Shown here: positions 1 through 64,000 of the stretch, piece by piece
How the letters are laid out: each line of letters opens with the position of its first letter
Position numbering within the stretch: position 1 is the first letter of the stretch
Source of the DNA: Kineosporia sp. NBRC 101731
Lineage (GTDB): Bacteria > Actinomycetota > Actinomycetes > Actinomycetales > Kineosporiaceae
Length of the DNA stretch: 64,000 nt
NCBI RefSeq assembly: GCF_030269305.1
Contig: NZ_BSTC01000001.1
Location: forward strand, 1,129,467 to 1,193,466
Direction: 5' to 3'
The notes under the pieces: generated by a model
Databases searched by the model: none
What the model saw: only the letters and a program-made list of their open reading frames with translations
What the model was told of the DNA's origin: nothing
Made by a program: the position numbers and the translations under genes

Positions 1-146
1 TCGCCCCTGCCAGTCCGTCCGAGCCGAACGAGACCGCCGCGTCCACTCCCGCGTCCACTCCCGCGTCCACTCCCGCGTCCACTGCCACCGACGATCCCTC
101 GGCGCACACCGAGCTACCCGCGTCCACCCCCGAGCGCGACGCATGA
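1..146 (+). CDS. nuoG: NADH-quinone oxidoreductase subunit G, 3' end only
   Basis: Only the last 47 codons (reading from position 3) and the TGA at 144-146 lie in the window. This tail is rich in Ala, Ser, Thr and Pro, contains repeated ASTP units and shows no catalytic motif. The identity rests on position: the stop overlaps the nuoH ATG (ATGA at 143-146), and nuoG directly precedes nuoH in complex I operons. NuoG is the large iron-sulfur subunit of the peripheral arm. A disordered C-terminal extension would be lineage-specific. The identity is an inference from synteny. Confidence 0.6.
   Translation, partial: APASPSEPNETAASTPASTPASTPASTATDDPSAHTELPASTPERDA
39..83 (+). repeat. 12-base in-frame tandem repeat
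   Basis: The unit GCGTCCACTCCC occurs three times exactly, followed by nine bases of a fourth copy. It encodes Ala-Ser-Thr-Pro repeats in the predicted NuoG tail. The unit is a multiple of three, so copy-number change would keep the reading frame. Confidence 0.9.
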
Positions 147-1108
147 CCCTCGACGCCGGGCTGGTGGCCGAGATCGTGCTGCGCACGCTGGCCGTGCTGG
201 TCGCGTTCCTCACCCTGCCGCTGGTGGTCGGGCAGACCGAGCACAAGGTGATGGCGCACATGCAGGGGCGGCTGGGCCCGATGTACGCCGGAGGGTTCCA
301 CGGGTGGGCGCAGCTCGTGGCCGACGGGGTGAAGTTCCTGCAGAAGGAAGACATCGTCCCGGACCGGGCCGATGCCGGCGTGTTCCGGCTGGCTCCCGGG
401 GTGGCGCTGGTGCCTTATCTGGTGGCGATGGCGGTGATTCCGCTGAGCCCGGACTGGGTGGCGGCGGACGTGGACGCCGGGCTGCTGTTCGTCCTGGCCG
501 CGAGCGCCGTCGCGGTGCTGGGCACCCTGATGGCGGGCTGGTCGAGCGGGAACAAGTACGCGCTGCTGGGGTCGATGCGTGCGGCCGCCCAGCTACTGGC
601 CTACGAGCTGCCGCTGGTGCTGGCGGCGGCGAGCGTGGCGATGGCCGCGGGCACGCTGTCGCTGACGGGCATCGGTGAGGCCTGGCAGTGGTGGTGGCTG
701 TTCTGGCAGGCCCCGGCCCTGATCGTGTTCGTGGTGGCAGGGCTGGCCGAGGTGCAGCGCCCGCCGTTCGACATGCCGATCGCCGACTCCGAGCTGGTGG
801 CCGGTCCCTACACCGAGTACACCGGGCTGCGGTTCGCGTTGTTCCTGCTCAGCGAGTACGCGGGCATCGTGGTGCTGTCCGCGCTGACCGCGGTGCTGTT
901 TCTCGGCGGCTGGCACGGCCCGTTCAGCGACACGCTGGGCCCGCTCTGGACGCTGCTGAAGACCGGGATGGTCGCGGTCGTCGTGATCTGGCTGCGGGTG
1001 GCCTGGCCACGCCTGCGGGAGGACCAGCTGCAACGGCTGGCCTGGGCGGGGCTCGTGCCCGTCGCCCTGGCCCAGCTGGCCCTCACCGCCGTGGTCGTCG
1101 TGGCCTGA
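143..1108 (+). CDS. nuoH: NADH-quinone oxidoreductase subunit H
   Basis: This 321-residue membrane subunit of complex I (ND1 family) forms the end of the quinone-binding chamber and links the peripheral arm to the membrane arm. It is almost entirely hydrophobic, with about eight membrane helices. The family signature AEVQRPPFDMP followed by SELVAGPYTEYTGLRF lies around residues 201-230, and GRLGPMYAGG near residue 43 is the usual N-terminal motif. The length is close to the E. coli protein. It starts at the ATG overlapping the upstream stop. nuoI does not follow directly: a palindrome, two minus-strand genes and a TetR gene intervene. Confidence 0.95.
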   Translation: MTLDAGLVAEIVLRTLAVLVAFLTLPLVVGQTEHKVMAHMQGRLGPMYAGGFHGWAQLVADGVKFLQKEDIVPDRADAGVFRLAPGVALVPYLVAMAVIPLSPDWVAADVDAGLLFVLAASAVAVLGTLMAGWSSGNKYALLGSMRAAAQLLAYELPLVLAAASVAMAAGTLSLTGIGEAWQWWWLFWQAPALIVFVVAGLAEVQRPPFDMPIADSELVAGPYTEYTGLRFALFLLSEYAGIVVLSALTAVLFLGGWHGPFSDTLGPLWTLLKTGMVAVVVIWLRVAWPRLREDQLQRLAWAGLVPVALAQLALTAVVVVA

Positions 1109-1113
1109 GAACC

Positions 1114-1280
1114 AGGGCGTGTCCTGCGGATCATCGCCTACTGCGGGGTGCCCGGAGAGCCGTCTGGACGCGTCCGGTGTGGCCCCACGGAGGAACGCTA
1201 CGAGCGGGCCCACCGGCCACGTCCAGCCCGGCTCACCGGGCACCTCCGCAGCTCACGGCGTGATCCGCAGGAAAGGCCCT
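1114..1280 (+). repeat. 167-base imperfect palindrome, MITE-like
   Basis: The ends are 20-base inverted repeats with two differences: AGGGCGTGTCCTGCGGATCA at 1114-1133 and its complement at 1261-1280. TCCTGCGGATCA is perfect over 12 bases. Inside, further segments pair in the same order, for example GGTGCCCGG with CCGGGCACC, and GAGCCG..CTGGACG with CGTCCAG..CGGCTC, so the whole element can fold into one long hairpin. It lies between the stop of nuoH and the stop of the convergent GNAT gene, whose TAG uses the right end. No target duplication is evident. It looks like a miniature non-autonomous mobile element, or an unusually large bidirectional terminator. Confidence 0.7.
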
Positions 1281-1773
1281 AGTCCAGGTTCTTCACGAAG
1301 TGGAGCGCGCCTTCCTCGTGCTGGTAGAGCCCGAAGCCGGCGTGCGGCAGGTAGCCCGCGCTGCGGTACAGGGCCACGGCCTCCGGCTGCTTCGTGCCCG
1401 TCTCCAGGATCAGGCGGGTGTAGCCCAGGGCCATCGCGCGCAGCTCGGCCGAGGCCAGCAGGCGCCGGGCCAGGCCGTGACGGCGGAACCCGGGGCGCAC
1501 GTACAACCGCTTCATCTCCACCGACCCCTCACCCTCGGCGGGGTTCCCCCGCAGGCCGACGCAGCCGGCGAGCTCGCCACCGGCCTCGGCGATGGTGAAC
1601 AGGCCCGAGGGCGGAGCGAATTCGGCCGGGTCGACGGGGGTGTCGTCCGGTCCGCCGTAGCGGACGACGTACTCCTGCTGGACCTCGGCGATCAGGGAGA
1701 CCGCTTCAGGGCTGTCGAACGGGACGTCACGGAAGACCAGATCGGTTACGGGGGAGTTGCTCACGGCTCCCAT
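1279..1773 (-). CDS. GNAT family N-acetyltransferase
   Basis: The protein has about 164 residues and a GNAT fold. The acetyl-CoA-binding motif A is visible as MKRLYVRPGFRRHGLARRLL, followed by an LILETGTKQPEAVALYRSAGY strand-helix that fits motif B. Such enzymes transfer an acetyl group from acetyl-CoA to a small molecule or protein amine; the substrate is unknown. The ATG at 1773 is used here. A GTG at 1764, overlapping the upstream VOC stop as GTGA, is equally likely. It is co-transcribed with the VOC gene and convergent to nuoH. Confidence 0.85.
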   Translation of the reverse strand: MGAVSNSPVTDLVFRDVPFDSPEAVSLIAEVQQEYVVRYGGPDDTPVDPAEFAPPSGLFTIAEAGGELAGCVGLRGNPAEGEGSVEMKRLYVRPGFRRHGLARRLLASAELRAMALGYTRLILETGTKQPEAVALYRSAGYLPHAGFGLYQHEEGALHFVKNLD

Positions 1774-2120
1774 AGTTCCACGGGGTTGCCTTCGGGGTCG
1801 TGCACCCGGGCGAAGCGGCCGTTGGGATAGATCTCCTCGTCGACCTCGACGGCGATGCCGGCCCGCCGCAGCTGGGCCACCATCGCGTCCAGGTCGCGGA
1901 CCCGGAAATTGACCATCCATTGCTGCTGGGGTCGCCCGAAGTGCTCGGCGTCGTCAGCGAATGCGGCGAAGACCGTCGGCCCGGACTGTGAAATCCAGGG
2001 CGCTTCTTCGTACGTCAAGGGCACTGGCGTCACGCCGAGGTGGTCTTCATACCAGGCGGCCAGTCTCTCCGGATCCTTGCTCCGGAAGAACAGTCCCCCG
2101 ATGCCCGTCACGCGTTCCAC
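1761..2120 (-). CDS. VOC (glyoxalase/bleomycin-resistance) family protein
   Basis: This 119-residue protein looks like one complete VOC module pair: N-terminal GGLFFRSKDPERLAAWYEDH and C-terminal RFARVHDPEGNPVELWEP, the usual metal-site Glu region near the end. The family covers small metal-dependent lyases, dioxygenases and drug-binding proteins, and the substrate cannot be told. The GTG at 2120 was chosen because family members begin just before this VTGIGGLFF strand; a GTG at 2111 is an alternative. Neither has a strong ribosome binding site. Upstream in-frame codons have non-coding character. The 3' end overlaps the GNAT start. Confidence 0.8.
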   Translation of the reverse strand: MERVTGIGGLFFRSKDPERLAAWYEDHLGVTPVPLTYEEAPWISQSGPTVFAAFADDAEHFGRPQQQWMVNFRVRDLDAMVAQLRRAGIAVEVDEEIYPNGRFARVHDPEGNPVELWEP

Positions 2121-2738
2121 AAATGGGAATACTGCCAGAAGGGCCGCGATCAGGCCGCTCGGAGTGGTTGGCGCATTCTGTTCCTGGGCGTCGCGGGCGC
2201 CTGGAAAAAGACAGAATGCGCAGGTCATGAATGGAATTATCGATCTCGCGAGGTAGCCGGATTTCGTGCTGAATTCGCTGGCCGTAGGGGCGTGGTGGCA
2301 CGGATGGCGCACTATCGCTGCACTGCCGATGCCGTTCGGTGGCGCAGTGGCCCGGTGACGTTCTGGATGACGTGGCCGGACCTTTTTCGTGCGCATGAAT
2401 TAATGACAGGTGTCGGGGTAGTGGTCGGTCGTACGGCCCGCTCCCATTTTTGTCATTGGGTGCCTAAAAGGGGGACGCCGAGGGCTCCGGCGGCCGGCGC
2501 GTGAGTGCGGTGGGTGTCCGCCTCCGTGGGGCGCCCGTGGGGCACTCGTGGGTTCAGAGACTCGCCCCCATCACTGTGGGTGACGGCGAGTGTTCGAGGG
2601 TAGAGCTGGATTCGCCGGATCCGGAGGCGCCGGTAAGGACAGCGGCTAATATCACTATTGGCCGTCCGGTCCCCGGGATCCGGTTTGCCGGGAGATCGGT
2701 CCGTGTCGGATGTGCCGTAATCCACCGCAATCGGAATA
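2121..2738. other. Non-coding gap upstream of VOC and TetR genes
   Basis: About 620 bases, visibly more AT-rich than the surroundings, with stretches such as AATGGGAATACTG and GCATGAATTAATGACAGG. Short open frames here lack ribosome binding sites and family resemblance. It should hold the VOC/GNAT promoter (leftward). I see no RNA gene. Confidence 0.6.
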
Positions 2739-2767
2739 TTGATGGTCATGCCGGTGGCGTGTACGTT
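2739..2767 (+). promoter_or_regulatory. Candidate promoter of the TetR gene
   Basis: A TTGATG (-35) at 2739-2744 and TACGTT (-10) at 2762-2767 are separated by 17 bases. Transcription would start near 2774, about 30 bases before the start codon. Confidence 0.45.
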
Positions 2768-2790
2768 CCGGCGCGGGCATTTGTCGGAAC
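2765..2790. promoter_or_regulatory. Candidate TetR operator dyad
   Basis: Perfect 6-base arms GTTCCG (2765-2770) and CGGAAC (2785-2790) flank a 14-base centre. The dyad overlaps the predicted -10 box and start site, as expected for autorepression. Confidence 0.4.
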
Positions 2791-2808
2791 ACGCTTGAGG
2801 TGGGTGAC

Positions 2809-3447
2809 GTGGCGCGGCAGCAGGCTGAGATCCGGCGCGAGGAGATTCTCCGGGCCGCGGCGGCGGTGGTCGGGCGCAAGGGATTCGCGCGGACCCGGGT
2901 GGCCGATGTCGCGGCGGAGCTCGGAATCAGTGCCGGCCTGGTCTTTTACCATTTCGATTCCAAAGAGCGGCTGCTCTCCGAGGCATTTGTGATGGCCTCC
3001 GACCGCGATCTGGACGCCATGGACGCGGCGATTGCCGGCCCGGGCACCCACGCCGAGCGCGTGCGTAACGTGATCCGGCTCTACCAGCAGATCTCCTCCG
3101 ACCCCGGCGACCGCGAGGTGTGGTCGCACAACATCGACGCCTGGGCCGAGGGCCGCTACACCGCCGAGATCCGCGAGGTGGTCCGCCGCAATGACGCGCG
3201 CTGGCGCCACGGCCTGACCCGGCTGGTCGCGGCCGGGGCTGAGGCCGGGGAGTTCACCTGCCCCGACCCGCAGGAGGCCGCGCTGCGGATCTGCGTGATG
3301 CTCGACGGGCTCGCGGTCGCCACCCAGGTCCGCGGCACGCTGGCGAAGGGCAGGGCGAGAGCATGGGCCGAGGAGCACGCCGCGCGAGAACTGGGGCTCC
3401 CGGCGCCGGTCTTCCCGGTGCAGCAGCTTCCACCCGCCCAGCGCTGA
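2809..3447 (+). CDS. TetR/AcrR family transcriptional regulator
   Basis: This protein of about 212 residues has an N-terminal TetR helix-turn-helix: RREEILRAAAAVVGRKGFARTRVADVAAELGISAGLVFYHFDSKERLL, the canonical three-helix DNA-binding domain. A helical C-terminal ligand domain follows (residues 60-200) with BetI-like spacing. The GTG at 2809 is chosen because GAGG lies eight bases upstream; an in-frame GTG at 2800 would add three residues. The gene stands alone on the plus strand, divergent from VOC/GNAT and just upstream of nuoI. The likely targets are itself and possibly the VOC/GNAT pair. The ligand is unknown. Confidence 0.9.
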   Translation: MARQQAEIRREEILRAAAAVVGRKGFARTRVADVAAELGISAGLVFYHFDSKERLLSEAFVMASDRDLDAMDAAIAGPGTHAERVRNVIRLYQQISSDPGDREVWSHNIDAWAEGRYTAEIREVVRRNDARWRHGLTRLVAAGAEAGEFTCPDPQEAALRICVMLDGLAVATQVRGTLAKGRARAWAEEHAARELGLPAPVFPVQQLPPAQR

Positions 3448-3496
3448 CCCGTGAGGCGCGTCGCGCGAGTGACGTCGAACACGGCAAGATGCATCG

Positions 3497-4237
3497 GTGA
3501 CCAACCCACAGCACGACGACGCGGGTAGCCCTGACGGCCACCGGCACGGCGTCGGCGGGGGCCTGGTCTCCGGGCTGGCCACCACGGCCCGGGCCCTGGC
3601 GCGGCACACCCACACGCAGGAGTACCCGGACGTCCGGCCCGATCTGCCTCCACGCAGCCGCGGGGTGATCGCCCTGCTCGCCGAGAACTGCACCAGTTGC
3701 ATGCTGTGCGCCCGTGAGTGCCCGGACTGGTGCATCTACATCGAGTCGCACAAGGAAGAGGTCCCGGCTCCCGAGCCCGGCGGCCGTCCCCGGCAGAAGA
3801 ACGTGCTGGACCGCTTCGCCATCGACTTCTCCCTGTGCATGTACTGCGGCATCTGCATCGAGGCCTGCCCGTTCGACGCGCTCTTCTGGAGCCCCGAGTT
3901 CGAGTACGCCGAGTTCGACATCCGCGACCTGCTGCACGAGAGCGACCGGCTCGAGAGCTGGATGGCCAGCGTCCCGCCCCCGCCCCTGCCCGACCCCGGA
4001 GCCGTCGAGGCGAAGGAGGTCGGCGTGGCGAGAACGGCCGCGGACAAGGCGATTGCGGCGTACGAGGCGTCCTTGGCGAGGAAGCGTGAGGCCGAGGACC
4101 CGGACGCCACCACCCCGATGGTGCCGGTGGACGACCAGGCGGGGGAGACGTCCATCAGCACGGACGAAACCACCGAGTTGCCCCCGGTGACCGACGAGAC
4201 CCAGGTCTTGCCACCTGCTGACGAGGGTGAGCGGTGA
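3497..4237 (+). CDS. nuoI: NADH-quinone oxidoreductase subunit I
   Basis: This 246-residue ferredoxin-like subunit carries two 4Fe-4S clusters (N6a and N6b) that pass electrons towards the quinone site. The cluster motifs [15 protein letters not shown] and [16 protein letters not shown] lie near residues 65-80 and 114-130. The last roughly 100 residues form an acidic, Pro/Thr-rich tail absent from E. coli NuoI. The start is a GTG. The 3' end overlaps nuoJ by four bases (GTGA). It restarts the complex I gene series after the insertion behind nuoH. Confidence 0.95.
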
Positions 4238-4764
4238 GCGGACTCGACCTGCTCCTCACCGCCCTCGCGGTGCTGGCGGCGGCGAGTGCGCTGCTGGCCG
4301 TGACCGGCTCACGCGTCGTGCACTGCGCCCTGTGGCTGGTGGTGAGTCTGGGTGCGCTGGCCGGTGTGTACCTGGTGCTCGGCGCCGAGGTGGTGGCGCT
4401 GGTGCAGCTGCTGGTCTACGTCGGCGCCGTGGTGGTGCTGGTGATCTTCGCGCTGATGCTGACCCGGGCCCCGGTGGAACCGAGCAGTCGCCTGGACGCG
4501 CCGAAGGGCCAGAAGCTGGCGGCGGTGGTCGCGGGCATCTCGGTGGGCGGGATCCTGGCCGGAACGCTGATCTACGCCCTGCAGGACCTGACCGTCGAGG
4601 TGCAGGGCGAGCAGGGCAGCGCCCGGAACATCGGCCAGGCCGTGTTCTCCGGCTGGCTGCTGCCGTTCGAGCTGCTCTCGGTGCTGCTGCTGGCGGCCCT
4701 GGTGGCGGCGATCGCGGTGTCGCGTCACCTTCCCGGAACGACCGAAGACGGCGGGGAACAGTGA
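4234..4764 (+). CDS. nuoJ: NADH-quinone oxidoreductase subunit J
   Basis: This 176-residue membrane subunit (ND6 family) has five predicted helices. The conserved third-helix region reads [28 protein letters not shown], with the pi-bulge helix important for coupling. The GTG start at 4234 overlaps the nuoI stop, with GAGGGTGAG just upstream as ribosome binding site. The end overlaps nuoK by four bases, so translation is probably coupled along the series. Confidence 0.93.
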
Positions 4765-5138
4765 TCCACCTGCTCGGACCGGCCGTCCTGGCCGCGGCCC
4801 TGGCGGGGATCGGGGTCTACGGCATTCTCGCCCGGCGCAACGCCGTGCTCGTGCTGATCGGCGCGGAACTCCTTCTCAACGCCGCGAACGTGTTGCTGGT
4901 GACTGCTTCGGCGCTACCGGCGGGCGGTCTGGCCGGGCTGGAGCACAGCCAGGCCTACCACGACCCGCTGATCCCGGGGCAGGTGATGACGATCTTCGTG
5001 ATCACCGTCGCGGCCGCGGAGATCGGCCTGGGCCTGGCGATCGTGCTGCTGCTGTTCCGGGCCCGCGGCACTGTGGAGCTGACCGCGGTACGGGAACTGG
5101 GCGAGGCCTCGCCCACGCACACGGAGACACCGTCGTGA
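4761..5138 (+). CDS. nuoK: NADH-quinone oxidoreductase subunit K
   Basis: This 125-residue subunit (ND4L family) has three membrane helices and the conserved buried glutamates of the proton path: GAELLLNAANVLLV around residue 36 and AAAEIGLGLAIVLLLFR around residue 77. The start is a GTG overlapping the nuoJ stop (GTGA at 4761-4764). The C-terminal 25 residues are hydrophilic and extend beyond the usual 100-residue length. Confidence 0.93.
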   Translation: MIHLLGPAVLAAALAGIGVYGILARRNAVLVLIGAELLLNAANVLLVTASALPAGGLAGLEHSQAYHDPLIPGQVMTIFVITVAAAEIGLGLAIVLLLFRARGTVELTAVRELGEASPTHTETPS

Positions 5139-7054
5139 CCGAGTCCGCCGCCATCCTCACGATCGTGCTGCCCGCCGTCTCGGCGATGCTGGGGCTGCTC
5201 ATGGGCAAGGCCTGGGCCCGGGACTGGGCCGTGCTCGGCTCGCTCGGCGCCCTGGTGGCCGCGATCGTGGAACTGGTGCTGGTCGGGACCGACGGCCCGG
5301 TCACGGCGTTCGGTTTCCTCGGCCGGGCCCAGCTCGGGGGCACCACCATCGATCTGACCCTGCGCTCCGACCAGCTCTCCGCCGCGGTCGCCGCTCTGGT
5401 GGCCCTGGTCGCGTTCTGCGTGCAGATCTACTCGACGGCCTACCTGGCGGGGGAGGGCACGCCGCAAGCACCGACCCGCTACCCGGCCTACGCCGCGACG
5501 GTCTCGCTGTTCACCGCCGCGATGATGCTGGTGGTGCACTCCGCCGACCTGGTGCTGCTGCTCATCGGCTGGGAGATCATGGGCTTGGCCTCGTACCTGC
5601 TCGTCGGTCACCACAGTGAACGGGCGGGCGCGAGAGCGGCTGCCACCAAGGCTTTCCTGGTCACCCGGGTCGGCGACATCGGGGTGGTGCTGGCGGTGGT
5701 GGTGCTGATCGCGGGGGCGGGCACCACGTCGATCAGCGACCTGAACCGGGCCGCCACCGAGAATGAGATCGGCCACGGCACCGTGCTGACGGCGGGCCTG
5801 CTGCTGCTTGCCGGAGTGGTGGGCAAGTCGGCGCAGTTCCCGCTGCACATCTGGCTACCGGATGCGATGGAGGGCCCGACCCCGGTCTCGGCCCTGATCC
5901 ACGCCGCGACCATGGTGGCGGCCGGGGTGTTCCTGATGGCCCGGTTGCTGCCGCTCTACCTGACCGTGCCGGGCGCCCTGCAGACCGGCGCCGTCCTGGC
6001 CTCGATCAGCATGGTCGGCGCGGCCCTGGCGGCCTTGGCCCAGACCGATCTGAAACGGCTGCTGGCCTACTCCACGATCAGTCAGGTCGCGTACATGCTC
6101 GGCGCGGTCTGCGTGGCTTCCGACCGTGAGCTGGGCTCCGGTGACCCGACAGCGCTCGCCGCCCCGGGCGTCCTCCATCTTCTCTCGCACGGAGCCTTCA
6201 AGGCGCTGCTGTTCCTGGCCGCCGGATGCATCGTGCACATCGTCGGCTCGACGGCGCTCGCCGACATGGGTGGGCTCTGGCGCACGCACCGCAGCCTGGC
6301 CGTGCTCTTCGGGATCGGGTTGCTGGGGCTGGCGGGTATCCCGCCGTTCGGGGGGTTCTGGTCGAAGGAGGCCGTGCTGTCGGCCGCCGACGAGGCTGCC
6401 CACGCCGGCACCTGGGCGGGCTGGACCGTGCTGGTCGCCGGGGTTCTCACGATCGTGCTGACCGGGCTGTACGCGGGGCGGGCCTGGGCGATCGTCGCCA
6501 TGGGGCGGGGCCCGGTGCTGCCCGCGGTGGGTGACGCCGAGACCGAGGAACCGCACGAGAACGCGCACGGGCACGGGGTACCCGTCGCGATGATGCTTCC
6601 CCTGTACCTTCTGGCGATCCCGACCGTGGCCTTCGGCCTGGTACTGCTGACCCCGTTCGATCTGCTGCACGGCGTCGAGATTCAGCCCGGCACCGCGATC
6701 ACCGGTGCGCTGCTCGCCCTTTCGGGGGTCGGTTGGGCGGTCTCGGCGCCTCGTCTGGGCACCCCGGACATTGCCGTGGCCCTGCCCATGAGAGCGAGAT
6801 CCTTGCTGGAGAACGCTTTCTACTTCGACGTCGTGATCCGGGTACTCGTGGTGCGCCCGGTACTGGGGCTGGCGCGGACGGTGCAGATGCTCGAGCGGGA
6901 CGTGGTGGACGCGTATGTGCGGGGTGTGCGGCCCACCACCGAGATCGCCGGGGCCGTGCTGCGCCGCGCCCAGACCGGTCTGGCCACGGCCTACGCGGCC
7001 TGGGTGTTCGTCGGCGCGGTCGTGCTCACCGTGGCCGGGATGGTGCTCGTATGA
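5135..7054 (+). CDS. nuoL: NADH-quinone oxidoreductase subunit L
   Basis: This 639-residue antiporter-like subunit (ND5) is the distal proton pump of complex I with its long lateral helix. Visible motifs include GWEIMGLASYLLVGHH, the Lys-containing VVGKSAQFPLHIWLPDAMEGPTPVSALIHAATMV split across helices 7-8, and RLLAYSTISQVAYM. About 16 membrane helices are predicted. GTG start overlapping nuoK; end overlaps nuoM by four bases. No missing key residues noticed. Confidence 0.95.
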   Translation: MTESAAILTIVLPAVSAMLGLLMGKAWARDWAVLGSLGALVAAIVELVLVGTDGPVTAFGFLGRAQLGGTTIDLTLRSDQLSAAVAALVALVAFCVQIYSTAYLAGEGTPQAPTRYPAYAATVSLFTAAMMLVVHSADLVLLLIGWEIMGLASYLLVGHHSERAGARAAATKAFLVTRVGDIGVVLAVVVLIAGAGTTSISDLNRAATENEIGHGTVLTAGLLLLAGVVGKSAQFPLHIWLPDAMEGPTPVSALIHAATMVAAGVFLMARLLPLYLTVPGALQTGAVLASISMVGAALAALAQTDLKRLLAYSTISQVAYMLGAVCVASDRELGSGDPTALAAPGVLHLLSHGAFKALLFLAAGCIVHIVGSTALADMGGLWRTHRSLAVLFGIGLLGLAGIPPFGGFWSKEAVLSAADEAAHAGTWAGWTVLVAGVLTIVLTGLYAGRAWAIVAMGRGPVLPAVGDAETEEPHENAHGHGVPVAMMLPLYLLAIPTVAFGLVLLTPFDLLHGVEIQPGTAITGALLALSGVGWAVSAPRLGTPDIAVALPMRARSLLENAFYFDVVIRVLVVRPVLGLARTVQMLERDVVDAYVRGVRPTTEIAGAVLRRAQTGLATAYAAWVFVGAVVLTVAGMVLV

Positions 7055-8562
7055 GCTGGTCGTCGTGGTTACTGCCGGTGTTGGTGCTGGTGCCGTTCAT
7101 CGGTGCCCTGGTGCTGACGGTCCTTCCGGACCGGTTCGCCGTCCGGACCGGGCTGGGGGTCGCCCTGGTCACCCTGGCCCTGGCCGTCCTCGCCACCTAC
7201 GAGACGAGCGTGGCCGGGTTCGGCCGGATGCAGCTGGAGGTACGCACCGACTGGGTGCCCGCCCTGGGCCTTCAGGCCCATCTGGGGATGGATGGGGTCA
7301 GCGCACCCCTGGTCCTGCTCACCGCTCTGCTGGCCGTGCTCGTGTGCCTGCACCTGACCCGGGTGGGACCGGGCCGTCACCTGGTGATCTGCGTGCTCGT
7401 GGTGACCGGCGGCGCCCTCGCCACCTTCACCGCGCTCGACCTGCTGCTGTTCTTCATCGCCTTCGAGACCGTGCTGATCCCGATGTGGCTGGTGATCCGG
7501 ATCTGGGGTGACACGACCCAACCCGGAGGGACCGCCACCCGCGACGACGCCGCGAGCCGGTTCGTGCTCTACACCGCCACCGGCTCGGCGCTCATGCTGC
7601 TCGGGATCATCCTGGTGATCGCCCGCACCGGCACCTCCGACCTGACCGAGCTGATCGAACGCGGCGGCGCCGGGATGTCGGTGACCACCCAGACCGTGGC
7701 GGCCGGGCTGATCGTGTTCGGCCTGGCCGTGAAGACCCCGATGTGGCCGCTGCACACCTGGCTGCCCCCGGCCCACACGATCGCCCCGACCGCCGGATCG
7801 GTCCTGCTCGCCGGGATCCTGCTGAAACTCGGCACGTACGGCCTGGTGCGGGTGGCCTTGCCGGTGCTGCCCGCCGGCCTGCAGAACGTGGCCCCCTGGC
7901 TCGGCGGCTTCGCGGTGGTGGGCATCGTCTGGGCCGGTCTGGCCTGCCTGACCGAGCGCGACCTGAAGCGGCTGGTGGCGCTGTCGTCGGTGGCGCACAT
8001 GGGTTTCGTGCTGCTCGGGGTGGCCTCGATGACCCCGACCGGCCTGCAGGGCGCGCTCTACGCCAATATCGCGCACGGCGTGGTGAGCGCCCTGCTGTTC
8101 TTCGTCGTCGGGGCGCTGAAAGACCGCCACCACAGCGCCGACCTGACCGTGCTCGGCCCCGGCCTGCGCGACCGGCTGCCCCGGCTGGGAGGGCTTCTCA
8201 CCCTGGGCGCGGTCGCCGGTCTCGGACTGCCCGGCCTGGCCGTGTTCTGGGGTGAGCTGCTGACGATCGCCGGGGCCTGGCAGTCCTCCGCCCTCGGCGC
8301 CCTCGACCGGCCCTACGCCGTGATCGCCGCGGTCGGCACCGTGATCGCCGCCGCCTACTGGCTGCGCGTGCTGCGGCTGATCTGGCAGGGAACGCCGCTC
8401 ACGGACCAGGCCGAGCTCCCCGACGCCACCCCTCACGAGACCGCCGTCACCCTTCCCCTGGTGGTGGCCACCGTCGTCCTCGGACTGTTACCCGGTCCGC
8501 TGCTGTCCACCACCGCCGGGGTGGTCCGGCTGCTCCTGCCCGGCGGGGGAGTGGTGCCGTGA
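7051..8562 (+). CDS. nuoM: NADH-quinone oxidoreductase subunit M
   Basis: This 503-residue antiporter-like proton-pumping subunit (ND4) has roughly 14 helices. The essential Glu is seen in FIAFETVLIPMWLVI and the essential Lys in GLAVKTPMWPLHTWLPPAH. RDLKRLVALSSVAHMGFVLLG is the conserved later helix. The ATG at 7051 overlaps the nuoL stop (ATGA); a longer upstream reading in this frame is only the shadow of nuoL. It is translationally coupled to nuoN. Confidence 0.95.
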   Translation: MSWSSWLLPVLVLVPFIGALVLTVLPDRFAVRTGLGVALVTLALAVLATYETSVAGFGRMQLEVRTDWVPALGLQAHLGMDGVSAPLVLLTALLAVLVCLHLTRVGPGRHLVICVLVVTGGALATFTALDLLLFFIAFETVLIPMWLVIRIWGDTTQPGGTATRDDAASRFVLYTATGSALMLLGIILVIARTGTSDLTELIERGGAGMSVTTQTVAAGLIVFGLAVKTPMWPLHTWLPPAHTIAPTAGSVLLAGILLKLGTYGLVRVALPVLPAGLQNVAPWLGGFAVVGIVWAGLACLTERDLKRLVALSSVAHMGFVLLGVASMTPTGLQGALYANIAHGVVSALLFFVVGALKDRHHSADLTVLGPGLRDRLPRLGGLLTLGAVAGLGLPGLAVFWGELLTIAGAWQSSALGALDRPYAVIAAVGTVIAAAYWLRVLRLIWQGTPLTDQAELPDATPHETAVTLPLVVATVVLGLLPGPLLSTTAGVVRLLLPGGGVVP

Positions 8563-10145
8563 TGCTCACCGACATCACCGGGACGCTCACCGGTGTCCCC
8601 GAGATCGACGCGGTGGCCCTGCTCCCCGTCATTGCCCCCGTGGTCGCGCTGCTGCTGGTGCTGCTGATCGACGCCGTCCGACCGGTGAGGCCCCTGCTGA
8701 ACCTGGTCACCCTGGCCGGCCTGCTCACCGCCGCCGGTGGGGTGGCCTACCTGGCGCTCGAGGGCACCGAACGCTCCACGGCCTGCTCCACCGGAGTGGT
8801 GGTGGGCACGGCCGGCCTGAGCGGGCCCTCACCCCTGCCCGAGAGCCTGAGCCCGTCCGACGTCGGCTTCGGCTGCTCCTACCTGGTTTCCGACTTCACC
8901 CTCACCGTGCAGGCGATCGTGCTGGTGGCCGCGATCGGCTGCCTGCTGCTGGCCGTCGACGGCCCGGGCGCGAAGGACCGCACCGCCCACCACACCCTGC
9001 TGCTCGCCACCGTGGCCGGTGCCACCGCCCTGGCCGGTGCCCGTGACCTGGCCACCCTCACCGTGGCCCTGGAGACCGCGACCCTGCCGGCGATCGGCCT
9101 GATCGCCCTGCGCCGCGACGCCCAGGGAGCGCAGGCCGCCGTCACCCTGCTCCTCACGGCCATCGCCTCCCTCGGCCTGCTGCTGCTCGGCATCGGCCTG
9201 CTCTTCCTGGCCACCGGCTCGCTCTACCTCTCCCGGATCGCCGATGTGCTTGCCTCCGACCCGGACGAGAAGGTGCTCGTCGTCGCGGTGGCCGGGGCGG
9301 TGCTCGCGCTTGCGGGTATCGGGTTCAAGATCTCGCTGGTGCCGTTCCACCAGTGGACGCCCGACACCTACGCGGGCGCCCCGCTGCCGATCGCCGCGCT
9401 GCTGTCCACCGTCTCCAAGGCCGCCGGGCTGGCCGCCGCCGCGGTGCTGCTGGGTATCGGGCTGCCGGCGCTGCACGCCGCCTGGGCGCCCGTGATCGGG
9501 GTGCTGGCCGCGCTGACCATGACCGTCGGCAACCTGGTGGCGTTGCGCCAGCAGGTTGCCGTGCGGCTGCTGGCCTGGTCGACCGTGGCCCAGGCGGGCT
9601 GGGTGGTGCTGCCGCTGGCGGCCTCGGGCACCACCCGCGACGGTGTGCGGGAGGCGGTCGGGGCCTCACTCGGCTACCTGCTGGCCTACGTGGTGGCCAG
9701 CCTGGCCGTGTTCGCCGTGGTGGTGCTGGTCGCGCGGCACCACCGGGCCGGTGAGGAACACACCCTGGCGGCCTACCGCGGCCTGGCTCGCACCGAACCG
9801 GTGGCGAGCGCTGTCCTGATGTTCGCCCTGGCCTGCCTGGCCGGGCTCCCGCCGGGGGTGATGGGACTGATCGCCAAGGTGGTGGCGCTGCGCCCGGTGG
9901 TGGACGCACAGCTCTGGCCGCTGGCCGTGGTCGCGGCCCTCAACGTAGCCCTGGCCCTGGCCTACTACCTGCGCTGGACCGCGCTCCTGCTCGCCACGAC
10001 CGATCAGGTGACCGATCAGGCGACACCCCGGTGGCGCCTGCGCCCCGCGGAGGGGATCGTGTTGGGTGGAGCCGCGGCAGGTTGTCTGGGTCTGTCCATC
10101 GGGGCCGGGACGATCGCCGGACTGTTACCCGACCTCCTGCACTGA
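8559..10145 (+). CDS. nuoN: NADH-quinone oxidoreductase subunit N
   Basis: This 528-residue third antiporter-like subunit (ND2) closes the complex I gene series. Motifs include FKISLVPFHQWTPDTYAGAPLPIAALLSTVSKAAG and RLLAWSTVAQAGWVVLPL. The residues from about 60 to 105, containing several Cys, form an atypical loop between the first helices. GTG at 8559 or the adjacent ATG at 8562 can start translation; both overlap the nuoM stop. Confidence 0.94.
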   Translation: MMLTDITGTLTGVPEIDAVALLPVIAPVVALLLVLLIDAVRPVRPLLNLVTLAGLLTAAGGVAYLALEGTERSTACSTGVVVGTAGLSGPSPLPESLSPSDVGFGCSYLVSDFTLTVQAIVLVAAIGCLLLAVDGPGAKDRTAHHTLLLATVAGATALAGARDLATLTVALETATLPAIGLIALRRDAQGAQAAVTLLLTAIASLGLLLLGIGLLFLATGSLYLSRIADVLASDPDEKVLVVAVAGAVLALAGIGFKISLVPFHQWTPDTYAGAPLPIAALLSTVSKAAGLAAAAVLLGIGLPALHAAWAPVIGVLAALTMTVGNLVALRQQVAVRLLAWSTVAQAGWVVLPLAASGTTRDGVREAVGASLGYLLAYVVASLAVFAVVVLVARHHRAGEEHTLAAYRGLARTEPVASAVLMFALACLAGLPPGVMGLIAKVVALRPVVDAQLWPLAVVAALNVALALAYYLRWTALLLATTDQVTDQATPRWRLRPAEGIVLGGAAAGCLGLSIGAGTIAGLLPDLLH

Positions 10146-10189
10146 GGCGCCGGGAACGTGATCAAGCCGGATACCGTTGAGTTTCCTGA

Positions 10190-10207
10190 CGGTGCCCGGT
10201 GGCACCG
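10190..10207. terminator. Small hairpin after nuoN
   Basis: CGGTGCC and GGCACCG pair around a CGGT loop, in the gap between nuoN and htpX. There is no T tract, so termination or partial read-through into htpX are both possible. Confidence 0.35.
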
Positions 10208-10233
10208 ATCGAGAGGAGTCAGGGAGCGCCGAA

Positions 10234-11094
10234 ATGGGCCATAGTCATTTCAACGGGCTGAAGACCGCGATTCTGCTGGGCGGGATGTCGGCCGGCCTGA
10301 TGGTGGTCGGCATGGTGATGGCCGGGCAGACCGGTCTGTTCATCGCGCTGGCCATCTCACTGGCCATCAGCGGTTACCAATACTGGAACTCCGGCAAGAT
10401 GGCGATCCGCTCGATGCGGGCGCGGCCGGTCAGCGAGGCCGAGCAACCGGCGATGTACCGCATCGTCCGGGAGCTCTCCAACGAGGCCCGCCAGCCGATG
10501 CCCGCGCTGTACGTGTCGCCGACGCAGGCGCCCAACGCCTTCGCCACCGGCCGCAACCCGCGGCACGCGGCGGTCTGCTGCACCGAGGGCATTCTCCAGA
10601 TCCTCGACGAGCGGGAGCTGCGCGGTGTGCTCGGCCATGAGCTGATGCACGTCTACAACCGTGACATCCTCACCGCCTCGATCGCCGGTGCCCTGGCCAG
10701 CGCGGTCACGTTCATCGCCAACTTCGCCTTCTTCTTCGGCGGCAGTGACGACGACGAGCGGCCGAACTTCATCGCCATGATCGCCTTCTCGATCCTCGGC
10801 CCCCTGGCGGCCGGCATCATCCAGATGGCGATCAGCCGCACCCGTGAGTACGACGCGGACGAAGACGGCGCCAAGCTCACCGGCGACCCGCTGGCGCTGG
10901 CCTCGGCCCTGCGCAAGCTGGAGATGGGAACCCGGCAGCTGCCGCTCCCGCCCGAGCGCGAACTGGTCAACGCCAGCCACATGATGATCGCCAACCCGTT
11001 CCGCGGGGGCGGTGTGGCCAAGCTCTTCGCCACCCACCCGCCGATGGCCGACCGCATCGCCCGTCTGGAGTCGATGGCCGGTTACCGGCGCTGA
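10234..11094 (+). CDS. htpX: HtpX-like M48 zinc metalloprotease
   Basis: This 286-residue membrane protease degrades damaged membrane proteins. The zinc motif HELMH lies in LGHELMHVYNRDI (near residue 133), and the third-ligand region is REYDADEDGAKLTGDP near residue 207. Two N-terminal membrane helices and two central ones flank the catalytic domain. The ATG at 10234 has a GGGAG ribosome binding site; upstream in-frame codons belong to the gap. It is followed by a strong terminator and so is a single gene or the end of the nuo transcript. Confidence 0.93.
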   Translation: MGHSHFNGLKTAILLGGMSAGLMVVGMVMAGQTGLFIALAISLAISGYQYWNSGKMAIRSMRARPVSEAEQPAMYRIVRELSNEARQPMPALYVSPTQAPNAFATGRNPRHAAVCCTEGILQILDERELRGVLGHELMHVYNRDILTASIAGALASAVTFIANFAFFFGGSDDDERPNFIAMIAFSILGPLAAGIIQMAISRTREYDADEDGAKLTGDPLALASALRKLEMGTRQLPLPPERELVNASHMMIANPFRGGGVAKLFATHPPMADRIARLESMAGYRR

Positions 11095-11102
11095 GCGACC
11101 GT

Positions 11103-11132
11103 AAGCCCCCGGAGCCGTTGCTCCGGGGGCTT
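11103..11132. terminator. Strong bidirectional hairpin terminator
   Basis: A perfect 13-base stem, AAGCCCCCGGAGC with its complement, encloses a CGTT loop. It lies between the convergent htpX and the minus-strand ANTAR-like gene. Confidence 0.9.
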
Positions 11133-11141
11133 CGTCATATC

Positions 11142-11558
11142 TCAGAGCTTCTCGAGGTCCGGCTCCTCCAGGAGCAACTTCACCTCGGCGGGCGTCAGGG
11201 AACCCGCCTCCAGCCGCTTCTTGTCCAGCCACGCCGCGAGCAGGGTCCGGGCGGTGGACGCGTCACAGCCCAGCCGCGCCATGATCATCCCGGTCGCCAG
11301 GTCGCTCATCTGCTGGGTCTGGACCTGCGACACGGCGTCGCGGGCCTGACCGGCCTGGTCATCGAGATCCCGGTCCAGGGCCAGGCACATGGTCAGCGGA
11401 TCCACGTATCGCCGGAGACGGTCGGTCTCGACGCCGTCACTGATCTCGCCGAGCAGCAGGCCGATCATGGTGTTCAGCAACTCGCGCAGAGGAGTGGAGC
11501 TCTGGAGTCTCTCCGGCTGAGCGGTGTCGGGCCTCGGCGGACGGCCTGTGGTCGTCAT
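11142..11558 (-). CDS. Small ANTAR-like domain protein
   Basis: The protein has about 138 residues. The C-terminal third resembles an ANTAR RNA-binding three-helix bundle: LATGMIMARLGCDASTARTL matches the usual A-x-G-x-x-M-x-R-x-G-x-x-x-x-x-A pattern. The N-terminal part is helical, with no recognisable GAF or receiver domain. ANTAR proteins act as antiterminators that bind paired hexaloop hairpins in mRNA. The ATG at 11558 has GGGGAAG nine bases upstream; an ATG at 11576 would add six residues. It is a single gene, convergent with htpX. The assignment comes from motif resemblance only. Confidence 0.6.
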   Translation of the reverse strand: MTTTGRPPRPDTAQPERLQSSTPLRELLNTMIGLLLGEISDGVETDRLRRYVDPLTMCLALDRDLDDQAGQARDAVSQVQTQQMSDLATGMIMARLGCDASTARTLLAAWLDKKRLEAGSLTPAEVKLLLEEPDLEKL

Positions 11559-11695
11559 GCAGTCGTACTTCCCCATCCATCACAGGGCGGGAGGATTATG
11601 CGGGTCCCGCCAGGAAATGGATCTTTACGACTGCTTCACAAAGGTCCGGAAGGATCTTAGCCCGGACGGGGCACTGCTAGGTGCAGGCGGGGGCC

Positions 11696-12937
11696 CTACG
11701 ACGACGCGGACTCCCGGTAGAGCGGAAGGAACAGTTCCTTGAACTTCGCTGCGCTGTTCGGGAACGAGTTCTCCAGGCTGTGCTGCCCGCCCGAGCCGTC
11801 GCTGTAGTCATACTCGAAGTACGAGGCGTACGCCACATTGTTGTCCGTGTCGGTGATGAAGTCGTACATTCGCTGGATGTAGTCCGGGTCGTCCGAGCCC
11901 CCTATACCGTCCGGTCGCTGCCACACCCCCCACTCCGGCAGGGTGAGCTGCTTGCCGTGCTCCCGGGCGAAGTTCGACCAGTACTTCAGGCCCCGGTCCC
12001 CGCCGTAGATCGACTCGTCCCAGGCCTGCTTCTGGTGCTTCACATAGCAGGCGCTGTCACAGGTGTCCGGGTACGGATAGGCCTTGCCCGACACGTCGTA
12101 CGCGTCCACCCCGACGTAGTCGACCACGTCGTCACCGGGGTAGTAGTCCGCCGCGTCGTAGGCGTTGGAGCCGTTGTTGACGTTCCAGTCGAACGCGAAG
12201 TTCGCCCCCGGCACCGACCGCATCGTCTCGACGATGGTGCGGTAATAACTCTTCCAGCTCTCCGAGTCCTCCGAGGCCCAGGGCCAGTCGGACAGGTTGA
12301 ACTCCCAGCCCACCCTCAGGATCGCGTCTTCCTGGCCGCTCGCGACCAGGTTCTGCGCCAGGGTCTGGAAGTACTGGTCGTACTCGCCGTTCGCGCCCGA
12401 CCGCAGAGTGCCGCTGCCGTCGGTCGGCAGCATCGCCACCGCGTAGACCAGCCGGTACGGAGTGTCCTTCCACTCGTCCAGCAGATATTGCGGGTCGGCG
12501 ATGTTGTCCCAGGTCTCGCGGGCCGAGAAGTCGACCACGTAGCTGACGTCGGCGCCGAGCCACTGCTCGTAGGCGGCCACCTCGTCCGCCGACGTCTGCT
12601 TGAACACCCCGAACTTCGGGCCCGAGGTGGTGGTGCCCGAGGCCGACGCGCTCGCGGTCGGCGTGGTGCTGCCGTCACCGTCGTCCGAGCCGCGGGTGGC
12701 GACGAAGATCGTGCCGACGAGGGCCAGCGCGGCCACGGCGGTGCCGGCTCCGATCAGCAGCCGGCGACTCGGCCCGGTCGGTCCGGTCGGCCCGGTCGGT
12801 ACCGGGGCGGTCGGTAGATCACCTTCGGGAACGGTGGACGAGGCCCTCACCGGTTCGGGGTGGCTTGCGGACGCGGCATGCCGGCCTTCGGAGGAGTCCT
12901 CGGGACGCGGTGCGTCGTCAGAGGGCGTGGCACGCAT
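11696..12937 (-). CDS. Membrane-anchored GH26-like glycoside hydrolase
   Basis: This 413-residue protein is predicted to act outside the cell. Residues 1-60 are hydrophilic with GPTGPTGP repeats, followed by one membrane helix (RRLLIGAGTAVAALALVGTI), a Ser/Thr-rich linker and a (beta/alpha)8 domain. ILRVGWEFNLSDWPW holds the expected acid/base Glu and LTLPEWGVW the nucleophile Glu of clan GH-A/family 26 (mannanase, lichenase and relatives). A Cys pair in DTCDSACYV may form a disulfide. The ATG at 12937 has AAAGG ten bases upstream. The polysaccharide substrate is unknown. Divergent from the dioxygenase gene. Confidence 0.8.
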   Translation of the reverse strand: MRATPSDDAPRPEDSSEGRHAASASHPEPVRASSTVPEGDLPTAPVPTGPTGPTGPSRRLLIGAGTAVAALALVGTIFVATRGSDDGDGSTTPTASASASGTTTSGPKFGVFKQTSADEVAAYEQWLGADVSYVVDFSARETWDNIADPQYLLDEWKDTPYRLVYAVAMLPTDGSGTLRSGANGEYDQYFQTLAQNLVASGQEDAILRVGWEFNLSDWPWASEDSESWKSYYRTIVETMRSVPGANFAFDWNVNNGSNAYDAADYYPGDDVVDYVGVDAYDVSGKAYPYPDTCDSACYVKHQKQAWDESIYGGDRGLKYWSNFAREHGKQLTLPEWGVWQRPDGIGGSDDPDYIQRMYDFITDTDNNVAYASYFEYDYSDGSGGQHSLENSFPNSAAKFKELFLPLYRESASS

Positions 12938-13092
12938 GGTCGCAAAGCCTTTCGACGGATCCGGCGGTTCTTCCAGTCTCGAGAATGCCCCGTGGGCACG
13001 GTGAATCCGCTGAGAGTCGCAACGATGAAGCACAGTCGCCCCAGGGGCCACTGATGCAGGTCACCCGGACGGCCGTGATAAGCCGCCCCCGA

Positions 13093-13130
13093 TACTTGAC
13101 CGTTCAACTAAATGCTTTTATCGTCAAGTA
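13093..13130 (+). promoter_or_regulatory. Promoter and operator of the DODA-type dioxygenase gene
   Basis: A -35 TTGACC (13096-13101) and -10 TATCGT (13119-13124) are spaced by 17 bases. Seven bases separate the -10 from the ATG, so transcription should start at or next to the start codon (leaderless; no ribosome binding site is present). TACTTGACCGTTCAACTA (13093-13110) is symmetric at 14 of 18 positions and covers the -35. TACTTGAC recurs inverted as GTCAAGTA at 13123-13130, covering the -10 and start. This fits a repressor operator. Confidence 0.65.
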
Positions 13131-13131
13131 C

Positions 13132-14010
13132 ATGACGACCACGGTGGATCCCACAGCGCCCGGTGCGGCCTTCGACGCCTTCCTTCCCGAGGCGCTGGCC
13201 ACCAGCCGGGCCCAGCGACTCTGGACCCCGGAAGACGGTGCGCTGCCCGCGCTGTACCTCTCCCACGGGGCACCCCCGCTGTTCGACGACGGCGACTGGA
13301 TGGACCGGCTCCTGGCCTGGGCGCAGAAGATGCCCAAGCCGAAGAGCATCCTGATCATCAGCGCGCACTGGGAGTCGGCGCCGCTCAGCCTGACCAGCCC
13401 GTTCGCCAATACCCCGCTGGTCTACGACTTCGGCGGGTTCGCCCGGCGCTACTTCGAGATGGAGTACGGCACACCCGACGCCTCGGAGCTGGCCCGCCTG
13501 GTCGCGTCCGTCTTCCCGGACGTCGAGACCGTGCACCAGCACCAGAGCCGCGGCCTGGACCACGGCGCCTGGGTGCCGCTGAAGGTCATGTACCCGCTGG
13601 GCGACGTGCCGGTGCTGCAGCTGAGCATCCCGACGCACGACCCGGCGAAGCTGATGGACCTCGGCCGTCGCCTGCGCCCGCTGCGGGAGGAGGGCGTCAT
13701 GATCATCGGCTCCGGCTTCATGACGCACGGCCTGCCGTTCCTGACCCGCGACGCGATGATGGGCAAGATCCCCGGCTGGTCGGCCGACTTCGACGCCTGG
13801 GCCCAGGACGCCCTGGCCCGCGGCGACGTGGACACGCTGATGAACTACCTGAAGCGTGCTCCCGGCCTGCCCTACTCCCACCCCACCGTCGAGCACTTCG
13901 TGCCCGCGTTCATCACCCTGGGCGCCGCCTCGAACCCCGAGGCCCCGGTCACCACGACCATCGAGGGCTACATGTGGGGCCTGTCGAAGCGTTCCTTCCA
14001 GGTGGCCTGA
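13132..14010 (+). CDS. DODA-type (LigB-like) extradiol ring-cleavage dioxygenase
   Basis: This 292-residue protein belongs to the class III extradiol / 4,5-DOPA dioxygenase (YgiD-like) family. Metal and catalytic histidines are seen in YLSHGAPPLF, IISAHWESAPL, RGLDHGAWVPLKVMYP and GSGFMTHGLPF. It presumably opens a catechol-type ring with one Fe or Zn; the substrate is unknown. The ATG at 13132 is favoured over longer readings because the promoter ends there. The overlapping operator suggests MarR- or TetR-type control, perhaps inducible by phenolics or quinones, but no regulator gene is adjacent. Confidence 0.9.
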   Translation: MTTTVDPTAPGAAFDAFLPEALATSRAQRLWTPEDGALPALYLSHGAPPLFDDGDWMDRLLAWAQKMPKPKSILIISAHWESAPLSLTSPFANTPLVYDFGGFARRYFEMEYGTPDASELARLVASVFPDVETVHQHQSRGLDHGAWVPLKVMYPLGDVPVLQLSIPTHDPAKLMDLGRRLRPLREEGVMIIGSGFMTHGLPFLTRDAMMGKIPGWSADFDAWAQDALARGDVDTLMNYLKRAPGLPYSHPTVEHFVPAFITLGAASNPEAPVTTTIEGYMWGLSKRSFQVA

Positions 14011-14023
14011 AAATCCCGGGGTC

Positions 14024-14578
14024 TCAACGCTCCCGGCGGCCGTAGGTCGTGTACTCCGTGGTGCCCCGCTCCTGCGCCTCGATCGCCCGCTGCAACCGCC
14101 GGGTCAGCGAGGGCGTGAGCGGAGCGCCCGCGAGGTCTTCGGGGGCCACGAAACGGGTGGCCCGCAGCTCGCTCTCCTGCAGCACCAGACCGTCGATCGC
14201 GGCCTGGTCGAGCACTCCGCCGTCGAAGACGAACTGGATCTGGTCGCGCCACACCCCGTGCCGCGGCACCCAGTCCACGACCAGCAGCCGGCCCGGCTCG
14301 CGCTCCAGCCCGAGCTCCTCGGTCAGCTCCCGGGCGCAACCCAGGCGCGGGTCCTCGTCGTCCTCCACCGCGCCCCCGGGCATCACCCAGGTGGGCTTGT
14401 AGACCGCCTCCAGCAGCAGCACCCGGCCCTGCCCGTCCCGGAGCAGGGCGGCCGCCGCCACGTTCTTCGACGGCAGCCGGGACGAGATGCCCGGGTTGAA
14501 CTCGGCCTCCGGCACACCCTCGGTGAGCAGGTCGTCGTCGAGGCTGGGCAGGTCGGTCACGAAATCGCCGGTGGTCAC
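14024..14578 (-). CDS. Nudix hydrolase
   Basis: The protein has about 184 residues with a perfect Nudix box, GAVEDDEDPRLGCARELTEE followed by LGL, matching GX5EX7REUXEEXGU. It hydrolyses a nucleoside diphosphate linked to another moiety; the substrate is not predictable. The strand before the box (VAAAALLRDGQGRVLLLE) is typical. The GTG at 14578 is used, with GGGAGG some 16 bases upstream (too far to be decisive); a GTG at 14560 is an alternative. It converges with the dioxygenase gene, 13 bases apart, with no clear terminator between. Confidence 0.88.
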   Translation of the reverse strand: MTTGDFVTDLPSLDDDLLTEGVPEAEFNPGISSRLPSKNVAAAALLRDGQGRVLLLEAVYKPTWVMPGGAVEDDEDPRLGCARELTEELGLEREPGRLLVVDWVPRHGVWRDQIQFVFDGGVLDQAAIDGLVLQESELRATRFVAPEDLAGAPLTPSLTRRLQRAIEAQERGTTEYTTYGRRER

Positions 14579-14715
14579 GACCAGCGATCGAACACCTCCC
14601 CGATCCCACCGGGCAAGCTGACAGCCCGACCGCGCGGCAGAGTTCACCGGATCGACCCACGCCCGGCCGGCCGGCCTCTCCCGATTGGCCGTGGACCGCC
14701 CAGGGTGACCCACGC

Positions 14716-15351
14716 ATGATCGTGCCCATGTACGTCCCCACGCATTTCGCCGCCGATGACGAGCAGGTGAGTGATCTCCTGCACCGCCACGGCGCGGCCG
14801 ACCTGATCACCCCGACCGCGCAGGGGCTGATCGCCACCCTGCTCCCGCTCCTGTTCGAGCCCGCGACGGGTGGGCCCGGCGCCCTGCTCGGCCACGTGGC
14901 CCGCAACAACCCGCACTGGCAGCAGCCGGCGACCGGTGAGTCGCTGGTGATCGTGCGCGGCCCCGACCACTACGTCACGCCGTCCTGGTACGCCTCCAAG
15001 GCCGAGCACGGCCGGGTGGTGCCGACCTGGAACTACCTCACCGCCCACGTGTACGGCGAGTTGGTCTGGCACGACGACCCGGCCTGGCTCGACTCCCTGG
15101 TGCGCCGGCTCACGGACAAGCACGAGGCGGGCCGCGAACAGCCGTGGAAGGTCGACGACGCCCCGCCCTCGTTCGTCGCCGGACAGTTGCGCGCGGTCGT
15201 CGGGGTCGAGATGCGGATCACCCGGATCGAGGCGAAGTCCAAGTTCAGCCAGAACAGGCCGGAGGCGGACCGGAAGGGCGTGGCGGCCGGTCTGCTGGCC
15301 GGGGGCGACGTGGACGGGGCCCGTGCGGTGGGGCGCCGAGCCCCGTCCTGA
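14716..15351 (+). CDS. PaiB-like FMN-binding protein
   Basis: This protein of 207-211 residues belongs to the PaiB / FMN-binding negative regulator family (split beta-barrel flavoproteins). MYVPTHFAADD at the start, LGHVARNNPHW near residue 60 and VPTWNYLTAHVYGEL near residue 100 are family hallmarks, followed by RITRIEAKSKFSQNRPEAD. The role is probably flavin- or polyamine-related regulation or reduction. ATG 14716 has an AGGG ten bases upstream; ATG 14728 matches where relatives begin. It ends just before a bidirectional terminator. Confidence 0.85.
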   Translation: MIVPMYVPTHFAADDEQVSDLLHRHGAADLITPTAQGLIATLLPLLFEPATGGPGALLGHVARNNPHWQQPATGESLVIVRGPDHYVTPSWYASKAEHGRVVPTWNYLTAHVYGELVWHDDPAWLDSLVRRLTDKHEAGREQPWKVDDAPPSFVAGQLRAVVGVEMRITRIEAKSKFSQNRPEADRKGVAAGLLAGGDVDGARAVGRRAPS

Positions 15352-15360
15352 GGCAAAAGC

Positions 15361-15393
15361 AGAAGGGCCCCTGACCAGGTCAGGGGCCCTTCT
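15361..15393. terminator. Perfect hairpin terminator
   Basis: A 14-base perfect stem (AGAAGGGCCCCTGA and complement) with a five-base loop lies between the PaiB-like gene and the 3' end of the opposing tRNA-Tyr. It can serve both strands. Confidence 0.9.
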
Positions 15394-15401
15394 GGTGCAC
15401 G

Positions 15402-15483
15402 TGGCCGGTGCAGGGTTCGAACCTGCGTAGGCTGAGCCGTCTGATTTACAGTCAGATCCCTTTGGCCACTCGGGCAACCGGCC
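15402..15483 (-). tRNA. tRNA-Tyr (GTA)
   Basis: The minus strand folds as a class II tRNA of 82 nucleotides. The acceptor GGCCGGT pairs with ACCGGCC, the anticodon loop CTGTAAA sits in a five-pair stem, the variable arm is long, and the T arm is GCAGGTTCGAACCCTGC. The discriminator is A, and CCA is not encoded. Anticodon GTA specifies Tyr. Confidence 0.95.
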
Positions 15484-15634
15484 GTGCTCCACCGTGCGGG
15501 CCCGTGAGCCCGTCCGGCGGATGCGAGGATAGCAAGGATCGCGGGTGTTTCGCGCATCCGTTCTCTCCGGGGCCCGCGCGCACCCGGTGCGATCCTCTGT
15601 GAACAACCCACTAGCAAGCATCAAGGAGCTTCTC

Positions 15635-16129
15635 TTGGCCAGCGATTCGTCGTTCGATGTGGTCAGCAAGGTCGACCGGCAGGAGGTCGACAACGCGCTC
15701 AACCAGGCGGAGAAGGAGATCGCCCAGCGGTACGACTTCAAGGGCGTCGGCGCTTCGATCGAGTGGAGCGGTGAGACGACGGTCGTCATCAAGGCGAACA
15801 GCGAGGAGCGGGTGACCGCGGTTCTGGACGTGTTCCAGAGCAAGCTGATCAAACGTGGTGTCTCGCTAAAGGTTCTGGAGTCCAGCGAGCCGAAGGCCTC
15901 GGGCAAGGAGTACCGGATGGAGTCCGAGATCAAGGAGGGTCTCAGTCAGGAGATCGCCAAGAAGATCGGCAAGATCATCCGGGACGAGGGCCCGAAGGGT
16001 GTGAAGTCGCAGATCACCGGCGAGGAGATGCGCGTCTCCAGCAAGAACCGGGACGACCTCCAGGAAGTCATCGCGCTGCTCAAGGGCGCGGACCTGGATG
16101 TCGCCCTGCAGTTCGTGAACTATCGCTGA
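15635..16129 (+). CDS. YajQ-family nucleotide-binding protein
   Basis: This 164-residue protein of the YajQ/DUF520 family has two ferredoxin-like domains. [20 protein letters not shown] at the start, RYDFKG and LQFVNYR at the end are diagnostic. Relatives bind nucleotides, in one case cyclic di-GMP, and some act as regulators; the role here is unknown. The TTG start at 15635 is supported by AAGGAG six bases upstream. It is transcribed alone, divergent from tRNA-Tyr, and ends at a strong hairpin. Confidence 0.92.
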
Positions 16130-16150
16130 GACGTGACCCAAGACCCCGAA

Positions 16151-16194
16151 AAATTGAGGACGCCTCCGGTGGCTACCGGAGGCGTCCTCAATTT
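16151..16194. terminator. 20-base-stem bidirectional terminator
   Basis: A perfect 20-base stem (AAATTGAGGACGCCTCCGGT and complement) with a GGCT loop lies between the convergent yajQ-like and MFS genes. A and T runs at the stem foot give a T tract on either strand. Confidence 0.95.
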
Positions 16195-16202
16195 GAGGTA
16201 CA

Positions 16203-17756
16203 TCACACCTGGGTGAGCTCGTGCTCCGGCCGGCCCACCGCGTCCCGGTGCCGGGCCGGCAGGAGCAGGGCTGCGGACACCGCCGCGAGGGCGGCGACGG
16301 CGGAGGCGATCAGCGAACCGGCCTGCAGACCGTCGACGAACGACTGCCGGACCGCGGTGGCAGCCGGCCCGGCCACCGATGCGGGCAGCCCCGAGACCAC
16401 GCCGAGGCCGGCCGTCACCGACGCCCGGGCGCTGTCCGCGGCCTCCCCGCCGACGCCCAGCCCGATCAGGGTGTCGTGCACGTGGCTGCCGTAGAAAGAG
16501 CTCATCACCGACCCCAGCACGGCCACACCGAGGGTGCCGCCGACCTCGCGGGTGGTGTCGTTGACGGCCGAGCCGACGCCGGCCTTCTCCCGGGGCAGGG
16601 CCCCGAGGATGGCGTCGGTGGCCGGGCCCGTGCTCATCGCCAGGCCACCGGCCATCAGCACCATCGCGGCGATGATCGAGCCCCAGTAGTGCGAGTCGAG
16701 GGTCGTGGTGGAGGCCAGGAGGAAGCCGGCCGACATCAGCGCCAGGCCGCCCGCCACCACCACGGTGGTGCCCAGCCGCTTCATCAGCATGATCGCGACC
16801 GGTGACAGGGCGCCGGTGACCAGCGCGAACGGCAGGGTGGCCAGGCCCGAGCGGAGGGCTCCCCAGCCCTGCACGGCCTGGAAGTACTGGGTGATCAGGA
16901 AGATGAAGCCGAAGAGCGCGAAGAACGCCGCGGTGATCGCCCCGCTGGCGGCGCTGAAACGCGGGTTCCGGAACAGGGTCACGTCGAGCAGTGGCTGCGG
17001 GTGACGGGCCTCCCAGGTGACGAACGCCACCAGGAGGACGGCGGTGGTGACGAAGCCGGTGATCGTGGCCGGTGAGGTCCAGCCGTGGTTCGGGGCCTCG
17101 ATCAGGGTCCAGACCAGCGTGGCGGTGAAGGCGACCGAGCCCACGGCGCCGAGCCCGTCGAAGCCACTGGAGTGCGGGTCTTTCGAGTCGCGCAGCAGGA
17201 ACCAGCCGGCGGCCAGGGCGATCACCACGATCGGCGGGTTCACCAGGAACACCGCGCCCCAGTCGAAGTGCTCCAGCAGCACACCCCCGCTGACCGGCCC
17301 GATCGCCACCGCCAGGCCGGAGATGCCGGCCCAGATGCCGATGGCCGTGGCCCGTTCCCGGGCGTCGGTGAAGATGTTGGTGAGCAGGCCCAGGGTGGCG
17401 GGGTAGATCAGCGCCGCGGCCACGCCCATCGCGGCGCGCCCGGCGATCAGCTGCTCGGTGTCGGTGGCCAGCGAGGCGGCGAACGAGGTCAGCCCGAAGA
17501 GCACCAGGCCCACCTGCAGGGTGCGCAGCCGGCCGAAGCGGTCGCCGAGGTGGCCGGTCAGCAGCAGGAGGCTGGCGAAGACCAGCGTGTACGCGTCGAC
17601 GATCCACTGCAGCCCACTGGTCGACGCCGAGAGATCCCGGCTCAGCGTGGGGAGGGCGACGTTGACGATGGTGTTGTCGACCGTGACCAGCAACACGCTC
17701 AGGCACAGCACGGCGAGCATCCACCAGCGGTGGGGGATCGGGGCTTCCTCGGGCAC
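16203..17756 (-). CDS. MFS drug exporter, DHA2 (14-helix) family
   Basis: This 517-residue proton-coupled exporter is EmrB/QacA-like with about 14 membrane helices. Motif A is recognisable as GHLGDRFGRLRTLQVG after helix 2, and the first helix shows LVTVDNTIVNVALPTLSRDL, the DHA2 motif D1. The GTG start at 17756 has an ideal AAGGAG six bases upstream. It is divergent from a TetR gene, with a 36-base palindrome overlapping the intervening promoters, so TetR repression relieved by a drug-like ligand is likely. Confidence 0.93.
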   Translation of the reverse strand: MPEEAPIPHRWWMLAVLCLSVLLVTVDNTIVNVALPTLSRDLSASTSGLQWIVDAYTLVFASLLLLTGHLGDRFGRLRTLQVGLVLFGLTSFAASLATDTEQLIAGRAAMGVAAALIYPATLGLLTNIFTDARERATAIGIWAGISGLAVAIGPVSGGVLLEHFDWGAVFLVNPPIVVIALAAGWFLLRDSKDPHSSGFDGLGAVGSVAFTATLVWTLIEAPNHGWTSPATITGFVTTAVLLVAFVTWEARHPQPLLDVTLFRNPRFSAASGAITAAFFALFGFIFLITQYFQAVQGWGALRSGLATLPFALVTGALSPVAIMLMKRLGTTVVVAGGLALMSAGFLLASTTTLDSHYWGSIIAAMVLMAGGLAMSTGPATDAILGALPREKAGVGSAVNDTTREVGGTLGVAVLGSVMSSFYGSHVHDTLIGLGVGGEAADSARASVTAGLGVVSGLPASVAGPAATAVRQSFVDGLQAGSLIASAVAALAAVSAALLLPARHRDAVGRPEHELTQV

Positions 17757-17767
17757 GGCCAACTCCT

Positions 17768-17803
17768 TAGAACATCGTCCTATATTTATGGCACAACGTT
17801 CTA
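17768..17803. promoter_or_regulatory. 36-base operator between MFS exporter and TetR genes
   Basis: Arms TAGAACATCGTCCTATA (17768-17784) and TATGGCACAACGTTCTA (17787-17803) are inverted copies matching at 13 of 17 positions, with a two-base centre. The centre is AT-rich and overlaps likely promoter elements; the left arm begins about ten bases from the MFS start codon. Position and size fit a site for two TetR dimers. Confidence 0.75.
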
Positions 17804-17880
17804 TTAAGTTGTCCCGTTCGTCAACCCGCACGGTTGCGTGGGGGAGGATGGGTGCGGTCGGTGCTGAGCGGAGGACGACG

Positions 17881-18549
17881 ATGGGCGAACGTAAAGCTGC
17901 TGGTCGGGGCGTAAAAACCCGAGCGGCACGCACTCCTAGCCGGGATCTGGAAGTGGCGCTGACGGATGCCGCCGAGGTGGTGCTGGCGCGTGAGGGGCCG
18001 GGCGGTGTGACGGTGCGGGCGGTGGCGACCGAGGCCGGCGTGGCTCCGATGGGTGTCTACAACCGGTTCGGCAGCAAGGACGGCCTGGTCGGGGCGCTGC
18101 TGATGCGGGGTTTTGCGGGGCTGACCGAGGCGATCACGGTTCCCGGGGAGACCGACGCGATCACCCGGATGTGGCTGGCCGGGGTGCGGTACCGGGAGTA
18201 CGCGCTCGCGCACCGGTCGCACTACGCCCTGATGTTCGGCGACCGGCTCGGTGGTGATGAGCTCCCGCCCGACCTGGTGGCCTGCCTCGACGGATCGTTC
18301 GCCGTGCTCGTCGACCGTGTGGCCGTGCTGATCGCGGCCGGGTACTTCACCGCGGGTGACCCGGAGCTGATCGCCCAGCAGGTCTGGAGTGCGGTGCACG
18401 GCGCGGTCTCGCTGGAGCTGGCCGGCCGGCGGAAGTCGGGTGATGCCGAAGCCGGCTACCGGCAGCTGCTGCGCATGGTCTTCCGCGGTTTCGCGGTGCC
18501 GGGGGCCCTGGTCTTCCCTGATCCGGACGGGCCGCCGGTACCGGCCTGA
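17881..18549 (+). CDS. TetR family transcriptional regulator
   Basis: This 222-residue protein has an N-terminal HTH: LTDAAEVVLAREGPGGVTVRAVATEAGVAPMGVYNRFGSKDGLVGALL (residues 25-73). The C-terminal ligand domain resembles the WHG/TetR_C_13 type (HRSHYALMFGDRLG). Residues 1-22 are basic. The ATG at 17881 has GGAGG six bases upstream. It is divergent from the exporter and shares the palindromic operator, so it is presumably its local repressor. Confidence 0.92.
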   Translation: MGERKAAGRGVKTRAARTPSRDLEVALTDAAEVVLAREGPGGVTVRAVATEAGVAPMGVYNRFGSKDGLVGALLMRGFAGLTEAITVPGETDAITRMWLAGVRYREYALAHRSHYALMFGDRLGGDELPPDLVACLDGSFAVLVDRVAVLIAAGYFTAGDPELIAQQVWSAVHGAVSLELAGRRKSGDAEAGYRQLLRMVFRGFAVPGALVFPDPDGPPVPA

Positions 18550-18591
18550 GCTGCGGGAACGGCAGTCCGGGCGTGGCGCGCAGCCATCGAT

Positions 18592-18621
18592 TTCTGTCTC
18601 GGGCCCCGGATCCTGTACTGT
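18592..18621 (+). promoter_or_regulatory. Candidate promoter of the tRNA-Thr/tRNA-Met/rpmG unit
   Basis: A -10 TACTGT at 18616-18621 is preceded by TTCTGT at 18592-18597 with an 18-base spacer. It lies 43 bases before tRNA-Thr. Confidence 0.4.
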
Positions 18622-18663
18622 TGGCGAAGCCCGCCGGGGAGAAAGACACCGCCCGGAAGGCAG

Positions 18664-18736
18664 GCCCCGATAGCTCAGTCGGTAGAGCGTCTCCATGGTA
18701 AGGAGAAGGTCTAGGGTTCGATTCCCTATCGGGGCT
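18664..18736 (+). tRNA. tRNA-Thr (GGT)
   Basis: A 73-nucleotide cloverleaf: acceptor GCCCCGA with TCGGGGC, D arm GCTC..GAGC, anticodon stem TCTCC/GGAGA with loop ATGGTAA, T arm TAGGGTTCGATTCCCTA. Anticodon GGT specifies Thr. CCA is not encoded. Confidence 0.95.
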
Positions 18737-18769
18737 CTGGTTGGTCTTGTTCAGAGCGAGGCCGCTCCT

Positions 18770-18842
18770 GGCGGGGTAGCTCAGTTGGTAGAGCAAACGA
18801 CTCATAATCGTTGTGTCACGGGTTCAAGTCCCGTCCTCGCTA
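18770..18842 (+). tRNA. tRNA-Met (CAT), elongator type
   Basis: A 73-nucleotide cloverleaf with anticodon loop CTCATAA on an AACGA/TCGTT stem. The stem lacks the GGG/CCC pairs of an initiator, so it is elongator Met (or less likely Ile2). The acceptor GGCGGGG/CCTCGCT ends in a G-U pair at position 1:72. It lies 33 bases after tRNA-Thr and is probably co-transcribed. Confidence 0.92.
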
Positions 18843-18911
18843 CTCTGAAGTTATCCACACCGCGCAGATCGATCCTCATCGACAGCGACTCCATCTGAAA
18901 GAGGCACAGCC

Positions 18912-19082
18912 GTGGCCAGCAAGTCCGCCGACGTCCGTCCCAAGATCACCATGGCGTGCGTCGAGTGCAAGGAGCGCAACTACATCACCAAGAAGAACCG
19001 GCGTAACAACCCGGACCGGATGGAACTGAAGAAGTTCTGCCCGCGCTGCACCAGCCACACGGCGCACCGCGAGACCCGCTAG
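18912..19082 (+). CDS. rpmG: 50S ribosomal protein L33
   Basis: This 56-residue large-subunit protein has the zinc-binding form: [10 protein letters not shown] near the start and [16 protein letters not shown] at the end supply four cysteines. The GTG start follows AAGAGGC. The position after tRNA-Thr and tRNA-Met and before hadA is the conserved actinobacterial order. A hairpin follows. Confidence 0.95.
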
Positions 19083-19097
19083 GTTGTTCCGTCGGAA

Positions 19098-19121
19098 GGC
19101 CGTCCCGTTAACGGGGCGGCC
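19098..19121 (+). terminator. Hairpin after rpmG
   Basis: GGCCGTCCCG and CGGGGCGGCC pair (one T-G pair) around TTAA, followed by CTTCG. It separates rpmG from the hadA unit. Confidence 0.7.
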
Positions 19122-19166
19122 CTTCGTCGTGTTTGCGTGTTGAGTCAGAACCAAGGAGTGGGACTC

Positions 19167-19616
19167 GTGGGCGTCAACCCAGAGATCGTCGGGAAGATCT
19201 ACACCGATGCACCGGTCTACGAGGTGGGCCGCGAGAAGATCCGCGAGTTCGCCCAGGCGATCCGGTCCACCGACCCGGTGCACACCGATCCCGAGGCCGC
19301 CCGTGCGCTCGGCTACCCCGACGTGGTGGCGCCGCCCACCTTCGCGATCGTGATCGCGCAGCGCTGCGAGGGCCTGGTGATGACCGACCCCGACGCCGGC
19401 ATCGACTACTCCCGCCTGGTGCACGGTGAGCAACGCTTCACCCATCACCGCCCGATCGTCGCCGGTGACCGTCTCACCTCGGTCGCCCACGTTGACGACG
19501 CCCGGGTGATGGCCGGCAACGGCCGGGTGATCACCCGCGTCGAGATCACCGACGCCGCGGGCGAACCCGTCACCACAGCGGTCTCGATGGTGCTGATCCG
19601 GGCGGAGGAGGCATGA
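19167..19616 (+). CDS. MaoC-like dehydratase, HadA-type subunit
   Basis: This 149-residue hot-dog-fold protein resembles the HadA/FAS1-like N-terminal dehydratase. It shows YEVGREKIREFAQAIRSTDPVH, YPDVVAPPTFAIV and LVHGEQRFTHHRPIVAGD. With HadB it would form a heterodimer that dehydrates (3R)-hydroxyacyl-ACP in fatty-acid elongation; HadA is the partner lacking the catalytic Asp/His. The GTG at 19167 has AAGGAG eight bases upstream. It overlaps hadB by four bases (ATGA). Confidence 0.88.
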   Translation: MGVNPEIVGKIYTDAPVYEVGREKIREFAQAIRSTDPVHTDPEAARALGYPDVVAPPTFAIVIAQRCEGLVMTDPDAGIDYSRLVHGEQRFTHHRPIVAGDRLTSVAHVDDARVMAGNGRVITRVEITDAAGEPVTTAVSMVLIRAEEA

Positions 19617-20038
19617 GCGTGAAGTTCGACGACATCTCGGTCGGTGAGGAGCTGCCCCCGGCCGACGTCACCGTCACCCGGGCCGACCTGATCCGCTATG
19701 CGGGTGCCAGCGGTGACTTCAACGTCATCCACTGGAACGAGCGGGTGGCCACCTCCGTCGGCCTGCCCGGTGTGATCGCCCACGGCATGTACACGATGGC
19801 GCTCGGCGGGCAGTACGTCAGCGAGTGGGCCGGTGACGCGGGCGCGGTCGTGGAGTACGGCACCCGGTTCACCAACCTGGTGCCGGTACCGGACGACGAG
19901 GCCGGCGCCACGGTCACCTACAGCGGGAAGATCACCAAGACCGACGAGGCGGCTCGAACCGTCACCGTCACCCTGACCGCGCTCCACGCCGGCCAGAAGG
20001 TCCTGGGCAAGGCGATCGCCGTGGTCCGGCTCCCGTGA
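19613..20038 (+). CDS. MaoC-like dehydratase, HadB-type catalytic subunit
   Basis: This 141-residue hot-dog-fold protein carries the hydratase-2 motif GASGDFNVIHWNERVATSVG, with catalytic Asp and His, followed by LPGVIAHGMYTMALGGQYV. It is the catalytic partner of the upstream HadA-like protein, acting on hydroxyacyl-ACP or acyl-CoA. Whether the substrate is a housekeeping or specialised fatty acid cannot be seen; no third hadC gene is present. It overlaps both neighbours, so translation is probably coupled with murB. Confidence 0.9.
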   Translation: MSVKFDDISVGEELPPADVTVTRADLIRYAGASGDFNVIHWNERVATSVGLPGVIAHGMYTMALGGQYVSEWAGDAGAVVEYGTRFTNLVPVPDDEAGATVTYSGKITKTDEAARTVTVTLTALHAGQKVLGKAIAVVRLP

Positions 20039-21075
20039 CTCTTCTGGCCGACCTGACAACCCTTCGGGTGGGCGGCCCGGCCCGCCGGCACGTGATCGCC
20101 GCCTCCGCCGACGACATCCTCGCGGCCGTGCGCGAGGCCGACGACGCCGGTGAGCCGCTGCTGCTGATCGGCGGCGGCTCCAACCTGGTGATCGGCGATG
20201 CCGGGTTCGAGGGCACGGTGATCCAGGTCGCCTCGCGCGGGATCACGGTGCACAACGTCGACTACTGCGGTGGCGCGGAGATCACGGTCGAGGCCGGTGA
20301 ACCGTGGGACGGCGTGGTGGCCCGGGCCGTGACCGAGGGCTGGATCGGCGTCGAGGCGCTGTCCGGCATCCCCGGCTCGACCGGTGCGACGCCGGTGCAG
20401 AACGTGGGTGCCTACGGCCAGGAGGTGTCCGGCACCGTCGCGAGTGTGCGCACCTGGGACCGGGCCGAGCAGAAGATCCGCACGCTGGCCGCGGCCGACT
20501 GTCGCTTCGGTTACCGCGACTCGCTGTTCAAGCGGGAGCGGTTCCGGGGCGGGCCGCGCTACGTGGTGCTGCAGGTGTCGTTCCAGTTCGTCGTCGCGGA
20601 CTTCAGCGAGCCGGTGAAGTACGCCGAGCTGGCCCGTTCGCTCGGCGTGGAGATCGGCGACCGGGTCCCTCTCGCACAGGTGCGGGACAACGTCCTCGAA
20701 CTGCGGGCGGCCAAGGGCATGGTGCTCGACGCGCCCGACCACGACACCTGGAGTGCCGGGTCGTTCTTCACCAACCCGGTGCTGCCGGCCGATCAGGCAG
20801 CCGCGCTGCCCGCCGACGCTCCGCGCTACCCCACCGCCGACGGACTGGTGAAGACCTCGGCCGCCTGGCTGATCGACCATGCCGGTTTTTCCAAGGGTTT
20901 CGGGCTGCCCGGCCCGGCGAGCCTCTCCACCAAGCACACCCTGGCCCTGACCAACCGGGGCCCGGCGGTCACCGCCGACGTGCTCGACGTGGCCCGGCAG
21001 GTACGCGACGGGGTGGAGAAGACCTACGGCGTACGGCTGGTGCCCGAGCCCGAACTGATCGGCTGCGAGCTCTAG
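20035..21075 (+). CDS. murB: UDP-N-acetylenolpyruvoylglucosamine reductase
   Basis: This 346-residue FAD enzyme reduces UDP-GlcNAc-enolpyruvate to UDP-MurNAc in peptidoglycan synthesis. FAD-binding features are LLIGGGSNLVIGDAGFEG and SGIPGSTGATPVQNVGAYGQE. The catalytic Ser lies in WSAGSFFTNPVL, and PEPELIG near the end holds the catalytic Glu. It is the long-loop E. coli-like type. GTG start overlapping the hadB stop. The hadAB-murB order is typical of actinobacteria. Confidence 0.95.
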   Translation: MTLLADLTTLRVGGPARRHVIAASADDILAAVREADDAGEPLLLIGGGSNLVIGDAGFEGTVIQVASRGITVHNVDYCGGAEITVEAGEPWDGVVARAVTEGWIGVEALSGIPGSTGATPVQNVGAYGQEVSGTVASVRTWDRAEQKIRTLAAADCRFGYRDSLFKRERFRGGPRYVVLQVSFQFVVADFSEPVKYAELARSLGVEIGDRVPLAQVRDNVLELRAAKGMVLDAPDHDTWSAGSFFTNPVLPADQAAALPADAPRYPTADGLVKTSAAWLIDHAGFSKGFGLPGPASLSTKHTLALTNRGPAVTADVLDVARQVRDGVEKTYGVRLVPEPELIGCEL

Positions 21076-21135
21076 GGAACGGCCGCAGCGACGGCAGGGT
21101 GACGGCAGCGTGACGGAGCACTGACCGGGAGCTGG

Positions 21136-21147
21136 CAAACTCTGTTC
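21136..21147 (+). promoter_or_regulatory. Possible leaderless promoter of the deaminase gene
   Basis: A TGG-preceded -10-like CAAACT (21136-21141) lies six bases before the ATG, and no ribosome binding site is present. The -35 is unclear. Confidence 0.35.
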
Positions 21148-22176
21148 ATGGAGCGCCCGGTCAACACTCTGCCCAAGGCCCATCTGCATCTGCACTTCAC
21201 CGGTTCCATGAGACCGGACACCCTGCGGGAGATGGCGGCGAAGCACCGGATCCGGCTGCCGGAGAGCCTGCGCGAGCACCACCTGCTGCGCCTGACTCCC
21301 GACGAGCGGGGCTGGTTCCGGTTCCAGCGCCTCTACGACTCCGCGCGTGCCTGCGTGCGCGACGAGGACGACATGCGTCGTCTGGTGCGCGAAGCCGCGG
21401 AAGACGACGCCGCCGAGGGGTCCCGCTGGCTGGAGATGCAGGTCGATCCCACGTCGTACGCCCCGCACGTGGGTGGTCTGACCCCGGCGCTGGAGATCGT
21501 GCTCGACGCCGCACGGGAGGCCTCGGAGACCACCGGCTGCCAGGTCGCGATCATCGTGGCGGCCAGCCGGATGCGTCATCCGCTGGACGCGCGCATCCTG
21601 GCCCGGCTGGCGGCCCGGTACGCCGGTGAGGGGTCCGGCACGGTGGTGGGTTTCGGCCTGAGCAACGACGAGCGCCGAGGTGACACCGAGGAGTTCGCGG
21701 GGGCCTTCCGGATCGCACGCAACGCCGGGCTGGCCAGCGTGCCGCACAGCGGCGAACTGAGAGGGCCCGATCACGTCCTGCAGACTCTCGACACCCTGCA
21801 CCCCGACCGCCTCGGGCACGGCGTGCGTGCGGCCGAGAGCCCGGAGGTGCTGGACCGGGTGATCGAGGCTGGTGTGGCTCTTGAGGTCTGCCCCGCCTCC
21901 AACGTGGCACTCGGGGTGTATCCGACGCTGGACGAGGTGCCACTGCAGAAATTGGTGGACGCCGGTGCCCGGGTGGCGCTGGGGGCGGACGACCCGCTGT
22001 TGTTCGGTCCGCGGCTGGCGGCCCAGTACGAGGCGGCGCGTGATGTGCACGGCCTGTCCGACGACGGGCTGCAGTACCTGGCGTCGTCGTCGATCGAGGC
22101 CTCCCGGGCCCCCGACGACGTGAAGAAGCAGCTCCTGGCCGAGGTCGAGGCCTGGGGGAGCAGCGCCACATCATGA
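21148..22176 (+). CDS. Adenosine deaminase-like metalloenzyme
   Basis: This 342-residue TIM-barrel amidohydrolase belongs to the adenosine/AMP deaminase family. Zinc ligands are in KAHLHLHFTGSM (usual HxHLxG is HLHFTG here), VPHSGEL (usually AHAGE), LGHGVRA and LGADDPLLFG. The reaction is probably adenosine to inosine, but the altered HF-TG and PHSGE motifs leave room for another purine, such as an aminodeoxyfutalosine-type substrate. It follows murB by 72 bases and probably has its own promoter. Two hairpins follow. Confidence 0.85.
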   Translation: MERPVNTLPKAHLHLHFTGSMRPDTLREMAAKHRIRLPESLREHHLLRLTPDERGWFRFQRLYDSARACVRDEDDMRRLVREAAEDDAAEGSRWLEMQVDPTSYAPHVGGLTPALEIVLDAAREASETTGCQVAIIVAASRMRHPLDARILARLAARYAGEGSGTVVGFGLSNDERRGDTEEFAGAFRIARNAGLASVPHSGELRGPDHVLQTLDTLHPDRLGHGVRAAESPEVLDRVIEAGVALEVCPASNVALGVYPTLDEVPLQKLVDAGARVALGADDPLLFGPRLAAQYEAARDVHGLSDDGLQYLASSSIEASRAPDDVKKQLLAEVEAWGSSATS

Positions 22177-22212
22177 GGGCGTGGCTCCGGCGGCGAACCC
22201 GGAGCCACGCCC
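22177..22212 (+). terminator. Hairpin terminator of the deaminase gene
   Basis: A perfect 14-base stem, GGGCGTGGCTCCGG with its complement, around CGGCGAAC, begins immediately after the stop codon. Confidence 0.9.
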
Positions 22213-22223
22213 TGGATGAGCCC

Positions 22224-22263
22224 GGTCTGTTGTTCCTTGCTCCCTCAAGCGGAACAACAGACC
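22224..22263. terminator. Second hairpin, 13-base stem
   Basis: GGTCTGTTGTTCC pairs perfectly with GGAACAACAGACC around a 14-base loop, 11 bases after the first hairpin. The stem is less GC-rich than a usual terminator here. Confidence 0.7.
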
Positions 22264-22290
22264 AGGCGCCGCGCCTCTCGGTGCGCGGCT

Positions 22291-22335
22291 CCGGTTCGGT
22301 GGGGCCCGACGGGGGGCAGGTCCTGGCCGAACCGG
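22291..22335. repeat. Inverted repeat in the gap before the small membrane protein
   Basis: Perfect 9-base arms CCGGTTCGG (22291-22299) and CCGAACCGG (22327-22335) are followed by a small CAGGC/GCCTG hairpin near 22350. It is downstream of the minus-strand gene's stop and could terminate that gene. Confidence 0.5.
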
Positions 22336-22405
22336 AAGCTTGTGTTGTCAGGCGGTTTCGCCTGGTGGTGCAGTACGCGGGCCGGGTGCGGTGCCGACGG
22401 TGAGG

Positions 22406-22687
22406 TCAGCTCGGCGCGCCGGCGGCCGCGAGGATGATGGAGATGACGGCGACCCCGACCACGGTCATCGTCACGCCGAGCAGGACGGTCTTCATCAGGA
22501 GCTTGAACGGGTGCTGCAGGACGATCACGAACGGCTGCTGGAACTTGCTGATGATGCTCACCATCACCAGCACCACCGCGCAGACCAGGAGCACGACGAG
22601 CACGACCGCACCCTGTCCTCCGTCGCTGTCCCCCGAGGCGATCAGTGTGTTCAGAGATGATGCGCTTCCCGCGTTGTAGCCGGTCAC
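22406..22687 (-). CDS. Small two-helix membrane protein, unknown function
   Basis: This 93-residue protein matches no family I recognise. Residues 1-26 are polar (GSASSLNTLIASGDSDGGQG), helix 1 spans about 27-47, a short KFQQPFVIVLQHPFKLLMK amphipathic loop follows, and helix 2 spans about 66-88. The GTG at 22687 has GGGAGGGG seven bases upstream, which fixes the start. Shape and size fit a holin-like, channel-like or accessory membrane subunit, but nothing proves that. It is divergent from the HTH gene across a 550-base gap rich in palindromes. Confidence 0.7.
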   Translation of the reverse strand: MTGYNAGSASSLNTLIASGDSDGGQGAVVLVVLLVCAVVLVMVSIISKFQQPFVIVLQHPFKLLMKTVLLGVTMTVVGVAVISIILAAAGAPS

Positions 22688-23237
22688 TGGGTTCCCCTCC
22701 CTCGTGCGGCCGAGCAAGGTGCGGGTCGCAGGGCGACCGCTGATTCCGCGGGGTCCAGAGGTGTTCGAAGACCTGCGGTCCGTCAGTCCTCGTCGCTGAA
22801 GAGGGCGGCGGGGCGACTGGTGTTCAGCTGAAAAGTACTTGACCTCAGTGTGACCACACTGAAGCGTCAAGGCAACCCATTTCAGGTACTGATTCGACCC
22901 AATAAATGAAATTTCAGTGCCATTCAGTCATGCCTCCCAGGAGTGGACTGGCGTTACTGACCCGCCTCCTGAGAGCCGCTGATCATCACCGAGGGTGCGC
23001 AGGAACCGTTGCAACGTTGTCATTTTCGACCGGGCAGTGACATCAATTGGTGTCAATGAAATTGTCGTCCCGACAGTTGTCGACCGCTATTGTTCGAGGT
23101 ATCGGGCAAAGCAGGAAGAGTGCAGGACACGCGCGGTTTCAATTCTGCTCAAGCTCTCCCCGACTGAAGCCCTTCAGTGGTTAACTTGATGAGTCGGCGT
23201 GGGCTGTAGTTCCAGCGGACTTCAGTGAAGTGGGGGT
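22688..23237. promoter_or_regulatory. Regulatory gap with repeated CTTCAGT dyads
   Basis: No credible gene lies in these 550 bases, which are noticeably AT-richer than the flanks. Three dyads share one half-site: TCAGTGT/ACACTGA at 22845-22862, nested in CTTGAC/GTCAAG at 22838-22871; ACTGAAG-CC-CTTCAGT at 23163-23178; and ACTTCA-G-TGAAGT at 23219-23231. Extra single copies occur in TTTCAGTGCCATTCAGTCATG near 22914-22934. The last dyad is only six bases from the HTH start. A shared operator for the HTH protein and the divergent membrane protein is likely. Confidence 0.6.
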
Positions 23238-24440
23238 GTGGTGGAGATGGCCGAGGCAGCGAACACCCGTCTGGGCAACCGGTTGCGGTCCCTGCGGCAG
23301 CATCATTACTCGCAGGTGGTCACCCAACGGCAACTCTCCACCGCGCTGAGGCTGAGCGGTGCACTGATCAGTTCCTGGGAGAGCGGATCGGCGGTCCCCC
23401 CGGAAGACCGTCTCAACGGCTATGCGCGGTTCTTCTGCTCGGAGCGTTCGATCGAGGGGGCGGTGGCCCGGCTGCTGCCGGAAGAAGAGCTCACCCCCGA
23501 TGAGGAGTACACGCGGGAAAGGCTTTTCGAAGACCTGCGGGCACTGCGCAACGAGGTTCTGGACGAGCCGGGCGACTTCGGCCGGGAGACCGGCGCGCTC
23601 GGCGGGCGATTCCTGCACTACGCGGACGGGCAGCCCATCACGATTCTCTGCACTCCGCTCAGCGCCCGGCAGCTGGGGTATGACGATGCCCGGGCGCAGA
23701 CCGGAGACCTGTTGCCGGCGGTGCAGTACACCACCAACCAGCACCACCCCAACTACGTGCGCAACCTCGGTAACGCCGACATCGACGCCCTGATCGAGCT
23801 GGTCGGTCACGTGCGGGCGGAGAACCCGACCGCCGACGTGCAGTGGATGACGTACGACCGGGTCAGCTCGGCCGATCAGTTCACCGGCCACCTGATCCTG
23901 CTCGGTGGGGTGGACGAGAACATCCAGGAGGTGCCGGACGGCACGGTCAGCGTCCTGGGCGTTCTGCGTGACCAGCTCGACGTGCCGATCCGGTTGCAGT
24001 GGGACGAGGACGGCATCGAGTTCGACGGCGAGGTCCAGGTGCTGCTGGACGGCGAGGGCATCCCCACCTCCGACCTCGAGAAGGTCCAGGTGCGCGAACC
24101 GCACCGTCCCGAGTGGGTAGCCGGCACGTCCGACAGCCGCAACCGCCAGTACCTGCGGGGCGTTCCTCAACTGCTCTCCGACGTCGCGATCATCCAGCGC
24201 ACCCGTAACCCGTTCAACCCGGGCGCGTCCGCGACCCGGTTCGGCGGCATGTTCAGCCGTGGCACCTACGGCGCGGTCCGCGCCTTCACCGACGCCCGAT
24301 TCCGCTCGCGAAACGAGCAGTGGCTCGAAAACACCCTCGAATCCGAGGACTTCTGGATGCTGCTGAGGGTTCCGGTCATCGCCGGAACCACGATGACGCC
24401 CGACCTGGGGCGCGCGGCCACCCGCATTCGTACTTCCTGA
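23238..24440 (+). CDS. HTH regulator with a large uncharacterised C-terminal domain
   Basis: This protein of about 400 residues has an N-terminal XRE-like helix-turn-helix (residues 12-66; TQRQLSTALRLSGALISSWE). A roughly 280-residue C-terminal domain follows, with PITILCTPLS, NADIDALIELVGHVRAENP, HLILLGGVD, RTRNPFNP and MFSRGTYGAVRAFTDARFRS. I cannot assign this domain. From memory, similar HTH proteins recur in actinobacteria, perhaps as an alpha/beta ligand or nucleotide sensor. Start codons GTG 23238, GTG 23241 and ATG 23247 are all possible. It is followed by two glycosyltransferase genes and probably controls them through the CTTCAGT dyads. Confidence 0.75.
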   Translation: MVEMAEAANTRLGNRLRSLRQHHYSQVVTQRQLSTALRLSGALISSWESGSAVPPEDRLNGYARFFCSERSIEGAVARLLPEEELTPDEEYTRERLFEDLRALRNEVLDEPGDFGRETGALGGRFLHYADGQPITILCTPLSARQLGYDDARAQTGDLLPAVQYTTNQHHPNYVRNLGNADIDALIELVGHVRAENPTADVQWMTYDRVSSADQFTGHLILLGGVDENIQEVPDGTVSVLGVLRDQLDVPIRLQWDEDGIEFDGEVQVLLDGEGIPTSDLEKVQVREPHRPEWVAGTSDSRNRQYLRGVPQLLSDVAIIQRTRNPFNPGASATRFGGMFSRGTYGAVRAFTDARFRSRNEQWLENTLESEDFWMLLRVPVIAGTTMTPDLGRAATRIRTS

Positions 24441-24462
24441 GCCTTCCTGAGCCTTCCTGAGT
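24434..24462 (+). repeat. 10-base tandem repeat at the HTH stop codon
   Basis: TTCCTGAGCC is repeated 2.8 times, the first copy containing the TGA stop. The unit is not a multiple of three. Confidence 0.8.
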
Positions 24463-24513
24463 CTCCTGCCTGCGACCTGCCCCCGGCCGGTCGCCTGAGC
24501 CGAAAACCGGGTC

Positions 24514-25833
24514 ATGACCTTCATGTCTCCTGCGTCCACGCCGTGGACGCACACTCAGCCGTGCTCGCCCGCCGTTCCAGGGCCGGCACCGGCGCCTGCC
24601 CAGGATCTGGCGGCGGACTACCGCGCCAGCCATTCCGGCCTGCTGAACAGCATCTACGGCCCGGGGCGCCCAACCCTCCCGCCCGAGGGCAGCAAGCTGG
24701 ACGCCTACGGGCCACGGCTCGGCGAGCGTCTGCCGGGCGGCCCCCGGCGCGGTGGCATCGTGGTGCCGACCTGCCGTGACTTCCTCACCACCAAGCCCGG
24801 CCTGCTCTTCGCCGCCGAACTCGCCCAGGCCCACGACTGCTACCTGTTCGTCGTGCTCAGCCGCGACGCCCGGGCACCGGAGTTCCCCGCCAAGATCCGC
24901 GAGATGCTCGGGGAAGCACTGATTCTGGTCGAGCTGGACGAGGTGCACGATGACTGGTCACCGGGGCTGGAGTCCTCGAACGACCCCCTCAGCGCGCTGC
25001 ACCGTGTCAACGATGTCGGCCGCAAGCGCAACCTCGGCCTGATGCTGGGCCAGCGCCTGGGGTGGGAGTTCCTGCTCTTCCTGGACGACGACATCTCCCC
25101 GCACGAACGGGGTTCGACCCTCGACGAGAACCACCTGGCCCATGCCCTCCGGGTGATGACCCTGGACGACGACCTGCAGGCCGTCGGCTGGCCCCTGGTC
25201 GGCTTCGACGACAACTCGGTGGTCGGTCACGCCCGTCCCCGGGCCGGCCTGCCCCAGGACATCTTCATCAGCAGCGGGGCCCTGCTGCTGCGCTGCACCC
25301 AGCAGATGGCCTACTTCCCGGAGAACGTCTACAACGAGGACTGGCTGCTGCTGCTCATGCTGCTGGCCCGCTCGGGCAACTACCAGCGGGCTCTGGCTGC
25401 GGGAGGCCCGGTGCGCCAGCAGGAGTACGACGCGTTCTGCCCGGTGCGCGCCCGGTCCGAGGAGGTGGGGGAGATCCTCGGTGAAGGCCTGATGAACCTG
25501 GTGGAAGACCACGGGCCGGGTTTCGTGAACCTGATGAGCAACCGATTCTGGAAGCGGGTGAAGGCCGGACGCCGCTCTCTGCTGCGCACCATCATGGAGA
25601 AGGTCGCCGATCAGGAGCGCGTCGTCGTCTGCATGAACACTGCACTCCAGACGCACGGGGATATCCCCCTACCCGGCCTGACGAAATACGCCAGAACCTG
25701 GTGGCAGGATCGCGAGCAATGGGAACGTGTGCTGGTCAGCCTGCAGTTCGAGGCGCGGGACCGGCGTTCCGAACCGGAGATCGTGGAGCTACTCATGAGT
25801 CCGCGCGCGCCCTGGTCGTCACTGGCGAACTGA
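24514..25833 (+). CDS. GT-A-like glycosyltransferase, paralogue 1
   Basis: This 439-residue protein has a Pro-rich N-terminus (1-35), a Rossmann-like GGIVVPTCRDF strand near residue 80, and KRNLGLMLGQRLGWEFLLFL leading into DDDI (residues 191-194), the metal/nucleotide-sugar DxD motif. FDDNSVVGHARPRAGLPQDI and YFPENVYNEDWL (NEDW at 274-277) follow, the latter fitting the catalytic-base ED motif of GT2-type enzymes. No membrane helix is seen, so it is cytoplasmic. Donor and acceptor are unknown. ATG 24514 or 24523, with a weak ribosome binding site. It is paralogous to the next gene. Confidence 0.75.
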   Translation: MTFMSPASTPWTHTQPCSPAVPGPAPAPAQDLAADYRASHSGLLNSIYGPGRPTLPPEGSKLDAYGPRLGERLPGGPRRGGIVVPTCRDFLTTKPGLLFAAELAQAHDCYLFVVLSRDARAPEFPAKIREMLGEALILVELDEVHDDWSPGLESSNDPLSALHRVNDVGRKRNLGLMLGQRLGWEFLLFLDDDISPHERGSTLDENHLAHALRVMTLDDDLQAVGWPLVGFDDNSVVGHARPRAGLPQDIFISSGALLLRCTQQMAYFPENVYNEDWLLLLMLLARSGNYQRALAAGGPVRQQEYDAFCPVRARSEEVGEILGEGLMNLVEDHGPGFVNLMSNRFWKRVKAGRRSLLRTIMEKVADQERVVVCMNTALQTHGDIPLPGLTKYARTWWQDREQWERVLVSLQFEARDRRSEPEIVELLMSPRAPWSSLAN

Positions 25834-25954
25834 GGGGGTTGCCAGGCCTCGCTTCTCCCCGTCAGCATCGGTATCGGCCGAGGGCGGACAGTCTCGGCCT
25901 GACAGCGAATTGCTCCCGCCACCCGCTGTCATCGCACGGGGAAAGGCGGGGACC

Positions 25955-27253
25955 ATGCTGGACGGGGAGAAGTGGCGGCCGGTCGCGCACCATGCTTCGC
26001 ATGCGCACCTCATCCGCTCGGATTGGCCTGAGAACTATCAGCGTTCGGTCTCTGCGGTCGTCGTGCCCGCGAGTAGGCCGAGCTGGAACCTGGGGCCCGC
26101 GGTACGGCTGGCCGAGGAACTCGGCTGCCCTCTGGTCGTGGCGTGCAGCGCCCGGGCCGAGGTCGGCGAGGTCGCGCTCGAGCTGGACCGATGGCAGGGC
26201 GTGGCCTTCCGGATCGGCGCCGAGCCGCCCGTTGCCGTGCGCCGGTTGCGCACCCGGCAGCTGGCGCTCGAGACTCCGGCCGACGACCCACGCGTGCCCC
26301 GGGCCCGCCGGGAGCCGGCCGGTGACCGGACCGGCCGGGCCGTGCTGACCCGGGGCCTACTGACCCGGGCCCGAGCAGTACCCGACGGGGCACGGAGCCA
26401 GGCGCCCTATGTGGACGTCTCGACCAAGCGCAATGTCGCGCTGCTGTTGGCCCGGCAGCTCGGCTGGCGCCGGTTGTTGTTCCTGGACGACGATATTCAG
26501 CCACCGCCGGCCCGGGAGATCCTGCGGGCCTCGGCGATGCTCGGGCCTTCCGGCGCTTCGATGGCCAGCTGGCCGGCGCAGGAGTTCCCCGACAACTCGG
26601 TGGTCTGCCACGCCCGGCGCGTGGTCGGTCTGGAACAGGGCACGTTCCTCGCCGGCGGCTGTCTGCTCGTCGACCTCACCCGCACGCTGCCGTACTTCCC
26701 CGGGGTCTACAACGAGGACTGGCTGTTCTGCTGGGAGGCCGTGCGCGACCGTCGCATGGCCATGCCCGGCAGCGTCGATCAGATCCCGTACAACCCGTTC
26801 GACCCGCGCCGCGCGACCCGGGAGGAGTTCGGCGACGTGCTGGGGGAAGGACTCTTCGCGCTGCTGCACCGTTCGCCCGCCGAGGTCCTGCTGGGGCTGG
26901 CCGGTCAGGGCCCGGACGCCGGGCGGGCCCGCCTGGTCGAGCCTGCCCGCTACCGGGGCTACTGGTCGCAGGTGCTCGCCGGGCGGCACGCGATGCTGGC
27001 CGAGGTGACAGGTCGGCTCGAGGCCCGGGCGGCCACCGACCCGGAGGCGGCGGTGCAGTTGCGGGCCGTGCGCGCAGGGCAGGAGCGACTGAACCTGATC
27101 ACGCCGTACGAGCTGGCCGAGTTCGTCGCGCTCTGGCTGCAGGACCTGCAGACCTGGCGGTACGAGCTGGCCCAGCTGCACCGGCAGGAGACCTTCAAGG
27201 GGGCGTTCAATCAGCTCGGTATCGACGAGTTCCAGAGGGTGGGGGTCATGTAG
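25955..27253 (+). CDS. GT-A-like glycosyltransferase, paralogue 2
   Basis: This 432-residue protein is clearly related to the preceding one. The shared blocks are SAVVVPASRP near residue 33, STKRNVALLLARQLGWRRLL then FLDDDI (DDD 178-180), EFPDNSVVCHARRVVGLEQG, and YFPGVYNEDWLFCW (NEDW 253-256), plus EFGDVLGEGLFALL. It is a probable nucleotide-sugar-dependent enzyme with DxD metal site and ED base. The ATG at 25955 has GGAAAGGCGGGG upstream; an in-frame TTG at 25910 is unlikely. It ends one base from the stop of the convergent response regulator, with no terminator between. Confidence 0.75.
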   Translation: MLDGEKWRPVAHHASHAHLIRSDWPENYQRSVSAVVVPASRPSWNLGPAVRLAEELGCPLVVACSARAEVGEVALELDRWQGVAFRIGAEPPVAVRRLRTRQLALETPADDPRVPRARREPAGDRTGRAVLTRGLLTRARAVPDGARSQAPYVDVSTKRNVALLLARQLGWRRLLFLDDDIQPPPAREILRASAMLGPSGASMASWPAQEFPDNSVVCHARRVVGLEQGTFLAGGCLLVDLTRTLPYFPGVYNEDWLFCWEAVRDRRMAMPGSVDQIPYNPFDPRRATREEFGDVLGEGLFALLHRSPAEVLLGLAGQGPDAGRARLVEPARYRGYWSQVLAGRHAMLAEVTGRLEARAATDPEAAVQLRAVRAGQERLNLITPYELAEFVALWLQDLQTWRYELAQLHRQETFKGAFNQLGIDEFQRVGVM

Positions 27254-27254
27254 A

Positions 27255-27896
27255 TCAAGAAGGGGGCGGTAGTGCACCGGCCTGGATCGCGACCATCACC
27301 GCCCGGGTCCGGTCGTCGACGCCCAGCTTGGCGAAAACCCTGAGCAGATGGGTCTTCACGGTGGCCTCGCCGATGAACAGCTCACGCGCGATCTGGACGT
27401 TGGACAGGCCCCGCGCCACCGCCCGCAAGACCTCGACCTCACGCGGCGTCAGCGGGTTCGCCGGGGTCGGTGCCGGTGGGGTGCGCAGACGGGAGACCAG
27501 TCGCGCGGCGACCGGTGGGGCCAGTACGGTCTCGCCGCGGGCGGCGGCGCGCACCGCGTCCACCAGCACGGGGCGGGGTGTGTCCTTCAGCAGGTAGCCG
27601 GTGGCCCCCGCCTCGACCGCGTGCACGATGTCGTCGTCCGTGTCGTAGGTGGTGAGCACCAGTACCCGGGTCTGCGGCAGGGTGGAGGTGATGGTGCGGG
27701 TGGCGCCGACGCCGTCCAGTCCGGGCATCCGCAGATCCATGAGCACCACGTCCGGGCGCAGCGCGGTGGCCCGGGAGACGGCCTCGACGCCGTCACCGGC
27801 CTCGCCCACGATCGTCATGTCGGGCTCCACCTCGAGCAGACCGGCCAGGCCGGAACGAACGATCGGATGGTCGTCCGCCACCAGGATCCGGATCAC
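27255..27896 (-). CDS. NarL/LuxR-family response regulator
   Basis: This 213-residue protein has a receiver domain (residues 1-120) with acidic pocket ADDHP, phosphoacceptor Asp in VVLMDLRMPG and Lys in GYLLKDTPRP. A C-terminal LuxR HTH follows: NPLTPREVEVLRAVARGLSNVQIARELFIGEATVKTHLLRVFAKLG. The GTG start overlaps the stop of the kinase gene (GTGA), so the pair is translationally coupled. It is the output of the adjacent kinase and probably controls the ABC exporter in the same operon. Confidence 0.93.
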   Translation of the reverse strand: MIRILVADDHPIVRSGLAGLLEVEPDMTIVGEAGDGVEAVSRATALRPDVVLMDLRMPGLDGVGATRTITSTLPQTRVLVLTTYDTDDDIVHAVEAGATGYLLKDTPRPVLVDAVRAAARGETVLAPPVAARLVSRLRTPPAPTPANPLTPREVEVLRAVARGLSNVQIARELFIGEATVKTHLLRVFAKLGVDDRTRAVMVAIQAGALPPPS

Positions 27897-29086
27897 CCGG
27901 TCACGTCCCTCGGTACCCGTACGGTGATCGTCGTGCCCCGGCCGGGGGTGCTGGCCACCTCGAGGCCGCCACCGCCCGCCCGGGCCCGGTCACGCATCCC
28001 CGTGAGCCCGAAACCGCGTGGTGCCACCTCGTCCTCCATCGTGAAACCCTTGCCGTCGTCCGAAATCTCGATCATCGCGTGCTGCGCCGTACCGATCAGT
28101 CGCACCGAGACCGAACGGGCACCCGCATGTCGCCGCACGTTCGCCAGGCCCTCCTGGGTGGCGCGCAGCAGCACCACCTCACGATCCCGGGTGAGACCGG
28201 TCAGGTCGCCCGTCACCGAGACGTCAGTAGCGATCCCGGTCTCCGGCCCGAACCGGCCGGCGAGCCGGCGTACCGCGTCGGCCAGGGTGCTTCCGTCCAG
28301 CCCGACCGGGGAAAAGGCGGCAACCAGAGATCTTGCCTCGCCGAGGTTTTCGCGAGCGACCGACTCGATCAGAGCGAGCTTTCCGTCGAGTGCCGAACCT
28401 TCCCCGGGCAGTGCCGCCCGGGCCACCTGCGCGAGCATCACGATGCTCGTGAAGCCCTGGGCCAGGGTGTCGTGGATCTCCCGGGCCAGTCGTTCACGCT
28501 CGGCCTGCACACCCTGGGTGTGGTGCGCGCGCCCGAGCTCCGCCCGGGTCTGCTCGAGTTGCTCGATCAGCTGCGACCTTTCGGCCGACTGATCGATCAC
28601 ACCCTGGATCCAGAGGCCGAACGCGCCGGAGAACACGGTGCTCAGCACCATGATCGGGAGCGTGTGGCCGGCGTTCTCCGCGGTCCAGCCACCCCCGGTC
28701 ATGAAGCCGAGCGTGGCGGCCAGCCCGAGCAGGCCGGTCAGGACCACGCCGGTCCGATGGTCCGGCGAGAACAACCACACCTGCGGGAACACGATGCACA
28801 GCAGCAGGGCCAGTGACGAGTCCGTGCCGCACGCCACCCCGGTCGCGAGGATCACGGTCAGCAGATAGGCGATCTCGGGTCGCCCGCGGCCCGGCACGTG
28901 CATGTCGGGGCGGAACGTGAGGAAGGCCAGCACGATCGCCGCGATGCACACCAGGGCGAGGTTTCGTTGCGCCGCGCTCAGATCGGTGGCGGTCACCAGG
29001 CGGATGACGGCCACCACCATGAAGGCCGCGAACCCCAGGCCCCACCCGCGGGCGAAACGGTTCCAGACGTGCGGCGCCGTGCTCAC
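27893..29086 (-). CDS. Sensor histidine kinase, HisKA_3 (NarL-partner) type
   Basis: This 397-residue protein has four to six N-terminal membrane helices (residues 10-165) with very short loops, so it probably senses within or near the membrane, as LiaS- and DesK-like kinases do. A coiled linker leads to the dimerisation domain with phospho-His in ERLAREIHDTLAQGFTSIV. The HATPase_c domain has ISDDGKGF and GFGLTGMRDRARAGGG. The GTG at 29086 overlaps the permease stop, which sets the start; upstream in-frame codons only shadow the permease gene. Confidence 0.9.
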   Translation of the reverse strand: MSTAPHVWNRFARGWGLGFAAFMVVAVIRLVTATDLSAAQRNLALVCIAAIVLAFLTFRPDMHVPGRGRPEIAYLLTVILATGVACGTDSSLALLLCIVFPQVWLFSPDHRTGVVLTGLLGLAATLGFMTGGGWTAENAGHTLPIMVLSTVFSGAFGLWIQGVIDQSAERSQLIEQLEQTRAELGRAHHTQGVQAERERLAREIHDTLAQGFTSIVMLAQVARAALPGEGSALDGKLALIESVARENLGEARSLVAAFSPVGLDGSTLADAVRRLAGRFGPETGIATDVSVTGDLTGLTRDREVVLLRATQEGLANVRRHAGARSVSVRLIGTAQHAMIEISDDGKGFTMEDEVAPRGFGLTGMRDRARAGGGGLEVASTPGRGTTITVRVPRDVTG

Positions 29087-29889
29087 CGCGGGCCGGGTCG
29101 CTGCCAGCGGAAGGTCCGCAGGGCCAGTGCCGTCCCGATCACCAGCCATGCCGTCAGTATCAGGGCCGTCAGGCCGAGCTGCCAGGATCCGGAGACCTCG
29201 GCCCCGGCGAAGTCCGCGGGCAGGAACACCGAGCGCATGCCCTGGGCCAGCCAGCGCAGCGGGAAGAGCGAGCCGAGCGTCTGCATCCAGCCCGGGAGAT
29301 CGGTGAACACGAAGAACACCCCGGAGACGAACTGCAGCACGATCACCACCGGGGTGACCACCGCCGCCGCACTCTTCGACGAGCGGGCGAGCGACGAGTA
29401 GGCGATGCCCAGCACCGTACCGGCGCTGGTCCCGAGCACGAAGACCCAGGCGAACCGCAGCCACAGCATCGGGTCGGTGGGGAGCTCGAGGTGGAACAGC
29501 AGGGCCCCGACGGCCAGCAGGATCGCGGTCTGCAGCACGCTGGTGACCAGGACCAGCCCGATCTTGCCGAGGAAATAGGCCATCGGCGGCATCGGGGTGC
29601 CCCGCAGGCGCTTGAGTGTGCCGTCGTCGCGCTCGACCGCGATCCCGATGGCCAGCGTCTGGAAGCTGGACAGGACGACACCGGACGCGATCATCCCGGC
29701 GGTGAAGTACTGGGTGAACGACACCCCGGGGGCCAGGTCGTCGTCGAAGACCGATCCGAACACGAACAGCAGGATCACCGGGAAGGAGAAGCTGAACACC
29801 ACGGTCTCGCGCAGCCGGAAGAACTCCTTGAGCTCGAGCCCGGTACGCGCCAGACCCAGCGAAAGTGTGCTCGGCAGAGCGTCATTCAT
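29083..29889 (-). CDS. ABC-2 type transporter permease
   Basis: This 268-residue membrane subunit has six predicted helices. RLRETVVFSFSFPVILLFVFGSVF near the start and LKRLRGTPMPPMAYFLGKI in the cytoplasmic coupling region are typical of DrrB-like ABC-2 exporters. It pairs with the ATPase encoded just upstream (8-base overlap) to export a drug, lipid or peptide, or to confer self-protection. It overlaps the kinase gene downstream. Confidence 0.92.
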   Translation of the reverse strand: MNDALPSTLSLGLARTGLELKEFFRLRETVVFSFSFPVILLFVFGSVFDDDLAPGVSFTQYFTAGMIASGVVLSSFQTLAIGIAVERDDGTLKRLRGTPMPPMAYFLGKIGLVLVTSVLQTAILLAVGALLFHLELPTDPMLWLRFAWVFVLGTSAGTVLGIAYSSLARSSKSAAAVVTPVVIVLQFVSGVFFVFTDLPGWMQTLGSLFPLRWLAQGMRSVFLPADFAGAEVSGSWQLGLTALILTAWLVIGTALALRTFRWQRPGPR

Positions 29890-30724
29890 GGCCCGCTCCG
29901 ATCATTCCGAGATAGATGTCCTCCAGGGTCGGGCGCAGCACCTGAAGATCCGGCACCTCGCCGTCGTACCGCTGCGACAGGTGCGCCACCGTGCTGGTCG
30001 GGGTATCGGTGAGCTCCTCGCCGTCCCGCCACACCACCCGGGCCTGCCGCCCCTGCCGCCCGCCCAGCTGGGCCGGCGTGTTCACCTCGATCAGCCGTCC
30101 GCCCACGATCACCCCGACCCGCCCGGCCAGCTGCTCGGCCTCGTCCAGGTAGTGCGTGGTCAGCAGGATCGTCGTGCCCTCGTCCCGCAGCAGCCGGATC
30201 AGTTCCCAGAACGAGCGCCGGGCCTGCGGGTCGAACCCCGTCGTCGGCTCGTCGAGGAACAGCAGATCGGGAGAACCGACGATGCCCAGCGCCACGTCCA
30301 GACGCCGCCGCTGCCCACCGGACAGGGCCCGCACCCGGGTGTTCCGCTTCGGCTCCAGACCCACGGCCTGGATCACCTCGTCCACGTCACGGGGTCGCGG
30401 GTAGTACCGGGCGAAGTGCCCGACCAGCTCACCGACACTCAGCTCGGCGTAGTCGTTCGAGGTCTGCAGCACGATGCCGATCCGGGCCCGCCAGGCCCGT
30501 CCGGCCTGCTGGGGGTCCTGCCCGAGCACACTGACCTCACCACCGTCGCGCTCGCGGAATCCCTCGAGGATCTCGGTCGTGGTGGTCTTGCCGGCCCCGT
30601 TGGGACCCAGCAGCGCGAAGATCTCCCCGGCCCGGACGTCGAGGTCGAGATCTCTCACCGCGACCAGGTCGCCGTAGCGTTTCGCCAGGCCGCGGACCCG
30701 GATGGGTAGGGAATCGGTATCCAT
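29882..30724 (-). CDS. ABC transporter ATP-binding protein
   Basis: This 280-residue DrrA-type ATPase has Walker [13 protein letters not shown] (residues 39-50), Q-loop LQTSNDYAELSV, signature LSGGQRRRLDVAL, Walker B LLFLDEPTTGFDP and switch His in LLTTHYLDEAEQLA. The C-terminal DrrA-like extension ends in RPTLEDIYLGMIG. It is the first gene of the four-gene operon ATPase-permease-kinase-regulator. The ATG at 30724 lacks a clear ribosome binding site. A 22-base palindrome lies about 55 bases upstream. Confidence 0.92.
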   Translation of the reverse strand: MDTDSLPIRVRGLAKRYGDLVAVRDLDLDVRAGEIFALLGPNGAGKTTTTEILEGFRERDGGEVSVLGQDPQQAGRAWRARIGIVLQTSNDYAELSVGELVGHFARYYPRPRDVDEVIQAVGLEPKRNTRVRALSGGQRRRLDVALGIVGSPDLLFLDEPTTGFDPQARRSFWELIRLLRDEGTTILLTTHYLDEAEQLAGRVGVIVGGRLIEVNTPAQLGGRQGRQARVVWRDGEELTDTPTSTVAHLSQRYDGEVPDLQVLRPTLEDIYLGMIGAGHE

Positions 30725-30778
30725 GCCGTCATACTGGTTCCGAGAGTCGCCGCGTAGGGGCAACCAACGGGCTGACAG

Positions 30779-30800
30779 GCGTCCACCGGTCGGTGGACGC
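30779..30800. promoter_or_regulatory. 22-base perfect palindromic site upstream of the ABC/two-component operon
   Basis: GCGTCCACCG and CGGTGGACGC are perfect complements separated by two bases. The two-base centre makes a hairpin unlikely and an operator likely. It could be the binding site of the NarL-type regulator. It also lies between that operon and tRNA-Trp. Confidence 0.5.
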
Positions 30801-30949
30801 ACCTGGCAGCGCAGCGGTGCAGACACCCCCGATGAGGTGCCGGTTCGACCCAAGGCCTCATCGATGCGTAGACTCTCGCCCGGGTGGTTGCGATCCGCCA
30901 GTCTGAGGCGCACCGATGGTGTGCTGACTGGAAGTGAGCTTCTATTCGT

Positions 30950-31022
30950 AGGGCAGTGGCGCAATTGGTAGCGCACCGGTCTCCAAAACCGGCGGTTGTG
31001 GGTTCGAGTCCCTCCTGCCCTG
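30950..31022 (+). tRNA. tRNA-Trp (CCA)
   Basis: A 73-nucleotide cloverleaf: acceptor AGGGCAG/CTGCCCT, D stem GCGC/GCGC, anticodon stem CCGGT/ACCGG with loop CTCCAAA, T loop TTCGAGT, discriminator G. Anticodon CCA specifies Trp. The T stem contains one T-T mismatch. It precedes secE, as is usual in actinobacteria. CCA is not encoded. Confidence 0.95.
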
Positions 31023-31032
31023 CGGGATGTGT

Positions 31033-31056
31033 TCGTGGCAACAGGATGTGCCACGA
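31033..31056 (+). terminator. Hairpin after tRNA-Trp
   Basis: TCGTGGCA and TGCCACGA pair around an eight-base loop, 11 bases after the tRNA. It is possibly a processing or attenuation structure. Confidence 0.5.
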
Positions 31057-31066
31057 GGCCGACAAG

Positions 31067-31095
31067 GGCCCGTATCGACAGGTTCGATGCGGGCC
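31067..31095 (+). terminator. Second hairpin before secE
   Basis: GGCCCGTATCGA and TCGATGCGGGCC pair over 12 bases (one G-T pair) around CAGGT. No T tract follows. It may attenuate read-through into secE-nusG. Confidence 0.55.
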
Positions 31096-31185
31096 GCGAC
31101 CACGGGCCGACCTAGATCCACGCCTCGGCGCTGGCTCGGGCGGACCCGGGCCTGACAACGGGGCCTAGACAACCAGGTGAGGACC

Positions 31186-31407
31186 GTGAGCAGCACGTCA
31201 TCGACGAAGAAGCGCAGGGGCGGGCCGTTGCTCTTCCTGCGGCAGGTCGTGGCCGAGCTGCGGAAGGTTGTCCGGCCGACCCGGAACGAACTGATCACCT
31301 ACACGTCTGTAGTGCTGGTCTTCGTCATGGCCGTGATGCTGTACGTGTCGGCGCTGGACTTCGGCTTCGGCAAGTTCGTGCTCTGGGCGTTCGGCGGCGG
31401 CAGCTAA
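31186..31407 (+). CDS. secE: Preprotein translocase subunit SecE
   Basis: This 73-residue single-helix subunit of the SecYEG channel has a polar N-terminus. The amphipathic conserved segment FLRQVVAELRKVVRPTRNELITYT is followed by one membrane helix (VVLVFVMAVMLYVSALDFG). The GTG at 31186 has AGGTGAGG just upstream; a GTG at 31177 would add three residues. It stands between tRNA-Trp and nusG, the standard order. Confidence 0.93.
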   Translation: MSSTSSTKKRRGGPLLFLRQVVAELRKVVRPTRNELITYTSVVLVFVMAVMLYVSALDFGFGKFVLWAFGGGS

Positions 31408-31519
31408 GTCGCCTCCAGGCCGGCTCCCGTAGAGGATCGCAAGATCGAACGTGAGCGTTGAGAGCGGGCCTGACCTGAACGTGACCAGGCCGAAGGTACG
31501 AAGGGAAGCAGGACAAAGC

Positions 31520-32335
31520 GTGTCCGAGAACACCTCGCAAGTCACCGAGGAGAAGATCGACCTCGCCGCCAAGGCAGCTGAGGCCGATTCCGACGCCGCC
31601 GCCACCGATGAGGTGGCGGACGCCCTCGAGCAGGACGAGCTCACCTCGGCCGACGAAGCTGACGAGACCGACCGGTCGGACGAGGCCGATGAGACCGACG
31701 AGACCCCGACCGCCGGTGCGGACGACGAGCCCGCTGTCGACCCGGTCGAGGAGTTCAAGGCCGGTCTGCGCCGCGCCCCGGGCGACTGGTACGTGATCCA
31801 CTCTTACGCGGGTTACGAGAACCGGGTCAAGGCCAACCTCGAGAACCGCACCACGAGCCTCAACATGGAGGATTACATCTTCCAGGTCGAGGTCCCGATG
31901 GAAGACGTCACCGAGATCAAGAACGGTCAGCGCAAGCAGGTCCGCCGGGTGCGCATTCCCGGTTACGTCCTGGTGCGCATGGACCTCACCGACGAGTCCT
32001 GGGGCGCCGTCCGGCACACCCCGGGCGTCACCGGTTTCGTCGGGCACACGCACCAGCCGGTGCCGTTGAGCCTGAACGAGGTGTTCTCGATGCTCGCCCC
32101 GGCCCTGGAGCCGACGGAGAACGCGGGCACCAGCAAGAGCTCCGGCAAGTCTGAGGTGAAGGTCGTCGACTTCGAGGTCGGCGAGACCGTCACCGTGATG
32201 GAAGGGCCGTTCGAGACCCTGCCGGCCACCATCTCCGAGATCAACGCCGACGCCCAGAAGCTCAAGGTGCTGGTCTCGATCTTCGGTCGGGAGACTCCGG
32301 TCGAACTGTCGTTCGCCGACGTCTCCAAGATCTGA
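31520..32335 (+). CDS. nusG: Transcription termination/antitermination protein NusG
   Basis: This 271-residue elongation factor bridges the RNA polymerase clamp and couples to ribosomes or Rho. The N-terminal 85 residues are strongly acidic (many Asp/Glu/Ala) and probably disordered. The NGN domain starts at [20 protein letters not shown], contains [11 protein letters not shown] and ends before the KOW domain [20 protein letters not shown]. The GTG at 31520 has AGGA seven bases upstream; longer in-frame codons do not fit the family. It is co-transcribed with secE, rplK and rplA. Confidence 0.95.
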
Positions 32336-32370
32336 TCGCACCTAAACACCCGGAAAAAAGGAACAGCGTC

Positions 32371-32808
32371 ATGCCCCCCAAGAAGAAGGCCAAGGTCTCA
32401 GCTCTGATCAAGCTGCAGATCAATGCTGGCCAGGCCACTCCCGCCCCGCCGATCGGCCCTGCGCTCGGTCAGCACGGCGTGAACATCATGGAGTTCTGCA
32501 AGGCGTACAACGCCAAGACCGAAGGCCAGCGCGGCAGCGTGGTGCCGGTGGAGATCACGGTCTACGAAGACCGTTCCTTCACCTTCATCACCAAGACCCC
32601 GCCGGCCTCCGAGCTGATCAAGAAGGCTGCGGGCGTTCCCAAGGGCTCCGGCGAGCCCCACAAGACCAAGGTCGGCACGCTCACCGCCGCCCAGATCCGG
32701 GAGATCGCCCAGACCAAGCTCGAGGATCTGAACGCCGCCGATCTGGACAACGCGTCCCGGATCATCGCCGGCACCGCCCGCTCGATGGGCATCACGGTCC
32801 AGGGCTGA
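32371..32808 (+). CDS. rplK: 50S ribosomal protein L11
   Basis: This 145-residue protein is part of the GTPase-associated centre with 23S rRNA and L10. The N-terminal thiostrepton-contact region [24 protein letters not shown] is intact, and the C-terminal rRNA-binding domain ends [30 protein letters not shown] precedes the ATG. Second ribosomal gene after nusG. Confidence 0.97.
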
Positions 32809-32896
32809 GTCCCTCCCCGTACTGAACTTTTTTCACAGCACCGCGTGGCAGGGCCCAGCGCGGCCCGTCGACCACAACCTCTCCAGGAGGAGAACC

Positions 32897-33607
32897 ATGA
32901 AGCGCAGCAAGTCCTACCGCGCAGCGGCGGAGAAGATCGACAGCTCCGAGCTGTACTCCCCGCTTGACGCGGTCAAGCTGGCCAAGGAGACGTCGAACAC
33001 CAAGTACGACGCCACCGTCGAGGTCGCATTCCGCCTGGGTGTCGACCCGCGTAAGGCCGACCAGATGGTCCGCGGCACCGTGAACCTGCCGAACGGCACC
33101 GGCAAGACCGTCCGGGTGCTGGTCTTCGCCACCGGTGACCGTGCCGCGCAGGCCGAGGCCGCGGGCGCCGACATCGTCGGCTCCGACGACCTGATCACGA
33201 AGATCCAGGGCGGCTTCCTCGACTTCGACGCCGTCGTCGCCACTCCCGACCTGATGGGCAAGGTCGGGCGTCTGGGTAAGGTGCTGGGCCCGCGTGGCCT
33301 GATGCCGAACCCGAAGACCGGCACGGTGACGATGGATGTCGCCAAGGCGGTCGAGGAGATCAAGGGCGGAAAGATCGAGTTCCGCACCGACAAGCACGCC
33401 AACCTGCACTTCATCATCGGGAAGACCTCGTTCACCGAGACCCAGCTGGTGCAGAACTACGCGGCCGCGATCGACGAGGTCATGCGCCTCAAGCCGTCCG
33501 CCGCGAAGGGTCGCTACTTGAAGAAGGCGACCATGACCACCACCATGGGCCCGGGCATCCCGGTCGACCCGACCCAGGTGCGTGTGCTGGTCGAAGACCA
33601 GGCCTGA
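32897..33607 (+). CDS. rplA: 50S ribosomal protein L1
   Basis: This 236-residue protein of the L1 stalk controls E-site tRNA release and in many bacteria represses its own operon. Family features are [39 protein letters not shown] and [12 protein letters not shown] perfect CCAGGAGGAG ribosome binding site precedes the ATG. Two hairpins follow, ending the secE-nusG-rplK-rplA unit. Confidence 0.97.
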
Positions 33608-33630
33608 GCCTGTTCCGCACCGGCACGAAC

Positions 33631-33649
33631 CCGGGCGCCTGACGCCCGG
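33631..33649 (+). terminator. First hairpin after rplA
   Basis: CCGGGCG and CGCCCGG pair perfectly around CCTGA. Confidence 0.6.
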
Positions 33650-33665
33650 GGCGACCACCTGATGA

Positions 33666-33700
33666 ACGGCCCCGTTCGCACTGTGCGAGCGGGGCCGTTC
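33666..33700 (+). terminator. Strong hairpin terminator after rplA
   Basis: A 16-base stem (AACGGCCCCGTTCGCA with its complement, one T-G pair) is followed by CTC. It insulates the signalling genes from the ribosomal unit. Confidence 0.9.
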
Positions 33701-33785
33701 TCATGATCACTAAAGCGCATCATCGCCGTCTGGCAGGGGCAATTTCTACTGATCCGCAAGGTAGGGTTAATGGGCGCGGCGCCAA

Positions 33786-33799
33786 ACGGGGTACCCCGT
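33786..33799. promoter_or_regulatory. 14-base perfect palindrome before the signalling operon
   Basis: ACGGGGTACCCCGT is fully self-complementary. It lies 72 bases upstream of the receiver-PP2C start and about 20 bases after a TAGGGT that could be a -10. A candidate operator. Confidence 0.4.
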
Positions 33800-33870
33800 A
33801 TGTGGTGAGGGTCCAGCAGCCGGGCCCCAGCGCCGTTTGCTGTGCACAAAAAGTGTGGGGCGGAGGCCCG

Positions 33871-35067
33871 GTGTACGAAACTGAACGACTGGAAGAACCG
33901 GCGGCACGCTCGGAGAGCAGGCTGCTGCTCGTCGAGGACGACGACGGTGACGCGCTGATCGTCGAGGATCTCCTGGACCTTGCCGGCAGCGACTTCGAGA
34001 TCGTTCGCGCCCGCAGTCTCAAGCAGGCCCGCGACCTCCTGCGTCGCAACCGCTTCGGCTGCGTCCTGCTCGACCTCGGCCTGCCCGACGGGCAGGGCCT
34101 CGACGTCGTGCACGCCTTGCTCGACGAGGCCTCCGACGTCGCGGTCATCTGTTTCACCGGCCTGGACGACGAGCGCTCGGGGGCCGCCGCGGTCGCCGCC
34201 GGCGCTCAGGACTACCTGGTCAAGGGCCAGGTCGACGGTGAGCTGCTGAGCCGGGCGATCCGTTATGCGATGGAGCGCCGCCGGGCCGAGGAGCAGTCCC
34301 GTCAGCTCTACGCCAGCGAGGTGCGGGCCGGGGAGTACGCCCGTCTGGAACGTGGCCTGCTGCCGCTCACCCAGACCCGCGACCCCGCCCTCGGCGTCAC
34401 CGCCCGCTACCGCCCACAGGCCGGTGACCTGCTCGGAGCCGACTTCTACGACGTGGTCGAGGCTCCCGACGGCCGGGTCTTCGTGCTGATCGGCGGCGTC
34501 GCCGGGCACGGACCGGAAGAGGCCGCGCTCGGGGTCAGCCTGCGGGTCGCCTGGCGGGCCCTGGTGATGGCCGGGGTGGACCCGAACCGTCTGCTGCCGG
34601 TGCTGGAAGACGTGCTGATCCGTGAGCGGCGCTCGGACGAGATCTTCGTGCAGGCCACGCTCTGCGTGATCGACGCCGACCGGCTCACCGCGCACCTGTG
34701 GCTCGCCGCCCACCTGCCGCCGGTCCTGCTCGACCCGGTGCCCACGCCGCTGCCGGGTGACCCGGCCAGCCTGGCGCTCGGCCTGCTCCCGCCCGGTGCC
34801 TGGCGGGGCCGCAAGATCACCCTGCCCACCCGGTGGCGGCTGCTCTTCTACACCGACGGTCTGGTCGAGGGCTCTCGCGGCCACGGTATGCCGCACGAAC
34901 TGGGTGTGCCCGGTCTGCTCGACCTGGCCCGGTCCAGCCGCGTGATCAGTGACGACGGTGCCGACGTGGTGGACGACCTGCTCGATCGGGTGCAGGGTGC
35001 GCACGGGGGAGAGCTACCCGACGATGTCGCGGTGATCGCCGTGCAGTGGCCCCGAGAATTCCAGTGA
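33871..35067 (+). CDS. Receiver-PP2C (SpoIIE-type) protein with altered metal site
   Basis: This 398-residue protein has a receiver domain at 15-135 (acidic pocket VEDDDGDAL, phospho-Asp 68 in LLDLGLPDG, Lys in DYLVKG), then a linker helix and a SpoIIE/RsbU-like PP2C domain from about 160. Asp 191 in GADFYD, FYTDGLVEG and ELPDDVAVIAVQ are kept. The key Asp of the usual GDVSGHG motif is Gly 209 (IGGVAGHG), so phosphatase activity may be weak or lost. GTG 33871 has GGAGG upstream. First gene of a three-gene signalling operon; the expected partner would be an anti-sigma antagonist. Confidence 0.85.
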   Translation: MYETERLEEPAARSESRLLLVEDDDGDALIVEDLLDLAGSDFEIVRARSLKQARDLLRRNRFGCVLLDLGLPDGQGLDVVHALLDEASDVAVICFTGLDDERSGAAAVAAGAQDYLVKGQVDGELLSRAIRYAMERRRAEEQSRQLYASEVRAGEYARLERGLLPLTQTRDPALGVTARYRPQAGDLLGADFYDVVEAPDGRVFVLIGGVAGHGPEEAALGVSLRVAWRALVMAGVDPNRLLPVLEDVLIRERRSDEIFVQATLCVIDADRLTAHLWLAAHLPPVLLDPVPTPLPGDPASLALGLLPPGAWRGRKITLPTRWRLLFYTDGLVEGSRGHGMPHELGVPGLLDLARSSRVISDDGADVVDDLLDRVQGAHGGELPDDVAVIAVQWPREFQ

Positions 35068-35080
35068 CGAGAGACTTTCA

Positions 35081-36750
<1,670 letters not shown>

Positions 36751-36754
<4 letters not shown>

Positions 36755-37173
36755 TAGCGATCCTGCTGGTCGAGGACGACCCGGGCGATGTCCTGATGAC
36801 GCGGGAGGCCCTGGAGGGCACCGGTCTCGCCAGCCGGCTGAACGTGGTGGGGGACGGGGCGCAGGCCCTGGACTTCCTCTACAAGCGCGGCGAGTACACC
36901 GACGCGCCGACACCCGACCTGATCCTGCTCGACCTGAATCTGCCCAAGGTGCACGGCCGCGAGGTGCTGGCCCAGGTCAAGGACGACCCGCAGCTGCGGC
37001 AGATCCCGGTGGTGGTGCTGACCACCTCGGAGGCTGAGGAAGACGTGCTGCACAGCTACGACCTGCACGCCAACGCCTACGTGACCAAGCCGGTGGACTT
37101 CGAGCAGTTCGTGAAGGTGGTGCGTCACATCGACGACTTCTTCGTGAGCATCGTCCGGCTGCCCCGGCGCTGA
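36751..37173 (+). CDS. Stand-alone response regulator (Rcp1-like)
   Basis: This 140-residue single receiver domain resembles cyanobacterial Rcp1: AILLVEDDPGDVLMTREALE, phospho-Asp in LILLDLNLPKVHGREVL, Thr in VVVLTTSEAEEDV and Lys in AYVTKPVDFEQF. There is no output domain, so it probably acts as a phosphate shuttle or by protein contact, perhaps passing phosphate between the kinase and the receiver-PP2C protein. GTG start overlapping the kinase stop. Confidence 0.92.
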
Positions 37174-37176
37174 ATT

Positions 37177-37205
37177 TTGTTCTGGGCGCTCTTCACCCGT
37201 ACTCT
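37177..37205 (+). promoter_or_regulatory. Promoter of rplJ-rplL
   Basis: TTGTTC (37177-37182) and TACTCT (37200-37205) are separated by exactly 17 bases, immediately after the response regulator stop. The start site would be near 37112 plus 100, about 200 bases before rplJ. Confidence 0.6.
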
Positions 37206-37209
37206 TGAC

Positions 37210-37364
37210 GTAGCCAAAGATCGCCGGTCGCCGTCCTCTACCGAGTTCGGCCTAAGGTCCCGCCATTGCGTGGGCGACCTGCGTAGGTGTCCGGATTGGC
37301 TTTGATTGCTCCGCCCCTGATGGGTGGAAGACTTCCAACGCCCCGTGCATCTGCGCGGGGCGTT
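37210..37364 (+). promoter_or_regulatory. L10 leader RNA (autoregulatory)
   Basis: The 200-base leader before rplJ ends in a 12-base hairpin, AACGCCCCGTGC/GCGCGGGGCGTT (37337-37364), preceded by paired segments around CCGCCATTGCG and CCTGATGGGTGGAAG. Position and layout match the actinobacterial ribosomal L10 leader, where excess L10(L7/L12)4 binds the leader and lowers rplJL expression. The fold is inferred, not computed. Confidence 0.65.
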
Positions 37365-37414
37365 TCGCACGTCTGGGGCCGTGACCGCACCGGCAACAGA
37401 AGTGAAGGAGTCCC

Positions 37415-37981
37415 ATGGCACGGGCAGACAAGGCTGCGACGATCGCAGAACTCACCGAGAAGTTCCGCGGTTCCAACGCCGCGGTCCTGACCGAGTACCG
37501 AGGACTGACCGTCTCCCAGCTCACGCAGCTGCGTAAGAGCATCGCGGAGCACGCGACCTACACGGTCACCAAGAACACGCTGACGAAGCTGGCTGCGCAG
37601 AACGCCGGCGTCACGGCGTTCGACGGCGAGCTGGCCGGTCCGAGCGCGGTTGCGTTCGTCACCGGTGACGCGGTCGAGGTGGCCAAGAGCCTGCGTGACT
37701 TCTCGAAGGCGAACCCGGCGCTGGTCGTCAAGGGCGGTTTCCTTGACGGCAACCCGCTGACCGCCGACGAGGTGCGCAAGCTCGCCGACCTGGAGTCCCG
37801 CGAGGTGCTGCTGGCCAAGATGGCCGGCGCGATGAAGGCGTCCCTCACCAAGGCCGCCGTCCTCTTCAACGCCCCGCTCTCCAAGACGGTCCGGACTGTC
37901 GACGCCCTCCGGGCGAAGCAGGCCGAAGGCGCTCCCGCAGCTGCCGAGAGCGAGACCGCGGCCGAGACCGTGGAGGCCTGA
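37415..37981 (+). CDS. rplJ: 50S ribosomal protein L10
   Basis: This 188-residue base of the L7/L12 stalk has the N-terminal rRNA-binding domain ([34 protein letters not shown]) and a C-terminal helix that binds L7/L12 dimers. The last 15 residues are Ala/Glu-rich. GTGAAGGAGTCCC precedes the ATG. Transcribed with rplL and probably feedback-controlled through its leader. Confidence 0.97.
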
Positions 37982-38095
37982 CCTCAGGTCAGTCCCGCAC
38001 CACCTGATTCATCTGGATCCTGCGCAGCAGATCCACTTCTCCAGACCTCGTTGCGGAGCATGTCTCGCAACGCAGTACCGAAAGGGATAGCCACC

Positions 38096-38476
38096 ATGGC
38101 GAAGCTCAGCACCGACGAACTGCTCGACGCCTTCAAGGAACTGACCCTGATCGAGCTCTCCGAGTTCGTGAAGGCGTTCGAGGAGACCTTCGACGTCACC
38201 GCCGCCGCCCCGGTTGCCGTGGCCGCCGCCGGTGGCGCCGCTCCGGCCGAGGCCGCTGTGGAGCAGGACGAGTTCGACGTCATCCTCGAGGCCGCCGGTG
38301 ACAAGAAGATCCAGGTCATCAAGGAGGTCCGTGGCCTCACGAGCCTGGGTCTGAAGGAAGCCAAGGACCTGGTCGACGGCGCCCCGAAGGCCGTCCTCGA
38401 GAAGGTCGCCAAGGACGCTGCGGAGAAGGCCAAGGCTGCCCTCGAGGGCGCCGGCGCCACCGTCACCCTGAAGTGA
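38096..38476 (+). CDS. rplL: 50S ribosomal protein L7/L12
   Basis: This 126-residue flexible stalk protein recruits elongation factors. The N-terminal dimerisation helices ([20 protein letters not shown]), an Ala-rich hinge ([19 protein letters not shown]) and the C-terminal domain ([32 protein letters not shown] region reads [12 protein letters not shown]) are all present. The ATG at 38096 follows AAAGGGATAGCCACC. Hairpins follow before rpoB. Confidence 0.97.
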
Positions 38477-38509
38477 TCTCCGCCCGGCGCACCGCCGGGC
38501 ATGCTCCAC

Positions 38510-38542
38510 GGTTCCCCGTACCGCCCGGCGGTGCGGGGAACC
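38510..38542 (+). terminator. Attenuator-like hairpin after rplL
   Basis: GGTTCCCCG pairs with CGGGGAACC and an inner ACCG with CGGT. It is followed by GCTGCTTTGGG. It probably sets the ratio of L7/L12 to RNA polymerase messages. Confidence 0.6.
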
Positions 38543-38912
38543 GCTGCTTTGGGATGATTCACATTGCACCGGTCGTCGCGCACCGGTCGTCGTCCCGTAC
38601 TCCTCGAAGCTCTGGGTCCGCCCTGTCACCCGATCGGCCGAACGGCCAGGTAGCAGGCTCGTTCCTCCGGATGATGTGGCTCTGCACCGTTCGTGGTCCG
38701 CGAGTGTGACCGGAAGTCGACGCAAAGTCGGCACACCGGTCACCGGAATGTCGCGGCGCGTGGGGTTGACGCTGGTCTGAGCGCTTGTCATGCTCTTTCT
38801 GCAAGCACCGCCGTAGAGCGTGAAGATGCAGGTGAGCCGGGCTACGCCCATCGTCTGCGCCAGGCTCTGAACGGCGACGTGCTGAGTTGCCAGCACCGGC
38901 TGAAATGCCGGT

Positions 38913-38942
38913 TAGACAGTCCTGGCCATTTTCCGGTAGGGT
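38913..38942 (+). promoter_or_regulatory. Candidate rpoB promoter
   Basis: TAGACA (38913-38918) and TAGGGT (38937-38942) are spaced by 18 bases, giving a leader of about 90 bases to rpoB. Confidence 0.55.
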
Positions 38943-39038
38943 GAGCCTTTGCGCTGACCTCTGCCCTCCAAGCGTCGATTCGCGGGAGAATCCAGAGCGC
39001 GCGCACGTTACGCCCGCAGGCCCGTGGAAGGACCCCTC

Positions 39039-42515
<3,477 letters not shown>

Positions 42516-42530
42516 GCCGGAAGTAGCGCC

Positions 42531-42567
42531 GCGCGGCCCGCGTCAATCGGAAGGATGCGGGCCGCGC
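42531..42567 (+). terminator. Hairpin between rpoB and rpoC
   Basis: Perfect 11-base arms, GCGCGGCCCGC and GCGGGCCGCGC, enclose a 15-base loop in the 129-base gap. There is no T tract. A role in mRNA stability or processing is as likely as termination. Confidence 0.6.
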
Positions 42568-42644
42568 CGGCCTCCCGCTCACCACGGACTGAGAAGTCCG
42601 GTCAGTAAAAAATTAAGAACTACCCAGGAGAAAGCAGGCACGTC

Positions 42645-46520
<3,876 letters not shown>

Positions 46521-46979
46521 GGTAGCAGAACTGATGTCGATTCCCGGCCGTCTCCGTGCTCCGGTTCCTGCAGAGGAACAAAACCGGCGCGCGGGGCGGT
46601 TGGGGACCGTGGGTGTGGGGTGGGTCCGGCGTCCGGCTGGGCTCACCCGCCATCGAACTGATGAGACAGGGGAGAAGCCCCTGATCCGAGTGCGGGCCGT
46701 TTTGACGCTCGCGCGGGCCAGCGGGTAGCCTCACAGTTCGTGCCCGAGTTCTCTTGGGCTGCCGCGCGTGCCCTCCTGGCGGTCCGGAAGCTGTCAGCGT
46801 GTGTAGTGCGCAAGCGAAGCTCCCACCCCGCGGGACGTCGCCGGGCAATATCGCGAGGATCGCGACACGCCCGAGCGCGGGGTGCGGCCGCAAGGCCGTG
46901 CGCGACGATCCGGACACAGCAACACCAGCACCACCCAGCAAGTCAGGTAGCACAAGCGAGCAGAGAGTTCGGAGAACCG
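46521..46979. other. rpoC-rpsL gap
   Basis: No gene is seen. Near rpoC, GTTCC/GGAAC (46564-46579) nested within CCGG..CCGG may be its terminator. CAGGGG/CCCCTG (46667-46683) is a second small hairpin. The rpsL promoter follows. The 240-base leader before rpsL has no clear motif that I can name. Confidence 0.6.
46702..46731 (+). promoter_or_regulatory. Promoter of the rpsL-rpsG-fusA-tuf operon
   Basis: TTGACG (46702-46707) and TAGCCT (46726-46731) are spaced by 18 bases, a strong vegetative-type match. Transcription should begin near 46738, leaving a leader of about 240 bases. Confidence 0.7.
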
Positions 46980-47354
46980 GTGCCCACGATCCAGCAGCTG
47001 GTCCGAAAGGGCCGGCAGGACAAGGTCAGCAAGACCAAGACCCCTGCTCTCAAGGGCAGCCCCCAGCGCCGTGGTGTGTGCACGCGTGTGTACACAACCA
47101 CGCCGAAGAAGCCGAACTCCGCTCTGCGTAAGGTCGCGCGTGTCAAGCTGACCTCCCAGATCGAGGTCACGGCGTACATCCCGGGTGTCGGTCACAACCT
47201 GCAGGAGCACTCGATCGTGCTCGTCCGCGGCGGCCGTGTGAAGGACCTTCCCGGCGTCCGGTACAAGATCATCCGCGGTTCCCTCGACACCCAGGGTGTC
47301 AAGAACCGTAAGCAGGCTCGCAGCCGTTACGGCGCGAAGAAGGAGAAGAGCTAA
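46980..47354 (+). CDS. rpsL: 30S ribosomal protein S12
   Basis: This 124-residue decoding-centre protein has [16 protein letters not shown] and [17 protein letters not shown], carrying the two lysines whose mutation gives streptomycin resistance; both are wild type. GTG start with GGAGAACCG upstream; longer upstream codons belong to the leader. Its stop overlaps the rpsG ATG (TAATG). Confidence 0.97.
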
Positions 47355-47824
47355 TGCCCCGCAAGGGCCCGGCCCCTAAGCGGCCGCTCGTCGTCGACCC
47401 CGTGTACGGCTCGCCGCTGGTCACCCAGCTGGTGAACAAGATCCTGCTCGACGGGAAGAAGTCCACCGCCGAGAAGATCGTCTACGAAGCGCTGGAAGGT
47501 TGCCGCGACAAGACCGGTAACGACCCGGTCATCACGCTCAAGCGTGCGCTGGACAACGTGAAGCCGGCCCTCGAGGTCCGCAGCCGCCGTGTGGGTGGCG
47601 CGACCTACCAGGTCCCGGTCGAGGTCAAGGCCGGTCGCTCCACGACCCTCGCGCTGCGTTGGCTCGTCGGCTACTCCCGGGCACGCCGGGAGAAGACGAT
47701 GACCGACCGTCTGATGAACGAGATCCTGGACGCGAGCAACGGCCTCGGCGCGGCGGTCAAGCGTCGCGAGGACACGCACAAGATGGCGGAGTCCAACCGC
47801 GCGTTCGCTCACTACCGCTGGTAA
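47354..47824 (+). CDS. rpsG: 30S ribosomal protein S7
   Basis: This 156-residue protein nucleates assembly of the 30S head and lines the E site. It contains [20 protein letters not shown], the beta-hairpin region [16 protein letters not shown] and the C-terminal [18 protein letters not shown]. It overlaps the rpsL stop by one base. A long hairpin follows before fusA. Confidence 0.97.
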
Positions 47825-47847
47825 TTCAGGCGGTAGTCATCTACCCA

Positions 47848-47882
47848 CCACTGCGGCCGCCGGGATCCGGCGGCCACAGTGG
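47848..47882 (+). terminator. Hairpin between rpsG and fusA
   Basis: CCACTG-C-GGCCGCCGG pairs with CCGGCGGCC-A-CAGTGG around GAT: 15 pairs with one mismatch. It may attenuate or process the mRNA before fusA. Confidence 0.7.
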
Positions 47883-47959
47883 CGCCGGGAAATCCCGGTA
47901 GTCAAGCACTGCGGGAAATTCCCCGGCGGAACTGAAACCTCATGAGAGAGGCGATCGAC

Positions 47960-50062
47960 GTGGCACAAGACGTGCTGACGGACCTCAACAAGGTCCGCAA
48001 CATCGGCATCATGGCTCACATCGACGCCGGCAAGACCACCACCACTGAGCGGATCCTGTTTTACACCGGGATCAACTACAAGATCGGTGAGGTCCACGAC
48101 GGCGCCGCCACGATGGACTGGATGGAGCAGGAGCAGGAACGTGGCATCACGATCACGTCCGCTGCCACCACCTGTTTCTGGGAAGGCAACCAGATCAACC
48201 TGATCGACACCCCCGGGCACGTCGACTTCACGGTCGAGGTCGAGCGCAACCTGCGCGTCCTCGACGGTGCTGTCGCTGTGTTCGACGGCAAGGAGGGTGT
48301 CGAGCCGCAGTCCGAGACGGTCTGGCGGCAGGCTGACAAGTACGACGTGCCCCGCATCTGCTTCGTCAACAAGATGGACAAGCTGGGTGCGGACTTCTAC
48401 TTCACGGTGCAGACGATCATCGATCGTCTGGGCGCCAAGCCGCTGGTCATCCAGATCCCGATCGGTGCTGAGTCTGACTTCACCGGCGTCATCGACCTGA
48501 TCCACATGCGTGCGCTGACCTGGCGTGGCGACACGGGCAAGGGCGAGGCGTACGAGATCGAGGACATTCCGGCCGACCTTCAGGAGAAGGCCGAGGAGTG
48601 GCGTCAGAAGATGCTCGAGACGGTGGCCGAGTCTGACGAGGCGCTGCTCGAGAAGTTCTTCGGTGGCGAAGGTCTCACGCCCGAGGAGATCAAGGGCGCG
48701 ATCCGGAAGCTGACGATCTCCAGCGAGGTCAACCCGGTTCTGTGCGGTTCGGCGTTCAAGAACAAGGGCGTTCAGCCCATGCTCGACGCCGTGATCGACT
48801 ACCTGCCGACCCCGCTGGACGTCCCCGACGTCGAAGGGCACCCGCTCAACGACGAAGAGGCCGTGATCACGCGTGCGGCCAACAACGACGCTCCGTTCTC
48901 GGCGCTGGCCTTCAAGATCGCCTCGCACCCGTTCTTCGGCAAGCTCACCTACATCCGGGTCTACTCCGGCAAGGTGGCGAGCGGCGCGCAGCTGATCAAC
49001 TCGACCAAGGGCAAGAAGGAGCGCATCGGGAAGATCTTCCAGATGCACTCCAACAAGGAGAACCCGGTCGACGAGGCTGCTGCGGGCCACATCTACGCGG
49101 TCATCGGTCTGAAAGACACCACCACTGGTGAGACTCTTGCAGACCCGACGAACCCGATCGTCCTGGAGTCGATGACCTTCCCGGAGCCGGTCATCTCGGT
49201 TGCTATCGAGCCGAAGACCAAGGGCGACCAGGAGAAGCTCGGCACCGCGATCCAGAAGCTCGCCGAAGAGGACCCGACCTTCCAGGTCCGCCAGGACGAC
49301 GAGACCGGCCAGACGATCATCGCCGGGATGGGCGAGCTCCACCTCGACATCCTGGTCGACCGTATGCGCCGCGAGTTCAAGGTCGAGGCGAACGTCGGCA
49401 AGCCGCAGGTGGCGTACCGAGAGACCATCCGCAAGGAGGTCGTGAAGTACGACTACACGCACAAGAAGCAGACCGGTGGTTCGGGCCAGTACGCCAAGGT
49501 CCAGGTGACGATCGCACCGATGGACACGTCCGAGGGCGTGTTCTACGAGTTCGAGAACAAGGTCACCGGTGGCCGCATCCCGCGCGAATACATTCCGAGC
49601 GTGGATGCTGGTATCCAGGACGCCATGCAGTTCGGCATCCTGGCGGGTTACCCGCTGGTCGGCATCAAGGCCACCCTGCTGGACGGTGCGGCGCACGACG
49701 TCGACTCGTCCGAGATGGCGTTCAAGGTTGCCGGCTCGATGGTGCTGAAGGAGGCTGCCCGCAAGGCCAGCCCCGTGCTCCTCGAGCCGATGATGGCAGT
49801 CGAGGTGCGTACCCCGATCGAGTACATGGGTGACGTGATCGGCGACCTGAACTCCCGTCGCGGTCAGATCCAGGCCATGGAAGATGTCAGCGGTGCCAAG
49901 GTCGTCAAGGCCACGGTTCCGCTGTCGGAGATGTTCGGCTACGTCGGTGACCTGCGCAGCAAGACGCAGGGACGTGCCGTTTACACCATGCAGTTCGACT
50001 CTTACGCAGAGGTTCCCCGGAACGTTGCGGAAGAGATCATCAAGAAGGTTCGCGGCGAGTAA
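47960..50062 (+). CDS. fusA: Elongation factor G
   Basis: This 700-residue translocation GTPase has the P-loop [15 protein letters not shown], switch region [27 protein letters not shown] and [10 protein letters not shown] for guanine recognition. Domains II-V are complete, ending in [13 protein letters not shown] 47960 is favoured because GAGAGAGG lies eight bases upstream and relatives begin here; an ATG at 47942 would add six residues. Confidence 0.97.
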
Positions 50063-50125
50063 TCGCGCCACCAGCATTCCCGTCGAACCAAGTACAGATA
50101 ACAACCCGTCCGACAGGAGGACCCC

Positions 50126-51322
50126 GTGGCGAAGGCGAAGTTCGAGCGGACTAAGCCGCACGTCAACATCGGTACCATTGGTCACATTGACCACGGTAAG
50201 ACGACGCTGACGGCTGCGATCAGTAAGACGCTGCACGCCAAGTGGCCGGAGCTCAACCCGGACACCCAGGCGTTCGACCAGATCGACAAGGCGCCCGAAG
50301 AGCGCCAGCGCGGTATCACCATCTCGATCGCGCACATCGAGTACCAGACTGAGACGCGCCACTACGCGCACGTCGACTGCCCTGGTCACGCCGACTACAT
50401 CAAGAACATGATCACTGGTGCGGCCCAGATGGACGGTGCCATCCTCGTGGTGGCGGCGACCGACGGCCCGATGCCCCAGACCCGTGAGCACGTGCTGCTC
50501 GCGCGTCAGGTCGGCGTCCCCTACATCGTCGTGGCTCTCAACAAGTCCGACATGGTGGACGACGAAGAGATCATGGAGCTCGTTGAGCTCGAGGTTCGTG
50601 AGCTCCTCTCCTCGTACGAGTTCCCGGGCGACGACCTGCCGATCGTGCGGGTCTCCGCGCTGAAGGCTCTCGAGGGCGACCCGGAGTGGCAGGAGAAGGT
50701 TCTCGAGCTCCTGGCCGCCGTGGACGAGCACATCCCGGAGCCGGTGCGTGACACCGAGAAGCCGTTCCTCATGCCCATCGAGGACGTCTTCACGATCACC
50801 GGTCGTGGAACCGTCGTCACCGGCAAGGTCGAGCGCGGCATCCTGAAGACCAACGAGACTGTTGAAATCGTTGGCATCAAGGACAAGTCGACCACCACCA
50901 CGGTCACCGCCATCGAGATGTTCCGCAAGACTCTCGATGAGGCCATGGCCGGCGAGAACTGCGGTCTGCTGCTTCGCGGTATCAAGCGCGAAGACGTGGA
51001 GCGCGGCCAGGTCGTCGTGAAGCCGGGCTCGATCACTCCCCACACGGAGTTCGAGGCCAACGTCTACATCCTGTCGAAGGATGAGGGCGGCCGGCACACG
51101 CCGTTCTACGACTCCTACCGTCCGCAGTTCTACTTCCGGACCACGGACGTCACGGGCGTTGTGAAGCTCCCCGAGGGCACCGAGATGGTCATGCCCGGTG
51201 ACAACACCGAGATGAGCGTCACGCTGATCCAGCCCATCGCCATGGAGGACGGCCTGCTCTTCGCTATTCGCGAGGGTGGTCGTACCGTCGGCTCGGGCCG
51301 CGTCACCAAGATCCTCAAGTAG
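50126..51322 (+). CDS. tuf: Elongation factor Tu
   Basis: This 398-residue GTPase delivers aminoacyl-tRNA. It has the P-loop [11 protein letters not shown], switch [33 protein letters not shown] and [10 protein letters not shown]. Domains II and III are complete, ending [13 protein letters not shown] start with GACAGGAGGACCCC upstream. It is the last gene of the rpsL operon and is closed by a strong terminator. Confidence 0.97.
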
Positions 51323-51328
51323 TACCCA

Positions 51329-51363
51329 CCAGCGGCGGCAGCCTCTCAGGCTGCCGCCGCTGG
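51329..51363 (+). terminator. Terminator after tuf
   Basis: A perfect 16-base stem (CCAGCGGCGGCAGCCT and complement) with a CTC loop begins seven bases after the tuf stop. Confidence 0.93.
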
Positions 51364-51913
51364 CGTGCGTCTGGACCCGTAACGCCGTCTGTGCCTTCGT
51401 GCCGGGCGTCTCTTCCAGCTCCGATCACCCGAACTCGCGAAGAGCGAAAGCGGGGGAGCGGCAAGGGATCACGGGTCCAGGCGGGCGGTTTTCCGTTTAC
51501 CGTCAGGACCGCGATTGGTCAATGGCGGGTTACGTCTGGCACACTGGACAGGTTGCTCGCGCACCGTCGCGTCCGTTGCGCCCCTCCTGGGGCCCGGAAC
51601 GACCGGCACCGGGTAGCCACCAATGCACCATCGGCCCAGCCCTTGGTCCTTCGTTGAAAACGTGGGGCGATTCTGGGCCGCGAACGCGACACGCCCGACC
51701 TCGGGGGTCGGTGTTCGCCAGCCCGACCGAAGTAGGGGTGTGAGCGTCGCAGAAGACGTGAAACGCCAGTAAGACAGCAAGTCGCACAGCATTCCTCGTG
51801 AATGCGAGGCCCGGACCGCGCACCACGGCCCGGGTGGACCACAGACAGTGCCGATCGGCAGCACCACTCGCCGGAACGCCTGTCGACCAAGCGAAAGAGA
51901 GCGCAACGACGCC
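51364..51913. other. Long leader region before the S10 operon
   Basis: No credible gene lies in 550 bases. A possible promoter is TGGTCA (51516-51521), 18 bases, CACACT (51540-51545, preceded by TGG). It would give a 360-base leader. The leader holds CCGACC/GGTCGG nested in GCGAAC/GTTCGC (51680-51718) and a small GCATTC/GAATGC hairpin (51789-51805). Feedback control by a ribosomal protein is plausible but unproven. Confidence 0.55.
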
Positions 51914-52222
51914 ATGGCGGGACAAAAGATCCGCATCCGGCTGAAGGCCTACGACCACGAGGTCATCGACAGCTCGGCCCGCAAGATCGTCGACACGGTC
52001 GTTCGGACGGGCGCGACGGTCGCGGGGCCGGTGCCACTGCCGACGGAAAAGAACGTGTTCTGCGTCATCCGTTCGCCGCACAAGTACAAGGACAGCCGCG
52101 AGCACTTCGAGATGCGCACGCACAAGCGGTTGATCGACATCATCAACCCGACGCCGAAGACGGTGGACTCGCTGATGCGGCTTGACCTGCCCGCCGGCGT
52201 GGACATCGAGATCAAGCTCTAG
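51914..52222 (+). CDS. rpsJ: 30S ribosomal protein S10
   Basis: This 102-residue protein of the 30S head also serves as NusE in antitermination. It shows [40 protein letters not shown] and [32 protein letters not shown] precedes the ATG. First gene of the S10 cluster. Confidence 0.97.
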
Positions 52223-52236
52223 AAGGACCTCATCTC

Positions 52237-52908
52237 ATGACTCTGAAGACGATCAGTAAGCCGACGGTGACCACCGTCAAGGGCTTGCTCGGCGAGAAGC
52301 TCGGGATGACCCAGGTCTGGGACGCGAACAACCGGCTCGTCCCGGTCACCGTCATCCAGGTCGGTCCGTGCGTCGTCACGCAGGTGCGCAACGCAGAGGG
52401 CGACGGTTACCCGGCGGTTCAGATCGCGTACGGCGCGATCGACCCCCGCAAGGTGACCAAGCCGCTGGCCGGGCACTTCGAGAAGGCCGGCGTCACGCCG
52501 CGCCGTCACGTGCTCGAGCTGCGCACGGCGAACGCCGCCGAGTACAGCCTGGGCCAGGAGCTCACCGTGGAGACCTTCGAGGCCGGCCAGGTGGTCGACG
52601 TCTCCGGTACCACCAAGGGCAAGGGCCACGCCGGTGTCATGAAGCGTCACGGCTTCAAGGGCCTCGGCGCCTCGCACGGTACGCAGCGCAAGCACCGTTC
52701 CCCGGGTTCCATCGGCGGTTGCGCCACCCCGGGTCGCGTGTTCAAGGGCATGCGGATGGCCGGCCGTATGGGTGGCGAGCGGCAGACCACGCAGAACCTC
52801 AGCGTGTACGCCGTCGACGCCGAGCGCGGTCTGCTCCTGATCAAGGGTGCCGTCCCGGGGCCGCGCGGCGGCATCGTCCTGGTTCGCACCGCGGCGAAGA
52901 AGGGCTGA
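52237..52908 (+). CDS. rplC: 50S ribosomal protein L3
   Basis: This 223-residue early-assembly protein reaches the peptidyl-transferase centre. Motifs: [13 protein letters not shown], the central loop [20 protein letters not shown] and [19 protein letters not shown]. It follows rpsJ by 14 bases with AGAAGGACCT as ribosome binding site. Confidence 0.97.
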
Positions 52909-52912
52909 AACG

Positions 52913-53593
52913 ATGGCCACCGAAACCACCACCAACCTGAGCCTGAACGTCGTCGACGGCACGGGTGAGAAGGTCGGCACCGTCGACCTCCCCGCCGCCA
53001 TCTTCGACGTCCAGACCAACGTGCCCCTGATCCACCAGGTCGTCGTGGCCCAGCTGGCCGCGGCCCGCCAGGGCACGCACGACACGAAGACCCGTGGCGA
53101 AGTTCGCGGTGGCGGCCGTAAGCCGTACCGCCAGAAGGGCACCGGCCGCGCCCGTCAGGGCTCGACCCGTGCTCCTCAGTTCGCCGGCGGTGGCGTTGTC
53201 CACGGACCGCACCCGCGGGACTACTCACAGCGGACCCCGAAGAAGATGATCGCCGCCGCGCTGCGGGGATCCCTCTCGGACCGCAACCGTCACGGTCGCG
53301 TTCACGTGCTCTCCGAGCTCGTGAAGGGTGACGCCCCGTCCACCAAGGCGGTGCGCAAGGCCCTCGCCGGCCTGACCGAGCGGGAGAACCTGCTGGTCGT
53401 CGTGACCCGCACGGACGAGGTCGGCCAGCGGAGCCTGTCCAACCTGGACGGCATCCACGTGCTGCCCTTCGACCAGCTGAACGCCTACGACGTGCTCTGC
53501 GCCGACGACGTGGTGTTCACCAAGGCCGCGCTGGACTCGTTCCTCGAGAGCCCGGTCGTCACCAAGGTCACCGCGAAGGAGGCTGCCAAGTGA
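52913..53593 (+). CDS. rplD: 50S ribosomal protein L4
   Basis: This 226-residue exit-tunnel protein is the S10-operon repressor in enterobacteria. The tunnel loop [20 protein letters not shown] with [14 protein letters not shown] is intact, as is [25 protein letters not shown] at 52913, four bases after rplC; it overlaps rplW by four bases. Confidence 0.96.
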
Positions 53594-53901
53594 GCAGCAT
53601 CGGAAGCGTCCACAAGGACCCGCGCGACATCCTGCTGGCGCCGGTTGTCTCGGAGAAGAGCTACAGCCTCCTCGACGAGGGCAAGTACACCTTCCTGGTG
53701 GACCCGCGGGCCAACAAGACCGAGATCAAGATTGCCGTCGAGACGGTCTTCGGGGTCAAGGTCTCGGCCGTCAACACCGCGAACCGGCAGGGTAAGACCC
53801 GCCGCACGCGGAACGGCCTGGGCAAGCGCAAGGACACCAAGCGCGCCATCATCACGCTGAGCGAAGGCACCATCGACATCTTCGGCGGGCCGGTCTCCTG
53901 A
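53590..53901 (+). CDS. rplW: 50S ribosomal protein L23
   Basis: This 103-residue protein near the tunnel exit is the docking site for trigger factor and SRP. It contains [36 protein letters not shown] and the basic loop [21 protein letters not shown] start overlapping the rplD stop. Confidence 0.96.
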
Positions 53902-53990
53902 CGCCCGTACGTTCCTATCCGGCGATTCAGTCGCTGGATTGAGGGCGTCCGAAGACCGACATCCGAGAAACAGCAAGAGGACTGACTCAC

Positions 53991-54827
53991 ATGGGAATCC
54001 GCAAGTACAAGCCGACGACGCCGGGCCGCCGTGGTTCGTCCGTCGCCGACTTCGTGGAGATCACCCGGTCGGAGCCGGAGAAGTCCCTGGTGCGCCCGCT
54101 GACCAAGAGCGGCGGCCGGAACAACACCGGCCGGATCACCACCCGGCACAAGGGCGGCGGTCACAAGCGCGCCTACCGGGTGATCGACTTCCGTCGTCAC
54201 GACAAGGACGGCATTCCGGCCACGGTCGCTCACATCGAGTACGACCCCAACCGCACGGCGCGTATCGCGCTGCTGCACTACGCGGACGGCGAAAAGCGTT
54301 ACATCGTCGCGCCGACCAAGCTCAAGCAGGGCGACCGGATCGAGAACGGCCCCACGGCCGACATCAAGCCGGGTAACAGCCTCGAGCTGCGCAACATCCC
54401 CGTCGGTACGGTCGTCCACGCGATCGAGCTGCGTCCGGGCGGCGGGGCCAAGATCGCCCGCTCGGCCGGTTCCTCGGTCCAGCTGGTCGCCCGTGAGGGC
54501 CGCTTCGCTCAGCTCCGTCTGCCGTCCGGTGAGATCCGGAACGTGGACGTGCGCTGCCGCGCGACGGTCGGCGAGGTCGGCAACGCCGAGCAGTCGAACA
54601 TCAACTGGGGCAAGGCCGGCCGCATGCGCTGGAAGGGCAAGCGCCCGACGGTGCGCGGTGTGGCCATGAACCCGATCGACCACCCGCACGGTGGTGGTGA
54701 GGGTAAGACCTCTGGTGGTCGCCACCCGGTCAGCCCCTGGGGCCAGGCCGAGGGACGCACGCGTCGCCCCAACAAGGAGAGCGACAAGATGATCGTTCGC
54801 CGCCGCCGTTCCGGCAAGAAGCGCTGA
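53991..54827 (+). CDS. rplB: 50S ribosomal protein L2
   Basis: This 278-residue protein is needed for subunit association and peptidyl transfer. Conserved: [33 protein letters not shown] and the catalytic-region [20 protein letters not shown]. It follows an 89-base gap after rplW that shows no strong structure. AGAGGACTGACTCAC precedes the ATG. Confidence 0.97.
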
Positions 54828-54843
54828 TAGGAGCCTTTCGAGA

Positions 54844-55125
54844 ATGCCTCGCAGTCTGAAGAAGGGTCCCTTCGTCGACGACCACCTGCAGAAAAAGGTG
54901 GACGTTCAGAACGAGAAGGGGACCAAGACAGTCATCCGGACCTGGTCCCGGCGCTCGATGATCGTGCCCGACATGCTCGGTCACACGATCGCCGTGCACG
55001 ACGGCCGCAAGCACGTCCCGGTGTTCGTCACCGAGTCGATGATCGGTCACAAGCTGGGCGAGTTCGCCCCCACCCGCACGTTCCGCGGACACGAGAAGGA
55101 CGACCGCAAGGGTCGCCGGCGCTGA
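54844..55125 (+). CDS. rpsS: 30S ribosomal protein S19
   Basis: This 93-residue head protein near the A-site finger shows [35 protein letters not shown] and [38 protein letters not shown] precedes the ATG. S10 cluster order conserved. Confidence 0.97.
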
Positions 55126-55172
55126 TCGCGCCCACCCAAGCAGTCAGAAGCGACAGAAGGTAGGAAGTAGCG

Positions 55173-55568
55173 ATGGAAGCCAAGGCGCAGGCGCGGTATG
55201 TCCGTGTCACGCCCATGAAGGCCCGCCGCGTCGTCGACCTCATCCGCGGGAAGCAGGCGCCGCAGGCGATCGCCACGCTGGAGTTCGCTCCGCAGGCCGC
55301 CAGCGAGCCGGTGCTCAAGGTCGTGCAGAGCGCGATCGCGAACGCACGGGTGAAGGCCGCTGCCGCGTCCGAGGCGTTCGACGAGCGCACCCTGGTCATC
55401 CAGGAGGCTTACGTGGACGAGGGCCCGACGCTCAAGCGGTTCCGGCCGCGGGCACAGGGCCGGGCGTACCGGATCCGTAAGCGGACCGCCCACATCACTG
55501 TGGTCGTCGGTCCGGCCGAGAAGAAGGGCGGCCCCCAGGCCGTCTCCGCGAATGGGAGGACCCGCTAG
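55173..55568 (+). CDS. rplV: 50S ribosomal protein L22
   Basis: This 131-residue exit-tunnel protein has [18 protein letters not shown] at the N-terminus and the tunnel beta-hairpin [37 protein letters not shown] precedes the ATG. The C-terminal 15 residues are a lineage-variable tail. It overlaps rpsC by one base. Confidence 0.96.
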
Positions 55569-56404
55569 TGGGCCAGAAGGTCAACCCGCACGGGTTCCGC
55601 CTGGGCATCACCACCGAGCACAAGAGCCGGTGGTTCGCTGACAGCACCAAGGGTGGGCAGCGGTACCGCGACTACGTGAAGGAAGACGTCGCGATCCGCA
55701 AGCTCATGTCCAAGGGCATGGAGCGGGCCGGCATCAGCCGCGTGGAGATCGAGCGCACCCGGGACCGGGTTCGCGTCGACATCCACACCGCGCGTCCGGG
55801 CATCGTCATCGGTCGCCGTGGCGCCGAGGCCGACCGGATCCGTGGCGAGCTCGAGAAGCTCACGGGCAAGCAGGTTCAGCTGAACATCCTCGAGGTGAAG
55901 AACCCCGAGGTCGACGCTCAGCTGGTCGCCCAGGGCATCGCCGAGCAGCTGGCCAGCCGGGTCTCCTTCCGCCGCGCGATGCGCAAGGGCATGCAGTCCT
56001 CGCTCCGCGCCGGTGCCAAGGGCATCCGGGTGCAGTGCTCGGGCCGTCTCGGCGGCGCCGAGATGAGCCGTTCGGAGTTCTACCGCGAGGGCCGCGTGCC
56101 CCTGCACACGCTCCGCGCGAACATCGACTACGGCCTGTACGAGGCCCGCACCACCTTCGGCCGCATCGGCGTGAAGGTGTGGATCTACAAGGGCGACATC
56201 ACCAGCCGCGAGCTCGCTCGCGAGCAGGCTGCCGCCCCGGCGCGTGGCCCGCGTCGCGACGGTCCGGGTGGCCCCGGTGGCCGCGCGGCTCGCCCGCAGC
56301 GTCGTCGTCCGCAGCAGTCCGCTGACAGCGCCCCCGCTGCCGAGGCGCCCGCCGCCTCCGCGCCGGCCGCTGACGCGCCTGCCGCTACCGGATCGGAGGC
56401 CTGA
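55568..56404 (+). CDS. rpsC: 30S ribosomal protein S3
   Basis: This 278-residue protein is part of the mRNA entry helicase. KH domain: [21 protein letters not shown]-terminal domain: [20 protein letters not shown]. The last 60 residues are an Arg/Gly/Pro then Ala/Pro-rich disordered tail, longer than in E. coli. GTG start overlapping the rplV stop (TAGTG). Confidence 0.97.
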
Positions 56405-56409
56405 GCACC

Positions 56410-56829
56410 ATGCTGATCCCGCGTCGGGTCAAGTACCGCAAGCAGCACCACCCCAGCCGCTCCGGCATGTCGAAGGGCGGCACCGCCGTGACCTTCGGCG
56501 AGTGGGGCATCCAGGCTCTGGAGCCTGCGTACGTGACCAACCGGCAGATCGAGTCGGCGCGTATCGCGATCACTCGTCACATCCGTCGTGGCGGCAAGGT
56601 CTGGATCAACATCTACCCGGACCGCCCGCTGACCAAGAAGCCCGCCGAGACCCGCATGGGTTCCGGTAAGGGTTCCCCGGAGTGGTGGGTCGCGAACGTC
56701 AAGCCTGGTCGCGTGATGTTCGAACTCTCGTTCCCGACTGAAAAGGTGGCGAAGGAAGCCCTCACCCGGGCGATCCACAAGCTGCCGATGAAGTGCCGGA
56801 TCGTCCGGCGCGAAGGCGGTGAAAGCTGA
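56410..56829 (+). CDS. rplP: 50S ribosomal protein L16
   Basis: This 139-residue protein near the A-site tRNA elbow has [40 protein letters not shown] and [20 protein letters not shown]. It starts five bases after rpsC and overlaps rpmC by one base (TGATG). Confidence 0.97.
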
Positions 56830-57062
56830 TGGCCGTCGGTTCCAAAGATCTGAACCCGGTTAACCTGCGCGGTTTCGACCAGGAGCGCTTGGCCGAGGAG
56901 CTGAAGAAGGCGAAGGAAGAGCTCTTCAACCTTCGCTTCCAGTCCGCGACCGGCCAGCTGGAAAACAACATGCGGCTGCGTGCTGTCAAGCGGGACATCG
57001 CCCGCATCTACACGGTGATGCGCGAGCGCGAGCTCGGTATCACCGTCACCCCGGAGGCCTGA
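56829..57062 (+). CDS. rpmC: 50S ribosomal protein L29
   Basis: This 77-residue two-helix protein at the tunnel exit has [20 protein letters not shown] and [25 protein letters not shown] coupling with rplP. Confidence 0.95.
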
Positions 57063-57064
57063 GC

Positions 57065-57346
57065 ATGAGTGAGAACACCCAGGCTGACGTTGAGGTGCGC
57101 GGCAACCGTAAGGGACGCCGCGGCTACGTCGTCAGCGACAAGATGGACAAGACCGTGGTGGTCGAGGTCGAGGACCGGGTCAAGCACCCGCTCTACGGCA
57201 AGGTCATCCGGCGCACCACCAAGGTGAAGGTGCACGACGAGGCCAACACCGCTGGTGTCGGCGACCTGGTGTCGATCTCGGAGACCCGTCCGCTGTCGGC
57301 CACCAAGCGCTGGCGCCTGGTCGAGATTCTGGAGAAGGCCAAGTGA
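57065..57346 (+). CDS. rpsQ: 30S ribosomal protein S17
   Basis: This 93-residue OB-fold protein has [39 protein letters not shown] and [20 protein letters not shown]. It starts two bases after rpmC and overlaps rplN by four bases (GTGA). Confidence 0.96.
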
Positions 57347-57711
57347 TTCAGCAGGAATCGCGGCTCCGCGTCGCCGACAACACCGGTGCGAAGGAGATCC
57401 TCTGCATCCGCGTGCTCGGCGGCTCCGGCCGTCGGTACGCCGGCATCGGTGATGTCATCGTCGCGACCGTCAAGGACGCCATTCCCGGCGGCAACGTCAA
57501 GAAGGGCGACGTCGTCAAGGCCGTCATCGTGCGCACCGTCAAGGAGCGCCGCCGGCCGGACGGCTCGTACATCCGCTTCGACGAGAACGCCGCGGTGATT
57601 CTCCGCAACGACGGCGACCCGCGTGGCACCCGTATCTTCGGGCCGGTCGGTCGCGAGCTGCGTGACAAGAAGTTCATGAAGATCATTTCGCTGGCACCGG
57701 AGGTGCTCTGA
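57343..57711 (+). CDS. rplN: 50S ribosomal protein L14
   Basis: This 122-residue subunit-interface protein (bridge to S12 and h14) starts [18 protein letters not shown] and has [20 protein letters not shown] and [23 protein letters not shown] start overlapping the rpsQ stop. Confidence 0.97.
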
Positions 57712-57712
57712 G

Positions 57713-58078
57713 ATGGCGAAGATGAGGATCAAGAAGGGCGACACCGTCCAGCTGATCACTGGTCGCAGCCAGAAGAACGGTGGCGACCGGAACAAGACCG
57801 GCAAGGTGATCTCCGTGAACACGGAGACCCAGCGGGTCCTGGTCGAGGGGCTCAACCGGGTCAAGCGCCACACCAAGGAGGGACAGTCCAGCCGGGGTTC
57901 GCAGACCGGCGGGATCATCACTCAGGAGGCAGCGATCCACATCAGCAACCTGATGCTGGTCGACCCCGAGACCAAGAAGGCCACCCGCGTCGGCACCCGG
58001 GTCGAGACCGTCGAGCGCGACGGCAAGACCAAGACCGTGCGGGTTCGCTACGCCAAGCGTTCCGGTAAGGATCTGTGA
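57713..58078 (+). CDS. rplX: 50S ribosomal protein L24
   Basis: This 121-residue assembly initiator has the KOW motif [20 protein letters not shown], with [13 protein letters not shown] following. It carries a slightly longer central loop than E. coli. It starts one base after rplN. It ends next to rplE. Confidence 0.96.
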
Positions 58079-58080
58079 CG

Positions 58081-58653
58081 ATGACTGTGACCGAAGAGGG
58101 CACCAAGGTGCAGCCGCGTCTGCGTGCGCGCTACGACGCGGAGATCGCGCCCGAGCTGCGCAAGCAGTTCAACTACCCGAACGTGATGCAGACCCCGCGT
58201 CTGGTCAAGGTCGTCGTGAACATGGGTGTGGGCGAGGCTGCCCGCGACTCCAAGCTGATCGACGGCGCGGTGCGCGACCTGAGCGCGATCACCGGCCAGA
58301 AGCCGCAGGTCACCAAGGCCCGCAAGTCCATCGCGCAGTTCAAGCTGCGTGAGGGCATGCCGATCGGCGCGCACGTCACGCTGCGTGGCGACCGCATGTG
58401 GGAGTTCCTGGACCGCCTGGTGAGCATCGCTCTGCCGCGTATCCGCGACTTCCGTGGACTCAGCGGCAAGCAGTTCGACGGGCGTGGCAACTACACGTTC
58501 GGCCTGAACGAGCAGTCCATGTTCCACGAGATCGACCAGGACCGGATCGACCGCGTTCGGGGTATGGACATCACGGTCGTCACGACGGCCACCAATGACG
58601 AAGAGGGGCGAGTCTTCCTGAAGCTCCTCGGTTTCCCGTTCAAGGAGAACTGA
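58081..58653 (+). CDS. rplE: 50S ribosomal protein L5
   Basis: This 190-residue central-protuberance protein binds 5S rRNA. Motifs: [40 protein letters not shown] and [22 protein letters not shown] 58081 with AAGGA nine bases upstream is preferred; a GTG at 58075 is in frame. rpsN follows after one base. Confidence 0.97.
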
Positions 58654-58654
58654 C

Positions 58655-58840
58655 GTGGCGAAGACTGCGCTGATCAACAAGGCGGCGCGTAAGCCGAAGT
58701 TCGGTGTCCGGGGTTACACCCGGTGCCAGCGCTGCGGCCGCCCGCACTCTGTCTACCGCAAGTTCGGCCTGTGCCGGATCTGCCTGCGCGAGATGGCCCA
58801 CCGGGGCGAACTGCCCGGCGTCACCAAGAGCAGCTGGTAG
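58655..58840 (+). CDS. rpsN: 30S ribosomal protein S14, zinc-binding type
   Basis: This 61-residue type Z S14 has [20 protein letters not shown], giving the four Cys zinc site. GTG start one base after rplE. Unlike most spc operons, a 264-base stretch with a possible extra reading frame separates it from rpsH. Confidence 0.96.
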
Positions 58841-58847
58841 GCCGGCC

Positions 58848-59111
58848 GTGTCACAGCTGACAATTCCGACCCCAGGCGCCACTTCGGTGGCGCCCCGGTC
58901 CGGCCGTCGTCGGACGGTGCGCAACAATCGCATGGTTTCGCTGCGCTCCAGCCTTCCGACCGGCTTGGTGACGCTGCGGCACGATGTACCGGAGTACCTC
59001 CCCGAGTTCCTCGAGCCCGAGGTTCTCGAAGCAGCAACTACGCCACAGGTCGACGCCTCCGAGAAGGTTGCCGAAACCGTGGTGGGAAAGGGCGGACAAG
59101 CCCAATGGTGA
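58848..59111 (+). CDS. Uncharacterised 87-codon reading frame between rpsN and rpsH
   Basis: A GTG at 58848, preceded by GGTAGG, opens an 87-residue frame: basic N-terminal part ([20 protein letters not shown]), then an acidic hydrophobic stretch ([18 protein letters not shown]) and a polar end. It matches no family I know. About three quarters of its third codon positions are G or C, less than in its neighbours. Its TGA (59109-59111) overlaps the rpsH start region as TGATG, a junction used elsewhere in this operon. The alternative is a structured non-coding spacer: a UUCG hairpin sits inside. Real coding status is uncertain. Confidence 0.45.
58875..58894 (+). promoter_or_regulatory. UUCG-capped hairpin after rpsN
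   Basis: GGCGCCAC and GTGGCGCC form a perfect eight-base stem closed by TTCG, a very stable RNA tetraloop, 35 bases after the rpsN stop. It could be an mRNA stability element, a protein-binding site or an attenuator within the spc operon. Confidence 0.65.
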
Positions 59112-59503
59112 TGACCGATCCGATCGCGGACATGTTGACCCGCGTACGGAACGCGAACTCCGCGTACCACGACCAGACCCAGATGCCTTACAGCAAGCTG
59201 AAGGCGAACGTGGCCGAACTCCTCAAGTCGGAGGGCTACATCTCCTCCTGGGAGATCGCTGACGCCGAGGTGGGCAAGACGCTCACCGTCAAGCTGAAGT
59301 TCGGCCCCAACCGGGAGCGCTCGATCGCCGGTCTCCGGCGGATCAGCAAGCCCGGTCTGCGGGTCTACGCGAAGTCGACGAACCTGCCCCGGGTCCTTGG
59401 TGGCCTCGGCGTGGCGATCCTGTCGACCTCGTCCGGGCTCATGACCGACAAGCAGGCCAAGCAGAAGGGCGTAGGTGGGGAAGTCCTCGCCTACGTCTGG
59501 TAA
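59105..59503 (+). CDS. rpsH: 30S ribosomal protein S8
   Basis: This 132-residue central-domain 30S protein represses the spc operon in E. coli. Motifs: [40 protein letters not shown] and [23 protein letters not shown] 59105 matches relatives that begin M-x-M-T-D; ATG 59111, overlapping the upstream TGA, is also possible. Confidence 0.96.
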
Positions 59504-59521
59504 CGGGAAGGGAGAGAGAGC

Positions 59522-60064
59522 ATGTCCCGAATCGGACGACTGCCGATCACCGTTCCCGCCGGCGTCGACGTGAACCTCGACGGCGCGCAGGTGTCGGTGA
59601 AGGGCCCCAAGGGGACCCTGAACCTCACCGTTGCCGCCCCGATCACCGTCGCCCGCGAGGACGACGGAACGGTGAAGGTCACGCGCCCCGACGACGAGCG
59701 TACGTCGCGCGCACTGCACGGTCTGACCCGCACGCTGATCGCCAACATGGTGGTCGGTGTGACCGAGGGTTACACCAAGAAGCTTGAGATCGTTGGCACG
59801 GGTTACCGGGTCCAGGCGAAGGGCTCCAACCTGGAGTTCGCCCTGGGCTACAGCCACTCGATCACGGTGGAGCCGCCGGCCGGCGTCACCTTCGCGGTGG
59901 AGGGCCCGACGAAGTTCTCGGTGTCCGGCATCGACAAGCAGGCTGTCGGCGAGGTCGCCGCCAACCTGCGCAAGCTGCGTAAGCCCGACCCCTACAAGGG
60001 CAAGGGCGTCCGCTACGCCGACGAAGTGATCAAGCGCAAGGTCGGAAAGGCGGGTAAGAAGTAA
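59522..60064 (+). CDS. rplF: 50S ribosomal protein L6
   Basis: This 180-residue protein near the factor-binding site has two related domains: [17 protein letters not shown] at the start and [20 protein letters not shown] centrally, ending [37 protein letters not shown] precedes the ATG. It overlaps rplR by one base (TAATG). Confidence 0.97.
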
Positions 60065-60453
60065 TGGCTATCGGTGTCAAGCGCAGCGGCGGTGGCTCGG
60101 TCCGCAACAAGCAGGCCTCCCGTACCCGTCGCCACCTGCGAGTGCGCAAGCAGCTGCGGGGCTCCACGGAGCGCCCGCGCCTGGTCGTGAACCGTTCCGC
60201 CCGACACGTTTTCGTGCAGGTCGTGGACGACACGCAGGGCAAGACCCTGGCGTCGGCCTCCACCATGGAGGCAGACCTGCGGGGCCTGGACGGCGACAAG
60301 ACCGCCAAGGCCCGCCGTGTCGGCGAGCTGCTCGGCGAGCGCGCCAAGGCCGCCGGTGTCACCGCTGTGGTCTTCGACCGCGGTGGCAACAGGTACCACG
60401 GTCGTGTCGCCGCAATTGCGGACGGCGCCCGTGAGGCCGGGCTGGTCCTCTAG
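60064..60453 (+). CDS. rplR: 50S ribosomal protein L18
   Basis: This 129-residue 5S rRNA-binding protein has [40 protein letters not shown] and [20 protein letters not shown]. The basic N-terminus ([18 protein letters not shown]) is somewhat extended. Confidence 0.97.
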
Positions 60454-60500
60454 CCCATGCGCACGCTGACCTTTACGAAGCGAGAGAGAAGGAACGTCTG

Positions 60501-61160
60501 ATGGCTGGACCTCAGCGTCGCGGGCCCGGGGGTAACACCAACTCCGGCGGGCCGACCAGCGGCGGCGAGAACAGCGGCGGCGGCGGTCGCCGGGGCGGCC
60601 GTGACCGCGACAACCGTGGTGGTCGTGACGGCGGCCAGGACAAGAACCAGTTCGTCGAGCGCGTCGTCGCGATCAACCGGGTTGCCAAGGTCGTGAAGGG
60701 TGGTCGTCGCTTCAGCTTCACCGCCCTGGTGGTCGTCGGTGACGGCGACGGCACGGTCGGCGTCGGTTACGGCAAGGCCAAGGAAGTACCCGCCGCGATC
60801 GCGAAGGGCGTTGAAGAGGCGAAGAAGGCCTTCTTCAAGGTTCCGCGTATCCAGGGCACGATTCCTCACCGGATCCAGGGTGAGGAAGCGGCCGGCGTCG
60901 TGCTGCTCATGCCGGCTTCGCCCGGTACCGGTGTTATCGCCGGTGGTCCGGTGCGCGCCGTGCTGGAGTGCGCCGGTATTCACGACGTGCTGAGCAAGTC
61001 GCTCGGCTCGGACAACGCGATCAACGTCGTTCACGCGACCGTTGCCGCGCTGCGTGGTCTCGAGCGTCCGGAAGAGGTTGCGGCCCGTCGTGGTCTGCCT
61101 CTCGAGGACGTCGCTCCGGTCGCCATGCTGCGCGCCCGGGCCGCGGGGGTGGCCGGCTGA
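60501..61160 (+). CDS. rpsE: 30S ribosomal protein S5 with long Gly/Arg-rich N-terminus
   Basis: This 219-residue protein, important for decoding accuracy and mRNA unwinding, has a conserved body starting near residue 51 ([20 protein letters not shown]) with [20 protein letters not shown] and [20 protein letters not shown]. The first 50 residues are Gly/Arg/Asn/Asp-rich with RGG-like repeats, unlike E. coli (about 166 residues in total). AAGGAACGTCTG precedes the ATG. Overlaps rpmD by one base. Confidence 0.97.
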
Positions 61161-61342
61161 TGGCTCAGCTGAAGGTCACCCAGATCAAGTCGAAGATCGG
61201 CGGCAAGCAGAACCAGCGCGACTCGTTGCGCTCGCTCGGCCTGAAGCGGATCGGGCACTCTGTGATCAAGGAAGACCGTCCCGAGATTCGCGGGATGGTC
61301 AACACGGTGCGGCATCTCGTCACCGTCGAGGAGGTGGACTGA
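61160..61342 (+). CDS. rpmD: 50S ribosomal protein L30
   Basis: This 60-residue protein has [20 protein letters not shown] then [25 protein letters not shown] coupling with rpsE; rplO starts one base after its stop. Confidence 0.95.
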
Positions 61343-61343
61343 G

Positions 61344-61808
61344 ATGGCAGAAGGCCAGCGCGAGCACGCGCTGAAGGTGCATCACCTGCGCCCGGCCCCC
61401 GGGGCCAAGACGGCCAAGATCCGGGTCGGTCGTGGTGAAGGCGGCAAGCGCGGTAAGACCGCGGGTCGCGGTACCAAGGGTACGAAGGCCCGTTACCAGG
61501 TTCCGGCCCGGTTCGAGGGTGGGCAGATGCCCCTCCACATGCGGCTCCCGAAGCTGCGTGGGTTCAAGAACCCGTTCCGGACCGAGTACCAGGTCGTCAA
61601 CCTGGACAAGCTCAGCTCCCTGTTCCCCGACGGCGGCAGCGTCTCCGTCGAGGACCTGGTGGCCAAGGGTGCAGTCCGTGAGGGACACCTGGTCAAGGTT
61701 CTGGGCGACGGCGAGATCTCGGTTGCGATCAACGTGACCGCGAACAAGTTCTCCGCCAGCGCCAAGGAGAAGCTCGCTGCTGCCGGTGGCAGCGCCACCG
61801 AGCTGTAG
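61344..61808 (+). CDS. rplO: 50S ribosomal protein L15
   Basis: This 154-residue late-assembly protein has the Gly-rich N-terminus [20 protein letters not shown] then [32 protein letters not shown] and a C-terminal globular part. A strong terminator follows, which separates it from secY. Confidence 0.97.
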
Positions 61809-61834
61809 CACCTGCTCGACCAGCTCGATTTCTG

Positions 61835-61875
61835 ACACCCCGGTGACTCCCGAAATATGGGAGTCGCCGGGGTGT
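61835..61875 (+). terminator. Terminator between rplO and secY
   Basis: A 17-base stem, ACACCCCGGTGACTCCC with its complement (one T-G pair), encloses GAAATAT and is followed by TAAGG. It ends the spc operon, so secY-adk-map probably uses a promoter within 61876-62013. Confidence 0.9.
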
Positions 61876-62013
61876 TAAGGTCACACGACCGGCGTCTTGC
61901 AGATCGGCGGGCCCAGGTGGCTCACAGCCGTTCTGTCGGGCGCACCAACGGCCCAATCCAATGGCCCGTCACGACGAGCTGCCCTGTGTTGGGCAGCGCG
62001 CAGGAGGTTTTGC

Positions 62014-63324
62014 GTGCTCACCGCGTTCTTCCGGGCGTTTCGAACCCCTGATCTGCGGCGCAAGATCTTCTTCACCGTAGCGATCATGGCGCTCTTCCGC
62101 CTGGGGTCGTATGTCCCGACCCCCGGCGTCGACTACGCGGCCGTACGTCGCTGTGTGGACCTCGCGAGCAACAGCAGCTCGTCCGGCCTCTACGAGCTGG
62201 TGAACCTGTTCAGCGGTGGTGCGTTGCTGCAGCTGTCGATCTTCGCGCTCGGGATCATGCCGTACATCACGGCCTCGATCATCATCCAGCTGCTCACCGT
62301 GGTCATTCCACGGTTCGAAGCGCTGAAGGAGGAAGGTCAGTCCGGCACCGCCCAACTGACCCAGTACACGCGATATCTGACCATCGGTCTCGCGGTGCTG
62401 CAGTCGACCACCTTCGTGGCGATCTCCCGTCAGCAGGGTGGCCTCTTCACCAACTGCACCGAGACGCTGATCCCGAACGACGACCTCTTCACCCTCGGCG
62501 TCATGGTTCTGACCATGACGGCGGGTACCGGCTTCATCATGTGGCTGGGTGAGCTCGTCACCGAGAAGGGCATCGGCAACGGTATGTCGTTGCTGATCTT
62601 CACCTCGATCGCATCGGCGTTCCCGGGTTCGCTCTGGTCGATCAAGACGCAGCGGGGCTTCGACACCTTCTTCATCGTGATCGGTCTCGGTCTGCTGATC
62701 ATGGCCGCGGTCATCTTCGTCGAGCAGAGCCAGCGCCGCATCCCGGTGCAGTACGCCAAGCGGCAGGTCGGCCGGCGGGCGTACGGCGGCACGACGACCT
62801 ACATCCCGATCAAGGTGAACATGGCGGGCGTCATCCCGGTCATCTTCGCCTCGTCGCTGCTGTACCTGCCGGCCCTGATCGCCCAGTTCCAGGGGCAGAA
62901 CAGCACCGCCGGCTGGGTGGTCTGGATCCGGGACCACCTGGTGAAGGGCGACCACCCGATCTACATCGCGCTCTACTTCGCGCTGATCGTCTTCTTCACG
63001 TACTTCTACGTGGCGATCACGTTCAACCCGGACGAGGTCGCCGAGAACATGAAGAAGTACGGCGGCTTCATCCCCGGAATCCGCGCGGGCCGACCGACGG
63101 CCGACTACCTCGAATATGTTCTGAGTCGCATTACTCTTGCTGGTGCTCTGTACCTCGGCATGGTGGCATTGATCCCTCTGATCGCGTTGATCCTGGTCGA
63201 CGCGAATCAGAACTTCCCCTTCGGCGGTACGAGCATCCTCATCGTCGTCGGAGTGGGTCTGGAAACGGTCAAGCAGATCGAGTCCCAGTTGCAGCAGCGT
63301 CACTATGAAGGGTTCCTGCGATGA
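62014..63324 (+). CDS. secY: Preprotein translocase subunit SecY
   Basis: This 436-residue channel of the Sec translocon has ten membrane helices. Motifs: LFRLGSYVPTPGVDY, LNLFSGGAL-like ELVNLFSGGALLQLSIFALG, the plug/helix region GIMPYITASIIIQLLTVVIP and the cytoplasmic loop QSQRRIPVQYAKRQVG. It ends QLQQRHYEGFLR. The GTG at 62014 has AGGAGG six bases upstream, which excludes longer in-frame readings. Confidence 0.97.
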   Translation: MLTAFFRAFRTPDLRRKIFFTVAIMALFRLGSYVPTPGVDYAAVRRCVDLASNSSSSGLYELVNLFSGGALLQLSIFALGIMPYITASIIIQLLTVVIPRFEALKEEGQSGTAQLTQYTRYLTIGLAVLQSTTFVAISRQQGGLFTNCTETLIPNDDLFTLGVMVLTMTAGTGFIMWLGELVTEKGIGNGMSLLIFTSIASAFPGSLWSIKTQRGFDTFFIVIGLGLLIMAAVIFVEQSQRRIPVQYAKRQVGRRAYGGTTTYIPIKVNMAGVIPVIFASSLLYLPALIAQFQGQNSTAGWVVWIRDHLVKGDHPIYIALYFALIVFFTYFYVAITFNPDEVAENMKKYGGFIPGIRAGRPTADYLEYVLSRITLAGALYLGMVALIPLIALILVDANQNFPFGGTSILIVVGVGLETVKQIESQLQQRHYEGFLR

Positions 63325-63337
63325 GAGCGGTGCGTCG

Positions 63338-63910
63338 ATGAGGCTTGTGATCCTCGGTCCACCCGGCGCTGGAAAGGGCACACAGGCCAAGAAGGTCGCG
63401 TCCCACTTCGGCATCCCGGCGATCTCGACCGGTGACATCTTCCGGCAGAACGTCACGGACGGAACGCCGCTCGGCAAGCAGGTCGAGGAGATCATGAAGT
63501 CCGGGAAGTACGTGCCGGACGAGGTCACCAACGAGATGGTGCGCAACCGCCTCCTCGAGGAGGATGCCGCTGTCGGGTTCCTGCTGGACGGTTATCCGCG
63601 TACCGCGGCGCAGGTCGACGAGCTCGACTCGATGATCGCGACCTCGGGCACGAAGCTGGATGCTGTGCTCGAGCTGACCGTGGACATGGACGAAGTGGTG
63701 GACCGTCTGCTCAAGCGGGCCGAGATCGAAGGTCGCCCGGACGACACCGAAGACGTCATCCGGCACCGGCTCGAGGTCTACACCGAGCAGACCGCTCCGC
63801 TCGTGCACATCTACTCGGACCGCAACCTGCTGCTGCGGGTCGACGGCATGGGTGACATCAGCGACGTGACCAGCCGGCTCCTGGCCGCCTGCAACGACTT
63901 CGCTGTCTGA
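63338..63910 (+). CDS. adk: Adenylate kinase (short-lid form)
   Basis: This 190-residue enzyme interconverts ATP + AMP and 2 ADP. It has the P-loop LGPPGAGKGTQAKKVASHFG, AMP site ISTGDIFRQNV and LLDGYPRTAAQVDEL. The lid is the short form (RAEIEGRPDDTEDVIRHRLE), without the 27-residue zinc or beta insert. ATG at 63338, 13 bases after secY. The secY-adk-map order is conserved. Confidence 0.96.
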   Translation: MRLVILGPPGAGKGTQAKKVASHFGIPAISTGDIFRQNVTDGTPLGKQVEEIMKSGKYVPDEVTNEMVRNRLLEEDAAVGFLLDGYPRTAAQVDELDSMIATSGTKLDAVLELTVDMDEVVDRLLKRAEIEGRPDDTEDVIRHRLEVYTEQTAPLVHIYSDRNLLLRVDGMGDISDVTSRLLAACNDFAV

Positions 63911-63932
63911 ACCAACCAAGAGAGAACCAAGA

Positions 63933-64000
63933 ATGCTCGGTCGCGACCGGATCCAGTACAAGACGCCCGATCAGGTCCGCCTCATGCGGGCCGCCGGGCT
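63933..64000 (+). CDS. map: Methionine aminopeptidase, 5' end only
   Basis: The first 22 codons are present: MLGRDRIQYKTPDQVRLMRA and on to the window edge. The segment up to the first conserved helix (QVRLMRAAG) matches type I methionine aminopeptidases, which remove the initiator Met from new proteins; the metal-binding residues lie outside the window. AGAGAGAACCAAGA precedes the ATG. Position after adk supports the call. Confidence 0.8.
   Translation, partial: MLGRDRIQYKTPDQVRLMRAAG

Follow-up and report, generated by a model that had tools for sequence, protein, structure and literature searches.

AvpGT, mannosyl-3-phosphoglycerate synthase, GpgS and hyaluronan synthase are GT-A enzymes and, by the precedent of such enzymes, a DDD motif serves the metal and nucleotide sugar and an NEDW motif provides the catalytic base. 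GTa, a glycosyltransferase-like protein encoded in a small gene island of Kineosporia, resembles them in its fold, its DDD and a later acidic motif; it differs from them by an identity of 7-16% among the 50 matches listed, by DNS, E317 and E324, which are invariant and its family's own, and by a C-terminal third that is mostly helical in its model. With the TET-associated glycosyltransferases (TAGT, PF20691) it has in common a weak profile match over the DDD-NEDW stretch and viral structural neighbours, although it stays below the family cut-off and its family was not found in phages. The regulator encoded beside GTa is like those XRE-family regulators whose operator is placed at their own start, having an HTH_31 domain and, in many members, a palindrome at that place, and it is unlike other XRE regulators in its C-terminal domain without a Pfam match and in its near-exclusive partnership with this glycosyltransferase (GT). 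In the available part of PMC11959488, AvpGT is presented as a GT2 nucleoside 3'-O-glucosyltransferase. No paper recognisable as describing the present module was found in the accessible portions of the literature, and the available parts of PMC8195603, PMC11959488 and PMC7159879 do not describe it.

Organization of the locus

The island lies inside an 8.26 Mb genome of Kineosporia, the nearest named relative being Kineosporia mesophila (92% identity in GTa), and was analysed in a window of 64,000 nucleotides, the whole stretch of DNA under study. All four genes of the original prediction were present: a 93-residue two-helix membrane protein on the reverse strand (22406..22687, GTG start), which reads away from the regulator, and, on the forward strand, the XRE regulator of 400 residues (23238..24440), GTa (24514..25833) and its paralogue GTb (25955..27253, ATG start, with TTG at 25910 as a possible alternative). 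The predicted placement between murB and a two-component/exporter operon held on the exporter side, where response regulator, histidine kinase and ABC exporter genes were confirmed (27255-31054), but not on the other, where an adenosine deaminase gene recognised by Pfam (21148-22176) intervenes between murB (20035-21075) and the island. Among the four proteins, the HTH of the regulator alone passed a Pfam cut-off, and NCBIfam and PADLOC matches were either sub-threshold or located in the HTH.

The paired glycosyltransferase-like proteins

GTa and GTb are about 30% identical overall (34% over 269 amino acids in a BLAST alignment of close relatives) and share the DDDI and NEDW blocks, which bears out the paralogy read from the DNA. 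The DDD, a putative metal/nucleotide-sugar site, is found at residues 191-193 of GTa (25084..25092) and, aligned with the other GTs, at 26486..26494 in GTb; the NEDW, with the putative catalytic base, is at residues 274-277 of GTa (25333..25344) and, likewise aligned, at 26711..26722 in GTb, all on the forward strand. The DDD, DNS, H239, N274, D276, E317 and E324 were invariant in 30 of 30 GTs, so that the family carries a DxD metal motif, and E275 (28/30) and W277 (29/30) were near-invariant, D276 and E275 being the candidate acidic catalytic base. One GT copy of a single genome (G003) has NHDW in place of NEDW.

The predicted structure of GTa (pLDDT 86, pTM 0.87) gave 84 Foldseek matches in the PDB at E <= 0.001, with a probability of 1.00 among the matches listed, most of which we take to be GT-A enzymes. 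The top matches were hyaluronan synthase (5e-7), AvpGT (2e-6), mannosyl-3-phosphoglycerate synthase (2e-6) and GpgS, the last with target TM up to 0.57, and the query-normalised TM of GTa did not exceed 0.39 among the 50 matches listed. The assignment of GTa as a GT-A-fold protein, which had been proposed along with a structural check, is therefore supported by the model, and that of GTb by the motifs it shares. On the other hand, the best Pfam match of 19 GT members reached just E 0.015, and the Glycos_transf_2 (GT2) profile was not matched by any of them at E <= 1.

In a tree of 30 rows, GTa and GTb fall on opposite sides of a 100/96-supported branch (trees and motif counts took matches of at least 250 bits, with the fragments in L032, L033, L035 and L091 outside). 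Therefore, the two split long ago and a recent tandem duplication was ruled out. The motifs are kept in both, and both are probably enzymatically active. A spread of the GT through the phylum was also considered and rejected: 17 of 296 genomes besides the own one had matches (E 9e-7 to 6e-4), all of them partial and near the DDD, and one such protein, with GEDL where the GTs have NEDW, looks like another GT-A family.

Co-occurrence of regulator and glycosyltransferase

The original prediction had proposed recurrent co-occurrence as a check, and the XRE and GT were found together in three family-level groups, two of them designated f36 and f35 here. GTa matches were present in 10 of 58 relatives, own genome included, and full-length matches to the XRE profile in the same 10. 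In the class sample, GT profile matches occurred in 10 of 394 genomes, again with the own one, and 9 of these 10 had XRE matches of full length, part of them split in two; the tenth (G248) had a partial GT and no XRE was found in it. The other XRE matches of the 137 positive class genomes were short and, among the matches listed, nearly all in the HTH. In the 190 genomes of f35, 33 had the GT (E <= 0.001), 32 the XRE (E <= 1e-15; some partial, namely in G795 and G814) and 29, counted by eye, had both, leaving 4 GT-only and 3 XRE-only genomes (Fisher p 1e-26, inexact because the genomes are related).

The module is real and tightly linked. In the relatives and class searches, 26 of 27 full-length XREs had a GT no more than 2.5 kb away, and 27 of 31 GT matches had an XRE no more than 4.5 kb away; of the four GTs without a near XRE, three sit on a short contig or at the end of one, which is not the case for G248. 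One genome (G010) keeps the XRE at its main locus, with no GT there. The f35 locus set comprised 26 of the 32 XRE-positive genomes plus G182 and G359, without G707, G777, G795 and G814, and GT presence in the 26 f35 regions is no independent test, as the regions were placed around known XRE and GT matches.

Operator-like box in the control region

Palindromes between the genes had been noted from the sequence and were located in the divergent control region that separates the membrane protein from the XRE (22688..23237), in which an alignment of 7 Kineosporia regions displayed islands of conservation. An inverted repeat, TCAGTGTG-2nt-CACACTGA, is present at 22845..22862, and an operator-like box, TTCAGTGAA within CTTCAGTGAAG, lies immediately 5' of the XRE start (23221..23229), where the block TTCAGTGA was invariant in all seven regions. 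With one mismatch allowed, TTCAGTGAA had 4 matches in the window against 4.4 expected. Being unremarkable by raw count, the box draws its weight from position and conservation.

Across 387 kb of loci, TTCASTGAA occurred 14 times, 13 of them at most 700 bases upstream of an XRE, and it preceded 11 of 26 XREs. Between -40 and +6, a TTCA-N1/2-TGAA palindrome accompanied 27 of 53 XRE starts and none of 482 control starts, with chance expectations by background density of about 0.2 and 1.8 respectively; the two-base spacer was allowed only after inspection of the f35 loci, and the pre-set TTCASTGAA stood upstream of just 4 of 26 f35 XREs. By group, the box was present at 6/7 XRE starts of the Kineosporia main locus, 3/10 in f36 and 18/28 in f35, and at 0/4 starts both of a second Kineosporia locus and in other Kineosporiaceae, so that 26 of the 53 had none. 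The count took matches of at least 150 bits, with the fragments in L032, L033, L035 and L091 outside, and all gene calls, XRE starts and control starts came from a crude ORF caller or profile alignments, without annotation. In many f35 loci the box is extended to TGAA-S-TTCA-NN-TGAA.

The excess of boxes at XRE starts over control starts makes autoregulation by the XRE likely from the sequence, and the adjoining position of the box suggests repression. A regulon elsewhere was rejected: CTTCAGTGAAG occurs once in the genome and, in eight other XRE-bearing genomes, 5 of 59 TTCASTGAA sites precede an XRE by at most 250 bases, with the remaining 54 left aside.

The two-helix membrane protein

The 93-residue protein, predicted as a divergent membrane protein, indeed has two hydrophobic segments and was aligned across 7 Kineosporia rows. 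A ribosome-site-like GGAGGGGAA 5' of its GTG start is conserved in the aligned Kineosporia regions, as judged by eye. In comparisons of six species, second codon positions were the least changed in 15 of 15 cases and nonsynonymous exceeded synonymous codons in 14 of 15; consequently, this gene evolves fast.

Of 26 XREs, 18 have a divergent hairpin ORF upstream (45-220 aa, two hydrophobic segments, high third-position GC), compared with 5 of 245 other gene starts; in the second set (f35), 16 of 26 XREs have one. By the same criteria it was missing from 8/26 and 10/26 respectively, the f35 set including L149, whose 54 bases upstream are too short to reveal a hairpin gene. Judged by position and topology, this small membrane protein recurs as a part of the module. 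Aligned across families by hhalign, the hairpin proteins reached a probability of 3.5% (P 0.012), so that with sequence homology undemonstrated they are treated as equivalent by position and topology.

Proposed working of the module and alternatives

A GNAT acetyltransferase was found at most 1.5 kb from a GT in 31 of 54 loci, GNAT relatives being present in 13 of 24 and 21 of 30 loci. GNAT places numbered 34 in the 152 kb lying no more than 1.5 kb from a GT and 4 in the 381 kb elsewhere, a comparison that favours near hits because the three GNAT queries came from these loci. A GNAT of the f35 type (46-82% identity) adjoined the GT in 16 of 30 f35 fragments. No GNAT was found near the module in the window. 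Where many other loci pair a single GT with a GNAT, the main locus of Kineosporia lacks the GNAT and has a second GT instead, so that two sugars may be transferred there one after the other.

These results are best read as a conserved, self-regulated glycosylation module at the membrane under the control of a sensor, to which a probability of roughly 0.5 is given. The XRE would bind the TTCA/TGAA palindromes immediately 5' of its own start and most likely repress its own operon, perhaps with the divergent membrane-protein gene, until its C-terminal domain senses a ligand, which might be the acceptor, the product or an envelope-stress metabolite, and repression is relieved. GT-A glycosyl transfer would be the chemistry of the module: the enzymes would move sugar from a nucleotide donor on the cytosolic side of the membrane, with the DDD holding the metal and E275/D276 acting as base. 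The two-helix protein would be a membrane anchor or an acceptor. It is rather doubtful that this hairpin is itself the substrate, that is, a ribosomal membrane hairpin that would be glycosylated, often acetylated by the GNAT and watched, it or its sugar, by the sensor; if true, this would add a new type to the glycosylated membrane peptides, one that might signal at the surface or act against rival bacteria. The regulated glycosylation of the original prediction is supported; the GNAT of other loci and the box adjoining the XRE start had been overlooked. Together, the operator-like box and the gene order offer direct ways of testing what is glycosylated.

Production of a small glycosylated, elsewhere acetylated metabolite (a modified nucleoside or aminosugar), which the XRE would sense and whose export or self-protection the hairpin would aid, is considered somewhat unlikely. 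The presence of AvpGT among the top fold matches, the GNAT close behind the GT in many f35 loci and an adenosine deaminase gene near the module in Kineosporiaceae and 7 of 7 f36 loci (by clustering, with Pfam for four members) are in its favour; however, many other GT-A matches scored much like AvpGT, the deaminase cluster is unrepresented within 20 kb in L085 and L087, two loci of f35, and no other biosynthetic gene was seen to recur in the neighbourhood maps. A role in defence or conflict, whereby the GT would modify DNA, RNA or a host target once the XRE senses invasion, appears improbable. It would fit the patchy spread in f35 (19 of 68 genera), the weak TAGT likeness of 10 of 19 GTs (best E 0.015), the weaker one of 4 of 19 to the phage HMC glucosyltransferase family (best E 0.2) and TAGT-labelled proteins at ranks 7 and 43 of a viral fold search with GTa. 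Yet GTa scored 15.3 bits against a TAGT cut-off of 27.5, PADLOC defence models had no match outside the HTH in the four proteins of the island and three sensor-domain proteins, and the synteny of the main locus throughout Kineosporia is not what a mobile island would show. The GT queries found no relatives among phages, plasmids and viral contigs, and an origin of the GT from phages or plasmids was rejected on this result.

That same synteny, with the same main-locus flanks across six Kineosporia genomes and partly kept in other genera of the family, would also suit unrelated neighbours held together merely by common ancestry. This explanation is very improbable, being in large part contradicted by relocated XRE/GT pairs: the own genome (G000:C8) and two further Kineosporia have a second locus where XRE and GT stand in different surroundings, and the surroundings of the f36 and f35 loci are different again. 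The proposed sensor-controlled glycosylation module joins a GT, a sensor domain and a hairpin that are below all family thresholds tried, yet are found together in three actinobacterial family-level groups.

The putative sensor domain of the regulator

HTH_31 was recognised at residues 11-66 of the XRE (E 5e-7, 30.3 bits against a cut-off of 27), which identifies an XRE-type HTH, and at E <= 1 in 13 of 13 XRE members. The large C-terminal part (about 125-400), originally described as unassigned, proved to be without a match in Pfam, NCBIfam or PADLOC. The predicted structure of the XRE was poorer than that of GTa (mean pLDDT 80, pTM 0.71), and the best fold match for the complete model was BcsB (E 2e-4), a likeness that, with a low TM of 0.25, was noted for the sensor domain without being treated as homology.

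The sensor domain was also weakly found on a protein whose N-terminus is hydrophobic (L032 of G010, E 2e-7), on a relative of this protein in G008 (L035, E 6e-4) and on a protein of 519 residues in another genome (G141), which matched the XREs of the module with E down to 7e-14; among 197 class genomes, no other had the membrane-anchored L032 protein. Present on membrane-anchored proteins as well, the sensor domain is a candidate undescribed ligand-binding domain.

Conservation of the module proteins

Comparison of the module proteins with those of the nearest relative gave identities of 99% for the XRE regulator (window positions 23238-24440), 91% for the divergent two-helix membrane (hairpin) protein (22406-22687), and 92% and 95% for the glycosyltransferases GTa and GTb respectively, and the regulator is therefore the slowest-changing of the four. 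An adenosine deaminase gene (21148-22176) adjoins the module, and a deaminase gene is likewise its neighbour in loci of f36, a family-level group of actinobacteria.

Putative sensor domain outside the regulator

Proteins encoded in the locus regions L032 (7580-8440) and L035 (6885-7688) have part of the regulator C-terminal (sensor) domain in common, with a hydrophobic N-terminus in place of the HTH, and glycosyltransferases are found close to both; judged by eye, a protein of genome G153 resembles them. The sensor domain was also matched by the C-terminal part of a 519-aa protein of G141 (L068, 742-2298), which gave no Pfam match and whose N-terminal part looks HTH-like by eye.

Variant layouts and second locus

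In genome G003 (L028), two hairpin-XRE units are followed by two glycosyltransferases, in one of which NHDW replaces the conserved NEDW motif. A partial glycosyltransferase copy in L091 (G248, contig C101) occurs with a GNAT acetyltransferase relative, and no XRE was found near it. The window's own genome carries a second XRE-glycosyltransferase pair (L037; G000, contig C8, 305001-325000); the TTCA/TGAA box is absent at its XRE start, two GNAT genes adjoin the pair, and an asparaginase gene lies farther along.
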